Notes under the pieces: generated by a model | The model's database searches: none | What the model was told of the DNA's origin: nothing | Seen by the model: only the letters and a program-made list of their open reading frames with translations | DNA from: Plumapathes pennacea | Taxonomy: Eukaryota > Cnidaria > Anthozoa > Antipatharia > Myriopathidae | Length of the DNA: 64,000 bases | Assembly: GCA_964036295.1 (NCBI GenBank) | Contig: OZ038463.1 | Location: 18,153,069 to 18,217,068 of the forward strand | Direction of reading: 5' to 3' | Program-made: the position numbers and the translations under genes | Part shown: positions 1 to 64,000 of the stretch, in pieces | Numbering within the stretch: the first letter of the stretch is position 1 | Layout: each line of letters starts with the position of its first letter

Positions 1-1
1 G

Positions 2-343
2 ACGGTCCAGTCTTCATCTATCGGACCTAATCAAGCAGCCGCCGATGTTACCGAAAACAGCGCGGAAAAGGAGAAGGAAGTTCCTCCAGCAGACGATTCA
101 CCACAGAGCGAGACACAGGTCCGCGAAAAGCCAAGACGAAAAAGAAAGCCCACCGCAGCCGTGCAGGAAGACGATCCGTACAGGAAAAGCATATGCGACA
201 TGTGGCGGACTTCCATGGATCACCAAAACCAGCGTTTTGAGAGGAGTCTGCAACTGCAGCAGGCTGCAATTGAAAGTCAGACGGAACAGACCAAAGCGTT
301 AGTGTCTGGCCTGAAGGATGTGCTGAAGGAATGCTTCAAATAA
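2..343 (+). CDS. Harbinger Myb-like accessory protein, C-terminal part
   Basis: The frame is open from base 2 to a TAA at 341-343 and has no start in the window, so this is the C-terminal 113 residues or so. It holds an acidic/serine stretch, a basic block (KPRRKRK, a likely nuclear signal), and a helical tail rich in Q, E and L (residues DHQNQRFERSLQLQQ onward) that looks like a coiled coil. In Harbinger elements the second gene encodes a Myb/SANT or MADF protein that helps the transposase enter the nucleus and bind DNA; its C-terminus commonly has this composition. The DNA-binding part would lie left of the window. The assignment rests mainly on its position beside the transposase. Confidence 0.6.
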   Translation, partial: TVQSSSIGPNQAAADVTENSAEKEKEVPPADDSPQSETQVREKPRRKRKPTAAVQEDDPYRKSICDMWRTSMDHQNQRFERSLQLQQAAIESQTEQTKALVSGLKDVLKECFK

Positions 344-635
344 TTTTAGTTGCTTGATTTGTTTTGTCTGTTTCCTTCGTTATATGGATACCTTTCGAGA
401 TGTTGGATGCGCTGCTGTTTTCTAAATATTGTTCTGTTTTTGGATAGCTATGGTTGAGACAGTTATAACCAACAAACTGGCCGTACAAATGGTTTATTTT
501 ATTCTAATACAGGTTTAGTGAAGAAGAATGAACTAAATTCAAGTTGATCATTGGGTAAATAAAAACAAAACTAAATGTCCAAATGTCTACTTTTTCAGAG
601 AAACAATAACAAAAGGGAAAAGAGCGTAAAGAAAA

Positions 636-1901
636 CTACACTACGCCAAGCGCCACCAAGTAATCCATCATGGCCTGTCTCGCCGTTCTACCATCTGGGG
701 CTTCGTCATCTACTGCGTCATTTCCCTGTTCATTTTGTGCAGCGCGATTACCATCTTCATCGAATGCGTCCCCTTGCATAATACAAAAATTATGTAAAAC
801 GCACGCTGCAGTCACTGTCCGAGCCACAGTCCTATGCTTTTGCTCAACCTTTTTGAGCAAAATCCTCCAGCGCCCTTTCAGCAAGCCAAACGCCCTCTCC
901 ACAACAGAACGCATCGCACTGAGCTTAACATTGAATCTTCTCTGTTGGCGTGTGAGATTTCCTCTGTGTGGAAAGGGCTTCAGCAACCAGCTGCAAAGTG
1001 GATACGCGCTGTCACCTACCAGCATTGGTCTTAGCGCTACGCCGCTTACAATCTTTGTGGGAGCAGACAGAATGTGCTCATCTTCAGCTGAATTGTATAT
1101 TCCGCTTAGCCTCGATACTCTTGCATCGTGAATGCTGCCTGGATAGCCTACTGCTATATGTTGAAAAAGCAATTCAGAGTTTACGATGCCTTGTAAATTA
1201 ATGCTGTAGAACTGTTTCCTATTGAAATAGTCCTCGCGATTTTCTGGTGGGGCATTGATTTCTATATGACAGCCATCGATGGCTCCTACAATTTGCGGGA
1301 AATGGTATTGCTCCTGAAAGTCAGAAGTTGCCTCTTGCACTTCATCAGCAGTATAAGGGAAACGAATAAAGAGGTCTTTTCTCCGACCCAATGCTTCCTC
1401 AAATTCTTGGCATACAACCTTTGCCGTTGATTTACCCAAGCCAAACTGCAAGCCGCACGACCTGTAACTGTTCCCAGAGGCGAGCCTCCAAAGTCCAACA
1501 GCAACGCGTGTTTCAACTGGCACGGCCCTGCGCATCCTTGTTTCTTGTTTAATTAGGTCATTTCGGAGGTTGTCGCAGAGTGCAAGAAATGTTTCTCTGT
1601 TCATGCGAAAGTTCGGTTTCCACAGAGAGATTAGTTGGGGCGTCATCATCATGAGGTCGAACCAGTGTTGAGGTCTTGGCCAGGCCCATGCTCTTCTGCG
1701 TCCATTTCTCCTTCGCCGCCTCCACTGTATCAGTAGCGCGATCATCAGAATGAATTGCTCATTTTCTAATGCGAACTGTTCTTGCATTCGCTCTCTGATA
1801 AGCATTAAATTATTCGCCACGGTCCTATTTATCATTAGTTGAAAATTGAGCAAATACAAAACAGTGACTATGATCGCTATTCTCCTGTTCCTTGGGATCA
1901 T
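636..1901 (-). CDS. Harbinger transposase (HARBI1-like, DDE_Tnp_4)
   Basis: This single-exon gene encodes about 421 residues from the ATG at 1901; the frame extends 9 codons upstream without another ATG. It cuts and joins transposon ends through a DDE-type RNase H fold. The first catalytic Asp is in VGAIDGCHIEI, followed by YFNRKQFYSINLQ and the block GYPGSIHDARV. The second Asp is in GDSAYPL and the Glu is in SVVERAFGLLKGRWRIL. The N-terminus has a basic stretch (RRRRRNGRRR) and a helical region, as in HARBI1 relatives. No stop or frameshift is seen. It converges with the accessory gene, ending 293 bp from its stop codon. Family assignment is firm; activity is inferred only from intactness. 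Confidence 0.9.
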   Translation of the reverse strand: MIPRNRRIAIIVTVLYLLNFQLMINRTVANNLMLIRERMQEQFALENEQFILMIALLIQWRRRRRNGRRRAWAWPRPQHWFDLMMMTPQLISLWKPNFRMNRETFLALCDNLRNDLIKQETRMRRAVPVETRVAVGLWRLASGNSYRSCGLQFGLGKSTAKVVCQEFEEALGRRKDLFIRFPYTADEVQEATSDFQEQYHFPQIVGAIDGCHIEINAPPENREDYFNRKQFYSINLQGIVNSELLFQHIAVGYPGSIHDARVSRLSGIYNSAEDEHILSAPTKIVSGVALRPMLVGDSAYPLCSWLLKPFPHRGNLTRQQRRFNVKLSAMRSVVERAFGLLKGRWRILLKKVEQKHRTVARTVTAACVLHNFCIMQGDAFDEDGNRAAQNEQGNDAVDDEAPDGRTARQAMMDYLVALGVV

Positions 1902-2060
1902 TTTTACGGCAACAGAGCAAAAGACCAAATGTTCGCCCTAATCACGCCTTGCGCAAGTGTCTGAAATACAGTACCCAAGGGATTAAAATGCGGGGAAGTG
2001 TAATGCGTTTTATGACAGCCTAAAAGACGTCTAATATTTCGTCAGGTCGCTTCTATTACC

Positions 2061-2143
2061 AGTGTGAACGCTTAAGTCGACTTAAGGAGACTTAGCCTAA
2101 GTCGCCTTAAGTCAACTTAGTGATCTAGTGTGAACCCAGGTTA
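2061..2143. repeat. Harbinger terminal and subterminal repeats
   Basis: The last 80 bp hold two copies of AGTGTGAAC (2061 and 2127) around short CTTAAG/GACTTAAG words. One of these is a perfect 16-bp palindrome at 2071-2086 (CTTAAGTCGACTTAAG). Such subterminal words are likely binding sites for the Myb-like protein or the transposase. Binding is inferred; the repeats are directly visible. Confidence 0.6.
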
Positions 2144-2382
2144 ATAATTGTAAGTAATTATTTTGAAGGAAAAAAATGAAAATTAATATAAGTTAGAATT
2201 CTCAATATTTTATGCTCAGAAATACTTTTTAATTCAGAAATTAATTCTAGCAGTTGTCTTCGCATTTTTAATACTTCAGTATCCATACACCAAATTCATG
2301 ATTCGTGTTGCCTTATAGGTTAACATGCCATATCATACAGCTAGTACACTTTTGTAACCATTTCGGGTCGAATGTTATTTAC

Positions 2383-2722
2383 CTTAATAATGCCGGCGAA
2401 ACGTGACATTCTGGTTCCCATGTTGACTCAAACTCACTGTAGCCTTTCCACTTCACCAAGTAGTATTTTTCCTGTCCTAGAAACTTGACATTAACCTCCA
2501 TATAACCTAAAAAAGAATTCGGATACAACCACGTTGTTTAAAAGAACGCCTGACCTGGTCAGTGATTCTGCTCGCAATCAATCGTTCCGCCTCAAAATAA
2601 CCCATGTGCTTTATCTTAACTTTTTGACGAGGCTTTTTCGCTCCAAATAAAATGTCCGCACTGCTTAACTTGTTGAGAATGTCATAAGAAACACGTTTCC
2701 CTGCTAGCCTTTGAGACGCCAT
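2383..2722 (-). CDS. Chromodomain protein, first two coding exons
   Basis: Exon 1 (2555-2722) starts [15 protein letters not shown] after AACAAG and encodes 56 residues ending [14 protein letters not shown] at a GT donor. Exon 2 (about 2383-2495) continues [26 protein letters not shown] and ends at AAG|GTAAAT. Together they make a near-complete chromodomain: the E-x-E-R-I beta strand, the YLVKWKGY core with its aromatic cage residues, and the TWEP turn. Chromodomains bind methylated lysines on histone tails. The acceptor of exon 2 is uncertain: TTTTAG lies 11-12 bases upstream in another phase. The remaining exons would lie left, where the Harbinger element now sits. This could be a CBX/CDYL-type host gene or a domesticated retrotransposon chromodomain; being split by an intron favours a host gene. 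Confidence 0.72.
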
Positions 2723-2729
2723 CTTGTTT

Positions 2730-3475
2730 CTTGTGCAAGCATTTGGCGGTAGCCGCTGACAATGACGCGCGGGCTATAAATGTCCAACATTTCCCCTGAT
2801 GATGGCGAGCGAGGAACCTCTAGAACCAGAGTACTGATTTCAGGGAAACATGTGAGATCAGAGGTGCCCCTGATGTGAAGTGCCGGACTGCACAGTAAAT
2901 TAAGAAATTGCTCATACAGTGGAACCTCCCATGAGTGACCTCTCTTTTTTGGGGGGTGTAAGTGGTCACTTACAAAAGGTGGTATCTACAGGAATTTCTC
3001 GCTATGGGAGGCCCTAGCGATATCCAGCTTTGAGCCACAACCAGTGTCAAATACTGCAGCATTCTTGACTAAATAACAACTCACTGTAAGTTGAAAGAAA
3101 TCGGTGTCGGACTGCAGACTGCAGACTAGAAATAAAACTAGACTGGCCTTGCCAGTGAGCTCGCGGCGTGAGTTGGGTCGAGACCAGAATATAAAATGGG
3201 AAGTAGGGGACAAGAGCGGAACTCCCAAGAGAGACTTCCAGTTTCTCACCATAAAAATATCACACAGTATAGAGAACTTTGCTTTTGACACCTTGCTCTT
3301 TTGACACCTGGATTAAACTAAAAATTATTATTACAACACTCACACACTTGTTTCTTAAAGGTTGAGCGACCCTGCATCCTGAGAATGCGTGACATATCTT
3401 TTTATGCACAATCGATTATGACAGTTTGACCTTGACTCTTATTTCTAACCAAAGGCCACAATTACTCCAGCCTTT
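2730..3475. other. Intergenic; promoter side of the chromodomain gene and a diverged repeat
   Basis: No gene was found. The stretch just right of 2722 (GCGCGGGC-rich) is the likely promoter of the chromodomain gene. At 2925-3010 there is a GGTCACTTACAAAAGGTGG-type word, also seen in altered form near 15570-15600. Around 3205-3385 words such as AACTCCCAAGAG recur from the MITEs at 11558 and 37340, so this may be a decayed relative. Confidence 0.4.
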
Positions 3476-4729
3476 GCTTCACTACTTATGTGTTTTCTTT
3501 TATTAACTCAATACGTTTCTTCTATTAGGCTTTCGAGTATTCGTGCTCTATAAGAAATATAAAATTGAAAGCTGAAAAGAGATTTTTACAATATTATTGC
3601 GGTTTTGTTCACAGTGTGTTCAGTCCATTTGTGACTGCAAACTCAATCCTCAGAATTATTTTGGTGTATTTTTCATTTCTGGTATTTAATGAACATTGCG
3701 AAACAAAGGCTACATAATCGAATGAAAGAAACACTTCAACAGGCAATGTACGATACGCAGAAGAATTTTATGAGGCAACAGATGTCATGTACAGACTAAA
3801 GTATAAAGCGTCATTGTTTTACGGCTAAAGGTCACCGTAGCTTTGGTTTCTGTTTTCGCCCTGTTATCTTCCCAAAAGTATTTCGTGTCGCCACAGAAAG
3901 TTTCGTCGGGACTAAATACTTATCGGCGACAGAGATGTTTGCAATCCCCCAGCGGTATCCATCAAACATTTGTTTACGGCCATTCTTAAAGCTTCCGCGG
4001 TGAACTCGAGCCAAAATCTTTTCCTAAAATCCAGTCTGTCCGTGCATATTCTACAGAGCCAAATGGTGTTGAGTTTAAATGGGATGCAGTTAACTTTTTC
4101 GCTTCACTACTTATGTGTTTTCTTTTATTAACTCAATACGTTTTTCTATCAGGCTTTCGAGTATTCGTGCTCTGCAACAAATATAAAATTGAAAGCGAGG
4201 AATGTCACACGAGAGATGTTTACAATATTATTGCGGCTTTGTTCACAGTGTGTTCAGTCCATTTGTGACTGCAAACTCAATCCTCAGAATTATTTCGGTG
4301 TATTTTTCATTTCTGGTATTCAATGACCATTGCGAAAGGCTACATGATCGAATGAAAGAAACACTTCAACAGGCAATTGTACGATACGCAGAAGAATTTT
4401 ATGAGGCAACAGATGTCATGTACAGAGTAAAGCATAAAGCGTCATTGTTTTACGACTGAAGCTCACCGTAGCTTTGGTTTCTGTTTTCGCCCTGTTATCT
4501 TCCCAAAAGTATTTCGTGTCGCCACAGAAAGTTTCGTCGGGACTAAATATTTATCGGCGACAGAGATATTAGCAATCCCTCAGCGGTATACATCAAATAT
4601 TTGTTTACGGCTATTCTCAAAGCTTCCGCGGTGAACGCGAACCAAAATCGTTCCCGAAAATCCAGTTTATCCGTGCATATTCCACGGAGCCAAATGGTGT
4701 TGAGTTTGAATGGGATGCAGTTAACTTTT
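3476..4729. repeat. Tandem duplication of a 625-bp segment
   Basis: The block 3476-4097 (from GCTTCACTACTTATG to GGGATGCAGTTAACTTTT) is repeated directly as 4101-4729 at an offset of 625 bp, with only scattered substitutions and short indels. Neither copy has a convincing gene. The second contains an 85-codon open frame (4202-4459) that is broken in the first copy, so coding is not supported. The high similarity implies a fairly recent local duplication. Confidence 0.85.
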
Positions 4730-5474
4730 ACACACAAGTAACGAGCAATTCACTGGCCACATCTCGAGTTGTTTAGCGAAGTCAATTACGTCATCGCTTA
4801 GCACGTGATAATATGAACTAATCACCGTGTGCTGATTCTCGACCGACAAAAATAAAAATAAAAAAGAAATAAAAAAAAGATTGCTTTTTTAAGCTTGCTT
4901 GGGCCCCAGGCCCCCGCGAGCAATAAAATAAAACAAAACAAAACAATATACAAAAACGTACACAAAATAAAATGTGGTGCAAATACAAAAGCAAAAAAAT
5001 TACGTAAAATGCCGTGCAATAAGTTTGACTGGTTCCCGTGAGCTTGAGAACGATATCATTCAAACCATTGCGGAAATTCGTCATCCAAACCGACTTATTG
5101 GATCAGAAAATTCCTTCCTCCTCTCAAGCGTTTCTGATCCGCAGTCTGCAGTCTGCATTTTATGCGCAGTCTTCATTTTATACCCGTCTGCAGTTTGCAA
5201 TCTGCGTTTTATACTGACCGTCAAATTTACATCACGAGCGGAACAGAGTTGTTTAGTATCTGAATTTCGACAAGTATTTCGCTTCGTGTGACTCACACAC
5301 ACACTTTGAAACACTGTAAGATATGAAAAGAAACGCTAGGAGTCTAATCGATGAATGATATATGATCGCCAAAATCTTCCATCGGCATGCCGTAGGCCGT
5401 CAACATTCTTTACGATGGTTTATAGAGAATCTCAGTGCCTACCCTGCCGCTTTCATGTTGTGAGTCACTCATAC
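4730..5474. other. Intergenic with A-rich tracts and a short TCTGCAGTCTGC repeat
   Basis: The 4850-4990 stretch is A/T-rich and low in complexity. At 5138-5220 words like GTCTGCAGTCTGCATTTTAT recur three to four times with changes, a short degenerate tandem repeat. No gene, promoter or transposon end could be supported. Confidence 0.5.
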
Positions 5475-5567
5475 TGCATCAAATAATTCTTTGAAGTTGT
5501 TTCCTACATTCGGCAATCCACAACTATTGAAATATTCACAAAAAGAAACAGTTTTCTTTGACGCCAT
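5475..5567 (-). CDS. Candidate first coding exon of an unidentified gene
   Basis: On the minus strand AAGATGGCGTC (a YY1-type motif around the start codon) opens a 31-codon frame, MASKKTVSFCEYFNSCG..., ending GAT GCA|GTATGAG at a good donor in phase 0. A GC-rich upstream stretch supports a promoter. A possible next exon (acceptor near 5412, frame reading NVDGLRHADG and ending at a TAG) would give a very short protein, so I do not rely on it. The protein is not recognised. Confidence 0.35.
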
Positions 5568-6062
5568 CTTGCGCGCTCCGCACGAAAGTAGGTCAATTTT
5601 CGGTGGCGTCCCTTTCCCCCTTATTATCAGAATTGTATGCGCAGTTAGTGTATTTTGATTGGTTATTTGCATAGCTACCATGTTATAACAAAATAAAGAC
5701 AAAATATTTCCTAAGGGGTGGTTTTCGAGTTAAAATTTAGCGGCCTTTGTGGCCGGTTCAGGAAAATTAACATATTCCGCGGGCCGGTTTTGGCCGGTCT
5801 GGGTACGAAAGGGTTAACACTAGCTATTCATATGCCACATATTACTTTGCAAGTTTTCAAAAGATCTCAGTTTTCCATTTCAACTTTGTCAATCTGTTAA
5901 TTTAGGATTGAAAGGTCATTGCTCAAAATATTTAAGTCTACAGGAGATTCACATGAAGATCAATCTGGGCAGCAGTGTGCATCTGAAAGGAACAAATCCA
6001 AACACAAGAGCTACAGGTATTCACACTGTGCATGCTTATACAAATAGAAAACTGCAATAAAC

Positions 6063-6310
6063 CTTGTCCCAAGCTTCTTCTGTGGTCTGTAAGCAACAAA
6101 AGATCAGTCTTATTAGAATGTGCCAAGATGTACTATCATTATTATACATGCACATAGAATAAACTATATTCACTACATGTTTACCAGAGTGCAGTTTATT
6201 CTGTTGTACCGGTTATTAAAGTCCCTCTGTACCTCAAGGATATGTCCAAAAATGGGGTTTGTGGCTGCATTTGAGACAAGAATATCAATTCCTCCATATT
6301 GTTTCAGGGT
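6063..6310 (-). pseudogene. SDR reductase fragment (DHRS4-like), two exons
   Basis: Exon 6233-6310 encodes TLKQYGGIDILVSNAATNP then IFGHILE, flanked by CTGCAG| and |GTACAG. Exon 6063-6086 (24 nt) encodes TTEEAWDK between TTACAG| and |GTTTAT. These match the NAD(P)-binding region around the NNAG-like motif of DHRS4-type short-chain dehydrogenases: the strand GGIDILVSNAA, then the helix after FG. The following exon (around 5945-5980) is only faintly recognisable (IDLHVN) and meets a stop. The TGxxxGIG nucleotide-binding exon and the YxxxK catalytic exon were not found on either side. It is therefore read as a gene fragment. A functional gene with very large introns cannot be excluded. Confidence 0.6.
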
Positions 6311-6359
6311 CTGCAGAAATTTAACAGAAACACTAAATAAATATTAAACTTCAGAAAAA

Positions 6360-6699
6360 AAGAAAAACCAGTTAAACACATTTATGAAATAACTATGATA
6401 CTACGCGCGCCCTGATTGGCTAAATAACCGTGTTAGATGAGAGTATATTACACGCTGACGCGATACGCGATGTTTTTTACTTGACTAATCATTTTATAAA
6501 AGAAATATATAACGTGTTCCCGTGTAATATAGCCTCATCAAAACACTCGAGAAGTTGGGAGAACACTTGAGTAGCGTCGGAAACCACTCGGCGAAGCGCC
6601 TCGTAGATCCACAATTTTTTGACAATGTTATGACGCGTTTCATAATCAATAAGAGAACAGACACAAAAAACTGACGTCAATTTGTTAAATCGAATTACA
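6360..6699. repeat. Interspersed repeat, copies at 40.06-40.19 and 61.27-61.44 kb
   Basis: This stretch contains the word series ATGATACTAC...TGATTGGCTAAATAACC, CCCGTGTAATATAGCCTC and GGCGAAGCGCCTCG. Parts recur in opposite orientation at about 40060-40190 (GACGTCAGTTTTTTATGTGTCTGTCC, GAGGCGCTTCGCC). Other parts recur at 61265-61440 (CCCGTGTAATATAGCCTCC, TTATTTAGCCAATCAGAAC). At least three partial copies in one window mark a family of interspersed, probably non-coding elements. Its termini were not resolved. Confidence 0.7.
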
Positions 6700-7366
6700 C
6701 GACAAGTCGCAATAATGCGTGCGCATGCGTGAACCGCCTGCGATGTCTGGTCAGCGCATCACCTAGCAACTCGGTAAGTTTTGCCGACTTTTTGCAGAAA
6801 ACGTTACTACCGCTCGGTTTTTGTCAAAAGTTAAGAGTTTCCCCTAAAATTTAAGGTTTTCCTTTGGCAGGGAGCTAAATTAATTATTCGAGCTTCTGTG
6901 TTGGGACGTAACAGTCGTAATTCGCGTGTAGCAATTTTCTGGACGGAATGGAAAACACCGCTCGTATTATCCACTGCAGCTTATACCGCAACCAAAAAGC
7001 GATCTGTGAAGGTAAGGAAAGCAGATGAAAGAAAGAGTGCAGAGAGCACCCAGTAAAAATCAAATAAACGTCCTGAGAAGTAATAGGTTGTGTCAGGTTG
7101 CGTGAAATGGGTAAAGGCAACCAAAAACCATGTTTTCTAATTGCCGATAGAATGTTCACGAGTAAAAAGCCTAAACTACGACTTTTACGTCCCAACACAG
7201 AAACACGAATGATTAATTGAGCTCCCTGCCAAAGGAAAACCTTGAGTACTTTTGTTAAAAAGTGATCTTTTGCCGCACAAAGCCCTCGAAACTACAGAAT
7301 TGCTGATCAATCAAACCGAAAATCGCTGGCAGTTCACGCGTGCGCAGACAATATTGCGACCTGTCG
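6700..7366. mobile_element. Non-autonomous DNA transposon with long inverted repeats
   Basis: The left end CGACAAGTCGCAATA and the right end (read inverted) CGACAGGTCGCAATA are flanked by the direct repeat AATTACA (6693-6699 and 7367-7373; an eighth base also agrees). The inverted similarity continues patchily inward, including a near-perfect stretch of roughly 70 bp around 6845-6918 and 7173-7245. No coding capacity was found in the 667 bp. The 7-8-bp duplication would fit hAT or P-type elements, but the end sequence does not decide it. It is inserted in the interspersed repeat to its left. Confidence 0.75.
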
Positions 7367-7373
7367 AATTACA

Positions 7374-8131
7374 CTGCAGATCTGGGAATGGGAACGACTT
7401 ATGAAAAATTGATAAGACTGTACAGCGGCACACTGTTGTGGGACATTATACGATTGTTATATAAGGTTGAAACAGTAATCATGATATAATATCTGCCAGA
7501 CCTTTTCCGCTTTCAGACAATGAAGTTCTCTTTGACTACTGTTATCTTGCTTGTATTTTTCGCGTATGTTTTAAATTCTGTATACGTGATATATCAGCTT
7601 TTTGCCATGTGGCAATGTTCCTCTGTGCCATGGTAGACCATGCTGAGTGTGTAACATCGTTCAAAAATAAGATAAACATCTGATTTGCATTTAATTCTTA
7701 TTTATAACATGATAATACCAAAGCACAACACAATACACATACATGCAACATAATAAATGATCTTTCCACAAGTACATAGAAATGGTGAGAAGTGCAAACA
7801 TATATTCTTATCACATTATTAAATGCAGGTGTCTGTCTTCCCATCAAAATTAGAGCATGCCAGTAACAGCAGAAACTTGAAACTTCTATAGAAAAATGAC
7901 ACTTTCAGTATATCTCAGCCCTTTAAAGTGTGAGATGGCCACTACATACAATGAACTCTATGTACACATAAAAGTACTTGAATTAATTAATGTTACTTAG
8001 AATGATCCATAGAGTGTACATAATTTATTTACAGTTGATCACATACTGTCTACTGTATCTTGTTAGAGTGGTTTTCAATGAGTGTAAAAAAGTTATTCTT
8101 TATGATTGCTTTAAATTGGTTTTGTGTTTGC
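7374..8131. other. Intergenic, nothing recognised
   Basis: This A/T-rich stretch shows no gene, no splice-supported exon and no clear repeat pair. Confidence 0.4.
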
Positions 8132-8393
8132 TACAATCAAATGCAAAAGTAGTTGAGACACTGTGCATATTTTGAGCAATTTATCGGCTTTTAAGTTTTG
8201 TTGATTTCTGCCCGTCCCCCCGTCTCAATGTTGTTCGGGCCTGAAATCTCGTTGTGCGATATTGGATACTCAACATTGAAACGGGGGAGGGGGGAAAATA
8301 TGCTGTCAAATAAAATCCAGATGAGAGTGAGGGAATAGAAGAGAAGAATAGGTCTCTTTCTGCGAGTGTCTCAACCATTTTGCATTTGATTGT
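8132..8393. mobile_element. Short inverted-repeat element (MITE-like)
   Basis: The ends are CAATCAAATGCAAAA-(GT)A-GTTGAGACACT on the left (about 8134-8163) and its inverted copy at about 8363-8392. Inside is a second inverted pair: CCCCGTCTCAATGTTG near 8217 against CAACATTGAAACGGGG near 8271-8286. The target duplication could not be fixed. The minus-strand open frame across it simply reads through the repeat and is not taken as a gene. Confidence 0.6.
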
Positions 8394-10065
8394 TTTTAAA
8401 TTTTTTTGTAATTGGTTCAAACAAGATTGGCAGCAATTTCTCAGCTGATCAGGAGCAAAAGAAATATCTTCCCACTCAAGCAAGCATTAGTGGCAGTGGG
8501 GTTTTCTCGCAATGCCAATGCTTTTATTCTTGAAGTAAAATATAGCTGCATAATCACTTCTAAATAATGTTTTCTCCAGCCTGTGTGACTGGTTCAACCT
8601 TGTGTTTTGGGTGAAAAAAAAAATCAATTGACAGACATGAGAGTATGCCTAAAAAGGAAACAGTAAAAGGTCCCAGTTACATTCAGTAACTCACCTTTTG
8701 ACAGATAAAATAGTATTTTTCTTCTCCAGGGCGAAATGTGAGTTTACCACAAGAGACCAGAAACAATTTGTATTTGTCTTTATATATTGACTGGGGAAAA
8801 CACCATTTGATAATTACTACACTGCAACGAATTCAGCTCCATTGACAGTTTGCTATTCCCCAGTCTGAGTCTATCAACCTCCTGTCAAGTGGCAAGAAGA
8901 GGAAGGTTTGTTCTGAATATAAACTTTTTTCCAAAGGATAATTTGGAAAAACTGATGTGTGGCAGCTACAGTCATGGTAGTTATTTGACAACTTACTGTC
9001 AAATGGGTCAAAATGTATTAATTTATAATACAGACTGGTGTTAGTGTTGCTGAAAAGATATTTTAGGGCCATGCTCGATTGTCTATATTCTAGAATAGGA
9101 ATAGATAATATTAACAAAATGCCCCAAAGTGTTGCTTGTTCCAGGGGGAACTTCGTTTGAAAGTGTTTGGAAGGCCTTTACGCTAGCATTTCGAACAGCT
9201 CCCTTACGCATCTTTACCCAAATCAACTCCAAACCAAACAATTTTACTAATCAACATTGCTACTCTTATTCCATCATAAACTCATTAATTGCAGAAATCA
9301 ACCAATGGTGATGTTCAAGTGACTCACTGGAAACCCAAGCTAACATTTCATGTTTTACTGGAAAAAGTTATCTTTGAACGACAAGTCATTCCAGGAAAAA
9401 TTTTTCCACTTATCAGGTTTGTGGGGGCTTTTATCTGAGAAAAATATTCTTATCTTCTAAGAAAGTTGAATTTAGTGCAATGTAATACATAATATTACTA
9501 GTCACCCTATTAGGCAGATAAGCCAAAACTTTTCATCCTCAGTGCTGTGAGGTTGATTATGTTTGTTGTCTACCATTAAGGTCCCGTTACATGAGGTCAC
9601 ACATCCCCGCGACTTAAAATGAAATACATATCAGTGGCCATGCAACTGTTACTGCAACATTTCCCCACTAAATGTCCCGGCCCCCAACAAAATAGGAAAT
9701 GTGTCACATGATGTGACTTGACGCTGCGACATCACAGGAAAGCCCATGATTGGTTTATTTACAGATCTGTTGCAACAACATGTCAGGCATGTCACACTGT
9801 GCGGCAATGTGTGAGCAAAATTTGTTTGAATTGATTTGAATTCGTGTGACAATTTGCATTGATTTGACTTCGATTTATTTTGTTGCACAAAAACAACATT
9901 GTGGAGCGTCTACCTCAAGAGTTAGATGATTGCCTGTCGGAGATAACATTACGCCAATATTTCACTCGCTTGCATCCAAAATGAGTCGCTCTGAAGCCTG
10001 CAGCTGATTCTCCTGCCTGGAGTCTTTTTCATATTTGAATCACTCCAGTTTAAATTGCCTTAAAA
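8394..10065. other. Intergenic; possible decayed repeat at 9580-9890
   Basis: No gene could be supported. Between about 9583 and 9890 the sequence has repeat-like words (GTCCCGTTACATGAGGTCAC, paired GCAACTGTTACTGCAACA/TGTTGCAACAACATG) suggesting an old transposon, but no end pair was resolved. The last 150 bp may be the promoter of the exon at 10066. Confidence 0.35.
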
Positions 10066-10095
10066 ATGTCCAAGTACACGGATCGCAAAATACAG
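10066..10095 (+). CDS. Candidate first coding exon of an unidentified gene
   Basis: ATG at 10066 opens MSKYTDRKIQ and is followed directly by CAG|GTGAGC, a strong donor in phase 0. A well-formed 22-nt internal exon candidate sits at 10717-10738 (TTTTACAG|...|GTGAGT), but in this phase it reads EAVFNL and stops, so it would be an alternative end or not part of this gene. No protein family is recognised. Confidence 0.25.
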
Positions 10096-10738
10096 GTGAG
10101 CTTCGATTTGACACGACGTTTATATTTCCGTGTGCATATGCACCGGCTGTCCTGTGTTGTGTGTACCACGTTAACCAATTGTCGTTCAAAAACCCAGTAC
10201 TTTGTCAATTCAGGATGCAAAAACGCCGCGGGATGTTGACAGAGTTTATGCAAATTTGGGCAAGAAAAGTCTTTAACTCGGGCAGGGAGCAGCGCTTAAA
10301 AAAAATTATGGATCCGGTGTCGAGTGGTTTAAGCGCGCAAAACCTGCAATCGCAGAGTTCCCCGTATAACCAAGGAGACAGGAATGGGATTCAAATAAAA
10401 ACAAGGTTACTACAGAAGCTTGGGTTGACACAATCAAGCCACAATGAAAAAGACACAATCGCAATAAGAAACCCTTCAACTTCCATAAAGTACTTTTTAT
10501 TCGATAAAAAACATTGAGTGAGTCTTACTTCTTTCGCTGCCAAGAAATGCCATTTCCCGCGACACTACTGCCCATAGATGTATACACGTCAGATGCGGTG
10601 GCTGTCGAACATGATAATTCAGTTCGTGATTGTACACAGTGTAAAAACGAACAGCAAGGTTTTAATTAATTCTATTTTATCACGGTTTGCTTAATCATCG
10701 TTGGACTATTTTACAGGAGGCAGTATTTAATTTATGAG

Positions 10739-11178
10739 GTGAGTCGCCGAAATGACGGTTACAGTGATCTTAGTTTTTGTTATATTTGTATTTATTCATG
10801 TAGTGGATTCGCTCAAATTTACTTAGCCAATACCGGTAGAAAGAATAAAACAATGCCAAAAAGTGACGGACGCAATTGAAAACCTTTTCATTATTTTAAT
10901 ATTTCCTTGGTAAAAGTAATGAAAAAAATATTGGTAAGAAAACAGCGTTTTCTTAAAACGAAACAATGCCTAAATCTTAAATCATGAACGAAACATATTC
11001 CGAGTCGAGAGATGAAATTTAATATGTACTTTCTGTATGATTTTAGTCGTAAACAAATCGACAACTTATTTATTGCCTTTGTTTGTGTTAGCAAGGTACA
11101 ATATGGGCAGTGTAAACTGTTAAAGCACACAAAAGGTAAAACTTCTTTTGAGTCTGTGGTGGCAAATCGGGTGCCGAC
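10739..11178. other. Intergenic, nothing recognised
   Basis: Open frames of about 113 codons on both strands overlap here and run into the MITE at 11182. Their composition is not protein-like and no splice support was seen. Confidence 0.35.
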
Positions 11179-11181
11179 TAA

Positions 11182-11554
11182 AGCCCCGTCCACACTAATC
11201 CGTATTAGTTTGAAAACGGAGTTTTTATACAAAAACGCATCGAAAGTTTTTCGTCCACACTATCGTTTTCTAATCGGTTTCGCTGTCCACACTAATACGC
11301 TGGACCGACCGAAAGCGCTAAATGCCCGGATTAAGCATGTGCAGATTTCTTGACAGAAGTCACGCGTTTTCGAAAAGCTCTTGCTGTCCACATTACAACA
11401 TGAAACTGGAGTTTTCGAAAATATCCATTCTGGAGAGTGTTTTCGAAAATATCCATTTCCGGTCACTGAAAACGCGTCTTAGTGTGGACGGGAGGCCAAA
11501 ACGGATAAAAAAATATCTGTTTTCAAACAAAAACGGATCAGTGTGGACGGGGCT
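11182..11554. mobile_element. Harbinger-type MITE
   Basis: It is bounded by AGCCCCGTCCACACT at the left and its inverse AGTGTGGACGGGGCT at the right, with TAA directly repeated at 11179-11181 and 11555-11557. The 3-bp TAA duplication and the GGCCC-GTCCACACT style of terminus are those of PIF/Harbinger elements. The word GTCCACACT (or its inverse) recurs inside at about 11252, 11287, 11387 and 11481, probable transposase-binding repeats. It is non-coding, 373 bp. Confidence 0.8.
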
Positions 11555-11557
11555 TAA

Positions 11558-11757
11558 CCCTTCCACTCCCAAGAGTGATCAACTTCGATTTTCTCCTTCA
11601 TTTCCTCACCAGAAATATATCATATAGTAAGGAGGACTTGGCTTTTAATATCTTGCTCAGATAAAAGCTGATTAAACTATCAATTCTCACTGACATCACT
11701 CTTACATTTTCCTCTACAAAGGTTGGGAGAATCTGAATTTTGAACTTGGGAGTGAAA
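11558..11757. mobile_element. MITE of the CCCTTTCACTCCCAAG family, copy 1
   Basis: The left end CCCTTCCACTCCCAAG and the right end CTTGGGAGTGAAA are inverted copies about 200 bp apart. The same ends occur at 37340-37552, where a duplication is visible. This copy lies end to end with the Harbinger MITE. Confidence 0.65.
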
Positions 11758-12162
11758 TTTAGATATTCAGTGTATAGTTCAAATAAGTGCTGAGAGCCAA
11801 CAAGCGATGCAGTTTTAGGACGTTAGAGAACAAATTGAATTTCTGTCAAAGGAAGGAAGTTCAAGAAGTGGACGAGTGTGCATTTTCTTGAACTATATGC
11901 ATTGTGAGGCTAACACTAAATTGTCCCGGATTTCATTATATGGACTCCCGACAATCATTCACCATTGCAATTTTAATCCTTTTATCTTAAATGTAAGTTG
12001 ACCCGAGTGCATTGGTTGAAAAGGCTCAAGTCGAAATTGAAGAATACATCTCTGCCCAAAGCAGTAATAACAACAAGTAAAACCAGAAATGATTAATAAC
12101 TCAAATCATGTCACGGCTGTGTAAAAGAAGATGTGAAACAAAGAAACTACCATCATAAAACT

Positions 12163-12440
12163 TGGTTTCCATATGATCGCACGATCACTACATTTTGCGC
12201 CAGCGATCGCGAGTGATCATATAGGAACATTTTTCCGCGATCGCGATGGCAGAGATAAAATGCTCTATCTGTGCAATCACGTGCGATCATGTGCGATTAC
12301 GTGCGATCGCTTGCAATTATCTCGAAAAATATCCCATAGTACAATGTATCATGGCAACGCTGGAGGCTCCGCTGGCTAATAAGTGTATGGTTGTTCAGAC
12401 TGAATAATGTGCGAACTTGCCAGCGATCATATGGATACAG
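12163..12440. mobile_element. MITE with GTTTCCATATGATCGC ends
   Basis: The left terminus GGTTTCCATATGATCGC faces the inverted right copy GCGATCATATGGATAC. The interior is packed with GCGATC/GATCGC words in both orientations (12201-12318), giving a strongly self-complementary strand. It has no coding capacity. The target duplication is not clear. Confidence 0.6.
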
Positions 12441-12444
12441 ATGC

Positions 12445-15400
12445 TAGCGATTCACGGCGATCACGTGGTAATTTCAGCGATTGTGAGCAACACATTACTT
12501 ACTGTGCGGCCATAACAGAACCAAACACTCACCGGCTATCCATACTGTGACACGCTTACAACTTGAATGAGTTCTGGTCTTGCAGTACTGAACATTCAGC
12601 TGACAAGTTGGACTGCAGGGTCCGTTTTAATTCTGTTGGTAGAGCCTGCCGCTTCAGGAGAGGTTTCTGCGACAGCAATTTTTGAGCCATTGAACTCGTT
12701 CTAGAGACTGAGTGTTTCACGTGCTTGGTAAACATATAATGTCATTGGTTGATATACGTTTTCCTGATATATCTGCAAAATATCTGGGTACAATCATCTA
12801 ATTATTTTGCCGTTTTGGTCTGAAATAGGGTATCCCCCTGTGTTTTTTTGGCCTAGGATAGGGTATAAATAAATTTTAATAGAAATGTGTCGCCGCGGAC
12901 ACTGCACGGCAAATGGAAGAAAGTACGGGGGGGGGGGGGATCGTTGCAAAAGAAAAAGGATCTCTAAAATAGGTCTGAAATAGGGTATACGTTTTTGTGC
13001 TCACAACACTTTGTGTTCCTCCCCGGCACAATTATGATGAGTACCCCCCCAGGGGGAAGACGGTCAACTATTGACGCACGTACATACTGCTTTGTCTCAT
13101 TCCTGAACGGAGAAATGTGCATAACAAGCATTACAACTGAAGGCGTTGTTTGAAATAACTGAATGGATGAGGCATGATACAAACTGTGCAGCTTAAAAGG
13201 TTGGTCCGACAAAGTATTAGAACACAAGCAAAACATCTCGTAATGATATACATTAGAAAGCTGATCCCTGTAAAAGTCTATCCGCCTGTATTACGCTCAG
13301 GCCTCACTACGTATGACGTCATACAGAATGAAATTTGAAATGGTGGCTTGCTTGATTGACATTATGGACATTACGACTTTTATGCCGAGCACAGTTCTTT
13401 TCGAAGTCGTATGAGTTTGGAAAGAGAAGATGAGCTGTCAGATTTTTGTATGTTCGTCTATTATGGCCGGATGTTAAAAAAAGAAACAAACAAACAAACA
13501 AAAACAAAAACAGAAAACAAAAGAAGATTTTTATGTCGATTCATCGCCGAGTTGTGCAATCGTGTAGTGACGGGATGACGCAATTTTGTGTCGAAGTTGG
13601 CACACTTTACTTGACTATGCAGTATGTTCATTATGCTCTTGGATGCGGATTTGTTTTTCCAAAAAGGAAAAGAAAAGAAGATTTGATTGCAAAAGAAGCA
13701 GTGAAAGTTAAAAAAGAAAAACCGGGTATTTAACCCGGCCCCATGACAACACATGGTGGGTCGGGGGAAAGTTGCCCGGCCCCCAGGCCAGATCGAGGAG
13801 CAACTCGCCAACACCCGCGAAACTTCCAGATCGAACGGGGAGAGATAATTCGGCCCCCAAGCCGTAGTGAATTATCCCTTGCCCGGAAGAATGCGATAAT
13901 GGTGTCAGCCGACTTATTAGTCATATGTATCCAATCAGCTATATAGCCTTTGAGACACCAGGCCCTTCATCCATGTGGGATGTACCTTTGTATCGTGGCT
14001 CCTTTCATTACGAATAATTGCAACGGCCGCTCATAATAACTCTGCTTTAGCTCCTTTCACATCCCAGAATCATTTAATATCCGACTTTTGCACTCAGAGT
14101 TTACATATAATGCGTCAACAGGCTTGCAAGTTATAATGGCAGCGCGCATGCGCTTCTGGTTTTTGTTTTCGATTGTGATGGTGACGTATTTAAATAAAGT
14201 CGGTTTTTCACAAGATCACTGTTTTAACTGATAGGATAGAGCTTTATCGTACTTTCAATGAGTGAACAATGAGTGAAATTGTGTGGATTAACACAATATT
14301 CTTGCATTTATCACCCCAAGTGTTGTTCGTTTACGATTCTCGCTAATGTTGTGGCAGGCCGGTCCAGGAAACGTAACCAAGACATAAAACAAGCAATCAA
14401 ATCTGTTAACATTACCGATTATCGCAACATTATCGCATTGTATCATGTTTTTACATGATCCCTGTAAAAACTGTACCAATTAACATTTGATGTGGATATT
14501 TGCAGTAAAGAGCGAAAAGCTAGTACTCGGGAGAACTCGTTTTGGACTGGCAAGCAACTTTGCTCCGACGGATGGATAACGCTCGAAAAGGCAGCAGGAT
14601 TCTTTAAATGGCGTCCAGTTTCCACACATCGACCACATGTCAGTTCATCCATATAGTAAAGAATGGCTTTGTTGGGGTGTTTTTTTAGTGGTGGCTCTTT
14701 GTTGAAATAGAAGGTATATATAAAACTGCACACATTATGTTCAAACTCAGTCCAACTCTTGTTGTTCAAATCGCCCAGAAAACAGTTTCTAAACTTATCT
14801 CCCAAAAGAGAAAACTGTTTCTTGTATTATTCCAGAGATACAGTGAGTACAAGCACATGTACAACTGTTTCCTGAAAAGGTCAATATACGATATGTCCAA
14901 TAAACAGGACAAACGTGCAGAAGTACAATCAACAATTTTATTTGTCAAATCCCAGTTGTAAAGTGCTCACAAGCTGTCAGATATCTTTCCACAGTTTTCT
15001 GTTAAAAACGCACCCAGTAGACTCAGCATTCCTGTAATTTCTCTGGACCAACTTTTTTAAACAAAATTTTACAGTCAGGAGTTGTTACTCTTCAAGGTCA
15101 GTGGTGGTTATCTGGTGCTGCAATAGGCTCTGATGGGACAAAGACAAAATCCAAACACAATTCAGTACTGTTACCTCCTGTACTGTACATTCTGCTAAAA
15201 ATGACTATGCCAAATTTGAAATAAAGTAAATAACTAAATACTGTAAAAAAAAAAAAAAAAAGTCAAAATTACCTTTTCCACTAATGATAAGCAGATGCAA
15301 AGCTCTCCTTTCGATACAAGGTCAGCTACTGTATACGTAGTTCAGTATTGATAACTTACAGTCGAACCACAATGTAAACATGTGCATACAAAATCCATTG

Positions 15401-16296
15401 CTTAGCAAAACTAAAAGGTCAATGAAATTCAATCCATGACAGGTCATGTACTTGGGGAGAGAGTTAACAGAATTTTGAGTTATGCCATCTGCCACACACT
15501 CTCGCATTTGAGAAAAGTTCACAGAATTTGATGCCAGATTCATACTGTCCATGTAGGGTCCACTTATCCCTACATGGCCACCTCTCTAAAGTGACCAGTA
15601 AACTTTGATCCCAGGAACTTTAGCACACTGCTTGGGTCAATGCTAGACCAGAAATTCATTTAACATTAGGAAGACCAGGAGGATAAACATAACATAAACT
15701 ACAACTTGCATTGCACTGTACACATATGGCTTGTTCTGAAGTGTCAGATGACTCTCGTGCTTTAATTAATGAAAATTTGGAGCAAATTTGCTCTTGTTTA
15801 GACTTAAGACAGGATTTCTGCACCATGTTATTCCAATACTAAATACTGTATGTAGACTACACACCACCAACTGGAATGAGCAGACGCATTACCAAGTCTC
15901 CTACATATCTAGTGTACAGTACAAGCTTTCCTACATAGGCACACCAAGCCCCAACATATGTGTGTTATTTCCATGAAATCTCCAGCTTCAAATAGCTACC
16001 TTACGGTTACTATGTTTGGTGATTACTTAATTTAGGGTATGTCAACTTACAGTATTAATATAAGAATTTTTACTTCAATATTTCTATTCATATGCTCTAG
16101 TGTGAACCCAGGTTACTGATTGAAAACTGCAGTGACCAAAGCTCACATAAATTAGAAACTGCTTCTGCTGTTTTTCATGTCCATGCATTCTTTTTTCTCG
16201 TTTTCTTTGCCCCACTTCTGGCTACTCAAGTCATGGCAGTGGTGACTTCCTGGGATAACCCATTCTTATGCACCTATCAATGTAAACCCCAAAGGG
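12445..16296. other. Gene-poor stretch with simple repeats
   Basis: No gene could be supported. A 16-bp word GGTCTGAAATAGGGTA occurs at 12817 and 12972, and again at 29255, always near a C or G run (G run at 12930-12941). A-rich tracts lie at 13470-13530 and 15243-15262. GC-rich palindromic words (CCCGGCCCC) lie at 13730-13870. A solo Harbinger end (CTAGTGTGAACCCAGGTTA) is at 16097-16115. Minus-strand frame 14443-14805 has a partly protein-like composition but no recognisable domain. Confidence 0.45.
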
Positions 16297-16297
16297 A

Positions 16298-16540
16298 GGG
16301 GGGGGGGGGGGGGGTGCAGGCAATAGGCCGGGATTTGACAACATGGACAATCCTGTCTGTCGGGCATTTGATTGCGAGTCGCAGCCCGAGGGTTCTTGTT
16401 GTAGAACTTTTCTGCCCCTGAGTGGGTCTTATTAGATACATTTGAATAACATTTATGTCCCCACCCTCGGGAATTTGACTGGGATTTTTACTTTTTGGTC
16501 AAATCCCCGCCCCTTGCCCGCATCCCCCCCCCCCCCCTGC
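16298..16540. mobile_element. Short element with G/C-run inverted ends
   Basis: The left side (a run of G, then GTGCAGGCAATAGGCCGGGATTTGAC) faces an inverted, diverged right side (GTCAAATCCCCGCCCC, TTGCCCGCAT, then a run of C to about 16540). The arms are about 40 bp and 240 bp apart overall. It is likely a MITE; the homopolymer runs may have grown by slippage. No target duplication was resolved. Confidence 0.5.
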
Positions 16541-16624
16541 ATTATGTTGACAAATATCATGTCTAAATACTTTAACAAGTGTTGTTAGTTTTTAAGTGTA
16601 AACGCTTTTCGGTTGTAAGTAACC

Positions 16625-16689
16625 AGCCAGCATCCATGATCCGTTGGATGCCATACAGTACAGCATTCACCGGATCGTGGATGCTGGCT
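16625..16689. ncRNA. 65-nt near-perfect hairpin, pre-miRNA-like
   Basis: The 5' arm AGCCAGCATCCATGATCCG-TTGGATGC pairs with GCATTCA-CCGGATCGTGGATGCTGGCT. Over 27 positions there are 24 Watson-Crick pairs, two G-U pairs (counting the plus strand) and one mismatch, around an 11-nt loop (CATACAGTACA). Size and pairing fit a cnidarian microRNA precursor, where miRNAs are often highly complementary. A tiny palindromic repeat is equally possible. Expression cannot be judged from sequence. Confidence 0.35.
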
Positions 16690-16824
16690 AATGTATACAT
16701 GTAGTGTACATATGTATCATCCCAAACTTTCACACACGCAAGACTAAACTTTTTGCGTGTATTAAGTGTGCAGTGCAGTTTGAGCGCTTTAAATACGTTA
16801 ACGAAATACAAAAGGATCCCTTAC

Positions 16825-17028
16825 TTTTGCTAGCAATCTTTGAGACACCAAGATACACAATTCCAAATCCTGCCAAAAGGAAGCGCAGCTCGTAAAAATA
16901 AGGCAGCGTTTTCTGCACATGATTCCTCATTCTGGCGTAGACTCTCATCATTTTGTGGCCTGAGGAAGATAATACACATTTTACAGGATGCTTGAATTAA
17001 GAGAATCGAGAAATAAGTGCTGTTTACC
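16825..17028 (-). CDS. Small membrane protein, possibly ATP synthase 6.8PL-like
   Basis: A 5'-untranslated exon ends at TTTCTCAAG|GTAAAC (17028), a 68-nt intron follows, and the coding exon starts at CCTCAG|GCCACAAAATGATG (16959). The frame from 16951 reads MMRVYARMRNHVQKTLPYF, then YELRFLLAGFGIVYLGVSKI, and ends at a donor AAAA|GTAAGG after about 42 codons. It has a basic N-terminus, the PYFYELR stretch, one hydrophobic helix and a lysine/serine tail. That is the layout of the mitochondrial 6.8-kDa proteolipid of ATP synthase, but the match is by architecture and a few residues only. The final exon was not found. The MULE end begins 56 bp upstream of the 5' exon's donor. Confidence 0.4.
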
Positions 17029-17083
17029 TTGAGAAATAAAGTTTGACTGCACAAGACCTGAAACTGCACTGCACTGCAAACAA

Positions 17084-17140
17084 GGTCAGCATTAGATCAC
17101 ATCGCTCAAAACCACCTTTTCCGAGAGGACCTGGAATCTA
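17084..17140 (+). repeat. MULE left terminal inverted repeat
   Basis: This is identical to the inverted sequence 24020-24076. Weaker similarity continues inward for about 10 bp (TTACGAA on both sides). Confidence 0.9.
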
Positions 17141-17202
17141 AAGTTACGAAACCTTCACGATGTGTTTTCGGACTCCGAACGACACTCGGCGGGAATATTA
17201 AA

Positions 17203-20200
17203 ATGGCGGGTACAATCTCTGAAGAGAGCTACTTGAATTTTAAATTGAAAATATCGGACAATGCCGGGTATGTTAATTCGCTAGAAGAGGCTGTGCAACT
17301 TATCAAGGAGTTCGAAACAAAAACAACGTCAAAGTTCTGTTGTTTCAAAGCTGACAAAGGATGCGGAGGTATTGGTAAGTCCCATCACATTATTTGACTC
17401 ATTATTGTATCTCAACATTAAATTTTCTTTAACAGTATTATCAGCCTCAGGTTCTCGTGGGAAAACAAAAGCGTTCTATGCATACCCAGGGTACTAACTG
17501 TGTGAAATGGTTATAGATCACACCGTTAAATCGCACAAGATTTTCTGGCAAGATCCCCGGGACGCGAAAGGATGCAAATTGCAATTTACTGGCGTTCCTT
17601 TCTTAATTCTTGGGACAAAGGTATATGACTGCCAACACGGCGTGGATAGGGATGTCCAGATCAAGAAAAAGACGAGGGAGAAGAAAGACCGAGAAGCGGT
17701 AATTCTCATTATATTATATCGAATATATTCAGACAAAACCTTCATAAGTAGCTGTAAAAATGTGCGTGGAAATCTTCATGTTTTGTCTTCAAGATCCGTG
17801 CTAACAGTGCAATAAGAATATTTGGTGAGTGAAAAGACAAAAAATAAAATAAAATAAAAAAAATAAAAAAATAAAATTCTGTAGTGAGATTCGATCTCAT
17901 AACCCTCGCTTCACCAACGAGCAGGTCACCTGACCGGGCTTCCAGTCGCAAGCGTAGTTGAACTGCAAGTCCTGTTTTTAATAAACGATTATTTCATTTT
18001 ACTTACAGGCTTCGGACTACGCGTTCACGAAAAGAAGATTTCAAGTACAAAATACTCGCAAGGTTGCATGTCCAGCACAAATTAAGCTGAGGGAAATAAT
18101 GTTTTTTCCGAAGTTCAAGGTAAGACTAAAAGCCGCATTCTTTAGTTTACTGTTATTTGTCATTATCTTGCCATAGGTTCCGTTTTCATTTTTTTCCATT
18201 TCCATTTTTAAGATTTCTGAAGATTCAAAGAAAAGAAGAGAGCTGGCATCTAAAAATTGAGAGCTGCACTGCAAGCGGGAGAAGACATCAAGTCAGACAG
18301 GAGTATATACATCGAGTTTCCGTCTTCAAATGACCACAAAAATCATTTTATTGGCGAGGTATGTCTGGTTATTACTTTTAAATATATAGCTAATGAACAG
18401 CATCAATATAATTTTAGACACTTTCACTCCTGACAATAACTTAATTATCTATTCATTCTCTCAGCGGAGATTTAAACGCGTAAAACCGGAGTGGAAGGCT
18501 TAAAAAGTAAAAATTATTTGGTTTTCTTCATTTGTATTTTTTTTTCTCTCTAGGCAAGCGGAATTTCACAGCCAGTGGATTCCCGTGTGATAAATCGAAG
18601 CTATGAATTGGTGGCCGAAGGAGTTAAGGAGATACAAGAAATGCGAAGGCACTTGAAGATATATGTGAAGGAAGTGTTGTTCAGAGGTGCGGAGTTACCT
18701 GCAAGTTCAAATCGACGGTTCTTCCCTAAGCTGTCTGATCTGCGCTCACACATGTATCGTGCCACTGTGAAGTACCGCTTATCAAAACTTGATCAAGCTA
18801 ACGTGGAGGCAAAGGTGGAGGAATGGCGTCAAAGCTATGGGGAGGACTCATTCTTTTTCAGGCCGCGCGTCCAGGGTGGCGCCGACAAAGAAATTGAAGG
18901 GGACAGGAAAAAGACAAGCGAGGAACAGGCTGATGAGGAGGAAGAGATCCAAATTACAACGGAGAATGGCGAACAACAAAAGAAGCTGCTGTTTGTTCAC
19001 CAAACTTCATGGCAAAGACGCCTCCTCATAAAGTATGGCAAAGACATCTGCCTGTTAGACGCCACGTACAAGACCACGAGATATGCGTTACCCCTATTTT
19101 TTGTAGCTGTCAAGACCAACGTAGACTACCAAGTGGTTGGTTCCTTCGTGATCGAGAATGAGAGCACCTCTTCCATTAAAGAGGCCCTTGGCGTTCTACA
19201 AAAGTGGTCACCTTCCTGGTCACCTTCATGCTTTATGACGGATAATTGTTTGCAAGAAATACGAGCAATCGAGCAAACTTTTCCAAGTAAGTAGATACTT
19301 TAAAATATACTAATATTTGCCGAGTGCGTGGTAGGGAAGTTATGGGACGTTTTTTCCCCCTCACTTTCGTGCGGAGGCTATGGAGAAAACGGGGCTCCAT
19401 AACTTTCCGTACGGACAAAGGTCGAGATTAATAAGATATTTTCCCGGTGATCACAAAATATCGTGATACCATTGTTTGTTACTATCGTCCGCACTGACAA
19501 GTCACGATATTTTGTTCAACTCCTGACAGGATCCTGACTAACAATTTAATTGGAAACATTATTCCATATTTTCAGAGTGCATGGTATTCCTCTGCGATTT
19601 CCATCGGGAGCAAGCCTGGGAGCGGTGGGTTGCTAAGAATTCACATGGTGTGACCTCCCACAAACAGGAGCTCCTGCAGAAGATGAGAAGGGTGGCGCAG
19701 GCGTCTTCTGTGGGCGAATACAATCGTTCCGTAAGTGAATTAAAGGAGTGGGACTTATGGCGAACCAACCGTTGCTTGCGAGTTTGGTTCGAGGAGACAT
19801 GGCTTCAGGAATGCGAGGTTAGAAGCAAACTTTACTATATGATTGTTCTAATACAGAAAAGGAATGTGTCCAAAATTACTCTTCAAACGAACCCTTGAGA
19901 TCTATCTATTCGTTACACGGGTTTTATTTTTAACTAATGCAGGGTTTTTTTATTTACACGAACAGCGCTGGGTGTGGGCGTTTTGGAAAAACCGTTTGCC
20001 AATCGCGGTTTACACCAACAACGGCGTGGAAAGACAAAATCAAGATTTCAAGTACAACTTCCTCGCGAGCCACAGAGACAAGACACTCAGTGGGATGTTG
20101 TCCATTCTAATAACGGAATTTATCCCAGACAAATATTCCAGGTACTGTTTTAAAACTCTATCATACAATGGGAATTTAAAAATAATTTAATATACATATG

Positions 20201-22351
20201 CAGCAGGCCCGTTGGGGGGCTGTTACAATTAATCTGGTTGCCGAAGAAAACGACATCAATGAAATTAAGTCAGTCACTTGTATGTTTTCGTGGTGAATAA
20301 TGTTTTCACGGATTTCCTGTTGAATTAGGTACATGGAGAAAAATGTACGATGCCACAGCATGTACAGGAGGTACAACGACGCCACACCCCCCTTCCTGCA
20401 AGATCGGCCGAGGAAATTCGTAAACCACTGCCTGCAGAAAATCGCACTTGCAGAGGACATTTGTGCTGAAGATATTGCATGCACAAATCACGGGGAATTC
20501 AATGTCAAAAGCCAGTCGGACACTGGTCAATGGTACTCGTTGACATTTGGCCACGACGACCACTCGTACCCAGAATGTTCGTGTCCCTCGTGGCAACGAA
20601 CACGACTTCCCTGCAAACACTTTTTTGCAGTGTTCAAGCACTACCATGAGTGGAGCTGGGAAAAGCTTCCGGCAGGGTACAGAGCATCGCCTTTCATCAA
20701 TTTGGACGCTGAACTTTTTACTGCCAGCTCAGTGCATTCATCGCCCAAATCTGAGTCACCCAAATCTGACTCGCCGGAGGAGGGTACCCCGGAGGAGTAT
20801 GCTGATGGACCGCCGCTTCCTGCCGATCGAGAAGTGTCTGACACGTCTATAAAGAGACAACGGAAGAAACAGAAGCTGACACGGAGTGCGGGCCAGAAGT
20901 GTCGAGAGGTGCTCGACCAAATAAGGCAGTGCACGTACGTGATAGAAAAGGAAGAGGCGTTAGACAAATTAAAGTCCAGCCTGCGCGCCTTACTCCAGCA
21001 GATAGAACCATATATCACAACTGCAGATGGACTTACTCTTGAAGGGGGAGAAATTCCAAAGAAGAGGTCTGCACCAGCCAATGACATCAAAAAGAGATAT
21101 TTCGCTCCTCTGCCTCTTCGACCTTCCAAGAGTAAGTACAAAGGCAGAGTTGGACATAAAGCGTCTATCATGCGGAGCACCTACAGGGTGAACATTCCCA
21201 TTCAAAATAATCAAACAAAGGCCAAGAGTCCACAAGGTGCATGTCCTGGAAAATGGACACAGGAGCCCCCGAGAAACCCTGCCTGCCCCATTCCCGAGCC
21301 TGAAGTGACGTGCTATGTGCACCAGACCGCCGGCGACCAGTTCTCCGACGAGGACATTCAGATAACAGGGGTCACGACTGCGGAGGTACCGAAGAGACGG
21401 AAAAGGGCCATCCCCAAGCCTGAAGAAACGTCCTCCGTGAACGAGACCAACGAGAAAATTGAGATGACAAAGATGACAGGGGTCGCGACTGCGGATGTAC
21501 CGAACAGAAGGAAAAGAGTCATCCCCACCGCCAGTGACCAGTTCTCTGATGAGGAAATTGAAATAACAGGGGTCGCGACTGCGGAGGTCTCGAAGAGAAA
21601 GAAAAGGGCCATGGACACGGAAGAACTGTCCATAATTAGGAATGCCAGGTGCCTCACCGACACCTCTATAAACTGCGCACAAAACATGCTCCATAGCCAG
21701 TTTCCCCTTTGTGATGGATTGGAAGACACCACACTTGGGCCACTCCTACAATTTACAGTGCAACGTAGTGAGTTCGTCCACGTCCTTCACACTGGAAGCA
21801 TGCACTGGGTGTGTGTTTCAAACATCGGGTGCCAAAAGGGAGAGATAAAGTACTTTGACAGTTTGCTTAGGGGGCAGCTAAATCCGTTGATTAAAAAACA
21901 GATTGCAGCACTGCTGAATGTGAGGGAACCAGAGATCTTCATCAACGTCCAAACAGTACAGCAACAAACAAATGGCGTGGACTGCGGTCCATATTCTCTG
22001 GCTTTCGCTACAGGCATACTAAACGGCGATGACCCAGCCAACATCACATACAACGAGGGAATGCTGCGAGAGCATTTGTTGAGCTGCTTTTCAACAGGCA
22101 TCATGTCACCCTTCCCACAGCACCAGTCAAATCGGCGTCGCCACAGACGAGCACCCAAAAGGACTTTGGCATTCAATGTGTATTGCATGTGCCGCATGCC
22201 ATGGGATGAGGCTGACGAGGCCGACCCCGATCTGCGAATGGCACAGTGCGATAGGTGTGATCACTGGGTCCACAAAAAATGTGCTAATATCCCAGAGGAA
22301 GTGTTTAGAAGGGGGGGTTGCTACTGGGCTTGTCCAATCTGCCTTCCATAG
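17203..22351 (+). CDS. MULE transposase with CARF-like, SWIM, Ulp1 protease and PHD domains
   Basis: Eight exons are read: 17203-17374, 17517-17698, 18009-18119, 18213-18358, 18554-19286, 19576-19817, 19966-20141 and 20329-22351, about 1261 residues. All have GT-AG borders and matching phases; exon 2 is preceded by a TACTAAC branch site. Order of domains: a zinc-binding N-terminus (KVYDCQHG ... KVACPAQIKL) resembling CARF/WRKY-GCM1 domains; the MULE DDE core (LLDATYKTTRYALPLF, FMTDNC, LCDFHREQAWERW, NNGVERQNQDFKYN); a SWIM finger (CSCPSWQRTRLPCKHF); a basic linker with three similar repeats (TGVxTAEVPKRRKR); a C48 Ulp1-type protease with His (MHWVCVSN), Asp (KYFDSL) and Cys (NGVDCGPYSLAF); and a C-terminal PHD finger (CMCRMPW ... 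CDRCDHWVHKKC ... CPIC). Exon 4 carries a single-base loss in an A run near 18256, the only defect. Confidence 0.85.
17832..17950 (-). repeat. tRNA-derived SINE-like insertion in a MULE intron
   Basis: On the minus strand a tRNA-like stretch has a T-arm (TGAGATCGAATCTCA, close to a B box), an anticodon-arm-like CTCG...CGAG pair and a possible A box. It is followed by an A/T-rich tail (17832-17880). It lies in the intron between MULE exons 2 and 3. It is not a functional tRNA: the acceptor stem is not formed. Confidence 0.4.
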
Positions 22352-24019
22352 ATTTGAAACGGGACAGAGGATGCTACAAAGGGCAGGGGATAGGAAAGTG
22401 AGTAGGACCAAAGATTAAGTGATCTTAAGTTCATCACCTAAAAGTTTTTGAGTGCCAGAAATTGAATGCGCATAAAATATCTTGTATTCATGAAAACTTC
22501 AGTTCTGTAGCATTCATTTATGAAAATTGGCAGCATTCATTATGAGTGGTGAAGTTTCAGTCAATGACAAAAGTTCTTGGGACACTTTCAATAAAGGACA
22601 TATTTCAGACACAAGTCATACACAAGTGTACTGAAAGGTGCAAAACACATATTCTCCCCCCTCCCCTCAAGTACAATGTTGCGTGTGTTTGGAAGGGTGG
22701 GAGTCTTTCAACTGAAATAGTAGATCACTGAAACTGTGTGAGGGTCCCAAGACTTTTGTCACTGATTGTTGGTTCATGTGACTTTGTACTGCAAAGTAAT
22801 TGTTGTTGAAAAAGAATTTAATATTCTGATATCTACTTTTCTACAGTATTCTTCCCTTAGAATTTAGAATATTCTACCTTCACATACAAAGCAAACCCTT
22901 ATGGAACACAATACAGTTAGTTACAACTGCTTCAGGTTGATGTGCAGCAATGGACTGTATTGCTACTGTATTTTTCCCATACACTTACATGACCAGAAGA
23001 AATCATTAGCAACTACATCTGTTTGAGTGTTATGGCAATATATGCTCTAAAGTTTTAGCTATTTCAAATTTGAAAAAAAGAGATCAGCAATAATTGCCCT
23101 GCAGTTTGCCTCACTTCCAAGTTTTGAAATTTGCAGTATTCACTTTGAGACAGAAAATACTGTCAGTAATCTGAAGATCATGTTAAAACTAGAATCTCTG
23201 TGAAGTTTCAGCTCTGCATTTAGTGCTGTGGATGAGTTCAATATTAATTAAATGAAATTTATGGAATGGCTACAAATTTAACACTTGTGTCATATATTTA
23301 AAACCAATTATTCTAGTACAAGTCAGCTGTCAGTAGCTTATGTCATTGCATGCCTCTTCCCTACAAACTTCTGACTGTAGACAGCATCCAACTTTGAACC
23401 AAAAACATCTATATCATACAGAAAATTTAGAATGTCTACTCGATTGATACAACATAATTCCATTCTTCTTGAATGGTTGGGAACGATTGCATCATCAACT
23501 AGGAAGTGAAACGTTTGTCACAGTTGAAAGAGTGAATGAAACCTTTACCCCTCGCACTTTACATGTCCCTTTCTAAGAGAATAAATAGAAGTTAACAGTC
23601 ACTCCCTAAATCAAAAATGCAGATTCTCCCAACCTTTTCAACAAGATAATCTATATAATGCAGTGAGAATTAAGAGTTTAAACAGCATTCATCTAGGCAA
23701 GGCATCAATAATTTTATTGCCAAGTTCTGCATATTACTGTATGATATATCTTTGCTGCGAAACAAAAAGTGACATAATCGAAACTATTGCGAGAGAAAGA
23801 GAGGCAAATGTTTCAGCATTCGGCCAGTCACTTTCTAGATCTTGCAAAATACACCTATAAAGAGACTTACAAATGAAAGGTGATCCTTACTGGGGTGAAT
23901 CAGCGACACGTTGGCCGTACGAACCAGATCTGGTTTGTCTTTCGATCAAAACAATAGTCATCCCATCACGTACTGTTTGCGTGAGTTCGGCTTATTTCGC
24001 TCGGAAACTCTTCGTAAAT
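22352..24019. other. Non-coding right part of the MULE
   Basis: This A/T-rich stretch follows the stop codon and includes the 3' untranslated region. No second gene is seen. Words near 23585-23645 (CACTCCCTAAATC ... TTCTCCCAACCTTTT) resemble the interior of the CCCTTTCACTCCC MITE family. Confidence 0.45.
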
Positions 24020-24076
24020 TAGATTCCAGGTCCTCTCGGAAAAGGTGGTTTTGAGCGATGTGATCTAATGCTGACC
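24020..24076 (-). repeat. MULE right terminal inverted repeat
   Basis: An exact inverse of 17084-17140. The adjoining base 24077 begins BEL/Pao coding sequence. Confidence 0.9.
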
Positions 24077-27000
24077 ACCATAATGTCATCGGGAGAAGAG
24101 GCAAACCTGGACAACATGTTCCTGACGCAGACTGCCAGGACCGATTATGAGGAACTTTGTCGGATGGATGTCCTTGGTCTCGAAGACAAACCTAGCGGAG
24201 ATCAGAGCGTTGTGCATGCAGAGTTCCTGGAACAGCTCCATCGTGACCCGGAAGGCTGGTATGAGACCGGACTCCCGTGGAAGGGAGACCACCCCCCCTT
24301 GCCATCAAACAAAGCAGGGAGCTTGAAGCTTGAACTTGGTGCAACGTCTGAAGAAGACCGGGAGACTAGACGAATACGATGCCATTATCCAGGACCAGCA
24401 GAAGGAAGGAATCGTGGAGAAAGCAGACATGCCGCCCATAGGGAGAGAGTTCTATATACCCCACAAGGCGGTCGTAAGAGAGAACGCGGAAACTACCAAG
24501 ATGAGGATCGTTTATGATGCATCTGCCAAAGCATACGACTCTGCGCCCTCCCTGAACGATTGCCTCGATATCGGACCGCCGCTGCAGAACAAGCTATGGA
24601 AGGTCCTTGTCAGGGGGAGGTTCCATGCAGTAGCCCTCGCCGGTGACATCCGCAAGGCATTTCTTCAAGTGCGAATCCGAGCCGAGCACAGAGACGCGCT
24701 GAGGTTTCACTGGCTTGACGCCAAGGACCCCCAACGTGTGTGCACGTTACGGTTTACCAGGGCACTCTTTGGCTTGGGGCCATCGCCATTCCTACTAGGT
24801 GGTGTACTTCAACATCATCTGAACGTTTGCCGAACCGACCATCCCAAGTACGTGGGAGAAATAGAGTGGGAATTGTATGTTGATGACCTACTGACCGGTG
24901 GACCAACTGTGGAACAAGCGTGCAAGAAGAAGGAAATCACGACCGAGATATTCAGCGAGGCTACCTTACAATTGCACAAGTGGAACTCTAACGCGAAAGA
25001 GCTAGAACTGACAGAAGTGAATGAGAGCGAGGAGGACCTGAGTTACGCCAAGCAGCAGTGCGGTGTACAGCCTAGAGAGAGTGGCGTCCTCGGATTAAAG
25101 TGGGATAAGCGCACTGACGAAATCGGAGTTGTCTTCCCAACAAGTGCCGCTCAACCGACGAAGAGAGGCATCTTAGGCAAAGTGGCCAAGATCTACGACC
25201 CCCTGGGCCTTGTGGAGCCAATCATTCTACAAGGGAAACTACTATATCGCGAGAGCTGTGACGAGAAGTGCGGTTGGGATGCGCCATTATCCACGGGGCT
25301 GGTACACAGATGGCAGAAATGGGAGAGCAGTCTTCCCCAGCAAGTGAACACTCCAAGATCGCTGGCAACTTACCGAGAGCCTATAGAGGAGATCGCCCTT
25401 CATGCCTTTGGAGACGCAAGCGGCAAGGGCGTTGGCGCCGCTGTATATGCTGTCATCACGCAACCGACCGGAGTCAACCAAGGTCTTGTCGCCGCGAAGG
25501 CAAGACTGGCCAAACAAGGACTCACTATTCCTCGCCGGGAGTTAGTGTCTGGTCACATGGCCGTGAATCTGCTGAGTAACGTCCGGGATGCAATACAAGG
25601 GTTTCCCATAACGCCTCTTCACTGTTGGCTTGACAGCAGTGTTGCCCTCCATTGGGTGCGCGGTACAGGAGACTACAAGCAGTTTGTTGGAAACCGAGTT
25701 CGCAAGATTCGGGAACACGATGATGTCAACTGGAGACATGTGCCTACCCAAGACAACCCCGCTGACCTTGCCAGCAGAGGCGGGCCTGTGAATGCCGAAA
25801 CCCGCCTGTGGTGGAACGGACCAGAGTGGCTGAGCGATCGTGCACAGTGGCCACCAGACATCGTGACCCAAGCCAGTGCAGAATCGACTGCGGAGGCCAA
25901 GGCGACAAAGCAACTATTTGCCTTAGCAGTAGCAGCAAATGACGAGTTAGACGACCTCCTTTCCAAGACCACCTACTGGCGAACCTTACGGGTTAGCGCG
26001 TGGATCTTCAGATTTGCCCGCAACGCCAGAAGTCCAAAAGCCAAAACCAGAGGACCACTCACTAGTGAAGAGATTGAGGAACAGGAGCGGTTCTGGGTAC
26101 TACGAGCCCAACACCGAGGCGCGGAAAAGCTGGAAGAGGATCGCCTCCAGTTGAATCTACAGAGAAATGACGAGGGAGTACTCGAGTGCAGAGGTAGAGT
26201 TCAAGGGCATTACCCGATCTATATTCCCGACTCCTCAACTTTGGCAGAGAAGTTTGTTCAACACGCGCACAAGGCCACGCTCCATGGCGGTGTAGGTCTT
26301 ACCATGGCCAAGGTCAGAGAACGACACTGGATTCCACGACTAAGGCGACTCGTGAAGCGAGGAATCAAGCAGTGTCACGGATGTAAGAGGTTCCAAGCCA
26401 TAGCATACGCAGCGCCACCACCCGGTAACCTGCCAACCACTCACACAGAAGGAACTACCGCGTTTCAAGTCATCGAGATAGACTACGCTGGGCCACTGCG
26501 CTACCGCATTTCCAAGGGTCGAGAAGGCAAGGCATATGTGTTACTATATGCATGCAGCTTCACCAGGGGGATGTACCTCGACCTACTGCCCAACCTGGAG
26601 ATGACAGAATGTCTGGACAGCCTGGAACGGTTCATTGCCCGCCGTGGCCGGCCTGAGCGAATATACTCGGATAACGGGGCGACGTTCATCGGAGCAGCAA
26701 AGTGGGTGAAAGCGGTGATGCGTGACGAACGACTACAGGGTTACCTGGCCAAGAACGGCATAAGGTGGCAGTTCAATTTGAGCCGGGCCCCGTGGTGGGG
26801 AGGCCAATTTGAACGAATGGTGGGCCTGATGAAAGCAGCTCTTTACAAGGTCATTGGCAACGGATTTCTGAGCTGGAAGGAGCTGGAAAAGGTTCTCCTG
26901 AGCGTCGAGATTACCCTCAACGACCGACCCCTTGGGTACGTGGAAGACGACGTGCAGTATCCAGTGATAACCCCAAATTCATTGCTCTTCATGCGACCCA

Positions 27001-27470
27001 GCCACCTTCTGCAGCCACTACCCCATCTGGTTCAGAACATCAATTTGCGCAAGCGCTACAAGTACTTGGGGCGATGCAAAGACGCCATGTGGTCAAGGTG
27101 GACCCGAGAATACCTGCGCTCACTCCGGGAAAAACACGTGAGCAAAAGGAGAGATGGATGCATTGCGCCGCATGTTGGAGATGTGGTGATCATCAAATCA
27201 GAGGAAAGAAACCGGGGCAAATGGCGTCTGGGGATAGTGACAGAGCTCATCGTGGGCACAGACGGAGTAGTACGGGCGGCGAGACTGCGCGCCGGAAAGT
27301 CGTTCATCGAACGAGCTGTTCAGCACCTCTACCCCCTCGAGCTTACATGCGATAGAGAAGCTCCCGCAGCACCTGAGCCACCACCCCAGAATCCAGAGGC
27401 AAGGCCCAAGAGGAACGCTGCGATCAACGCAGCACGGCGAATTGCCGAACTATCCGTTAATGAACTATAG
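24077..27470 (+). pseudogene. BEL/Pao pol: reverse transcriptase, RNase H, integrase
   Basis: The frame 24077-24326 encodes the segment before the reverse transcriptase (DYEELCRMDVLGLED, WYETGLPW). The main frame takes over near 24330 (LVQRLKKTGRLDEYD), so about two bases are lost between them. The rest is open for 1046 codons. It holds the BEL-type RT with GDIRKAFLQV and active site YVDDLLTGG, then an RNase H-like region (HAFGDASGKGVGAAVY). The integrase follows with its HHCC finger (H-HGG ... CHGCKRF) and DDE core (IEIDYAGPL, YSDNGATFIGAA, WWGGQFERMVG), and then a GKWRLGIV tail. A truncated element with one frameshift, so non-autonomous. Confidence 0.88.
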
Positions 27471-27511
27471 TTTCTGTTTATGTTTGCCTACTCCGTATTC
27501 AAACAGGGGAG

Positions 27512-27771
27512 TGTGCGAGAAATGTTAGCGGTAGTAACATGAAGCCAAATTATCCATAGTTCTGATTGATTCATTGTTGTCTGGTTCAGCGTTGTGTAAG
27601 CCAATCAGATTAGAGCCTGTCATTACTGTTGCAACATAGCATGGTTTATGTCTTGTTTTTTTGATCTCGCTCGAGCAAGAATTGCGTACCTCGTGTGAAA
27701 ATAAGAAGTGAGTTTTGATTAAATATGTTTTGAATGTGAACTGTGTGTTGGAACGAGCTATATTTCCGACA
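27512..27771 (+). repeat. BEL/Pao 3' LTR
   Basis: It begins TGTGCGAGAAATG after the polypurine tract and ends TTTCCGACA, the usual TG...CA form, about 260 bp. The partner LTR is missing, so the borders rest on the termini alone; the end could be two bases later. Confidence 0.65.
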
Positions 27772-27979
27772 CATATACAATCACAGAATGACATAGTCAC
27801 ATTCACAGTGATTTTATGAATTCATAAGTTATATATAAACTAGTTTTAACGAAGTTGTCAGTAATCACACGCACAGGAAAGGCAGAAGGCGGGCTGCCCA
27901 CTACATCAGGCAGCCCCCTACACCGGTAGACTAACTTGTTTAACTTTTAGTGAATTTGTATTATTACTTTGTTTGACAG

Positions 27980-28088
27980 CTTGTGGTCACAAAAAGGTGT
28001 CGAGAATGGAAACGAGGACGACGAAACACACATTGAATGCATTATGACGCATTTCTCTAACTTTGCTGTTTTGATTGGGGTGCCGACG
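27980..28088 (+). CDS. Orphan exon of an adhesion GPCR (GPS motif)
   Basis: This 109-nt exon runs between TTTGACAG| and |GTATGT. It reads LWSQKGVENGNEDDETHIEC then IMTHFSNFAVLIGVPT without a stop. It matches the second half of the GPS autoproteolysis motif of GAIN domains: GWS..GV, then the conserved Cys before xTH(F/L)(S/T)xFAVL, including the HFS/HLT cleavage triad. Such exons join an extracellular domain to a seven-helix domain. Neither the first half of the GPS nor the first membrane helix was found nearby. It is either a fragment or part of a gene with large introns. The exon itself is intact apart from a missing G before W. Confidence 0.65.
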
Positions 28089-29700
28089 GTATGTTTACTT
28101 TTTCTCTAGTTTATCCAAAACAATCTGTATATATGTATATATGTTCATATTTATTGTTTGCAATATGTATGTAAGAACTAGGTATGGATGGATGGAAAAT
28201 AAATTATGCACTACCCCGGTGGATATGAAGTGCGACTTGACGCTCCCGCTTCACTCGTGAAGTGGTCCTCTCCAGAGAAAATCCAAGTTGTCGTTGCTCA
28301 TAGCACTTACACCCCTCCAGGAACAAGTATTACACATAAAAAGGACGGGGATGCTAAATTTATGTTATAATAGAAGACATCCGTAAAATTACTTGACTGT
28401 ACGCTTGTACAATGATAACAGTCCTTTTCTCGTGGGATAAAAGATTCCATTTTACGGACACTTGATTCCGAAACGATACACGTCACATAAAACTGTCAGC
28501 GTTTGATGTTGAGCACCACAAGCGGTACGTTGGTATAATAGCCCGACTAAAACTTTTGAAATTGATTTGTAATAAACGAATATGAACTGAAAATTGAACT
28601 TAAAGTACGGGTTAAATTTAATCGAAAAGGAAAGTAACGACTTCCGCGTTATGTCCGTGAAGGCTATATGCTAGGCGAAGCGAACGTGTCTCCATGCATT
28701 TTTAATGTTTTGTGTCTTCACCCTCCCACTAGCTATGGCAAATAATCCATTAGGAACGTGACAGGGAAAAAACTCACACTCAGGTAAACAGCGCAATGAC
28801 AAAAGAGAGCAATAAAACTACACCAAAAGTGCCATTCCTTATTCGTAAACACCTAATGAGACGGCGGCTGTGAAAAAGGCTTCGCGCCATACATTACTTA
28901 TACGCCATACATTGCTTATTAAAAAGACGAACTGGACAACTCGGCAACGCTAATGCTAATGGTGGACTTCTGTGTCAGAGAAGATTTTCGTATTTGGTTT
29001 TCTCCCACGCAACGGACACGACAGAAGACTGAATGAGTTTTTGCACTTTTGCCGAACTACGTAGTGAGTATGAATCAAGCAAAGAATCAAACGGAATACT
29101 CTCACGAGGAAAAACAAGTTCGTCTTCAATCAAAGGCTCCTGTGAGCCAACTCGTGAATGAAATGGCAAGAAATAAGTGCCGTGCTCATTTCTGCCCATG
29201 GTGGTGGGAGTTGAATTAATTAGATACCCATGAGTACATCCCAAGTATATATTTGGTCTGAAATAGGGTAAGGGTTTTGAGAACTGGACAGCACACGCCC
29301 ACCCAAAAATTTTCGGAGTACTCCCCCCCCCACCCCCCGGTGCAAGCATAAGAATTGAATCTTGTGATTTGCATTTGTAAGAGGCGACTTGTGGAACCCG
29401 ACCGGCATCAAAATTTCATTGTTTTGCAGACATCAGTCCATGGCATCTCCTCATTTAGTAACCTAGCAGATCTAATTCTCTTTACAAACTGTTATGATTT
29501 GTTTGTTGATTGCTTTCGCATTTATGAGTTAAAAGTGGAATGTCCCTGAGTGTCGTAGGAAACTGCTGATTCATTAAAATAAATAATTTCAGACAGTTAT
29601 TTCAATGCGTGACAAATAAAAATGAATATCAGCAAGTCCATTAAAATTAAAAAAATTATTTATGATATGAAGTACCATGTGTAGTGAAATAAGCGAAGCT
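28089..29700. other. Intergenic; one unrecognised minus-strand frame
   Basis: A minus-strand frame (about 28975-29202, starting MGRNEHGTYFLPFHSRVGS) gives 76 protein-like residues but matches nothing I know and has no splice or promoter support. At 29255-29345 a GGTCTGAAATAGGGTA repeat and C runs occur. Nothing else was supported. Confidence 0.35.
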
Positions 29701-29714
29701 CTTCTTGTATCAAC

Positions 29715-29885
29715 ATAACTGTACTATGATTTGAATGTCACAAACCCCAACCAAAAGAGGATAATACAGCTTAAATGTACTATTATTTGAATATCACAAA
29801 CTTTAACCAAAACAGGATAATACAGGTTAACTGTTCTATCATTCGAATGTCACAAACTTTAACCAAAACAGGATAATACAGGTTA
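29715..29885. repeat. Tandem repeat, three copies of about 57 bp
   Basis: The unit contains TGTCACAAACTTTAACCAAAACAGGATAATACAGGTTAACTGT-like sequence, present three times with few changes; the last two copies are the most similar. Confidence 0.85.
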
Positions 29886-29936
29886 ACTATTGTGTCATCG
29901 CTTTTAAGTACCCATTAAGAATTTCATCATAGTGTC

Positions 29937-30560
29937 CGATGGACGGATGTTTACCGTCGGACATACAGCCGGTGACCGATGAACAAGAAGTTTTGCTGAA
30001 AATATTTTAAATGTCGTCTTTTGAAAAGGGAAAAGTTCTGCATCTCTGAGCCCCCGCCAAAAGCTTGACCGACGGTGTCCGATGGTCCGATGATCGAACT
30101 GTTCTCGATCGGTGACTGATGGAGTATTTTTTCGTCTCTGAGCCCCTCAACAGCTTTACCGACGGTGTCGGTTTGACCGATGGTCGAACTTTTGTCCGTC
30201 GGACACGGCCGGTTGCCGTTTGTTGTCCAACGGTTACGGATAGAGCGATAGTCGAACTGTTGTTCGGCGGAGACGGCCGGTCACTGATGGAACATTTCAT
30301 CCGTCTCTGAGTCCCCCGAAAGCTTTACCGACGGTGTCGGACGGACCGATGGCCAAACTGTTGTCCGTCAGTGACGGTCGGTCACCTATGGTACATTTTA
30401 CCGTCGGATAGGCCACCAAATAGTTGACCGACGGTCTCTGATGGACCGATGGTCAAGCTGTTGGCCGTCGTATACGGCCGGTCACCGATGGTGAATTGTT
30501 GTCCGTGATGTCACCCAAAACTGCTGACCGACGGTGACCGATGGTCCGATGGCCGTGTTT
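29937..30560. repeat. Degenerate minisatellite of CCGACGGT/CCGATGG words
   Basis: Units near 100 bp (starts near 30065, 30159, 30325, 30425 and 30525) carry ACCGACGGTG, GGACCGATGGTC, GTTGTCCGTCGG, ACGGCCGGTCACCGATGG and a CTCTGAGCCCCC spacer. The short words occur in both orientations, so the strand can fold on itself repeatedly. Related words (CATCGGAC, GTCGGAC) occur at 34.4-35.05 kb. No gene is present. Confidence 0.75.
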
Positions 30561-32530
30561 TACTTTCGAGAGACTGGGAACGAGTTTTGGGGGACTGGTA
30601 ACTAGAACTCATGACGACTTGCTCTCAAAATGGTGGGTAACAATCGATGTCCAAGTCTTTTTTGCGTCCTGTTTAAAGTTTGTTTCGTAGCTATCCTCTG
30701 TGATAACTATTTTTGATGTGGCTTCTTAAACAGTGTGTGTTTGTTTGCTGAATGACAGATGTCCGTATTTGCAACGTGAGTACACGTATGTATTTTTAGG
30801 ATCGACAGCTGCAATTGTATTTTGTAGATCGTAATGATATGATATATAGTTTTTACGTTAGAATAAAGCTTTTTGCAGTTTGGTGTTTGTAAAAGCTTTC
30901 TATTTTGTTATTTCGCAATTCCGCTATTTCTCTCTTGAGATTATCATTCTATGGTATACGAATATCTATTTAATTCTTATTACGAAGAATCCGATTGATC
31001 TTAGTGTATTCTTAAAAGTTACACCTTAGGTTTAATACTTAGTTGTTCAGAAGTTTTTAGATTGGTTCTTGGGGGTCTGGGATATGTTTTGTATTTTGTG
31101 CAGTATTTGTCACTGTTTATGATGAAATTATGCCATTATGAATTTGGCACATTATTTGATAAAGAAGAAAAAATATAGAACTGTGAACACTCAGATTTTA
31201 TTCAGGGATTGATTATAGTCATGACACAATTTCCTTATATCATTCGTTGTCTTGTAACAAACATCTATTTTTTAAATTTATTTATAGATGTATCAAGTTT
31301 ATTATGAAATCTTTATTTCTTATTTGAAACGAGCATGATTTTTTATTGAAGAAAACATGGTTTGAGAACAGGTTAGTGTATTAAGCAATATATTAATTTA
31401 TATTTTTCATGTTATGAACCAAAATCCTATATTTGTGGTCTTTGTTGTAAACCCATTTAAGATTTGATTGACATAAAACTTCAAACTTTAACGAAACGAT
31501 TTATGAAGTGTCACAGGATATAGATAAACTGTGCTATAACATTTTTTATTAAAATGAAACATGGAATTTTTTGTGGTATCATTGTACTGTGTGGAACAAA
31601 AAAAAAACAGCAATCACCTGTTGGTAGCATGACAGATATCCAAAGGATAACTGGTTCAATCCAAAATGAGTGGACTTCCACCGTGGAATGGCCAACGCAA
31701 AAAGAAACTTTCGACAGCAAGGCCATCAAAATGGTGCATTTCCGTTGCTTCAGTCCTTTAGCAATTATAGCTAGGGCCTACATCAATGAAAAGAAACCTA
31801 CAATAAACATTCCATCCAGAAATATTGTAATAAACGGTCGTTATAAGGGAAGATGCTTACCTTTTGCAACTCTCCAGGTACTGATGTCCAATCTATGTCT
31901 TCCTTGTAACATGTCTTTAGGTCTTGATCGAGTTTTGTTACACGATTCATGTTTTTCTGAACTGCTCAGGCTCTGAACTGCTGTACGATTTGAGGGATTT
32001 GTGATTTGTGCATTCTGAGTGCTAGGTTATAAAAGCTAGATTCTTGTGTAGGACGTCCCGTCAACTTCGTAAACGGAAGGGGTGTGAAAAGATATAATTG
32101 ACATTTTTTCTCTCCTGTGGATTTCTTTAATTGGCACTTTTTATCCGGTTGTAAGAAGGAAGGTATTGCAATACTTTAAAGAAAAAAAGAAAGAAACAGT
32201 TGTTGTGGATAAATAAAAGTTCAAAGCTTCTGTGCAACTGAATTATTTATTGTTGGACATTTTATTCATCATATTGATACACGCTATAAATCAGTGATTG
32301 AAGGTATAAATGGCGTCTCGGATTACTGTGTGATCTACAAAAGGAGCGTCGTTATTCCATATCCATTTTCAGCGTTAATGTTGTGGTTCTCCGTCAAGGT
32401 ATAACACTTTATTCCAGTGCAAGTCATAGTAGAACCATATTTTACATTTTTTTTCTAAGTTTGCGAATATGTACTTCATCTGACTTGTTCTTCTCGCGAA
32501 ACTGTGTGTTTCCCTGCACCAAAACTGAGA
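30561..32530. other. Intergenic; one unrecognised 140-codon frame
   Basis: The plus-strand frame 31554-31976 starts MKHGIFCGIIVLCGTKKKQQ and contains SIQNEWTSTVEWPTQKETFD; it has no recognisable domain and no splice support. Otherwise the stretch is A/T-rich with no visible feature. Confidence 0.3.
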
Positions 32531-32535
32531 GGTCA

Positions 32536-32800
32536 AGATCCACTTAATGATAAAGTTTTTTCACAACCATTGCCATGTAGGAAGAGAGCCAACCTGAATG
32601 TATCGCAATCTCCCAGGGGCTTTTTCCAAAAGATTTGGTTTGTCCAGATAGGCCAGTTAGATAAAGAGTAAAAGACGTCTCCGTTGATATGCTGAAGAAG
32701 ATTCATTCTTTCCTTTGTGATATCAGCCGTTGATGCATTTTGCACAAAGTCAGCGTATGCTGTTATAAAAGAGTTCAAACCCATCACCTCTTGATTTGAA
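32536..32800 (-). pseudogene. Unidentified coding fragment
   Basis: The minus-strand frame reads MGLNSFITAYADFVQNAST, INGDVFYSLSNWPIWTNQIF and WKKPLGDCDTFRLALFLHGN before a stop. Composition and codon use look protein-coding and an acceptor-like site precedes it (AATCAAG). I do not recognise the family. No start codon or other exon was found, so it is listed as a fragment. Confidence 0.4.
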
Positions 32801-33029
32801 TTTGTTGAACTACAACATATCCATTTATTTATAAACACAATATAATGTACCACACTTGTGTCATGAGGTCAGCTGTAGCGTTGGCTTGTTGTATAATTAA
32901 CCACAGGAAACTGACACGATGACCATTTTTTAAATAAGAGGTCATAGTTTTCAATTGCATAATGTAACACAATACACAGCATGTTCGTTTGGGAACGTGC
33001 CCTTTGGTCTCCTTTTCAGACACGTTTGG

Positions 33030-33544
33030 AGGAAGCTGCCAAGTTTTTTTGCACGCCATCCTGATGCACATTATGCCGCGGAAATTCCGACCACCCTTTA
33101 CGTTCGTTGTTTGACCTTTTTCTGGGTTTTACACGTTTTTTTATGTACGTGCTGATTTAGGCATATCTTTGTTTCAAAGTGAGAGTAATCAGAGCAAGAT
33201 TTTTACCTGAAAAAACAGAGCAAGTGTTGACGGATTGTTTTTTCTCCTGGTCTATCAGCTTCAGCGATAGAGCTGACTGAAGGCCGATTGGAATTTAATT
33301 GTAGGTTTGAAGTGTACAAATATCTAAGTTCAAGGACATGAAGATTTGGATCAATCTCTCGGCGCATTTTCACAATTTTATTTTTACTCTTTAATGACGA
33401 TCACAGCATGACGTGTTTTGCTCAGAAACAATTGGGGCCAACACGCTGCCAACGAACCTTGCACGCCATCCTGATGCACATTATGCCGCGGAAATTCCAG
33501 CCACCCTTTTCCGATCCGTTGTGCGCACATTCGTTTTTTTCTTT

Positions 33545-33582
<38 letters not shown>

Positions 33583-34205
33583 ACGTGCTGCGTCAAGCAT
33601 ATTTTTTGTTACAAATTGAGAGAGAACAGATCAGTAATTGTCACTGATCGGACAAACCAGAGCATTAGTTGAACAGAATAGAATAACTAGAATATAACAG
33701 TACTAAACTCAAGACAGAGCAAGAATTGAACAATAAAGAAGACGGAAAGAAGTATCTGAACAGCGAGTCACACCTGAGATCTGCTTAGTATTCAACTATG
33801 TCAAAGCGGTCATGTTTTGCACAGCAGGTTAATGCGTGCGCTCAAGAAGAATTGAAAATAAGAATGTACGCATTCTTTTAAAGTTTATTGAAACATTAAT
33901 TTGGCGAAAGTTTCCTACTCGAGCATGTATGAGGACATCATCACTACAAAAGCGAACCATCTTTGTATGTTTTGTTACTTGTAGAACGGGGCAACAAACG
34001 GCAAATGTAACTAAATGAATACGGAGGGATAGATCAAAAAGCGGCACGCAAAGCTCAACTTACCGGCAAATCGTAAAGTACGATATGAAGGTAGGGGCCG
34101 TTTTCTCTCAAGGCCTATCAGCTTTCGAGGCAGAGCTGACTGAAGGGTTTAGGAATTAAAACCTTGAATATATTTAATTGTTGGTTTAAAGTGTACAAAC
34201 ATCTT
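33030..34205. repeat. Duplicated non-coding block and poly(T) run
   Basis: The sequence GCACGCCATCCTGATGCACATTATGCCGCGG at about 33050 recurs at about 33460. GGTCTATCAGCTTCAGCGATAGAGCTGACTGAAGG near 33250 recurs, diverged, near 34110. The two words keep their order, so a block of several hundred bases was duplicated. A run of T lies at about 33546-33577. No gene was found. Confidence 0.65.
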
Positions 34206-35009
34206 AAGACTTTTACTATTCTTTTAACATATATAACATCGACAAGGAATGTGGGGTCATAAACATCTGTGTTTTATAGAACGAGGCATGTAGTAAGACG
34301 TTCGGGAAGAGGCAGCAAGCAAAGTTTGCAGTGTTTTCTGAAGTAGTCAGAATAAACGCACTTGAAAACTGCGACATTTTACCCTACATGAGTGGAGCAC
34401 ATGATGTCGTCCACATGGCAACATAAATCCTGTTTCAGAAACGAATTCCGCATATAATTGATGAACCATCGGTCAACCACGCCTCCATCGGACAGTTGAC
34501 TTAAGAATCGTGTTTGACATTTAGATCATTGAATCCTCCTATATTTCATAATGAGGTCATTTCCCGGTACAATTATGTCCAGCAACCGAAACACAATGCC
34601 AAATGAAGGTCTTGGGGATGCTACTGTGCACATATCGAACCATCGGACTGGTCGGTCCCCATCTGACATCTGAGCCGACACTGATCGTGCTTGACCGGGC
34701 CTTGTTCCCAGGCCGTCTTTGTGCAATTTTATCATCGGAATCAGTCACAAGTGCCCAGGCCGTTGGACGTCAGATCGTCAAACTCTAACCGCGGGTTAGA
34801 AAATATTTATAGCATTCTTTCCATCTAACCATCGGACACCATCTGAATATATACTTGACGGTCGGACTCAGATGGTGTATTGATTAATTTCTCTAAACGG
34901 CCATCGGACTTTCTCGATCACTTCCAAGTCAAATGGAAGTCAGTTCGCCTGCGCGCGGGCATAGTTTCAGACGTAGACTCCATCTGTTCATCGGACATCA
35001 TCTGATTAT
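34206..35009. other. Intergenic with CATCGGAC-type repeats
   Basis: A 63-bp unit (CATCGGACACCATCTGAATATATACTTGACGGTCGGA type) at about 34828 recurs near 34993, running into the 3' end of the RPA-like pseudogene. Scattered CATCGG words occur from 34440. No gene was found. Confidence 0.5.
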
Positions 35010-36043
35010 CTACTTGTCCGTCGGACACGGATGGGGTGTATTGGACATGTGTGGACTTTCCACTGTAAAATGTACGGACCTTCGATTCTGGCAATTGGAA
35101 AGAACCATTGAGTGCCCACATCTGTCGCATTTGACAATCAAACTGGCTGTAGCTTGTAACAGCTTCCTTGAACAGTGGACACAAACGGGGTATAGCTCAA
35201 CTCGTTCGACAGACTTGATACAGGGCACAACCACTGTTGAGTCTTCGTCATGTTCAAGTAATGTATTTTCTATCGTTATCTCCGTTAGCTTCTCGTCTTC
35301 CGTTTGTGAGATGATGGAACTTGGAGTTGTTAATTTCTTGACACCATTCCAGCAGCGTACGCGTGAATTAGTTATGTTGTAGACACTGCCCATTTTTACA
35401 GAAGGGATGTTCTGTTCAAACAGACTTATCTTTATCTCCCCTTTTGTGTCCAAAAGTGGTGCTTCCGCCATTTTTAGACTTCGGGGGCCTACAGTAGATG
35501 TGTCACTGATGTTAGCAATTTTCGCCTTCAACAATACAAAATCTCCCTCTTCGGAGAACTCGAGGATTTCCTTCACGGGCATGCACTTCTTACAAGACAG
35601 TTCAAGGTACTGAAAGCAGTACTCAGTTGGGCTGGGATGAGTAATCTCTGTCATATCGTTGATGATGAGTTTTGCATGGTCTGGCGTATAAGTGTATTTT
35701 CTGATTTTCACAGGCGTACGTGTATTTCGCTGTCAGAAAGCATTGGTCACTTCCGCGGTGAGTACACAAGTGCATCGACTTCATCTTTGGTTTGCAGAAT
35801 GAGGGTGGAGTACTTCATAGTCTTCCGCTTGTTTGAAACCGGCGATGACAACAAGTGTACGTAGCCAATAACACTGTCCTCCTTGGTCGATTTTGTTGGG
35901 GTTCTGGGAGCACTTGTTTTCTCGACTTCTATTGATACATCCTCGCCTTTCTCTAGATTACTCCGTTCCAACAAGCGAGCGTTAGCGTCACCAACGTGAC
36001 TTGTTTTATCCTTTTTGTCTTTCTTGCTTTTTCTTTTCTTCAT
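35010..36043 (-). pseudogene. RPA-like single-strand DNA-binding protein, broken
   Basis: Starting at 36043 (MKKRKSKKDKKDKTSHVG) the frame encodes a lysine-rich tail and an OB-fold beginning (VIGYVHLLSS, STLILQTKDEVDALVYSPRK), then meets TGA at 35747-35749. About 30 bases later the reading frame changes and continues to 35010 with TPVKIRKYTY, a second OB-fold (DFVLLKAKIANISD, GEIKISLFEQNI) and a C4 zinc motif (CVHC-x14-CDRC). The OB-plus-zinc layout is that of RPA70 DBD-C. Helitrons of plants and some animals carry RPA-like genes, and a Helitron N-terminal pseudogene lies 2.8 kb upstream on the same strand, so this was probably Helitron cargo. One nonsense change and one frameshift make it inactive as read. 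Confidence 0.6.
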
Positions 36044-36070
36044 CGTACGCAAAGTTTCGCAAAGCCCCAA

Positions 36071-37339
36071 GTTGGGGCGTACACTGGAAGGGGCGTGGGC
36101 TTCTGTGCCTACCGCTGACCAAAGGTCGCAGAGTGACTACAGAGTGACTACAATGTTTCTCCGCTGTGCACAAAAACCGTGTTGTACTGCCAGCTTTTTT
36201 TATGCTTTATGGGTGGGGAATGCTTTCATTGTTCACCAGCAGTAAAATGTTCATTGTCGATCAGGGCTCCTGTAGTGATGCGTGGGAAAGTACAGGGTAT
36301 ATGCATTTAGCAGGTTCTTGATCTTGGAGATCCAGCATGTGGGCCAGGAATCTAAGCTGATGGGGTATAACTTGTAGGATAAGGGTTTTTTCCGGACCTG
36401 TTGTACATCTGAGTTAGACACCAAGTGTAACTCCTGTAAGAGTTGATCTTGTTGGTAACACCTTTGGAGATGACCCATGATTTAGTTACATCCATATGAG
36501 ATCACTGCTGACACATGCAGCATTGAACAGATTCAGTGCTTTGATGGGTATGGTCGTGCTTTTCCAGACTTTCTACAGCTTCTTGTCTCTAATCATATGA
36601 ACTGTATGAAGTTCACTGATGTTGTCTACATTGTCACTGTTCGTTTGTAGCTCCAATATAATGAGATACATATCCACATGTATCTGTTGGTACGATATTA
36701 TGTTGCTGGATCATCCCTGTTCTGATTGGTAGTGAACATGTACTCCAGTTAGCAATGTATGTGGAACAAGTTGCTCCATCTGCAATTCATAACAAGATAC
36801 ATATAACAAGTGTCAGTTAAACTAGAAATACGATAATCGCAGATACCCCTCACTCCGTCCTGCACTGGCATATATTAGAAGTTTCGACGCAAATAAATAA
36901 ACATAGAAGTAATGTGTCTATTTTATACGACCTTTGATGTAACCAGCTTGTTGTAGTTGACGGAGCAAACGTGTTAAAATAACGTTTTACTACTTGTACT
37001 ATACCAAGTGCTGAACACTTAAAGGAGAAAAAGAGTGGTCTGAAATATAGTAACTTTGTGTTACTAAGCTCTGACCCAATAAGAAAACAACATATATATC
37101 AGCATCAATTTTTTTTATTCTTAATCTTATTTTCATCATCATCATACAGCACACTATTCATTGTGTGCCCTTTTTATCATACTTTTGTGTTACTCTTCAT
37201 CAAGTGCTCCTGCCTGGTACGAAAACCCAAAACCTTGTAGGAAAAAGTAGGAACGTACTCTCCAACCAAAAGCATGCAGAAGCACAATCACTTGGAGGAT
37301 AAGGGAATAATAACTATCATGAACTTAATACAGGTAAAC
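36071..37339. other. Intergenic, nothing recognised
   Basis: This stretch is A/T-rich. The expected middle and C-terminal parts of a Helitron Rep/helicase were looked for on the minus strand and not seen. Confidence 0.4.
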
Positions 37340-37552
37340 AACCCTTTCACTCCCAAGCCTAAATGCAGAATCCCTCAGCTTTCTCAAAATACATTATATA
37401 AAATAAATTATGTAGTGAGCAGTGACAGTTTAGTCAGCATTCACTTAACCAAAAAGGTACAAAAAGCTATATATTCTCTATACTGTACAATACAGCACAC
37501 TTTCAACTGAAGGAGAAAATTGAATTTGATCACTCTTAGGTGTGAAAGGGTT
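37340..37552. mobile_element. MITE of the CCCTTTCACTCCCAAG family, copy 2
   Basis: It is bounded by AACCCTTTCACTCCCAAG and the inverted TTAGGTGTGAAAGGGTT, with TAAAC directly repeated at 37335-37339 and 37553-37557. It is 213 bp and non-coding. It shares its ends with the element at 11558. Confidence 0.75.
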
Positions 37553-37557
37553 TAAAC

Positions 37558-38863
37558 TTGTTGTTACAACATTGGTTACTGTCTACCTTGGTGCTGGCCT
37601 TACTCACATGTTATTGCCACTTATATTACATAACTGTACAGAAGTTTCCTTTATAAAAAGCAAACAACCCTCTAACAAATAAGTAAATAACATAACCTTG
37701 TGTCAAAAAGGTACACAGAAAAAAAATACTTGGCTCTAAGCATGTCATCAACTTGAGCACAGTACAGTACCATTCCAAATTTTAAGAAAACATACAGATA
37801 TACCGAAATTGTTTTGTGGCGTACTCAACAGAATATACAGGCCAATGTTTTTGAGAACATTTTCCTTTGGCATTCTTGTTGGACCAGACAATCGGGTCGT
37901 ACACGTCAGCATTAAGTTCATTTTTGGCTCCTGACAATCTTACACTTTCATGATGTCAGTGACTTGGTATATGAGGATCCCTTAACAGCACAGGAGTTGG
38001 CTTCTCAGATGAAAACACATGTTCAGGTTTTTGTCTTCGGTACATATTGTTGCAAATTTATTATACAGTACTTACCTATAAACAACATAGAAATTGAACT
38101 TCCATTTGGACCGAAGTGTAAGTTTAGCCAAGGAACCTCTTTCTTTGCTCCTACAAAAATCAGAAAAGGCACCAAGTTTTCAGTGGATTAGTAAGATAAT
38201 TCACATGATGTACACAATACAATGCACTTTCATAGCTAACCTGTACTATTCATCCACAATTGACATAAATTTTGGAAGGATGCTGCAAAAGAACTGGTGC
38301 ACTGTAAATAAATACTTGTTGTCCTGATAATAGAGGCCAATTCTTTACTCAAAACACTGCTATAAATGTTTTTGGTTATTCCCGAGCGTAATATCAAGTG
38401 CACATGGCATAAAACAAATGCACATTATCATATGGACAACTAAAGAAACTTCACTGCATAGATCATAAATCACAGTAAATTAATTAAGCACTGTAGTAAA
38501 AATTGGCAAATATTCTAAAAAACACAAACTACAGCTTTTGCAATAGTAAATCAAAGTACAAACACATGTATACAGTATTGTGTTCTCTTCGATCCTTGTG
38601 TATGAAAATGCAGCAAATAATAACAAAACACATTCAGTGGTCTGATAAACATGAGTTCAGATTCAAAACTTTTTGGAACATTCAGGAACAAAATATCACC
38701 ATGTATTGTTTGTTCAGCTGTTCTTCTTTGAAAATAAACAATGACAAAGAATGGCCGCGTTGCAACTAATGCATAATTTTGCCAATTTGGCCATCAATAC
38801 ACAGAATCAAAAATATAAATACAACAACCATAAAAGCCATACAGAATAGTTTTCAATTCTTAC
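37558..38863. other. Intergenic or intron, nothing recognised
   Basis: This lies downstream of the donor that ends the Helitron N-terminal fragment; no acceptor-supported coding exon was found on the minus strand. It is A/T-rich. Confidence 0.4.
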
Positions 38864-39716
38864 CTGCCTCTTGCTTCCTGATGATAAGAACGGGCAGATC
38901 ACTCACATTGGCTGGAAGAGTGCTGAGAAATCCCTGAACATCCTGTGGCAAGTTGAGGACATGACTTTTGTACCCACGCTGGCCGCCGTGTTTCCGGTCA
39001 ACACACATGATGGGGAAAGCTCTGGCGATCAGCATTTCCTCTACTTCGGTGAGGGCCTGTAGTTCTGCAGGGACTGTCCCAGGATCCATGTCGTTTTCAG
39101 CCGAGAACAATCGACACGAGGTCTTTTTGTCGCGTTTGCACCTGGTGCAGGTATAGTTCAGCTCGGGCACACTTTGGTTGGTGATCGGTCATGTTTCTTT
39201 GCATACCTTGCAGCGTAAGTGTCTGAGATTTTCCTCAAAGCGGTGAAAGGCAGTGAGTTCCTCCTGTACCCACTCTTGTTCGTTAAATGGAGGGGTTTCT
39301 GGATTTGCCCACCCACGGTTATGCAAATATTGTTGTTTCTGTCTGCGACGTCTTTCGACAACTGCAGCACGTTGTTGTCGGCGTCGAGTGTTGGCTCCAT
39401 TTTGAGCTTGAAGCCTGCGGGTATTCTGTTCAGACGATTCATTGGCACGTCGAGAAGCTACTCGCTGGAGATTGGATTCTCTTTGCGGAGTTCTCTGCTT
39501 GGCCCGCCTTTGTTTCTGAAGTTTCCGATTTGCTTTCAAGCGTTGTTCTCTTTGTGGAGTCTTTTCGTCGGCACGTGATTGTCGTCCTCTCTCTAGACGT
39601 ATTTGGCGCTGTTCGATCGTTTCACGATTTCGCCTTGCCCGTGCCTGTTCCCTTCTCTTTTGAAGACGAGCTTCGCGAGACCGTTCTGTTTCAAGTTTTC
39701 TAGTTTTCAAATTCAT
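38864..39716 (-). pseudogene. Helitron N-terminal (DUF6570-type) fragment with a premature stop
   Basis: From the ATG at 39716 (MNLKTRKLETERSREARLQK) the protein has about 150 residues of R/E/Q-rich coiled-coil repeats, then NEQEWVQEELTAFHRFEENL and a Cys-rich start (LRCKVCKET). TGA at 39189-39191 interrupts the frame, which resumes in phase with TCTRCKRDKK, FSAENDMDPG, LTEVEEMLIARAFPIM, GGQRGYKSHVLNLPQDVQGF and ends at GCAG|GTAAG. This is the conserved N-terminal region of Helitron Rep/helicase proteins. Rep and helicase exons are missing, so it is a deleted copy. A YY1-like ATGGCGG and a CRE-like ATTACGTCAT lie upstream (39770-39805). Confidence 0.7.
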
Positions 39717-39740
39717 TTTCGTGAACGCAGTTACGTACAA

Positions 39741-40231
39741 TTGTTGCTTCGTTCAAATCTTTCTTAAAAACATGGCGGTGACGCTAGTCGATAATGATTA
39801 CGTCATTGCCTTATTTGGACATTGCCTTAGGCACCTGGCCTAAAAAGGTCGCATCGCACACACAAACACACGAACATTAGATTTCGAGATGGCGACGCGC
39901 TTGGAGTCTTCAAATGAGCCGACTATGCTGCATTAGCGTCGTAAATATTTCCCTCACTTCGTTCGGGGATAATGCTGAAGCAAGTTTTATACAAATACAG
40001 TCAAACCTCTCCTTACGGACACCTCTATATTATGGACACAAACATTCGGCCGCAGAGTCACATTAACAAATTGACGTCAGTTTTTTATGTGTCTGTCCTC
40101 TTATTGATCATGAAACGCGTCATAACATTGTCAAAAAGTTGTGGATCCACGAGGCGCTTCGCCAAAGCGAGAAACTGACGTGTTATTGTAAAAAAACCCA
40201 TTTACATTCTCTACCATTCTCTACCTCTCTA
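39741..40231. other. Promoter side of the Helitron fragment and an inverted copy of the 6.4-kb repeat
   Basis: The interval 40060-40190 is an inverted relative of 6585-6690. TACGGACACCTCTATAT occurs at 40014 and again at 40233, where the decayed Helentron ends. Confidence 0.55.
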
Positions 40232-42170
40232 GTACGGACACCTCTATATGCCTGATATTAGACTGATTGAAGTCATTTCTGTTAAGGCTAAATCCACTCA
40301 AGTCATATGTATCATCTGTATCTGACAAGGAAAGCTTTGTTTCAACAAAAATGTTGACATCAGCTTTTTGAATGTTGTAATCACTTCGCACATCATCTAT
40401 GTGTAGGTGGAGAGATCTAACATTCTGAAACAATAGTGTTTTTGTATGGGCTGAATCTATAATCTGTAACGTCACTTCTGTTCTCAGTCTGTTCATTTCA
40501 TTTTTAACTTTCTCACTAACCTTTATTTTGTTTTCATTTAAATTGAGAATATGCATTGTGGAACTGTTTCTTACTCGGCTCAAACCAACGTAATGCATGT
40601 GCTCCCTTGTGGATGCTGGAAAATCAACAACTGCTTCATCTAATGTGTCACCTTGACAACGGTGAATAGTCTTGGCAGCAGCAGGTCTAAGTGGAAATTG
40701 TCGTCGGAGAATTTGTACTTGACACTTTTATGATACGGAATTGTCTTGTTACCTCAAAAACTGGTGTCCAGTCTTTATTTATGTTTGTTCTGTACACATG
40801 TACATTTTCTCTGCGCTGCTTTCTGCCTATGTCAGGAAGTGGAAATGACACCCAAATAATACTTGGCCTGGTGGAATTGTCAACTCTGTAGTCTATGTTC
40901 TCTATCACACACTCTGCACCATTTGTTGTGAGACCATCAGTCACATCAACATTAGTTGTCAAGTCATATTTTGCCTCAGTTGCCACTGAAACTAGTGAAT
41001 ATAAACCCATTGTCTTTGTTGGATCATCTGGGATTTTATTTTTCATTTGTTTCTTCAGATCATCAGAAATATCCCCAACTTTAATGTCAACAGCCTTGAT
41101 CTGAGCTTTATCAGTTTTAGAGAGAGTATACAGGGCATTGTTGTGAGTATTTACTGATGCATTTGTAGTAAATAAATGTGTTATGTTCATAGGACTATTA
41201 TCTTCTCCAGACCTTACTTTCAGAAGTCTTTGTTTTAAAATGGCTATATATCATCTTCAGAGTACTTTCCTTCTCTCAAGCGATTGAGAAGCTCTGCAAA
41301 TTGTTTGTCATCTTTTTGTATCATTATTTCTGTCAATTCAAAGAGGGTGAAGTATTCTGTCCAACTGTTACTTGCTAAAGCATTATAGCCCATTTGAGAA
41401 TTTTCAAAGATCCATTTATCAAAAACTGGTTGTAACTGGAAAAGATCTCCAGCAGTTATTAAGCTTATTCCACCAAATGGCTCCATAATTCTCACATGTT
41501 GTAATCTTAAATTCAAAAAGTTGAACATGCCACTTCCAACCATAGAGATCTCATCAATGAATAGTACCTTTAGTTTTTTCAGTTTTGTCCTAATGGTGTT
41601 TACAGTAGTCTGTCATTGTCCAGTGCACAGTATTGAAAACCCCTATTGGCAGGTATTTTAAAAGTAGCATGTAATGTATTGCTTTTTATATTGAATGCTG
41701 CTTTACCAGTAGGGGCTGCTTTTAGAACTTTCACATCATCTGGATTTTCCCCTGCAATACTATTCAGATATCTGATCAGTGCTTCATACAATGCATTTGG
41801 TGACAGTACTTTTGCCAACTCCAGCACCTCCACTTAAGAACAATCTGAGAGGGTCATCTTTCGTTTTGATTGAATGTAAGACATGATAAAAAAACTGTCT
41901 TTGTTTTTCATTCAAAGAGCGGACAAGTGCATGATAATTGTCGTTAGACATGCGCTTTACAACAAGTTCCTCTTGATCATTACTTCTAGGAAAAATACCA
42001 ATATCATTGAGCAAATCATACTGGATATGCTGCTTGTTTTTGCCAGGGTCAAAGCAACCAAATAATCCACTAGGCTTGTCTTTAACAGCACAGTCCTGCT
42101 TATTGATATGTTCTGCATTTGGAGCAACATTGCCAAAGTTGTCACATTCAGCATAATTCATATCCTCCAT
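40232..42170 (-). pseudogene. Helentron PIF1-like helicase and endonuclease remnant
   Basis: Helicase motifs in order: Walker A LFLSGGAGVGKSTVTKC (about 41785-41850), AAPTGKAAFNI, Walker B in LKVLFIDEIS then MVGSGMFNFL (41543), GGISLITAGDLFQLQPVFD, LTEIM, AKTIHRCQGDTLDEAVVDF and MHYVGLSRVRN. The endonuclease start is KTLLFQNVRSLHLHIDDVRS, IFVETKLSLSDTDDTYDLSG, the exonuclease-endonuclease-phosphatase type that sets Helentrons apart from plain Helitrons. Frames change several times, for example between 41784 and 41600 and near 41190. Confidence 0.8.
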
Positions 42171-42373
42171 TGCTTTATCTAGTATTTCTGAATGGTATTC
42201 ATATTGGCACCTGTTGCAGAGAATCTCATCCTTAACCTTACCTGTTCAAATCGTTCTTGGTAAGTTTGACAGTCTTTCATCAAATCGATGCTCTCCTTTC
42301 GCCATGGTGTATAAAGCATAAGTTGCTCTCTACAATGGTTTTCTGGGTCCTTATCTTTATGGTATCTGACAGA

Positions 42374-44164
42374 TCAGATGATTTTAGGCTGCTTTCTTTT
42401 TGCTAGTTTCATACCTCCTTTTAGTTGGTATTCACTTGGTTTACATTCAGGCTCATTAACATTACTACTATTAGGGTCATCATCAGTGTTGTCATCAAAA
42501 TCAGTTTCTGGCAAGAAGTCATCAAGACCTGTTGCTGATGGCTTATTACTACTCCTATCAGAATATTCCGAATGATCTTTAACACAGTTAAACCAAGCAA
42601 CAAAGTTAGCTAAGCACAACTTTTCTAATTGTTTTGGTCTCCTTTGATAGCGTTTAATGATGTTGTCAGATTCTATGTCAGGTGAATTGTCAGGCAACTC
42701 CTTGAGCTTATCCAATTTCTTTAACAATAATGTCCTTTCATCTGGAGGTGAGTTGCTGATAAATTGAAAACTACGAGAGGATCTTCTCATTGGCATTATT
42801 TTGTAATATGAGATACACTGCTTCTTGAGCACTGATTTCAACTGCATTTAGAAATTTGTTTCCAATGTGCATAACTCTATTTGTACTATCTTTATTACCT
42901 GATTTAGCTTCTTCAGATGCTTTTTCTAGAAGTTTGCTCATACCTCTCTGGCCTTTTGTAATGTAAGATAGTATATTGTATGTAGCACATGCATAAGGGT
43001 CTAGTACATATTGCATGTCCATGTTTGCTTTCCAGGCTTTGAGTAAATTAGTGTTGTTTGTTTATTCTTATTTCTGATGGTGACCTTTTCAAAAATGTGT
43101 CATGCTGTAAGGTATGTCTTATAACCAAGATGTAACTTTCTGGAGTTAACTGTAATTTATTGAGAAAATCTTCAAAAGTGATGTCTTCACCATATTTCAT
43201 GCTGTCAAGAACCTCTTATTTTTTCAGCATTTTCTTTGATCTCTTCCTGGTTCTCTTCATCAAAGCAGGAGTTCTCAAGAGGCCTTAAAATCATTGTCCT
43301 TGGCATTGGTGGCAATGGAAAGTTAAATCTACATTCCCGATGCCCTACCTTCTTACATGTTTTGGCATGCCTGTGCATTTGAAAGTTTGCAAGATCTTCC
43401 ATTTCACTTGAACTGACTGGCTTTTGGCAAGTGATATATTTATCAACAAAGGTCACAATTTCTTCATTAAAATTTTTTCATATTGTGGGGCTTCCTTCAC
43501 CCAAAATACACCATTAATATGTGGGCTTCCTCTTTGTTGAAATTCAACTCAGTCTGTAAGAATAATCAGCTATTTCTCCTATTGGCATTGTTTATTAAGA
43601 CATCACGAATAAATAACTGAATCATGTGGTCAAAGTTCCTTGCACACGTGACAGGATCTTTTTGTATAAGATCTGGTTTTTGTTGCCATGTCATTTGTTT
43701 GATCTCATTCTCAGTGTAGTTTATTTTCTCTACAATTCTACCTAGAGTTTTAAGAAGTTGATTCCACCTTGTTTCAGCAGCTGAGAAAGAGCAAAACCAT
43801 GTAGGGTTGCCTAGTTGACGAATCATAGCAAACAAATCTTTTTTGCACTTTTCAAAATAAGGTGGTGAGCCTCTCAGGTTTCCTAAAACTCTGAAACCTT
43901 CATCATGATGTACAAGCTTATTAAGATAGTCCTCTGACTTCAAGTCACCAGCAGTGTACTTTTTCCTCTTTGTCTCTGACACTTTCTCAGAGAAATGCAA
44001 CTACTATCTTGAATTTGCTTAATCTCCAGTTTTTTCAGCTTATAGAATATGTTTGGGACAGACTTTGCGGCTCTTCTATCCTTACACCTCAACTCCCACT
44101 TGGCAACTGTACTGTATGATACAGGGACCTTTCTTTCATTGTTGTCAGGTCTTCGTTTTTCCAC
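42374..44164 (-). pseudogene. Helentron Rep (HUH) domain, inactivated
   Basis: The helitron-like N region reads FAMIRQLGNPTWFCSFSAAE and TRWNQLLKTLG (43566-44000). The metal-binding motif reads VEFQQRGSPHINGVFWV (about 43495-43545), where the usual second His of the HUH pair is Asn. The catalytic tyrosines remain in CATYNILSYITKG (near 42960). A frameshift separates 43566 from the HUH stretch, and others follow. Rep would nick and join single-stranded DNA in rolling-circle transposition; this copy cannot. Confidence 0.78.
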
Positions 44165-44178
44165 AGAATATTGTAGTG

Positions 44179-45720
44179 TTATTCAGAATCTTTATCCATG
44201 AATACTCCTAGTGGTTTGTTTCTTTCACCTGGTGCAAAAGAAATAATTCTGTCTCCATTTTCTGTTACATCTGGTTCCTGCAGTAGTGTATCTGTAACTC
44301 CTGAAGGCAGTTCAACAACTTCACACCAGCCATCACTATCATCTTTTTCATTGCCTGGATTATCAATATCACCAGTGGAAATACTGTTTTGGCAATCCTG
44401 TGTTTCATTATTCATTAAATTTTGTAACAATTTTATCAGTTTGCAAAGCACTATTCAATGTGTCAGGGTTTTGAAAAAACTCATTCCAGTCTTCATGGGC
44501 ACTAGTTTGCAAACTTATGTTATCTAGTGTTCATGCATTTTGCACTTGTATGCCTTCACTTTTGAATAAATCACTTGTATCTACAAGATATTTGGCTGCA
44601 TCTAACACTTTCTTAGGTCTAACATATATTCTGAAACTGATAATTGCTTATAGCTGAGACATCTTTTCAGTTTTATTGGAATGGTCTGTGATTCATTGAT
44701 GGGCCTTGGCAGACAGTGAATAGTTGAATTTAGTACATCACTTGGTACATTGACAATGTTTCCATGAATGGACAACTGGCCACCTCTTGGTAGTTCATGG
44801 ATTTGCATGAATGGGATACGAGGTGATATTAGCCATTCTACTAATGGTGTCAAATTTAACAATTGAGGCTTCTCAGGAAAACTAATTTTATTCGCTTTAG
44901 AACATCTTGGCAGCTTGCCTACTGTATTTTTAGATTTGAGTCACAAGTTGCACAACTCCATTCAGTATTATCTACACTTCTTAACCCAGTGATACAAGAC
45001 TTAACAACATCTTGTGAACATGCCCTGTACTTGTTACATGTAGCATTACATTTTACTACCGAGGACTTGTACCACAATTGGTCACAACAGGTACATATGT
45101 ATTCTGGGCCACATTTGATGTTATTGTGAAACAAATTTATCATAAAAACTACATTGTCTTCATTTTTCTGTGCTTGAAACTCATCATCAGTAACAAAAAC
45201 TGTTGTTGGGAGTGATGCAATTCGTACATTTTGAAATTGTGCTTCAGCACCTGGTGCAGTTGCATGTACAATGGAAACTGTTTTCCTAACTTTAGCATTT
45301 CTGTTTATGTTCCTTATGTGTTCTGGGTTTATTGCTTTCCGGTAATTTCTGAAAGACTGTTTATCAATTTCTCTAATGTTTTCTACAATGTCTGCTTTCC
45401 GTTTTCTTTTAGACTGTTTGGCAATTTCTCTTATGTGTTCTGGGTTGCCTGCTTCCCGTTTTCTTTTAGACCGTTTGACAATTTCCCTTACTGTATATGT
45501 TCTGGGTTGGTCATTCTTGTTTTTTCGGTAGTGCTGTTCTTTTCGATATTATTGTATCTTCAATGCAGGGAATTTTCATTCTGTTTTCTAAATTCTGCAT
45601 CAGCTCTTCTCTTTTGCATGTATTCTTTCATGTAAGTTCTGTGTTTTTCATTTCTATCAATTAGTTCATCTCCAACTAAAGTTTTACCACATTTGTTCTT
45701 GTTTGGTAACTCAAAACTTC
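44179..45720 (-). pseudogene. Helentron basic and Cys-rich region
   Basis: Repeats of the type EIVKRSKRKREAGNPEHIR (45.3-45.5 kb) lead to FHNNIKCGPEYICTCCDQLW and a set of paired cysteines (44919-45143), then PLVEWLISPRIPFMQIHELP and GGQLSIHGNIVNVPSDV (44602-44862). This is the Helitron N-terminal zinc-ribbon region. Stops and frame changes occur between the segments. The acidic stretch 44179-44451 joins it to Rep. Confidence 0.65.
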
Positions 45721-45739
45721 TTTTTTTCTACTGTAGACA

Positions 45740-46198
45740 CACAATGAGTTTCATCAATGTGCCCAATGTAAATGTCTGTGAATCCTGTCATCACATTCAC
45801 TGTTTGAACAACAGTAACAGGAGCAAAAGTTTTATTAAATGATTTGATTCAGCAATATGAATTGATAAATTGAGACCAATATTGGCCACTGCTTGAATTA
45901 TAATTGCATCAGCCCATGTTCCCTGACATAGCATATTATTCAAATATCCTTGTCAAGAATGGTCGGTATTATAAACTGTTCAGGGTTATGCCATAAATAC
46001 TAAACATCAAGACCACACACATGAAAATGGTTATTAGGATTGCCATAGAGTTGATGTGACACAGCACAAAAAAAGCAATCACCACCTCCTCCAACATCAA
46101 GTGCAGTTCTATTTAATTCAGACAACCTGATTTCTAGTAATGGAACTGAATTGGCAACTGCTGCTAAATTAGCATTGATTTGTACTGCATTGATCTGA
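45740..46198 (-). pseudogene. Helentron OTU cysteine protease
   Basis: The core ALDVGGGGDCFFCAVSHQLYG holds the D-x-x-C of OTU proteases; the middle part reads MLCQGTWADAIIIQAVAN and the end IYIGHIDETHCVST with the catalytic-type His. OTU domains are known in Helentrons, where they may act on ubiquitin or on the polyprotein. A stop after FHVCGLDV and frame changes break it. Confidence 0.72.
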
Positions 46199-46228
46199 TG
46201 GCCCAGGGTTCTCTTTGATGTCACCACT
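46199..46228 (-). other. 2A-like ribosome-skipping motif
   Basis: The minus strand reads SGDIKENPGP, matching the D-(V/I)-E-x-N-P-G-P signature of 2A peptides except that Lys replaces the first Glu. It stands just upstream of the OTU domain, where separation of an N-terminal protein from the Rep/helicase would be useful. It lies in a frame different from the OTU frame, so at least one indel separates them. 2A-like motifs are known in several non-LTR retrotransposons; presence in a Helentron is an inference from position. Confidence 0.65.
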
Positions 46229-46263
46229 TACAGAATGATATGACTCTATGAGATACATGATAG

Positions 46264-46512
46264 TGTAACGAGCGGCGGTTACAAAATAGTCGTCGTTAAC
46301 GTAACAGAACTTTATTGCGACTGCACGCGGCAAAGACTACAATCAAAAGACGAACAGGAATGTTCGTGTTGCATAAAGTAAAGGTGCATTGTCCATTGTC
46401 TGAAGATACTAAAGTTACTAATTGGTTCTAGAGGCAGAGATCACGCGATATTAAGAACTGTCAGTGAAATGACATAAGATGCTTATTAAACGATAATGTT
46501 GCTATCGTTACA
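46264..46512 (-). repeat. Gypsy 3' LTR
   Basis: Begins and ends TGTAACG...CGTTACA, so the termini are themselves inverted. One mismatch to its partner (46493 region: ACGATAATG against ACAATAATG). Confidence 0.95.
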
Positions 46513-46579
46513 TCCTCCCTTGTTTGTATTAAAGGACTAAAGCTAAAAAATCGAAACAATAAAGCGGACTATAGGAAGT

Positions 46580-48514
46580 TCAAGACATTTGAAACTCCTT
46601 GTAGCGTGCTGGCAACGTTATAGTGCGCTTGCTGCGGCGAACTGGCGCTTCAACTGGCGGGGTTTCGCTTGAAGCATCTTCGGGGGCTGTGGGAGCATCC
46701 GGGGGCATAACCGGGGGCATGTTACTGACATGTGTGTCAGTGTTGTCGGCTGTTTCGCAGGGTTGTGCCTCGGGTTGTCTCGCTACAGCTTCGAACTGTG
46801 CGTCAGGCTCAGGAGTAGTCTGGTACTGCTCCGGCGTTAAGCGCAGTTGGCGGCGGTTTCTGCGGTAGGTCGAGCCTTGGCACTCGACCAGGTAGGAACG
46901 AGGACTCATGGCCTTGATGACTTGCGCTAGTGTCCATCGGTTCGCACAGCCACCAGACGTGTCGCTCGGGAGTTTCATCCGCACGACGCTTCCTGGGAGC
47001 AGTTGGCTCAGGCTTTTGCTCTTCCGGTCATACTGCTGGGCTTGCCTGTCTTTAGCCTTATGGAGTTGCTTGACCGTGGTCTTTCGGTCAGGGTCAGGCT
47101 GAAGCAGGCTTGGGGACAGCGTTAGCAGGGTTCGGGTCCGTCTACCGAACATTCGCTGTGCAGGCGATGAATGCATTGACTCGCTAGGAGTATTGCGGAA
47201 ATCCAACAAAGCCAGATATACGTCGGACTTCGACTCGGAGGCTTTGGTCATGATTGACTTCGTCGTTTTCACAGCATTCTCAGCCTTGCCGTTGGACTGA
47301 GCGTAGCGGGGTGACGAGGTCACGTGGGTGAACTGCCATTGCTTGGCAAATGCTGCAAATTGGTCGCTGCTGAATTGAGGGCCGTTGTCAGACACTACCG
47401 TGTCTGGAATGCCGTATCTAGCGAAGTGCATTCGCAGTTTGGTAATGACTTGCGATGCGGTGGTGGTTGTCAGGTGGTCGACCTCAGCGAAATTGGAGAA
47501 GTAGTCCGCAGTTACCAGGTAGTGCTTGTCACCTAACTGGAACAGGTCGACGCCAACGCGGGACCACGGGCGTGTCGGGATTTCGTGAGGTAGGAGGGGC
47601 TCGCGGCACTGTTCTGGCTTGAACGTGTTACAAATTCCGCACCGCGAGATGAAGTCTTTCACCTCCTGGGTCAATCCTGGCCAGTAGAAGACTTCTCTGG
47701 CTCTGCGCAGACAGCCTTCTGAGCCCAGATGACTGCTGTGCAGCTTTTGCATCATCAGAGGTCTCAGGCTGTTGGGAATGACCACGCATTGGCCCTTGAA
47801 CAGAAGACTTCCTTGAACGGTCAGCTGATCTCGGAAATTGAAGTATGGCCGGGCCAGGGGTACAACGGCAGCACGGGAACTCGGCCATCCGTTCAGGGTT
47901 ACTCGTGATACGGCAAGGAGCTCAGCATCCAGTAGTGAAGCCTCAGCAATATCCTTCATTACAGGCTGCGCTACTGGTATATCTTCGGCCGTGTTGATTT
48001 CCTGTAGCTCGACAGAGAAAGCGTTCTCTTCAGCTCTGTTTCCTTGGTTGAAGGGCAAATAGGCGCGAGATAGGGTGTCTGCGATATACATCTCTTTGCC
48101 TTTCTTGTAAGTCACGTTGATGTCGTACTTCTGGAGACGTAAAAGCATGTGTTGCAAGCGTTTGGGTGCTGCGTGTATCGGCTTCTTGGTGATACTCTCC
48201 AGGGGCTTGTGGTCAGAATCCACGGAGATCTGTCTGGCATAGACGTACTGGTCAAACTTCTCGCAGGCGTAGACAATAGCGAGGAGCTCTTTCTCGATCT
48301 GTGCGTAGTTGCGCTCTGCAAGAGAGAGAGAGCGCGTGATGCGTAGGCGACTGGCTTCCCGTCCTACAAGAGGGTAGCGCCCAATCCGCCTTCGGATGCA
48401 TCGCACTGTATCGTAACTGGTCGTGTCACGTCGTAGTAGGCCAGTACTGGGGCTGCAGTTATCAGCGACTTCACACGCTCGAGTGCACTGCTGTGCTGCT
48501 CTAACCAACACCAC
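46580..48514 (-). pseudogene. Gypsy RNase H and integrase region
   Basis: From SLAERNYAQIEKELLAIVYA the frame is open to the stop at 46580. RNase H remnants (VDSDHKPLESI, ADTLSRAYLP) come first. The integrase follows with its HHCC finger (HSSHLG ... CGICNTF) and DDE core (VDLFQLGDKHYLV, VSDNGPQF, SNGKAENAVK), then a GPY/F-type tail (LLPGSVVRMKLP, WTLAQVIKAMSPRSYLVE) and a Pro/Glu-rich end. It is separated from the RT frame by a TAG where Gln is expected (about 48362) and a shift in a CTCTCTCT run (about 48315-48325). Confidence 0.9.
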
Positions 48515-49600
48515 TCGACGTCACGGTGCTCTAGTTGTCTTAGCGGCTCGCAGATTGTCGACAGATGCGGCAGGAACTTCGCAAGATAGTTCACCATGCC
48601 CAAAAGTCTCTTTAGTGCCGTCAGGTCTGTCGGAGGTGGCATTTTGGTGATGGCCTCCACTTTAGCTGGATCTACGGCCAATCCATTGGGGGTCAACAAG
48701 TGTCCTATGAAAGGAACTTGCTGGAGGCGTAACTGGACCTTTTCAGCATTCAAGGTCAAGGAGAACCGGCGGGCTCGTTCCAGGAATGCCACTAGGTTTT
48801 TGTCATGGTCCTGGGTTGCTTCCGCTACGGTTTTTCCGAATCCGACGAGGAGGAAATCATCGGCGATAACTTCCACTCCTCTCAGGCCCTCAGCAATGGT
48901 GTTGGCGCGACGCTGCCACTCCTCAGGAGCTGAGTTGATTCCGAATGGCATGCGGAGCCAACGGAAACGTCCAAATGGGGTGTTGAACGTAGTCAGGTAA
49001 CTGGACTCTTCATCGAGCTTGACCTGCCAGAAACCGGATTTGGCATCAAGGACAGAAAACACTTTGGCATTGGTGAGGCGTGTGGCTACCTCTTCCAGCG
49101 TGGGCAGTGGGTAGTGAGGCCTCTGGATTGCTTTGTTGAGGTCCCTTGGGTCCAGGCATATTCTTACGGAGCCGTTCTTCTTACGCGCAACGACCATGCT
49201 GGAGACCCATTTTGTTGGCTCTGTGACTGGTGCAATGATCCCGTCTCCGACCATGCGCGTCAGTTCCTCTCTAACGGTCTCTCTGAGGGCGACCGGGACT
49301 TTCCGCGGCGCATGAACGACAGGGGGTACTGCTGGGTCCACCTGGATGTGGTATTCGCCAGGCAGGGTTCCCAATCCTTCCAGAACGTCCGGGTACTGGC
49401 TAAGGACATGATCTTCTTTGACCTTGCGTGACATTGCTGTCTTGCGTGAGGCCGTCACAGGGGGGTTGTTGTCGGGCATTTCCGCTGGTTCTTGCGTTGC
49501 CGTGTTTAGCGTGTCACAGTCTAGAATTTGCACGAGTTTCAAATCCAAACAAGATTGAAGGCTAAGTAGTGGCATCACCTTAGATCGCACTACAATAATC
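48364..49600 (-). pseudogene. Gypsy reverse transcriptase region
   Basis: The RT motifs read PTKWVSSMVVARKKNGSVRI, CLDPRDLNKAI, FSVLDAKSGFWQVKLD, FGRFRWLRMPFGINSAPEEW and the active site VIADDFLLV, then the RNase H start TIQCDASEGGLGATLL. The frame ends at a TAG within the RNase H. The frame change from the protease is near 49600. Confidence 0.9.
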
Positions 49601-50781
49601 TCAGTTTGTGAGATGCCCCATTGCGCTGGACGTTCAGCCAGGCCTGTCCAAGGGGCTTCACTTCGGCCTTATTGTGCATTATTAGACGCGTGGCGGTACG
49701 TTCTAGGGCCGTGCACGCCTCGTCTCCTGTTGCGCGCACGTAATTGGCATATGGCAGGATGTTGACTGAGGCGCCAGTGTCGAGTTGAAACGACACTTTA
49801 TCCGCGTTGTTGACGTAAAGTGTCACTAGCGCCTTTGTCTTGCCATTGTCATTTGCGCTGTTGATCATCTTCACATTTCCGATGTCTACATCCTCAGCGT
49901 GAATAAAATTCTGAACGTGCCGACCAGAGCGGCACATTTTGGCGAAATGTCCGCGTTTTGCACAATTCCTGCATGTTTGTCCATGTTGTCTTGTCTGCAG
50001 GGTGTTTCCGTCCGCAATTACCACAATCGCGAGCGTCACGCGACAGAGCGGAGGAGTTCGGCGTGCGTCTGGGGCACGCAATCCTGGGCGTAGACTGTTG
50101 GAGGTCAGGCTTGTGGCCTTGTTTCTTGTGTCTCTCGGGGCCGCGTCGTTTCGATACAGCATAAGTCGACGCCTCGGTCGATAGAGCTTTTAGCTGTTCC
50201 TGGGTCGCTTCGGAGGCTCGGCACAGCGCGTCCATTTTCTCTAAAGTTAGCTTGTGCTTTCGAAGGAGTCGTTCACGGAGTTTATTGTCCGTGATTCCAA
50301 ACAACAGACGGTCTCGCAGTATCTCGTCAGGAGTGATTGTCTCGAAATCACACCCGGCAGCCAGATCTCGGAGAGCAGTCCTGTACTGGTTATACGTTTC
50401 CCCAGGCTGTTGTTGTCTCTTGTTGAATCTGTAACGTTCGAACGGTACTTGCTTGTGAGGGCTGCAGAAATCTCTGAACTTCTGTAGGACAGGTTCCACC
50501 TTGTTCTTGTCAGCTGCATCGGCCCACTGGAAGTTACTGTAAACCTTCCTAGCTTCAGCGCCGATGACTGTCATGAGGGTTGACACTCGCCGTTTTTCTT
50601 CCTCTTTGTCGAGTTGAATAGCGTATGAGTAGAAGGTCCACGCTTGTTCCCATTCTTTCCACCGGTCTGCTAAGCCATTAGACTGCATGTCCAATGGTCC
50701 AGGTGCTGGGAACGGTAGAGCCGTTCTAGTGGCTACCGGAGCGGTTGATGTTGAGGCGGTGGATGTTGAAGTTGAATCCAT
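49590..50781 (-). pseudogene. Gypsy gag and protease
   Basis: The gag starts at 50781 (MDSTSTSTASTSTAPVATRT), just after the primer-binding site. It has a helical capsid part (QQPGETYNQYRTALRDLA) and a first zinc knuckle (CGNCGRKHPADK). The second knuckle (CRNCAKRGHFAKMC) and the aspartic protease (VSFQLDTGASVNILP) are in another frame (49590-50162). A small deletion between the knuckles (about 49985-50005) is likelier than programmed frameshifting because it falls inside the knuckle pair. Confidence 0.85.
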
Positions 50782-50791
50782 GCTGACACCA

Positions 50792-51040
50792 TGTAACGAG
50801 CGGCGGTTACAAAATAGTCGTCGTTAACGTAACAGAACTTTATTGCGACTGCACGCGGCAAAGACTACAATCAAAAGACGAACAGGAATGTTCGTGTTGC
50901 ATAAAGTAAAGGTGCATTGTCCATTGTCTGAAGATACTAAAGTTACTAATTGGTTCTAGAGGCAGAGATCACGCGATATTAAGAACTGTCAGTGAAATGA
51001 CATAAGATGCTTATTAAACAATAATGTTGCTATCGTTACA
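50792..51040 (-). repeat. Gypsy 5' LTR
   Basis: Partner of the LTR at 46264. As the 5' LTR on the minus strand it would hold the promoter. Confidence 0.95.
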
Positions 51041-51045
51041 GATAG

Positions 51046-51568
51046 GTTTGGACCTGACAGTGTTTTAATTCTTTTAACATTCTCTCATCAACATATATGC
51101 AAAACAGTGGTGACTTCTTATGCTTTAATGTTCTTAGCCGCACAACAGATATATCTTGTACCTATAGGGCTGGTACAAGTTTTGCGTCACAAAGTACGTT
51201 TTTAAGGATAATGCACATTTTGATCTGCCAAACCGTTCAGTGAATTGATAACGATTACACTCTGACAGCACAAGTTTGAGCTTAGATGAACTTGGAATGC
51301 ACTTCTTAAGGTATGGTTTGACAGCATCTCGAATTATTCTTGTCTTTCTAAATAATTTGAACACTTTCCTGTAGGGAATTCTGGAAGCTTCTCTTTCACG
51401 TTTCTTTCTAGAATGCAACCCATGTGTAGAAACAAGCCTTACCCTAGACGTCCTACACATCTCCATTTCATCTGCATGCAAAACAGAAGCGCTTGCTGGA
51501 TTATCAGTTGGTATTTTTAGAAATGATCCCTGGTCTAACGTCTTCCAATCTATTTTGTCTTTTTCCAA
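51046..51568 (-). pseudogene. Helentron N-terminal region upstream of the Gypsy insertion
   Basis: A 144-codon frame (51134-51568) contains SRKKREREASRIPYRKVFKL and VLSECNRYQFTERFGRSKC. A short continuation in other frames reaches the Gypsy insertion at 51045 and then the 2A motif beyond it. No domain is recognised; basic composition suggests nucleic-acid binding. Assignment to the Helentron rests on collinearity across the insertion. Confidence 0.45.
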
Positions 51569-52397
51569 AATAGCTTTTTCCGCAAAATCGGGTCATTTCT
51601 GCAATATTTTTCGGCATCGCTCCGCTAAAAAAGGCTTTTTTCCTCGTGTAAAACAGATTGAGCTAGAGAAAAATACTAAAAATGTCAGAACGAGTCATCG
51701 GACTCTCCAAAAGTGCCACGAAAACAGCGGAATCGGGTATTATTAACACAAACCATTTAATTTGATTTTTAGAGGAACGTTGTTCAGCTTAAAATATTTC
51801 AACCGAATACCATGGTATTTTCGCTGAACAATCAATTGCTTAAATATTTCCTGAATTAAATAGTACCATAATTGCAGCAGCTCTAGTTTTCTTCCTAAAA
51901 TTCAGTACAAATTGACCTTAAATTCTGTTTAACTCTCCAAACTATTGAAAAATTATCTGCAGCCTGCATAAGAATCCATATTTTTGCTAAAACTCTACAA
52001 AAATGAAGACCATGCAAGTGATGCTTGACAGGTTCTGCAAGATGTGTACTGAGAATGTTTCAAAATCATTACAACATCCCTATTGCGGCCAAAAAACTTT
52101 AAACGATTTAAACTATCCCAGGCCGCAGAATTCTGCAATCCCCAAATTCTCCCAGGCCGCAGAAATTCTGCAACCCCCAAACTAATCCCAGGCCGCAGAA
52201 ATTCTGCAACCCCCAAACTTCTCTTAGGTCGCAGAAATTCTGCAACCCATCAAAACAATAACCTAAGAAAATCTGCTGGATTTGCTCTAATCCACAGGAA
52301 AAACTACAGAATCCTATATTGGGAAGAAAAAAGAAACAAAAACAAAAAAATATATACAAAAGGGACTTTTAGAGCATGGCAGAAACTCTGCCCACTG
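51569..52397. other. Intergenic between the Helentron and the ParB/methyltransferase gene
   Basis: This includes the 3' untranslated region of the gene to the right. The interval 52116-52248 is a separate repeat entry. Nothing else was recognised. Confidence 0.4.
52116..52248. repeat. Tandem repeat, 3.5 copies of about 39 bp
   Basis: The unit TCCCAGGCCGCAGAAATTCTGCAACCCCCAAACT recurs; each holds the palindrome GCAGAAATTCTGC, so each can form a small hairpin. Confidence 0.8.
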
Positions 52398-55300
52398 TTA
52401 GCTCTCGGATTCTCTATTGGTCGGCAAATCTGTGGCAAGTTCCAGTGCCAACCTCCTGAGCAGCTGTAGCTGAGCATCTTGTGTTGCTGTGCTTAGCCAC
52501 ACAGCATTTCTTCCTTGCTGGAGAGCAGCAATAAATCCACCTCCAGCATTGCTGTCTGCATCAGCAATGACATCTCCTTCTCTTGAAAGGTGCTTTATGA
52601 GCCATGAGAAGGCCTTCAGTGGGACATTATGAACAGCAGAACGAGATGGCTCAAGTGTGATGACGTTGTCCCCACCATATGTCAAGTGTCGTTCTGTCAC
52701 CTCTCGAGACACTGACCAATGCCCAACTACAAATGTAGTCAATGAATCATTGAAGAAAGGACCTGAGTAAAAGATTTTTAGTTGTCTTAATGAGAATATT
52801 GTTTGGAATTATGTTGTAATGGCAGCTAGCTGAGTGTAAAATGGTGGTTAAAAAGAGTTTTAGATACCCAGTCGAATTTACCTGTTTGCATGGCTATACT
52901 ATATTGATTTCCAGCTAAGATTGAGCTTTGAAATTACATTTTTGTAGTACACATATATACCTTGACTTCGCCTCGATGGCTTGTGTGGAACATAAAAGTG
53001 TGCAGTCTGTGTCTTTGTGGCTCCTGCTTTTGTCATCTGCCCTTTAACCTCCTTCACACCATCAATATGAGTGAAAATGACGACATTGAATAATGTAATG
53101 GCCATGAAGTTAAGACTAGAAGCAAGGTTGATGACCTTTGTGATGTCCTGTCAAACCAAAAAGGCAAGTAAAATCACTGTAAAACCACTTCAACTACAAT
53201 CTTAAAACTGTTTGAAAAACCTTAAGCATAACTCTCACCATCATTTTTAACCCATTTTTTCTGCTGGAATGATTGGATTACTTTGAGCTGTCTGTTGAGC
53301 CCATTAGCAAAAGGTTAATTAGTTAACTCATAAACACAAGACAACACGAGGAATGCAATGTTACAATACCCTGGAATCCTCCATCTGTCCTATCACAAGG
53401 AATGCTCCTCCAAAGTTTGGCAAATTTGTAAGTGCTGTTTGATCGACAGCCTCAAGTGATGAGCAAAAGACAGCCAGCCCTTGTGCTCCTTGTGCTCCAC
53501 TAAACAAGTTGCCAGTGCCAACCTCTCCATCACCAGGACCATTTCGCAATTTTGTGAGATGCCCAAGGAATGTCTGGAAGTCATGGGACTGTTCAAAACC
53601 TTTTCCCTAAAACAGAGCAGGCTTAGTTAAGCATATTTTCTATGCACTACAAAAATTCACATCGTCTCCACTTTCTGATATAAAACTCTTATATATATAC
53701 ATATATGTTTAAATTTCAGTATGATTAAATTTATGGATACTGTTCTTCTATGTTGTCGTCTTCCTTTAATTTATATTTAATTGTTATATACAATAAATAT
53801 TTTTTGATCTCCCAAAGTATTTTTCCATGTACAATCAAAGTTGCATCCCAAGCAATCAAATCCCACAAAACAAAATTCAACACCTTAACCTTTTGAACTT
53901 ACAGTAAATCTCAACAACTTCTCTGCTTCTACGACTTCTCCAAACTCTTGGCGAACTTCTTCCCAGTTCTGATCTTTGAGAAAGGTTACAATTGCCTCCT
54001 GGATTGGTTTTAGAGATTTGACTTCAGTGGCGGCTATGTGGAGTTCCTGCATACTCAATGTTTTGTTTACAACCTAATAAAGAACAACAAATAAAACTGA
54101 ACTGAGTCCAACTACTCCAGTTTGGTGGAGGCATGGTGAGCCAAAACTATGCTTTTTACAAGACTTTTTGTTGCATTTAAGAAAAAGATTTGCAAAAAAT
54201 ATGTTATTGTTCTTGGTTGTGGTAAGTGGGAGATTTATGACTTTTGTGGGTTAATTCAGATTCACAAGAGAGATCTATGTGAGTTTGAGGGTTAAGCGGG
54301 AGATGGAGGCCCACGTAACAGAGTTGGCAGGTCTGTTAAAATATGTTGTCTCTTCTGCTGCCAAACTAAAGCAAGCTTTACAACATGTACAGTGTACTGG
54401 CCTTAATTTCTATTCAGCATTCAAGTTCACTGTTGTGTAATGCAAATATATACAACTTATAATAATTTATACAATTCATAATAATATGCTGTTTTACATA
54501 CCTGGCCGAGTAGAAGGGTTCGGTCATCACAGTTTAAGCTACACAACGATTTGAATTGCCACTGCTTGAGTACTGGCTTCCCTTTCTTAACAATTTCTGC
54601 TGCCTTGATCTTCTGATCTTTCACCTCCCCATTTTCATACATAGAATTAATTGCCTCAAAGTGCCTCCAACCTTCTCCAGACAGCTGTGCCATCGTGAAA
54701 ACCTCACTGAGGTTCCTTTTCTGAAAATACATTAAATTCACACAAACATTGGCAAAAAAATCCAAGTAATGACTGTGAGACAAAACTTACAGTGTAATGA
54801 TATTAATCCCTCTGAAATGGTAAACCAACTGATGACAAAATGGTAAATGAAAGCAAACATGGATAGACCACCACACTTTTGCCAAAGTTTTTATCATAAG
54901 ATTAAATTATGATTGGGCATGTCCATTTCAGGACCACACATATTATATGCATAGCAAAACATAGCATACTTACAGGCTTGTCAATAAGGCTGGAACACAC
55001 ATCCCTCCAAGAATCAGCTGGCTGTGGAGGATCATCATGCATGTTCCCTTGAACTTGCAGAAGAAGCTGGATGCGACAAATCTCGACCTGTTGTAAGACA
55101 TTGACAGGTGTTTTGAAATACAATAAATGTAATTAGGGGAGAGCAAAAAACAAAAGAACAAAAAAGAAAAAAAAGTTTCAGATGCCTCAGGAATAATAAT
55201 CACCTCATCTTTATATTTGAGGCCATGGCGAAATGCACCAGTATTATTATGCATTGCCCCAAGCCACAGGGCTTCCTCGTCTGAAAGTCCAATGTACACT

Positions 55301-56309
55301 CTGGCTATTCGCCCGTGGAAGTTTATATTCTCTGGATCTTTTTCATGAAGTTCCTTTGTGGCAAGAGTAAGGTGTGTACCGCCAAGAACTTCATACTCAT
55401 ACTCATCAGCATTCTCCTCCTCAAATTCTTCCCGGCTAGAAATTCCTTTTACCATTACAAACAGAGGTTCGTAATTCCCTGCAGGTTAATTTTCAATGCT
55501 TGAGATCAACTGCTTCAGGAATTCTTTATCCACTGCCCTGATTTGCCTCTTCCTTGGTGGAAACACCAGCTTCCCAATGGGGATGAAACGGGTCTTGTCT
55601 GACAATTAAAAAAGGAAACCCTTAAGTATATTGTTTATCATTCGAAATGCACATACAACCGAAATTTTACATGGTTTTCAAGTGCTAAGGATCCAGTGTA
55701 CTGTGTATGACACCATTTAGGGGCCGTCGACATATTCATCAGTTCCCCACTTAATGTGGACAATAAGATTTAGGTGGATGTTAAGGTGAAGGGAGGGTTT
55801 TTTACCTTTAATGGTGAATATGTTAACAGCCCTTAAACATCGCCTATCTTTTACACATGTAAATAACATTTGAAAACAAATTTTGCAACAATTTCTTCAA
55901 ACCATTAAAAGATTAATCAGCTCCCAAATGTTTTTATATTTTATCTGTTGATCGAGTGCTGTATTATAATCAGTTAAAACAATACGTACACACCGAAAAT
56001 TTACTTACACTCCAACTGACAGTCATCACATTTCTTTTGTATTCCCTTCACGTGGGTTGAATCGCCACTTTTCTTTTTTTTTGAAGTGGGACGGGAGAAG
56101 AGAGGCGTCAAGGGTCGTTTCTCTCGTATCACGGACCCGGAAGCATTTCCTTGTTCATTCGCTGCTGGGTCGTCCAGTACAGGATCTGGGTTGGCACCCT
56201 CCGCATTTAGTCCTTGGATTTTATCGAGTATAGCACCCGCGATGCCTTCCGCAGTGCTCTCCCGAATGTTTCTAAATGCCCCATCACAGTCGAATCGGTT
56301 CAAGTAACA
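52398..56309 (-). CDS. ParB-like domain joined to a degenerate DNA methyltransferase fold
   Basis: Eight exons on the minus strand: A 56009-56309, B 55204-55598, C 54974-55087, D 54502-54720, E 53903-54073, F 53370-53606, G 52961-53147, H 52398-52762. All have GT-AG borders and agreeing phases, 663 codons in all. Exon A is acidic with a KKKK basic patch and CDDC; its start codon lies further upstream. Exons B-C form a ParB/Srx-type domain: RFIPIGKLVFPPRKRQIRA, EFLKQLISSI, YEYEVLGGTHLTLATKEL, ARVYIGLSDEEALWLGAMHN. Exons D-E are helical. Exons F-H resemble a beta-class N4/N6 methyltransferase: VPLKAFSWLIKHLSREGDVI followed by ADADSNAGGGFIAALQQGRN, where D-P-F-x-G-x-G would be expected. No DPPY-type catalytic motif is seen. 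One TAA (about 55486-55488) interrupts exon B in frame. Function unknown; catalysis unlikely. Confidence 0.72.
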
Positions 56310-56316
56310 CTACTGG

Positions 56317-57084
56317 ATAAGAACCTGTGAAAAACCTGTGAAAAACCTGTGAAAAACCTGTGAAAAACAACGTGACTCAAAAACACCCTCTGAAAAAACC
56401 TGTGAATTTTGCACTGCTCAATTTTGCAAAATTTTGGAACCTGTGAAAAACCATGTTAATTTTTAAAACCTGTGAAAAAACCTGTGAAATAAATTTCCTG
56501 AAAAAAACTGTCCAAAGTAAACCCATGAAAAAACCTGTGAAACCGACTGCCTGAGAAACTGCTTAAAGTGAACCTGTGAAAAAACCTGTGAAACCAACCG
56601 CCCAAAAAACTACTCAAAGTGAACCTGTGAAAAAACCTGTGAAACCGACTGCCTGAGAAACAGCTCAAAGTGAACCTGTGAAAAAACCTGTGAAACCAAC
56701 CGCCCAAAAAACTACTCAAAGTGAACCTGTTAAAAAACCTGTGAAACCGACTGCCTGAGAAACAGCTCAAAGTGAACCTGTGAAAAAACCTGTGAAACCA
56801 ACCGCCCAAAAAACTACTCAAAGTGAACCTGTGAAAAAACCTGTGAAACCGACTGCCTGAGAAACAGCTCAAAGTGAACCTGTGAAAAAACCTGTGAAAC
56901 CAACCGCCCAAAAAACTACTCAAAGTGAACCTGTGAAAAAACCTGTGAAACCGACTGCCCAAAAAAACTACTCAAATTGAACCTGTGAAAAAAATTGTGA
57001 AACAAAACTGCCTTATAAAACTGCTCAAGTGAACCTGTAAAGAAACCTGTGAAAAACCAACTGCCTGAGAAACTGTTACCAGAT
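56317..57084. repeat. Satellite array of alternating 51-bp units
   Basis: Two related 51-bp units alternate, CCGACTGCCTGAGAAACAGC... and CCAACCGCCCAAAAAACTAC..., each ending GTGAACCTGTGAAAAAACCTGTGAAA, giving a 102-bp higher-order repeat. The unit length is divisible by three and stop-free on the minus strand, so an apparent 168-codon frame of FHRFFHRFTL repeats results; it is not taken as a gene. Edges decay into simple CCTGTGAAAAA repeats. Confidence 0.9.
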
Positions 57085-57121
57085 GATCACATCACTGCAG
57101 TTCCAAGAATATTACAATCAG

Positions 57122-59331
57122 GGGTGTCTATAAAACGAAGACCGAAGACCGAAGACCCAAAAACGAAGACCCCTCTTTTTTTCTGTTGTATCATCATGAA
57201 AAGTCACTAAATGTCGTAAAACACAACTTATACAACGAAAGGACCATTCAGCGTTGAAATAACCAGGGTCTTCGTTTTATAGTTTACCCCCACCAAAACT
57301 ATAAAACGAAGACCCCCTCCAATTTGGCTCAAAGTTTCGTAAACAACCTTAAATGCGCTCAAAAACTACATTTGAGCAACCAAAAACACTAGAAACGCGC
57401 ATATCTTAGAAATTGATCAGGGTCTTCGTTTTATAGTTTACCCCCACCAAAACTATAAAACGAAGACCCCCTCCAATTCGGCTCAAAGTTTCGTAAACAA
57501 CCTTAAATGTGCTCGAAAACTACATTTGAGCAACCAAAAACACTAGAAACGCGCATATCTTATAAATTGATCAGGGTCTTCGTTTTATAGTTTACCCCCA
57601 CCAAAACTATAAAACGAAGACCCCCTTCAATTTGGCTCGAGATTTGTAAGACAATGTATAATGCGTTCGAAAACTACATTCACTAGAAACACGCATGTCT
57701 TAAAAATTGATCGGGGTCTTCGTTCACCATAGTTTGCCCCCACCAAAACTATAAAACGAAGACACCTTAAAAATGCGCACGGCTAAAAATACGCACACAT
57801 TTAAGTGCTTGCTGTATTTTGCGGAGAACAATGAGCAAGTAACATGTTATTCGATCATTTCCGGAAGCTCGTTTGGACAATAGGCAATGAATAAATAAAC
57901 CGGCAAATGAATAAGTCGATAAACCGACGCTGTGAGTGGAAGAACTAAAAAGGAAAAACACCGTATCTGAGGATATTAGTATAATTTTTGTCCTTGTCGC
58001 ATTGAATCAGCATTGAATCAGCACGCTCACACCTTTATTTAACGTTTCTCGCTACAAAAGTACTGCATATTAAAGAATCTGACACATCTGCTAAGCGTCA
58101 TGTATTAGCTGACACCCGGCTTTGTTCAAAAATGTATCATCATCATATCAGCGGAAACCTCGTGTTATCGAGGTTTCTTCTGGCAGTCCATTTAATATGG
58201 CTTCAAAACTACCATGTATCATACCTGAAAGTATTGACTGTTCGGGCATTTTTGTCTACGAAAATTCTTTGACAAAGAAGAAATCAGTAAAGGCAGCTTC
58301 GGTTCCGTATACACGGCCAATGTTCCGAGTGATGATGGTGGGCGCGGTGAGAAAGTTGTGATCAAGAAATTGCTCAGCCAAGACTTGGAAGTTAAGAAGA
58401 ACTTCGTCAAGAGGCAAGAATCTTACAGAATCTAAAACACGCAAACATTGTGAGTTTAAAGAGAATTTGCAATGCATCATTCGCCCTGGTAAGGGAATAA
58501 TTATGTCTTCTTTGACTCTGAGCCCTTTGGCGGCAAGACCAAAGTCAGCTTCCTCGAGGATTTTGTATCTTATGTTGGACTGCTTTGATTTAGGTTTTGA
58601 CAGTGCGCATTTGTACAAGAAAGTCTGCAAAGACATTGCCTTGGCCCTGGAGTACCTGCACGGCAAAATTGGAGGGGGTCTTCGTTTTATAGTTTTGGTG
58701 GGGGTAAACTATAAAACGAAGACCCTGATCAATTTCTAAGCTATGTGCGTTTCTAGTGTTTTTGGTTGTTCAAATGTAGTTTTCGAGCGCATTTAAGGTT
58801 GTTTACGAAACTTTGAGCCGAATTGAAGGGGGTCTTTGTTTTATAGTTTTGGTGGGGGTAAACTATAAAACGAAGACCCTGATCAATTTCTAGGATTTGC
58901 ATGTTTCTAGTGTTTTTGGTTGCTGAAATGTAGCTTTCGAGCGCATTTGAGGTTGTTTACGAAATTTTGAGCCGAATTGGAGGGGGTCTTCGTTTTATAG
59001 TTTTGGTGGGGGTAAACTATAAAACGAAGACCCTGATCAATTTCTAGGATTTGCATGTTTCTAGTGTTTTTGGTTGCTGAAATGTAGCTTTCGAGCGCAT
59101 TTGAGGTTGTTTACGAAATTTTGAGCCGATTTGCAGGGGGTCTTCGTTTTGTAGTTTTGGTGGGGGTAAACTATAAAACGAAGACCCTGGTTATTTCAAC
59201 GTTGAATGGTCCTTTCGTTGTATAAGTTGTGTTTTACGACATTTCGTGACTTTTCATGATGATACAACAGAAAAAAAGGGGGGTCTTCGTTTTTGGGTCT
59301 TCGGTCTTCGGTCTTCGTTTTATAGACACCC
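57122..59331. mobile_element. Foldback transposon with hairpin-array arms and a captured kinase fragment
   Basis: The termini GGGTGTCTATAAAACGAAGACC are inverted copies, flanked by the 10-bp direct repeat TTACAATCAG (57112-57121 and 59332-59341). The left arm (57122 to about 57765) and right arm (about 58677 to 59331) each contain four copies, about 150 bp apart, of a hairpin with a 20-bp stem GGGTCTTCGTTTTATAGTTT and a 10-nt loop ACCCCCACCA. The central 0.9 kb carries a protein-kinase pseudogene. Long, internally repetitive arms define foldback elements. A 9-11-bp target duplication with gene capture would fit a MULE (Pack-MULE-like) origin. No transposase is encoded. Confidence 0.85.
58198..58670 (+). 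pseudogene. Protein kinase gene fragment inside the foldback element
   Basis: From ATG 58198 (MASKLPCIIPESIDCSGIF) the reading moves by a one-base loss near 58263 to FDKEEISKGSFGSVYTANVP, with the glycine loop GSFGSV and the lysine in KVVIKKLL. A second shift near 58412 leads to EARILQNLKHANIVSLKRIC. After two stops come FLEDFVSYVGLL and VCKDIALALEYLHGK, just short of the catalytic HRD loop. The N-lobe and start of the C-lobe of a kinase of the kind found in cnidarian receptor or LRR-kinase families are thus present, without a catalytic site. The fragment ends at the right arm. Confidence 0.75.
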
Positions 59332-59341
59332 TTACAATCAG

Positions 59342-60740
59342 AACAAAAAAAGAACTAACCTCAATCAAAATTCACTGATCAAGTTTTTGTGATGTACATA
59401 CTAGCTCCCAGTTCAAACATTGCATATATGTAGCTTCAGTTTACAGTCTAGTTTGAGTTCGTGTTCGGTGGAGATTTGTTTCCGAGGAAGTAGATTTCAA
59501 ACGTGAAAACGGCCTGGTATATGCAGCAGTTTCTCCTCCAAAATCGTACATGTCCACCTCTTTTCACTGAATATTGCTCCATCAGGTATTCATATTCATC
59601 AGCTCAGTTAAGAGCCTTTAAATTGACTTGACATTCGCAAATATATTCACTCGTGGCAAAACACGCTGACAAAACAAAATGGCCGCCTGTTCCCTTAGTC
59701 ACATGTTGCATATTGACCAATCAGAAGCGCTATCTTTTAGGCGCCAAAATGCAAGCGCGGACGCGACGTTGTTCAGTGCAGTTTTTTCAGAACTCAAGCG
59801 AGGAGGGTTTCTTTCATCTTCGAGGGAAATTTTAACGCCTGTGGCAATGGGATAGCAAGGAATGAAGATTTCCCCAAATGTTTAATCATTCTTTGAATAA
59901 CAATTCATACATCACACCGTGAACGAAACAACTGGACAGAAAACAAGATTGGGACTTTTGAAGACAGCTTGGGAAGGCCTGCAGTCGACAGAGGAACCGA
60001 AGATGCGTTCAACAGACACACAAAACAATGGTTAAGGTCGGCAAATCATTACATTCCTGTGCATAAGTTTTATATATTTGGCACTGGTGTTTTAATAAAG
60101 TTAAATTTTCTCCAATGAACTGCACCTTTTGATATCTGTAAGTAGAAAGATCATTCAAGGCTTTCTGGAGTTATTCAATGTTTTTACGTTCTAGTTGTGA
60201 TGTTCTGGGCTTATTCCAGGCTTATACTCTCCAGGCTTAAAATTCCCGTTTTCCTGGTCTAATTCTAGGGCTTATTCCAGGTTTTCTGGACTTATTCCAG
60301 GTTTTTAGGTTCCTGGTTTAAACATGGGCTTATTCCATGATTTCCTGGCATATTCCAGATTTTTCAGTTTCTTTGGAAGCTTCATAATCTAAATGTATAC
60401 TAAAGGTATACTATTGATATGTGTAAAGTTGGAAAAACATCAATTCTACAGGAATTATACTTTGTGTATGTCATATACAAAAAGTATACTTCTTGTGGTA
60501 TATTTCGTGTACAAAATGTGTATACTATTAGTATATGTTCTTCCATGTGGTATACTAAATGTATACTACCAAGTGGTTCCAAATGACTACTACTAATAGT
60601 ATACATCAATAATACAGAATGTATACTTTGTGTATATACTGCAGATATACTAACACTATACATAAGGTATACATAGCGTAGTATACTTGATGTACATATT
60701 GCATACACTAAAAGTATAGTTCATTTTGTTAAGGGTATAT
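59342..60740. other. Intergenic with a likely promoter and simple repeats
   Basis: At 59640-59830 a YY1-type AAAATGGCCGCC and CCAATCAG sites in a GC-richer context suggest a promoter, possibly bidirectional, for the genes on either side. From 60150 to 60370 the word CTTATTCCAGG recurs seven times or so with variations. From 60390 to 60720 GTATACT-type words (palindromic GTATAC) recur more than twelve times. No coding exon was recognised. Confidence 0.45.
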
Positions 60741-60744
60741 ATGC

Positions 60745-61262
60745 TTTCACAGATTTCTCAAAAAAATTTACACCTGTGAAAAAACCTGTGAAAAAGGAGC
60801 AGACATTTTCACAGGTTTTCACAAAATCGGCACCTGTGAAAAAACCTGTGAATGTGTACGCTTTCACAGGTTTTCTGCAAAATTTCCACCTGTGAAAAAA
60901 CCTGTGAAAAAGGAGCAAAATTTCACATGCTTTTTCACAGGTTTTCACAAAATTGCCACCTGTGAAAAAACCTGTGAATGTGTACGATTTCACAGGTTTT
61001 CAAAAAGTTGAAACCTGTGTAAAAACGTGTGAAAAAACCTATGAAAAGATCGCAGACATTTGGAATTTTTTTCACATGTTTTTTCACATGTTTTATTTTC
61101 ACAGGTTTTTTCACAGAGATTTTCACATCTTTTGAAACCTGTGAATGTGTACGCTTTCACAGGTTTCGAAAAAGTCATACATGTGAAAAAACATCTGAAA
61201 AAACCTGTGAAAATAGGAATTCACAGGTTTTTTCAGCGGTTTTTTTTCACAGGTTTTTCACA
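60745..61262. repeat. Inverted-repeat array of CCTGTGAAAAAACCTGTGAA words
   Basis: Direct and inverted copies of the word alternate about every 60-90 bp, with spacers such as AAGGAGCAGACATT and GTGTACGCTTTCACAGG. The same word is the core of the satellite at 56317-57084, there in one orientation only. The region can fold into many hairpins. Confidence 0.8.
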
Positions 61263-61484
61263 GAAATATACAACAGGCTCCCGTGTAATATAGCCTCCCC
61301 CATCTATACATGTGGGAAGTTAGGAGAACACAAGAGTATCCTAAGGGAAACCACATATCACGTCAGCATGTAATATGCTCTTATCTTAGATGGTTATTTA
61401 GCCAATCAGAACGTGTGTAGTATCATAGTTATTTCATAAATACACATACACACAAGATTAAATCTAAAATATTTTTCTTTGTAG

Positions 61485-64000
61485 GAAAATCGTTTTACCA
61501 AGTGCACCGACTGCACCAAATACTAACTTGAGAAGGAAAAGACAATGCATAAAGGAAAGCGAGCACAGATTGATCACCTGCTTAAGATGCACCTAGACTT
61601 GGTTTGGTAAGTATGAAATTTGTCGAAAACTGAATGAACCATGTTAATATTACAGTGTCAATAATCACAAGGGTTTAACACTGAAATAGTATGCAATAAA
61701 AATAGGCAATATATACTCAAAATACTAAATATTGCAAATTTCCTATAAACCCATATATTTGTTCTCCAGTAAATCCAAGCAGGTGCAAGTTATAAAAACC
61801 TATGAAAAGTTGTTACTTTAGCAACATTTACAATAAGAAAAGCACTGTCTTGTACTAAAAGCACCAGGAAAGCATTGTGCAGGTGTGATTTACTTGCTAA
61901 TTGACTGCATTTATATTAATATAAAGTTAAAGTATTTTAGAGTGTACGTAGCTGTTTCATATACACATATGTATTGCTAGCCTTGCAATTTACACTATTT
62001 GTGTACCCAATAAGAGAACTCATGGTTGTTATATTTTCTTCTTGAAGGCAAGAGCGGAGGGTCTATTATCTCCATAGATACAAAACAAGGAAGTTCCCAA
62101 GAAAATACATGGCATGCATCACAGATGGGATGGATCAAAATACCACCAATGTGCCAAGTCTGAGACGACTAAGTAAGGCCATGTCTGCTCTATCCACTGT
62201 GGGCACTCGCCTATTGTCCACAGTGGACAAGGGCAGTATGGTAAAGAGGTATTTGGGTCTTTTGACTACTACCAGTGGCCACATGACTCAAACCTCACTA
62301 TCACAGTTCTCCTGGATGTACTTGCCAGGTGGTCTGAGGAGAACCAACTTCCCCCAGTTCTCTATCTACAGTTTGACAACTGTGTGAGGGAGAACAAAAA
62401 CAAGTTCATGTATGCAGTGCTAGCTCTTCTGGTTGAGTGCAAGATATTTGAGAAGGTACATGCAATTGCACCAATACCATAGAACCAAACCCAAGTAATT
62501 TCAAGTGGCTTTTGTGATTATACCCCAATTCATTCCTGAGAGTGCATGATTAACTTCAATTTTACATTTTATCATCCGATATATATATTATTATATGTAT
62601 AAGGAAGAATTTGGTAATAAGTTTATAATTTAAATTGTTAGTACTAGCTTCCTAAAATGGCAGCTGATGGAACTGGCAGTAATTTTATTGTCCAAACAGT
62701 TATACGTAAACATTTTCCTTCAGTGCTTGGGAGAATTTGTGTATTGATCTCTGGAGTGAAAGTGTCATGCTATTAGTATCATGCACTAATATTTATACTA
62801 GACAATCTCATTATTTATTATCTTATCTTTACTTTCCAATTTAGATCCGATTGAACTTCCTCCCAGTTGGGCATACACATGAAGACATAGACGCATTTTT
62901 TGGAGTGTTCTCCAAACATTTAGAGAAACAAGATGTTTACACAGTTGAAGGTACTTCAGTAATATGATTGATGTGCAATTGAATAATTATTAACTATGAA
63001 TAAGATAGTATCTAAGATGGTTGATAGATTGGGGTTTGTAGTATTAATGCTAAATAGGTGTTTAACAAAGTCAGATGCCAGTCCTAAGTGTGTACCACTG
63101 TACTCAATCCTTCACATTTGCAACATAATAATAACTATTAATAATAATTATTAATAATTATTAATAATTATTATTATACCCTACAGTAATATTAATCACT
63201 AATCTGGGTTGCAACAGTAAGTGTCAAAATCAATGCTGGAACGTAGTAGTGATTGTCAGTGTTGCAAACAACATTCACTCATGACACATAGGTCATTATT
63301 GTATCAAACTGAATAGAGTTGAGTTCAACCTTGAGTGTGTGCTAGTCAAATAGTAAATGACAAATGAATGTTGTTGTTTCAGAACTGTTGGAAGCCTTCA
63401 GGAAATGCATGAATCATCCAATACCAAAGCCGTTTATACTGCCAAATGCTTATGACATAAAGTCTTGGATAACGGAGCATACGGTAGAGATGCATGAACA
63501 CACTTTGCCAAAGTGTTTTAAATTTGAATTAAATGAAGATGGGAAAGCAGCAATGAGCTACAGAAACTGGAGCCACGAGCAATGGCAAGGTCCTTTGGTT
63601 ATTCTTAAGGTACATACTATGTCATTGGTTCATACATCAACTGGTTTGCAGTTCAGTTGACAGAGGCAGACATGCCAACCTAGAATTTGTGTAACTCCAG
63701 CAAGGTTATAATATTAAAAGCCACACAGTAAGCATTGTATATACTGTATTTCTAGCTTAGTGAGTGTGAGTGTGTGTTTGTGGCTTTTATGAGTGCATGC
63801 AGTATATTCCTCAACATATAGTGGACAGGGGATCATGTTTATTGAAACTTTGGCATTATTGCAATGCCACTTTTTGTACATAGTTCTGTCTTTTATTGCT
63901 TCTCATGTTATTTTTCATTTTTCACAGACTATGCCTCCTGGGAAACCACAACTAGTCCCTCTATCCCTAGTCAAATTAGACATGCCAACACTTGAGCGAG
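61485..64000 (+). CDS. Transposase-like protein (DUF7869-type), internal exons
   Basis: Exons: 61485-61606, 62048-62455, 62845-62950, 63383-63609 and 63928 to the window edge, all with AG/GT borders and compatible phases. The product contains RFTKCTDC, RAQIDHLLKMHLDLVW, YMACITDGMDQNTTNVPSL, VFGSFDYYQWPHDSNLTITV, LYLQFDNCVRENKNKFMYAV, RLNFLPVGHTHEDIDAFFGV and SYRNWSHEQWQGPLVILK. The D-N-C...ENKN and VGHTHEDID blocks resemble the RNase H-like DUF7869-type proteins found in many copies in cnidarians and other eukaryotes, probably transposon-derived. Two defects: TAA at 61524-61526, and a one-base loss in exon 2 near 62210 (its length does not fit the phases otherwise). The gene is divergent from the ParB/methyltransferase gene. 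Upstream exons were not found. Confidence 0.6.
63124..63178. repeat. AAT/ATT microsatellite
   Basis: An AATAATAATAACTATTAATAAT-type simple repeat in the intron between exons 62845-62950 and 63383-63609. Confidence 0.85.

Follow-up and report, generated by a model that had tools for sequence, protein, structure and literature searches.

A gene in Plumapathes pennacea that joins a ParB-like half to a methyltransferase-like half, and that is split by introns, raises the question of what such a pairing does in an animal genome, whether it belongs to the host and whether its product could still be an enzyme. The window is the whole stretch of DNA analysed (64,000 nucleotides), and positions refer to it unless a contig is named; genome-wide searches covered 290 Mb in 24 contigs. 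As laid out below, the gene lies in a DNA transposon, with terminal inverted repeats (TIRs) that start 5'-AACG and 4-bp target site duplications (TSDs), and is not an ordinary host gene.

Structure and state of the ParB-methyltransferase gene

The eight exons described in an earlier note were borne out by splice reconstruction on the minus strand, where all seven introns are of the form GT...AG. They comprise a remnant of the exon before exon 2, truncated at 56309 (56009..56309, also compared with the C7 copy), exon 2 with the ParB-fold part (55204..55598), exon 3 (54974..55087), exon 4 with the helical region after the ParB fold and exon 5 with a helical region (54502..54720 and 53903..54073, both placed with the model), exons 6 and 7 of the methyltransferase-like part (53370..53606, where a motif check finds no DPPY, and 52961..53147, placed with the model), and exon 8, which ends that part (52398..52762) and by the same check carries an altered motif I, ADADSNAGGG. 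The splice amounts to 1989 bp or 663 codons, the last of them the stop, and the count and phase given earlier hold; it is not one open frame, because an in-frame TAA stands in exon 2 (55486-55488). No start codon was found in the window gene, and the 96%-identical C7 copy matches it to 56308 and resumes at 61557. The stretch between (56309..61556), which contains minisatellites and has no match in the C7 copy, replaces ~1.3 kb there (el7 4889-6187) that includes the N-terminal exons; these are absent from the window copy and account for ~75 residues in the Exaiptasia homologue P0001. Interrupted by this TAA and truncated on its 5' side at 56309, the window gene is a dead copy.

Within the replacing stretch we observed a minisatellite with units of 51/102 bp (56467-57075) and arrays of 154-bp units in inverted arrangement (57122-59331). 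The genome also contains a 46-bp stretch of the final exon as inverted pairs ~2 kb apart (C5:22581941 and 22583945, C4:17796280 and 17798285, and others), which are perhaps short derivatives with the exon in both arms.

The gene is far beyond chance, because its homologues align over nearly the whole length: the alignment with P0001 (721 aa) covers 95% of the query at 46% identity (E 3.9e-178), and two protein searches returned 9 and 12 homologues. Their sources are Exaiptasia, Montipora, Nematostella, Acropora, unnamed metagenome records and one MMETSP transcript (which may be of protist or contaminant origin), and every homologue with an organism name is from Anthozoa. The orthologue search proposed earlier yields homologues that carry gene annotations in Exaiptasia, Montipora and Nematostella, and the claimed eukaryotic gene is real, its window representative being broken and transposon-borne. 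In one Acropora cervicornis protein (P0009) the ParB part of the family is joined to DUF3504, a tyrosine-recombinase-like domain, possibly as a fused gene model. Comparison of the window with the C7 copy gave a dN/dS of 0.55 over 631 codons, with stops in both, and comparison of the window (lineage A) with the C10 copy gave 0.14 over 528 codons at a saturated dS of 2.4; the C10 copy has one stop, outside the compared codons. This pattern fits genes that were kept during lineage divergence and later died in place.

The two halves recognized in the earlier note are both found in the structure model of P0001, which has a fold matching beta-class DNA methyltransferases and whose first Foldseek row is the ParB structure 7bnk (E 4.5e-7, probability 1.00), at a low TM-score (0.41 by target) and an rmsd of 13.5, because the parts are placed differently. 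The noted parallel with phages also shows in structure: the model aligns over 596-607 columns with H9YSJ8 and A0A6J5MMM5 (E 3e-11 and 7e-11), which are annotated as ParB/Sulfiredoxin from uncultured Caudovirales phage. Sequence searches are nearly silent. Pfam scans gave no ParB match in any of the 10 members scanned and neither a ParB nor a methyltransferase family in the window splice, hhalign to Spo0J gave no match (E 0.37), PHROGs gave weak matches only (best phrog_3008, a DNA methyltransferase, E 0.0038, in 2 of 12 members), PDB sequence profiles reached RsrI methylase at E 0.25 and 0.5, tblastn in phages found a single DNA methylase at chance level (E 8), and an IMG/VR scan found no match. 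A PCNA chain among the PDB profiles (E 0.06 and 0.0026) was taken as chance, as it consists of three stretches with an independent E of 53 each.

The changes in the SAM loop and the lack of DPPY hold up, and they are common to the homologues rather than peculiar to the window copy: no DPPY-type motif occurs in the window or in any of 13 homologues, some of them partial, and FxGxG is absent from the motif I stretch in 6 of the 13, those where it is readable, and in the window. At the P motif, GGTH followed by L or V is found in 10 of the 13 homologues and the window (the remaining three lack the region), other lineages have GEAHN, GGLHN and GGAHN, and the arginine of GxxR is missing in the homologues and the window, in a register set by pattern. 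From these motifs we infer a catalytically dead protein, with both active sites lost and the folds retained.

A DNA transposon with a DUF7869 partner gene

The left TIR (AACGTCTTCCAATCTATTTTG..., 51537..51581, plus strand; end 5'-AACGTCTTCC) has its inverted partner at C2:18228845-18228890, and the duplication GTCT stands before it (51533..51536), with the same four bases after the right end at C2:18228890, beyond the window. The left end at 51537 is sharp and common to the window copy and five other copies with different flanks, and at least 41 places in the genome, the window included, match the end stretch (40 of 55 candidates scored), inverted partners among them. Exact 4-bp TSDs flank four of six lineage A elements (window GTCT, C1 GAAA, C2 TTTG, C5 AAGA), the C8 copy fits at three of four bases, and the C7 copy mismatches. 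The two ends of the window element lie ~24 kb apart, and two inserts probably swell it, one at 56309-61556 and an inferred one of ~9.5 kb inside the right array, the latter based on array places at C2:18218487-18218787 and C2:18228286-18228478. Position 51537 was also considered as the edge of a neighbouring LTR element and rejected, as the LTRs of that element occupy 46264-51040 and the end recurs among the other copies. In this neighbour, an LTR retrotransposon that looks Gypsy-like by eye from its reading frames, the two 249-bp LTRs share 99.6% identity. Further frames in the window at 639-1937, 17-22 kb, 24.3-27.5 kb and 40-45 kb resemble, again by eye, Harbinger-type, MULE-type, BEL/Pao-type and helicase-bearing elements.

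A domain match and tblastn place pieces of a DUF7869 (PF25273) gene on the plus strand (61557..63996, continuing beyond the window), head-to-head with the ParB-methyltransferase gene, at 61557-61607, 62046-62234, 62246-62371, 62345-62458, 62845-62964, 63346-63657 (with one stop) and 63928-63996. The DUF7869 model has an RNase H-like topology, and the 50 VIA rows listed for it consist of DDE transposases or retroviral integrases. The domain occurs widely in animals, and by fold and place DUF7869 is the predicted transposase of the element. Genome-wide, the tblastn matches of P0001 (37, with 62 candidates scored out of 66) resolve into 20 ParB-methyltransferase loci, and those of P0014 (66, with 66 candidates scored out of 128) into 27 DUF7869 loci. 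A DUF7869 gene lies 1.3-6.9 kb away at 6 of the 20 loci, always head-to-head (6/6), against a chance expectation of ~0.4% per locus. These six (the window, C7:5.11, C1:10.10, C10:9.75, C4:23.72 and, as lineage D, C2:29.87 at C2:29874902) represent four diverged lineages, with ParB exon identities to P0001 of 42-61%. Unpaired are 14 ParB-methyltransferase loci (10 decayed C4 copies, C10:11.88, C2:4.22, C2:23.2 and C7:5.65), and 21 of the 27 scored DUF7869 loci have no ParB-methyltransferase gene nearby; at C4:5.74, not among the counted loci, the last ParB-methyltransferase exon lies beside a DUF7869 end. The ten decayed copies belong to one lineage spread over 4 Mb (C4:22.0-26.3 Mb), every one showing a single TAG and a single TAA in its matched stretch, and are perhaps one dead copy multiplied.

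The lineage C element at C4:23715363-23730645 (15,283 bp) has a perfect 40-bp TIR from AACGCG and the duplication TCTA. Stop-free copies had been named as something to look for, and here the eight coding segments of the putative ParB-methyltransferase gene (seven by tblastn, the N-terminal one by eye) are open. Its DUF7869 side yielded the C-terminal part alone, with one TGA, and no more DUF7869 sequence was found in the adjoining 3.8 kb, so this copy may lack a working transposase.

Duplications of 4 bp are made by the superfamilies Sola, Ginger, Chapaev and Academ. Membership in the IS3EU transposons, whose fungal families are given a 6-bp TSD and the ends TAYGG..CCRTA in PMC12730594, is ruled against by the 4-bp TSD and the ends AACG..CGTT of the present element, and membership in Zisupton (KDZ), with an 8-bp TSD in the same source, by the 4-bp TSD. 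No paper in the literature collection searched contains the term DUF7869.

Palindrome arrays between genes and ends

Between the gene and the left TIR lies an array of 36-bp repeats (52107..52256, plus strand; Tandem Repeats Finder 52116-52248, 3.8 copies) with exact palindromes GCAGAAATTCTGC at 52159, 52195 and 52231. Four such sites with at most one mismatch were counted, against an expected 0.17, and none of 100 shuffles reaches four. Arrays were examined in lineages A, B and C (B on the ParB side only), and in each of them tandem arrays of perfect palindromes adjoin the ParB-methyltransferase gene, with GCAGAAATTCTGC in A, ACAGAAWTTCTGT in B and TCAAAGATCTTTGA in C; they sit between genes and TIRs, and occur at the opposite end too in A and C. 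Lineage A has a period of 36 (35) bp at both ends of those elements whose two ends were seen, and lineage B (the C2, C10 and C4 copies) a period of mostly 36 or 35 bp, with places such as C1:22574078 and C1:22577621 suggesting arrays at both ends there as well. The distant lineage C has its own, different palindrome, carried by most of its 68-bp units; ~24 of these units lie on the ParB side, beginning ~17 bp beyond the final coding segment detected, and the DUF7869 side has ~35.

The consensus core CAGAAATTCTG is identical in 15 of 15 arrays (148 units), a figure inflated by picking units with a loose core pattern; Tandem Repeats Finder independently gave the same units in the window and L012. 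Spacer similarity is 63% overall and 46% between lineages A and B. A genome-wide count of exact tandem pairs gave 168 for A and 357 for B, and 0 for either reversed-pattern control. Among 5000 shuffled consensus units, the observed palindrome was reached by 24 for the A window array, 0 for B, 33 for C and 83 for the right array of the A copy C8; a single unit is therefore weak evidence, and it is the repetition across separate lineages that carries weight.

A possible DNA-binding role and its alternatives

Lost active sites in retained folds, an array beside the gene in three lineages and a separate palindrome in the most distant of these together argue for a DNA-binding helper. The ParB-methyltransferase would then be a non-enzymatic protein whose ParB-type helical region recognizes the palindromes in the way that ParB recognizes parS; it could bridge or coat the two inverted arrays and so pair the ends for the transposase, or shield them, the methyltransferase fold being retained as a scaffold without catalysis. 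We hold with moderate confidence that the window carries a dead copy of a transposon-borne gene whose product binds the arrays and pairs or shields the ends, where the element is observed and the binding deduced. More tentatively, there may be in animals a separate group of DNA transposons (4-bp TSD, AACG ends, DUF7869 transposase) with a eukaryotic counterpart of ParB-parS, in which lineage-specific arrays and matching dead ParB-methyltransferases pair or cluster the ends. If the role is true, a eukaryotic transposon makes use of a bacterial centromere-type device and DUF7869 would gain a role as well, and the pairing of protein and palindrome lineage by lineage makes the proposal directly testable.

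Transposases often bind subterminal repeats, which favours the main alternative, a less likely reading in which the arrays are sites of the DUF7869 transposase and the ParB-methyltransferase serves otherwise, for instance to counter silencing as proposed for fungal TET/JBP. DNA-modification genes do get captured by transposons, as described in PMC12730594, and most DUF7869 loci do without the ParB-methyltransferase gene. However, the palindromes are dyads and the gene that adjoins one array encodes a fold known for dyad binding, and the short C8 and C3 copies keep arrays by the last exon, though that place is the element end as well. That a domesticated or ordinary host gene was caught several times by transposons seems very improbable: the gene annotations in the three anthozoan genera and the copies without a detected DUF7869 neighbour are in its favour, whereas the identical head-to-head place in four lineages, the many decayed copies and the fact that even the open copy of lineage C is flanked by TIRs and a TSD speak against it. 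Least probable of all is an active methyltransferase or nickase with non-canonical motifs, which could appeal to the retained fold and to a Bacillus cereus ParB-methylase reported to nick DNA (PMC5512222), but which meets the missing DPPY, FxGxG and P-motif arginine, each in the homologues counted above and in the window.

A literature search at title and abstract level, with most subscription papers outside its scope, found no such element described. The survey of the ParB fold across life in PMC12704722 states that eukaryotic proteomes were searched with Pfam PF02195 at its cut-off and that sulfiredoxin is the commonest eukaryotic form; a search of this type would miss the present family, because the scanned members match no Pfam ParB model. 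The same source describes phage fusions of a ParB fold with an N6_N4 methyltransferase, whose domains follow one another as in our model, to the extent that the model reveals it, whereas the present gene is intron-split, resides in an animal DNA transposon, has lost the catalytic motifs and encodes an extra N-terminal domain, its sequence match to phages being at chance level. ParB, as is established and also set out there, binds palindromic parS and gathers DNA; ParB-parS and plasmid iterons resemble our case in a ParB-fold protein with a helical region and palindromic site arrays near the gene, and differ in that here no ParA is seen, the P-motif arginine is missing and the putative sites lie at both transposon ends. 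The fungal TET/JBP transposons, as presented in PMC12730594, also couple a transposase to a second gene of DNA-modification type, of another fold, in other superfamilies and with an enzyme thought active. The bdelloid rotifer structure 8s9n is deposited as a DNA cytosine-N4 methyltransferase, under an entry title that names no ParB part.
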